From Anaerolineae bacterium (GTDB lineage Bacteria > Chloroflexota > Anaerolineae > JAAYZQ01), in contig JAFGOG010000290.1 in the NCBI GenBank assembly GCA_016926595.1, positions 1-6,656 of the forward strand: a DNA stretch of 6,656 nucleotides, read 5' to 3'. Of this stretch, positions 1 through 6,656 are shown piece by piece. The notes beneath the pieces were generated by a model. It had not been told where the DNA came from, made no database searches, and was given only the letters and a program-made list of their open reading frames with translations. Position 1 is the stretch's first letter. Each line of letters opens with the position of its first letter. Both the position numbers and the translations under genes were made by a program.

Positions 1-1133
1 GCCAGCTCCGCCTCGGGCAGCAGCTCCTCCGCCATCTCCTCTTCGGGCAGCGCCTCTTCACCCAGCTCTGCGATCTCTGCCTCAGCCTCCTCGACTTGGA
101 CTTGGGCTTCTGCAAAAGCCTCCTCCTCGGCTCCAATCAGGCCCAATTCCCGCAGCCACTCGGGGATCTCCTCGGCAGGCGTTGCCTCTTCAACCGCTGC
201 CTCGAGGCCTACGCCGGCCTCTTCAATAGGCAGAACCGGAATCTGCTCCTCACGCTCCAACTCCTGAACCCAGTCGGGGGCTTCAGACACAAACTCCTCT
301 TCCTCGGCCCCGCGCTCTATTTCCATCTCTGCGGCAGAGGGCATTATCCAAGGCCGGGCCGGCATCACTTCCAGCTCGGGGATCAGCACCTCCTGAGGCG
401 GCAGCGGTGAATCCTTGCCCATCATCCCTTGCGCTACCAGATTCTCGGGGTCCAATGCGCGGGCTATGTTCAGCTTTTCCTCTCCGGCGTCCTCGTTACC
501 ACCCCGCATCCAGATCTCACCGAGGATCAGGTTGGCTTTCAAACAGTTGGGCAGCATCGACAGAAGGTCAAGGCAAACGTCGACCGCCTCTAGACGCCGG
601 CCATCGTGCCACAGGGCCTCTGCCAGCGCAACACGGATGTCGGGCAGATTGGGATCCTCTTTGAGCAGGGATCGGAACTCGGTGATGGCCCGCTCATAAA
701 GGCCGTTGCGTGCGTACAGGCGTCCCAGCGCGCCTGGGGTTAGTTTCAGCCGGGCCTTTTCTACACTATCGCGTTGGGTATAAAGGCGTTGGAGCTCTCG
801 CCGGACCTCGGTATTGCCGGGAGCCAGCTCAAAAGCGCGCTCCATGTGCCAGATCGCCTCGGGAAGCATACCCTGCTCGCCGGTGATGATCCCCAAGCCA
901 ACTCGCGAGATCAGGTTTTCAGGATCGGCGCCCAGGGCTCGCTGAAAACACTCGATCGCCGACCGATACAGCTCCTTTTCCAGGCAAGCTTCTCCCAGCA
1001 AGCAATAGGTCTCGACATGTTTTGGATACTGCCGCAGGATGTGCTGGCAATGAGCGATCGCTTCGTCGTGGTGATCATTGCGGATCATCTCTTTGATCCT
1101 GGCCGCATAGCTGTGCAAAGGGATTTCCGGCAT
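1..1133 (-). CDS. TPR-repeat protein with acidic tail, C-terminus cut by window edge
   Basis: The reading frame is open from an ATG at 1133 to the left edge (377 codons seen, no stop). The start is fixed by a good ribosome site (GGAGGAG) about 7 nt upstream and by the promoter just before it. There is no signal peptide or membrane segment, so the protein is probably cytoplasmic. Tetratricopeptide repeats fill about residues 7-107 and, after a short charged linker, 133-232 (for example YRSAIECFQRALGADPEN and YERAITEFRSLLKEDPN). From about residue 265 the chain becomes very rich in Glu and Ala and is probably disordered; it holds two copies of a short Trp motif, PDWVQEL (286-292) and PEWLREL (324-330). 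TPR arrays bind other proteins; no enzyme motif is visible. The partner is unknown. It lies 55 nt downstream of the kinase gene on the same strand, so read-through from that gene is possible in addition to its own promoter. Confidence 0.88.
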   Translation of the reverse strand, partial: MPEIPLHSYAARIKEMIRNDHHDEAIAHCQHILRQYPKHVETYCLLGEACLEKELYRSAIECFQRALGADPENLISRVGLGIITGEQGMLPEAIWHMERAFELAPGNTEVRRELQRLYTQRDSVEKARLKLTPGALGRLYARNGLYERAITEFRSLLKEDPNLPDIRVALAEALWHDGRRLEAVDVCLDLLSMLPNCLKANLILGEIWMRGGNEDAGEEKLNIARALDPENLVAQGMMGKDSPLPPQEVLIPELEVMPARPWIMPSAAEMEIERGAEEEEFVSEAPDWVQELEREEQIPVLPIEEAGVGLEAAVEEATPAEEIPEWLRELGLIGAEEEAFAEAQVQVEEAEAEIAELGEEALPEEEMAEELLPEAEL

Positions 1134-1163
1134 TGCTTTCTCCTCCGCTTCTAGTCAGGAACT

Positions 1164-1192
1164 ATTATGCCCCGTTCCCTCGAAAATGTCAA
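1164..1192 (-). promoter_or_regulatory. Promoter of the acidic-tail TPR gene
   Basis: On the minus strand a perfect -35 box TTGACA (1192-1187) is followed after 17 bp by CATAAT (1169-1164), five of six matches to the -10 consensus. Transcription would start near 1157, giving a leader of about 24 nt before the ATG at 1133. The -35 box contains the TGA stop of the upstream kinase gene (1191-1189), so the promoter is squeezed into the gene end. Confidence 0.75.
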
Positions 1193-2358
1193 TAGGTTGT
1201 GCGCAGTTGGCCTTCGGCATCCGGACGAGTGACTGGCAGCTTGATCGTAAAAGTAGCGCCTTGGCCGGGCGTCGAATCCACCTCGATGGTGCCGTTGTAG
1301 AGCCGGACGATCTGAGCGACGATCGGCAGCCCCAAACCGGTTCCCAATTCGCCGATCGCCTTGGCCGACTCGGAACGATAGAATTCTTGAAAGACACACC
1401 GCAGCTCCTCATCAGAAATACCGATGCCGGTATCAGCTACAGTGGCGACAAGGCATCCCTCCTGTTCATCCAGGGTGGCGGTCACCTGGCCTTGGGGCGT
1501 GTAGCGTATTGCATTGTCAATTAGCTTGGTCCAGAGTGAGTGGAGATAGTTTCGATTGGCCAGCACAGTCGGTCTGGCCTTGAGATGCACGGCGAGCTGC
1601 AAGCCCTTGACCTCGGCAGCCGGTTGGAGCTGGCTGACCACCTCCTCCAGAACTTGTGCCACAGGCACCGGCTCGGGCTTGGACAGATGAGATTGTTGTT
1701 TCAGGTGCGCCAATTCCAGGATGTCGTCGAGCATGGCCAAGAGCTGGTCGGCTCTATGCTCAAGCTTGTCGAGGCATTCGGCGGTCTCGCTGGCGTCCGC
1801 ATAACCCGATCGCATGAACTGCAAATAGTTCTTGATCACCCCGGCCGGGTTGCGCAGCTCGTGGGCGATGACCAACATGAAACGGCTTTCGATGGCGTCC
1901 AACTTGGCGGTTTCAGCGCGAGCGCGCTCCCATTGGAGAGCTTCTTCCGCGCGTTCCCGCTGCTCACGGTCCGCCGCCCGGCGCTGGTGCTCTTCAAGGC
2001 CACGATTGACCACCGTCAGCAGCTCATCAAGGCTGAACGGCTTGGGCAGGAAATCAAAAGCGCCCTGTTTCATCGCCTGAGCGGCGAGATCTACCGTGGC
2101 ATAGCCGGTGATCATGACACAAACAACGTCGGGATTGTGCTCGTAAACAGCTTCCAACAGCTCCAGCCCGCTCATACCCGGCATCATGGCGTCGACGAGA
2201 ACGACTGCAAACGATCCTTCCCGGAGCTTGTGGAGGCCTTCCGCGCCGTGCTCGGCGGTGCTGACCCGCAGCCCCTGCGAAGTAAGCGCGCGACGGCAGC
2301 CCTCACGCATGCCGACTTCGTCGTCAATGACCAGGATGCTGGGTTTCTGCGCTTCCAC
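1189..2358 (-). CDS. Receiver domain-histidine kinase hybrid (two-component signalling)
   Basis: Cytoplasmic signalling protein of 389 residues. An N-terminal receiver domain (about residues 6-120) has the acidic pair Asp12-Asp13, the phosphate acceptor Asp56 (VLVDAMMPG), Thr84 and Lys106 (PKPF). A charged helix, probably coiled coil, spans about 122-158. The kinase core follows: H box with His166 (AHELRNP), N box with Asn282 (LIDNAIRYTP), G1 DTGIG (309-313), F box (FQEFYRSE) and G2 GTGLGL (339-344). All catalytic residues are present, so it should autophosphorylate and transfer phosphate. I chose the GTG at 2358 because GGAGG lies 5 nt upstream and a promoter -10 box (2391-2386) sits inside the longer frame starting with TTG at 2397. 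There is no membrane segment and no separate response regulator nearby, so its input and target are not shown. The order receiver-then-kinase suggests it is driven by another kinase or works in a relay. Confidence 0.93.
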   Translation of the reverse strand: MEAQKPSILVIDDEVGMREGCRRALTSQGLRVSTAEHGAEGLHKLREGSFAVVLVDAMMPGMSGLELLEAVYEHNPDVVCVMITGYATVDLAAQAMKQGAFDFLPKPFSLDELLTVVNRGLEEHQRRAADREQRERAEEALQWERARAETAKLDAIESRFMLVIAHELRNPAGVIKNYLQFMRSGYADASETAECLDKLEHRADQLLAMLDDILELAHLKQQSHLSKPEPVPVAQVLEEVVSQLQPAAEVKGLQLAVHLKARPTVLANRNYLHSLWTKLIDNAIRYTPQGQVTATLDEQEGCLVATVADTGIGISDEELRCVFQEFYRSESAKAIGELGTGLGLPIVAQIVRLYNGTIEVDSTPGQGATFTIKLPVTRPDAEGQLRTTY

Positions 2359-2385
2359 TGAGCCCTCCACGCCGGGATTAGAACC

Positions 2386-2415
2386 AGTATACCACAATCT
2401 GCGAGATTAGGCCAA
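2386..2415 (-). promoter_or_regulatory. Promoter of the hybrid kinase gene
   Basis: On the minus strand TATACT (2391-2386) is preceded by TGG, forming an extended -10. A weak -35 candidate TTGGCC lies 18 bp upstream (2415-2410). The start of transcription would fall near 2379, about 20 nt before the GTG at 2358. The site supports the GTG start over the in-frame TTG at 2397. Confidence 0.55.
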
Positions 2416-2424
2416 CCTGTTCAA

Positions 2425-2462
2425 AGATAAGAAAAGCAGGAACCCGTGCGGATTCCTGCTTT
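2425..2462 (-). terminator. Intrinsic terminator after comEA
   Basis: Perfect 10-bp inverted repeat (AAAGCAGGAA at 2433-2442 with TTCCTGCTTT at 2453-2462, 10-nt loop). On the minus strand it is followed by a T-rich tail (TTTTCTTATCTTTG counting the end of the stem). It lies about 80 nt beyond the comEA stop and just before the kinase promoter, so it separates the two units. Confidence 0.75.
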
Positions 2463-2500
2463 CCTTCTCACAAGGAGGAGAAAGGAGTATCTGCATTATA
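2463..2500 (-). other. comEA 3' untranslated hairpin with anti-Shine-Dalgarno loop; possible small RNA 5' part
   Basis: Within the comEA downstream region the minus strand has a perfect TATAAT (2500-2495) but no good -35 box. Just downstream a 7-bp hairpin (arms 2484-2478 and 2469-2463, one G-U pair) exposes the 8-nt loop CUCCUUGU, which is complementary to ribosome-binding sites. The terminator follows directly. It may be only the 3' end of the comEA mRNA, or a short RNA of about 60 nt released or transcribed separately. Confidence 0.25.
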
Positions 2501-2544
2501 CAATAGTTTGCCCAGCGTACAGTAAGCGAGATCACAATTTAGAC

Positions 2545-3135
2545 CTAATAAGTCGTAATTTCGTCCCGGATCTTTTCCAGGATGCCCGAGCCGATACCGG
2601 TTACATTCAGCAGATCTTCGATCCGAGCAAAGGGCCCATGCGCTTGTCGATAGTCGAGAATGCGCTGCGCCAGCTCTGGCCCAATGCCGGGCAGCGTCTC
2701 GAGCTCGGCCAGGTCCGCGGTGTTGACGTTGACCTTGGCCGGCGTCAGGGATTGTGCGGACGGCAGCCGGACAGGGCTCTGCTCGCCAGCGCGGGGAATA
2801 TGGACCTGCTCGCCATCGGCGACCGGGTGCGCCAGATTAATGCTGTCCAGGTCAGCTTCGGCGGCGGCGCCGCCAGCGGCCAAAAGCGCATCTTTGACAA
2901 TGCTGCCGGGCGGAAGCGTATAGACGTCAGGGCGCTGCACTGCCCCGCTGACGTATACACGCAGCGGGCCAGGGGTAGGCGTGGGCTCGGCCCAGGTAGG
3001 AGCGGGAGAAACAAAAGGGGTCACGACCAGGGGCACAGGCTCAGACCGGCGTCCCTCGACCAAGGCCAGGCCGAGCATCGCCGCCACAACGCACACGACA
3101 AAGAGCACTGCTCGATAGCGCTCAAGCCACTCCAT
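2545..3135 (-). CDS. comEA: ComEA-type competence DNA-binding protein
   Basis: Protein of 196 residues, close to the usual size of ComEA, the envelope DNA receptor that binds double-stranded DNA during natural transformation and passes it to the ComEC channel. A single membrane anchor (about residues 9-26) is followed by a Pro/Thr-rich spacer (33-57, PTPTPGP), an SLBB-type domain (58-115; LRVYVSGAVQRPDVYTLPPG) and a C-terminal pair of helix-hairpin-helix motifs (135-196) with the hallmarks VNVNTA, LPGIGPELAQRI and VTGIG. The HhH pair is the DNA-binding part; most of the protein should lie outside the membrane. The ATG at 3135 lies only 9 nt after the stop of the upstream TPR gene. Its nearest purine-rich site (GGGGAGGA) sits about 13 nt away inside that gene's last codons, so translation is probably coupled. 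No comEC or pilus genes are in the window. Related SLBB-HhH proteins without a proven competence role exist, so uptake function is inferred. Confidence 0.92.
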   Translation of the reverse strand: MEWLERYRAVLFVVCVVAAMLGLALVEGRRSEPVPLVVTPFVSPAPTWAEPTPTPGPLRVYVSGAVQRPDVYTLPPGSIVKDALLAAGGAAAEADLDSINLAHPVADGEQVHIPRAGEQSPVRLPSAQSLTPAKVNVNTADLAELETLPGIGPELAQRILDYRQAHGPFARIEDLLNVTGIGSGILEKIRDEITTY

Positions 3136-3144
3136 TGGCCGTTT

Positions 3145-4272
3145 TCAGTCCTCCCCACACATCTCCAGTCCCTGCTGGGCTGGCAGCGCTTCGGGCTCGA
3201 TCTCGAGAGCCTTTTCCAGGTAAGGGCGGCCCTCGTCACAGCGGTCCAAAAAGGCGTAGGCCAGGCCGAGCAGGTAGTAATACTCAACCTGGGTCGCTCC
3301 CAATTCCAGCGCCTTGTGAAACGCCGGGATGGCATCTTCCCAATTGCGCAGGTCGTAATAGGCCCGTCCCAGGTGGCCGTAGGCCCGGGCATAACTGGGA
3401 TCGAGCTCGATGGCCTTTTTCAGCTCGACCACGGCCCGTTGATAATCGCCCTTACCGTGATAAGCCCAGCCCAGTTGATCGCGAGCATGGGCGCTGTCCG
3501 GATCGATCTGGATCGCTTTCTCGTAAGCGGCCAGGGCATCTGTGTGGCGGTTATAGCTTGTGTGGATACGGCCCAGGTCGATAAACGGCTGCGCCAGCCG
3601 GGGGTCGAGCATCGCGGCCCGTTGGTATTCGGCCACTGCGTCGCGATAGCGGCGCAGCTTTTCGAGGGCATAGCCCAGGTCGCGGTGGGCGAACACACTG
3701 CTGTTGTCCATGCTGACAGCCAGTTGAGCGGTGTCCAGCGCCTGCCTTGTCTGGCCCAGATCGGCGTACACCTCGGCCAGGAAGGCGTGAGCTTGGGCAC
3801 TGCCCGGATCGAGCTCGGTGGCGCGCAGGCACGCGTTCAGCGCCTCCTGGAGCTTGGCCTGGTCGCCGCCTGAATCCCAGTCGAGGGCCATGCACAGCAC
3901 GGCCAGCGCCTGCGGATCGTCGGGCGCAATTCCGACTGCCTGGCGGGCCTTTTCCACGGCCTCCTCCGTCTGCTGGCGCAGGGTCAAGAGAAGCGCCCAT
4001 TGGGCAAAAGGGGCTGGATCAGCCGGATCGAGGGCTGCGGCCTGGCTGTACTTGTCGATAGCTTGGTCCAGCTTGCCAGCCATGTACAGCTTGTCGGCTT
4101 CGGCCATAACCTGGGCCGCGGTGAGCGTGGGAGTGGGCGTCGGGCCGACCTGGATCGGCTTGATCAGATCGCGCTGCCAGATCAGGACATAGGCCCCCGC
4201 CGCTACGAGCGCCAGCAGGATCAGCACTCGGATGGGCGCAGAACGTCTTTTCTTGGGTGGTCGAATATACAT
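3145..4272 (-). CDS. Membrane-anchored TPR-repeat protein, first gene of the comEA operon
   Basis: Protein of 375 residues. A basic N-terminus (KKRR, 7-10) and one hydrophobic helix (about 14-32) make a typical inside-to-outside anchor. A short Thr-Pro spacer (44-50) leads into about nine consecutive tetratricopeptide repeats from residue 51 to near the end, with clear units such as AEYQRAAMLDP, AAYEKAIQIDPDSA and VELKKAIELDPSYA. The array is therefore expected on the outer face of the cytoplasmic membrane, where it would bind other proteins. No catalytic motif is seen. The start at 4272 has GGGAG 6 nt upstream and lies about 15 nt from the predicted transcription start. Its stop is 9 nt before comEA, so the two are co-transcribed and may act together; a scaffold for the uptake or pilus machinery is a guess. 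TPR proteins are very numerous in this phylum, so the name cannot be made more specific. Confidence 0.92.
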   Translation of the reverse strand: MYIRPPKKRRSAPIRVLILLALVAAGAYVLIWQRDLIKPIQVGPTPTPTLTAAQVMAEADKLYMAGKLDQAIDKYSQAAALDPADPAPFAQWALLLTLRQQTEEAVEKARQAVGIAPDDPQALAVLCMALDWDSGGDQAKLQEALNACLRATELDPGSAQAHAFLAEVYADLGQTRQALDTAQLAVSMDNSSVFAHRDLGYALEKLRRYRDAVAEYQRAAMLDPRLAQPFIDLGRIHTSYNRHTDALAAYEKAIQIDPDSAHARDQLGWAYHGKGDYQRAVVELKKAIELDPSYARAYGHLGRAYYDLRNWEDAIPAFHKALELGATQVEYYYLLGLAYAFLDRCDEGRPYLEKALEIEPEALPAQQGLEMCGED

Positions 4273-4293
4273 TCCCTGCTCCCGTACCGGACT

Positions 4294-4322
4294 ATTATAG
4301 CATGGTCAGGCCTAGCTGACAA
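4294..4322 (-). promoter_or_regulatory. Promoter of the TPR-comEA operon
   Basis: On the minus strand TTGTCA (4322-4317, five of six matches) is followed after 17 bp by a perfect TATAAT (4299-4294), preceded by TGC as an extended -10. The start would be near 4287, leaving a leader of about 15 nt. The TT of the -35 box is also the end of the T-run of the upstream terminator. Confidence 0.85.
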
Positions 4323-4403
4323 AAAAAAGACTCTCTCACCCTGTCTGCCTCGAGTTGTGAGCAACGAGTGCGTCCGACGATAGGCCGGTAGAGTGAGAGA
4401 GCC
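4321..4403 (-). terminator. Intrinsic terminator with long branched stem
   Basis: Arms 4403-4393 and 4339-4329 pair over 11 bp (one G-U) on the minus strand, and the stem is followed at once by eight T residues (4328-4321). The 53-nt loop is itself structured: a few further pairs extend the stem (TCT with AGA, CC with GG) and a small hairpin GTTG-CTCA-CAAC lies at the tip region. No protein gene on the minus strand ends here, so it either ends a noncoding RNA or shields the comEA operon from transcripts coming from the rpoB side. Confidence 0.7.
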
Positions 4404-4440
4404 CTGGCGGGGAGCGAGCATTACGGGCAGCGACGTAGGC

Positions 4441-4535
4441 CGATGAAGCGACAATGTTCGACTACGAAGCTACGGCGTAGGTCGATGAAGCGACGGTGTG
4501 CGACTGGTAATGTTCGACGGCGACGATGAAGCGAC
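4441..4535. repeat. Three imperfect tandem units of about 42 bp
   Basis: The 12-mer CGATGAAGCGAC occurs exactly at 4441, 4483 and 4524, so the spacing is 42 and 41 bp. A second 10-mer AATGTTCGAC occurs at 4453 and 4509, and GTAGGC/GTAGGT precedes the first two units. The sequence between the cores has diverged, so this is an old or constrained repeat, not a recent duplication. It lies in noncoding DNA. Confidence 0.7.
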
Positions 4536-4548
4536 GAAACCCCGCTAC

Positions 4549-4585
4549 TGACAGACTGCTCCAGCCAGGCTGGGCGTCTCTGTCA
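4549..4585. other. Strong stem-loop at the predicted 5' end of the noncoding RNA
   Basis: An outer stem (TGACAG at 4549-4554 with CTGTCA at 4580-4585, extended by AC/GT) encloses an inner perfect hairpin CCAGC-CAG-GCTGG (4561-4573). No T-run follows on either strand, so it is not a terminator. As RNA on the minus strand it would begin within one base of the predicted transcription start, a position that often protects an RNA from 5' decay. Confidence 0.55.
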
Positions 4586-4592
4586 CAGTGAA

Positions 4593-4621
4593 ATGGTACC
4601 ATATCTGCGCTCTGTTGTAAA
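4593..4621 (-). promoter_or_regulatory. Candidate promoter of the noncoding RNA
   Basis: On the minus strand TTTACA (4621-4616, five of six matches) is followed after 17 bp by TACCAT (4598-4593, four of six), preceded by TGG as an extended -10. The -10 lies inside the palindrome ATGGTACCAT (4593-4602), which could also be an operator. It faces away from the rpoB promoter about 50 bp to the right. Confidence 0.4.
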
Positions 4622-4671
4622 TGGGAATTTAGTACCAGGCGGTGGAGGCATGTCCAACCCGGCATCTGAAT

Positions 4672-4700
4672 TTGACAATGCAGGCAATGATACATATAAT
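4672..4700 (+). promoter_or_regulatory. Perfect-consensus promoter of rpoB
   Basis: TTGACA (4672-4677), a 17-bp spacer and TATAAT (4695-4700) match the vegetative sigma-70/sigma-A consensus at all twelve positions. The start should lie near 4705-4709. A promoter this strong directly upstream suggests rpoB is transcribed here independently of the ribosomal protein genes that precede it in many bacteria. Confidence 0.9.
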
Positions 4701-4706
4701 ATGCGT

Positions 4707-4929
4707 TTGCGGCTGGGTCCAGAACTTGTGTGCACATATTTGCCTGTGGGTTGTGTTGTGACGTGTACTGTGCTGTCGTGTTGCCCTCACGAAGGTACAA
4801 GCTCTCCTCATCCCTGGACACAGGCTCGACTGCGAAGGATCTTGACAGGACAGCGGGCCGCTCGTAATAGGCCATAGCAGCGACTTGTCGCTCCATGTGT
4901 GTAATTGCCGATCAAGGGAGTGAAACGGA
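4707..4929 (+). promoter_or_regulatory. Long structured 5' leader of rpoB mRNA
   Basis: About 220 nt between the predicted start and the ATG. Visible pairings: GCCTGTG (4742-4748) with CACAGGC (4819-4825), 7 bp; inside it a hairpin with TGTAC/GTACA (4764-4768, 4795-4799) and TCGTG/CACGA (4776-4780, 4788-4792); and AGCGAC-TT-GTCGCT (4879-4892) shortly before the ribosome site. GTCCAG (4717-4722) can pair with CTGGAC (4814-4819), which crosses the first pairing, so the two are alternatives or a pseudoknot. Positions 4741-4783 are almost purely G and T. No T-run terminator and no leader peptide with a ribosome site is seen. The leader may control rpoB output after transcription starts, but no known leader family is recognised. 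Confidence 0.5.
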
Positions 4930-6656
4930 ATGCCCAATAGGACGCAACGGAAATCTTATGCGCGTATCCCGGATGTACTGCCTCTGCCAGACCTGATCGA
5001 GATTCAGCTCGATTCGTATCTATGGTTCCAGCACGACGGTCTGCGCGAGCTATTCGACGAGATCTCGCCCATCCAGAGCTTTAACGGGAACTTTGAGCTC
5101 CATTTTCCCGGCTTGAACGAAGAGCTAAACCAGAGGTTCGGCCTGGATTATCGCTTTGAAGAGCCCAAGTATGACCAGCAAGAATGCCTCGACCGGGACA
5201 TGACCTATGCTGCGCCTCTCTATGTCCGTGTCGCGTTGTGGAACAAGGAAAGCGACGAGTGGACCACACAGGACGTGTTCATGGGCGATTTTCCATTGAT
5301 GACAGATCACGGCACATTTATCATCAATGGGGCCGAGCGGGTGGTGGTCAGCCAGCTCATCCGCTCGCCTGGGGTCTATTTCACCGTGGAGGAAGACCGG
5401 ATCACCGGGCGAGGGCTGTGCATGGCCAAGCTCATTCCCAACCGGGGCGCGTGGCTCGAGTTCGAGACTGCCAAGAGGGACGTGCTATCGGTCAAGGTAG
5501 ACCGCAAACGCAAGCTGCCAGTTACCATTCTGCTGCGGGCCGCGGGCTTGGGCTCTGACGAGCAACTGCTCGATCTGTTCAAACTGTCGGACAGCATGCC
5601 CGATCATCCCTATATCCAGGCCACCATCGAGCGGGATCCGACCAAATCGACCGAAGAGGCGTTGATCGAGTTCTATAAAAGGCTGCGCCCTGGCGATCCG
5701 GCGACGCTGGACAACGCCACCAACTTTGTGCAGATGCTGCTGTTTACACCCCGTCGCTACGACTTGGGCCGGGTGGGACGCTACAAGCTGAACAAGCGCC
5801 TGAACCTGGACATTCCGCTGGATAAGCGCATCCTGACCGATCAGGACCTGGTCCGGGTCGTGGAGCGGATAATCCAGGTGAACAACGGGATCGAGGGGCC
5901 TGACGACATCGACCACCTGGGCAACCGCCGGATCAAGACGATGGGCGAGCTGATCCAGAACCAGCTCCGCATCGGCTTGCTGCGCATGGAGCGTGTGGTA
6001 CGCGAGCGGATGAGCATCCGCGAGCCTGAGCAGATGACGCCCATCTCACTTATCAACGTCCGGCCGGTGGTGGCGGCGACGCGCGAGTTCTTTGGCGGCA
6101 GCCAGCTCTCGCAATTCATGCAGCAGACCAACCCGCTGGACGAGCTGACCCACAAACGGCGCCTGAGCGCCCTGGGACCTGGCGGCCTGCGGCGCGAACG
6201 GGCTGGGTTCGACGTGCGCGACGTGCACCACTCGCACTATGGCCGCATCTGCCCCGTCGAAACGCCCGAAGGCCCGAACATCGGCTTGATCGGCTCTTTG
6301 GGCAGCTATGGCCGGATCAACGAGTATGGGTTTATCGAAACGCCATACCGGAAGGTGATCCTCAGCGTCCCCAACCGGCTGGACCGCACGCTGGGCAAGA
6401 CCGTTTACGAGCAGATCGTCGATCCGGCTACGGGTGAAGTGATTGCCACGCGCGACCAAAAGATCGACGAGGCGATGGCCGAACGCCTGGCCGGCCTTTT
6501 CGATCAACTGCCCGAGATCAAGATCCGGCCCATGGCCACCAACGAGATTGAATATCTCTCGGCCGACGAAGAGGACAAGTTCACCATCGCCCAGGCTAAC
6601 GCCGAGCTGGACGAAGAAGGGCAGTTTGTCCACGACCGGGTGTCGGTGCGGTGCGC
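4930..6656 (+). CDS. rpoB: RNA polymerase beta subunit, N-terminal 575 residues (cut by right edge)
   Basis: Beta subunit of the core RNA polymerase, half of the catalytic cleft. The ATG at 4930 has AAGGGAG (4914-4920) 9 nt upstream. The N-terminal protrusion and lobe segments are in order ([56 protein letters not shown]), then the fork/rifampicin region (about 391-424, GGSQLSQFM... [13 protein letters not shown]) and [14 protein letters not shown] (441-454). The key His falls at residue 408, much earlier than in Bacillus or E. coli, so the lobe is compact as in Thermus. Two oddities: Gln398 and Asp404 replace the usual Asp and Ser/Ala (E. coli positions 516 and 522), and residues 477-539 form an insert of about 50 residues relative to Bacillus. 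Usually rpoC follows; it would lie outside the window. No rplJ-rplL genes precede it. Confidence 0.98.

What the first reader, a model, noticed from the sequence alone, without database searches (positions are those of the whole stretch)
4321..4586. Candidate undescribed noncoding RNA divergent from rpoB
Seen directly: a 17-bp-spaced promoter candidate with extended -10, a 5' hairpin starting at the predicted first base, repeated motifs, and an 11-bp-stem/U8 intrinsic terminator, all on the minus strand in a stretch without a protein gene. The strong terminator has no upstream gene to serve, which is the main clue. Inferred: an independent RNA of about 265 nt. I recognise no known family.
Basis: partly seen in the sequence, partly recalled or inferred. 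Interest (0 to 1): 0.75.

Follow-up and report, generated by a model that had tools for sequence, protein, structure and literature searches.

The report
New standalone small RNA in Chloroflexota
Beside the rpoB gene of an Anaerolineae-type bacterium lies what looks like a real, independently transcribed non-coding RNA gene of about 265 bases that two related species also carry and that matches no catalogued RNA family; what it does is still unknown.

Summary
Minus strand 4621-4321 carries a -35/-10 pair (17-base spacer, TG before the -10), a 5' hairpin at the predicted start, a repeat domain and a 15-pair terminal hairpin running into U8. Rfam 15 has no match there at E up to 10. The two nearest relatives found (RpoB 86% and 83%) show no copy at rpoB, but each whole genome has one homolog elsewhere: G002 (blastn E 1.1e-7) and G001 (window-only covariance model, E 5.0e-5). 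In G001 it precedes the same TPR-comEA-kinase block as in the window; in G002 it lies near the gene that flanks it on the other side in G001. Window/G002 similarity spans promoter to U-tract and ends there. 6S and tmRNA lie elsewhere in both relatives. The TPR gene has its own promoter after the terminator, against a cis leader. Best reading: a trans-acting sRNA gene of an uncatalogued family, found in these three species only (samples of 396 class and 400 phylum genomes). Covariation is suggestive, not significant. Function is inferred from CRUYG boxes, three at identical alignment columns in all three RNAs: multi-site antisense pairing or protein titration.

The parts
4593..4621 (-). promoter of the RNA: TTTACA, 17 nt, TACCAT, TG before the -10
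   Evidence: counterparts TTTACA-17-TACAAT in G002 and TGGACA-17-TATAAA in G001 (read by eye)
4321..4586 (-). non-coding RNA gene, about 265 nt, predicted start 4586, end in the U-tract at 4321
   Evidence: homologs in G002 and G001; similarity to G002 runs from just before the -35 box to the U-tract
4549..4585 (-). P1, 5' hairpin: 4585-4579 pairs with 4555-4549
   Evidence: 7 of 7 pairs in window and G002, one with both sides changed; G001 folds a hairpin of other sequence at the same place
4540..4545 (-). P2 left strand GCGGGG
4407..4412 (-). P2 right strand CCCCGC, closing the central domain
   Evidence: stems of 10 and 8 pairs in G002 and G001 (G-U allowed); combined shuffle p 0.004, window alone p 0.40
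4413..4539 (-). central repeat domain with CRUYG boxes; CAUYG boxes at 4528-4524, 4487-4483, 4456-4452 and 4445-4441
   Evidence: 11 CRUYG in the 282-nt aligned stretch against 2.2 in dinucleotide shuffles, 9 of the 11 before P4; box columns 73, 116 and 158 of A11 shared by all three species
4328..4404 (-). P4, terminal hairpin: 4404-4390 pairs with 4328-4342
   Evidence: 14 of 14 pairs counted are standard in all three sequences, two with both sides changed; z -5.2
4321..4328 (-). U-tract of the intrinsic terminator
   Evidence: U5 in G002, weaker UUCUUUAU in G001
4294..4322 (-). separate promoter of the downstream TPR gene (TTGTCA, 17 nt, TATAAT, TG before the -10)
   Evidence: 11 of 12; the same TTGTCA-17-TATAAT stands before TPR orthologs in L148 and L150, and TGACCATGCTATAAT is kept in G001 (read by eye)
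3145..4272 (-). TPR protein gene, the conserved neighbour in G001
   Evidence: 62% identical ortholog next to the G001 RNA

Best explanation
A stand-alone small RNA gene of a new, lineage-restricted family. It is transcribed from its own sigma-70-type promoter, starts with a 5' hairpin, has a central domain closed by a helix (P2) and ends in its own intrinsic terminator. It most likely acts in trans through its repeated CRUYG boxes (UUCAUCG and the like), pairing with mRNAs around CRAUGAA-type start regions at several sites; titration of an RNA-binding protein by the same boxes is the close alternative. Shown by computation: a gene conserved in three species with promoter, terminal hairpin and boxes, outside a fixed rpoB or TPR context. 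Inferred: that it is expressed, that it acts in trans, and that the boxes are the working part; no target was tested. The confidence given is for 'real, stand-alone ncRNA gene of an uncatalogued family'; for the antisense mechanism alone it is about 0.35.
For: Homolog in G002, blastn E 1.1e-7; pairwise 65% over 329 columns, from 14 bases before the -35 box to the U-tract. A model of the window sequence alone finds one place in each of G002 (E 1.5e-30) and G001 (E 5.0e-5), the next matches at E above 1. Synteny, independent of the model: TPR1 (258 residues aligned), kinase, comEA and TPR2 at 73, 67, 53 and 62% identity beside the G001 copy; a shared neighbour gene links the G001 and G002 loci. 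Terminal hairpin: 14 of 14 pairs in 3 of 3 sequences. No convincing conserved frame. No relevant Rfam match in any of the three; 6S and tmRNA above cut-off, and RNase P RNA below cut-off, at other places in both genomes. The TPR gene has its own promoter; in G002 the next gene after the RNA is convergent.
Against: No expression data. Three sequences only: the covariation of P4 is reached by 55 of 500 shuffles and the window's P2 alone is not unusual (p 0.40). The G001 copy is a weak match by sequence: 22.4 bits with the window-only model, whose own antisense hairpin scores 20.6; that model places G001's 5' end about 37 nt too far upstream, and the trimmed copy L110 did not pass E 1e-7 or 3e-7. 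Boxes are not predicted to be more unpaired than the rest of the central domain overall (window 0.45 against 0.48, G002 0.38 against 0.45, G001 0.60 against 0.52), and CRUYG excess in G001 is weak (169 of 2000 shuffles reach it). The window repeats could partly be a local duplication. G001's U-tract is poor. No further convincing member in samples of 396 class and 400 phylum genomes.
Confidence: 0.85

Rival explanations
1. CsrB-like decoy: the repeated CRUYG boxes sequester an RNA-binding protein and so control its targets indirectly.
For: Boxes at alignment columns 73, 116 and 158 in all three species and 95 in two (G002, G001), spaced 21-22 or 42-43 nt; excess over dinucleotide shuffles in window and G002 (0 of 2000 each).
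Against: Boxes not predicted to lie in loops; two further shared boxes (columns 147 and 168, window and G002) do not fit the 21-nt register, and the window lacks the box at 95; no protein partner was sought or found; the motif is not the GGA of CsrA-type sites (recalled).
Confidence: 0.3
2. Cis-acting leader or attenuator of the TPR-comEA operon: the hairpin at 4328-4404 ends transcription early unless a signal lets it through.
For: The RNA precedes the TPR gene in the same direction in window and G001; a terminator hairpin lies between.
Against: The TPR gene has its own promoter overlapping the end of the U-tract, also seen before TPR orthologs of L148 and L150, where the RNA model finds nothing; in G002 the RNA is followed by a convergent GNAT-type gene.
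Confidence: 0.1
3. Antisense or spurious transcript of the rpoB promoter region, without function of its own.
For: It lies divergently, about 120 bp from the rpoB promoter in the window.
Against: Conserved in two relatives where it does not lie at rpoB.
Confidence: 0.03
4. A divergent copy of a known housekeeping RNA (6S, tmRNA, RNase P RNA).
For: One copy per genome in the relatives, stand-alone, with its own terminator.
Against: 6S and tmRNA are above cut-off at other places in G001 and G002; RNase P RNA is below its cut-off but found elsewhere (86.3 bits over the whole model in G001, 62.5 bits over model positions 111-207 in G002); no relevant Rfam match; the predicted 5' and 3' ends do not pair with each other. 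SRP RNA was not searched genome-wide.
Confidence: 0.03

Closest known systems
CsrB/RsmZ-type titrating sRNAs (recalled)
   Same: stand-alone intergenic RNA with many copies of a short motif and an intrinsic terminator
   Different: motif is CRUYG, not GGA; boxes not predicted in loops; no known protein partner; no Rfam match
multi-seed antisense sRNAs with repeated C/U-rich seeds, such as Listeria LhrC (recalled)
   Same: repeated C/U-containing boxes, stand-alone gene, 3' terminator hairpin
   Different: boxes would match start-codon contexts rather than Shine-Dalgarno sequences; no targets identified; different phylum
6S RNA (RF00013)
   Same: stand-alone bacterial RNA of similar size class
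   Different: 6S is a long rod whose ends pair (recalled); here the ends fold into separate hairpins, and a 6S above cut-off lies elsewhere in G001 and G002
Chloroflexi-1 (RF01698; table passage of PMC2864571 seen)
   Same: candidate structured RNA from the same phylum
   Different: listed there for Chloroflexus aggregans; the Rfam scan gives no match here

Membership tests
bacterial intergenic stand-alone sRNA (general kind) | own promoter | tested here: met
   by sequence only; -35/-10 with 17-nt spacing in three species (G001 read by eye)
bacterial intergenic stand-alone sRNA (general kind) | own intrinsic terminator | tested here: met
   G001 U-tract weak
bacterial intergenic stand-alone sRNA (general kind) | no conserved open reading frame | tested here: met
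   inside the window RNA only a 13-codon GTG frame (10 codons or more, ATG/GTG/TTG); between species the best peptide match of stop-free stretches is 34% over 38 residues, E 0.001, window against G002
bacterial intergenic stand-alone sRNA (general kind) | expressed as a discrete RNA | not testable with these tools
   no transcriptome data
any Rfam 15 family | match to a covariance model at its cut-off | tested here: not met
   at E up to 10: nothing in the window RNA; in the G002 and G001 copies only eukaryotic families overlap (mir-3160, HOXB13-AS1_2; snoU61), far below their cut-offs
6S RNA | RF00013 score; closed rod with paired ends | tested here: not met
CsrB/RsmZ | repeated GGA in hairpin loops binding CsrA (recalled) | tested here: not met
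   the repeated element is CRUYG and is not preferentially unpaired; CsrA was not searched for
riboswitch/attenuator leader | constant position before one regulated gene, which depends on the leader's promoter | tested here: not met

The most novel reading that the evidence does not exclude
A new class of multi-box decoy RNA in Chloroflexota: CRUYG boxes, several of them in a roughly 21-nt register inside a P2-closed domain, capture an undescribed global RNA-binding regulator, a counterpart of CsrB-CsrA built on a different motif.
Probability: 0.2. Interest if true: 0.65.

Novelty: new member of a known kind. Interest (0 to 1): 0.45.

Why it matters
In the open-licence library no paper holds both 'Anaerolineae' and 'sRNA', and Rfam has no model for this RNA. 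A conserved sRNA gene that keeps its form while its neighbours change, with a regular box pattern, gives a concrete target for asking how small RNAs regulate genes in this little-studied phylum.

Tried and rejected
Copy next to rpoB in relatives: blastn of window 4281-4930 against the 79 RpoB loci gave two hits only (E 0.23 and 0.63), the L056 one at the rpoB promoter; the upstream regions of L056 and L001 were also read by eye, and model R1 finds nothing at rpoB there.

Further members, judged chance. blastn: 6 of 396 class genomes at E up to 0.01; besides G002 these are five matches of 20-36 bases, not inspected. R1: 5 of 396 at E up to 1; besides G002 and G001 three partial matches (E 0.07-0.4). 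R3: 50 of 396 at E up to 1 and 5 of 400 phylum genomes at E up to 0.01; only G001 and G002, which are in the model, match strongly over its whole length. The best of the rest is G452 (L177, genome E 1.3e-5, 25.1 bits), as low an E-value as the one that revealed G001. It covers only the first 80 of 280 model positions, without P4, lies over the start of a 197-codon frame that reads like a secreted protein, and R1 does not see it at E up to 10. Seven weak loci were looked at (L119-L122, L177-L179): L119 is a 22-bp tandem repeat at a contig end; L120, L121, L122, L178 and L179 lie in open frames of 327-585 codons. Of these and L180, R1 matches only L119 (9.3 bits). The remaining weak hits were not inspected. 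In searches of more than 40 genomes only a few candidates per genome are scored, with stricter filters.

TPR-anchored search: 231 of 249 class genomes have a TPR match; the 30 loci returned were searched with R3 and only G001's, which is in the model, has the RNA. One of the 30 (L156) holds only 7 bases upstream of the alignment. G002 has no TPR2 match at E 1e-20, so the gene may be lost or missing from the assembly.

Structure: no common fold of the central domain was established; single-sequence folds differ, and the CUAC/GUAG hairpin holds in window and G002 but not in G001 as aligned. The alignment A11 misplaces P1 and P2 of G001, so only P4 was scored on it.

Full report
What is in the window. 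On the minus strand lie a TPR gene (3-1133, running off the window), a response-regulator/histidine-kinase gene (1189-2397), comEA (2545-3135) and a second TPR gene (3145-4272); on the plus strand rpoB starts at 4930 (gene names are my reading of the translations, no family search was run). Between TPR2 and rpoB lie 657 bases without a convincing gene. The finding's elements are there: promoter 4621-4593, hairpin 4585-4549, repeats, and a hairpin with U8 at 4404-4321. The terminal hairpin is far more stable than shuffles (z -5.2, 0 of 200; G002 z -4.6, 0 of 200; G001, cut a little short, z -3.1, 1 of 200). The whole RNA is only modestly stable (z -2.1, 5 of 200; G002 z -2.6, 3 of 200). The promoter alone (9 of 12) would not stand out.

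Relatives. No genome is held for the window, so relatives were reached through RpoB: 79 loci, the best L056 (86%) and L001 (83%), the next 69%. Their rpoB-upstream regions do not contain the RNA. A blastn search of six relatives' whole genomes gave one strong place, in the genome of L001 (G002), E 1.1e-7; the other matches, in G001-G005, had E of 0.1 or more. A covariance model of these two sequences then found one more full-length match, in the genome of L056 (G001), E 3.0e-5. As a cleaner test a model was built from the window sequence alone: in both whole genomes it ranks these two places first, E 1.5e-30 and 5.0e-5, everything else above E 1. Caution: for G001 this is 22.4 bits, close to the 20.6 bits that the antisense strand of the window's own hairpin scores, and its 5' end is placed too far upstream; so for G001 synteny carries much of the weight. 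Two genomes of this order were available and both carry the RNA.

Context. In G001 the RNA stands directly before the same four-gene block as in the window, at 53-73% protein identity. On its other side is a gene (7550-9742 of L111) whose homolog is also the upstream neighbour of the RNA in G002, there after one small reading frame on the other strand (similarity read by eye from the translations, the glycosidase-like nature guessed). In G002 the next gene is a convergent, GNAT-like one whose 3' end overlaps the RNA's 3' end. The RNA thus appears to be one orthologous gene whose neighbourhood differs on one side in the window lineage and on the other in G002. Window/G002 similarity starts 14 bases before the -35 box and ends at the U-tract, which is what an autonomous gene predicts. 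Window/G001 similarity covers parts of the RNA (E 1.7e-4 and 0.003) and, more strongly, the TPR promoter and gene start (E 3e-18); G002/G001 share one stretch of the central domain (E 6.5e-5).

Not a leader. The TPR gene has its own TTGTCA-17-TATAAT promoter overlapping the end of the U-tract. The same promoter stands before TPR orthologs in L148 and L150, where the RNA model finds nothing.

Structure. P4: 14 of 14 pairs standard in 3 of 3, two with changes on both sides and three with one-sided changes; sliding the partner by one to three columns drops pairing to 36-64%, but 55 of 500 shuffles reach the covariation score, so this is supportive, not proof. P1: 7 pairs in window and G002, one with both sides changed; G001 has a hairpin of other sequence there. 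P2: stems of 6, 10 and 8 pairs in window, G002 and G001 (G-U allowed, in 16-nt flanks that I chose); combined p 0.004, window alone 0.40.

Boxes. CRUYG occurs 11, 8 and 4 times in window, G002 and G001, against 2.2, 1.9 and 1.7 in dinucleotide shuffles (reached in 0, 0 and 169 of 2000); CAUYG 4 times in each (reached in 1, 23 and 29 of 2000). Box starts at alignment columns 73, 116 and 158 are shared by all three; 95 by G002 and G001; 147 and 168 by window and G002. Columns 73, 95, 116 and 158 fit a register of about 21 nt; 147 and 168 do not. Predicted accessibility does not single the boxes out. The motif was chosen after looking at the sequences, so the shuffle counts overstate its significance.

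Known families. Rfam 15 gives nothing relevant in any of the three. 6S and tmRNA are above cut-off at other loci in G001 and G002; RNase P RNA is below its cut-off, 86.3 bits full-length in G001 and 62.5 bits over a part in G002. SRP RNA was not searched. Papers: two, 274 (15 listed), one, none and one papers met the five searches; I saw listings, and two passages of PMC2864571; none listed describes such an RNA by title or abstract start. The library holds open-licence papers only.

Distribution. No further convincing member in samples of 396 class and 400 phylum genomes; the best stray hit, L177, is described under Tried and rejected. Verdict: very probably a real, uncatalogued, lineage-restricted sRNA gene; how it acts is open, with multi-site antisense pairing or protein titration the leading readings.

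Noticed in passing
window 4672-4929: rpoB has a perfect TTGACA-17-TATAAT promoter and a leader of about 220 nt; the same promoter stands about 190-220 nt before rpoB in L056 and L001 (read by eye).
   Followed up: partly
window 2424-2471: Strong hairpin GAAAGCAGGAATCC..GGTTCCTGCTTTTCTT on the minus strand after comEA, probably its terminator; Rfam's mir-1976 match there is far below its cut-off.
   Followed up: no
L119 1487-1629: 22-bp tandem repeat array rich in the same CATCG word at a contig end; judged an unrelated minisatellite.
   Followed up: partly
L148, within 450 bases upstream of the TPR ortholog: Inverted repeat TTGACTTTACCCAC..GTGGGTAAAGTCAA before the TPR promoter; possibly another RNA or a small mobile element.
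   Followed up: no
G002 C288:9134-9307 (L116): A second, weaker 6S-like match (38.5 bits, below cut-off) besides the clear 6S.
   Followed up: no
L080 1683-1755: The 3' end of the GNAT-like gene overlaps the 3' end of the RNA on the opposite strand.
   Followed up: no
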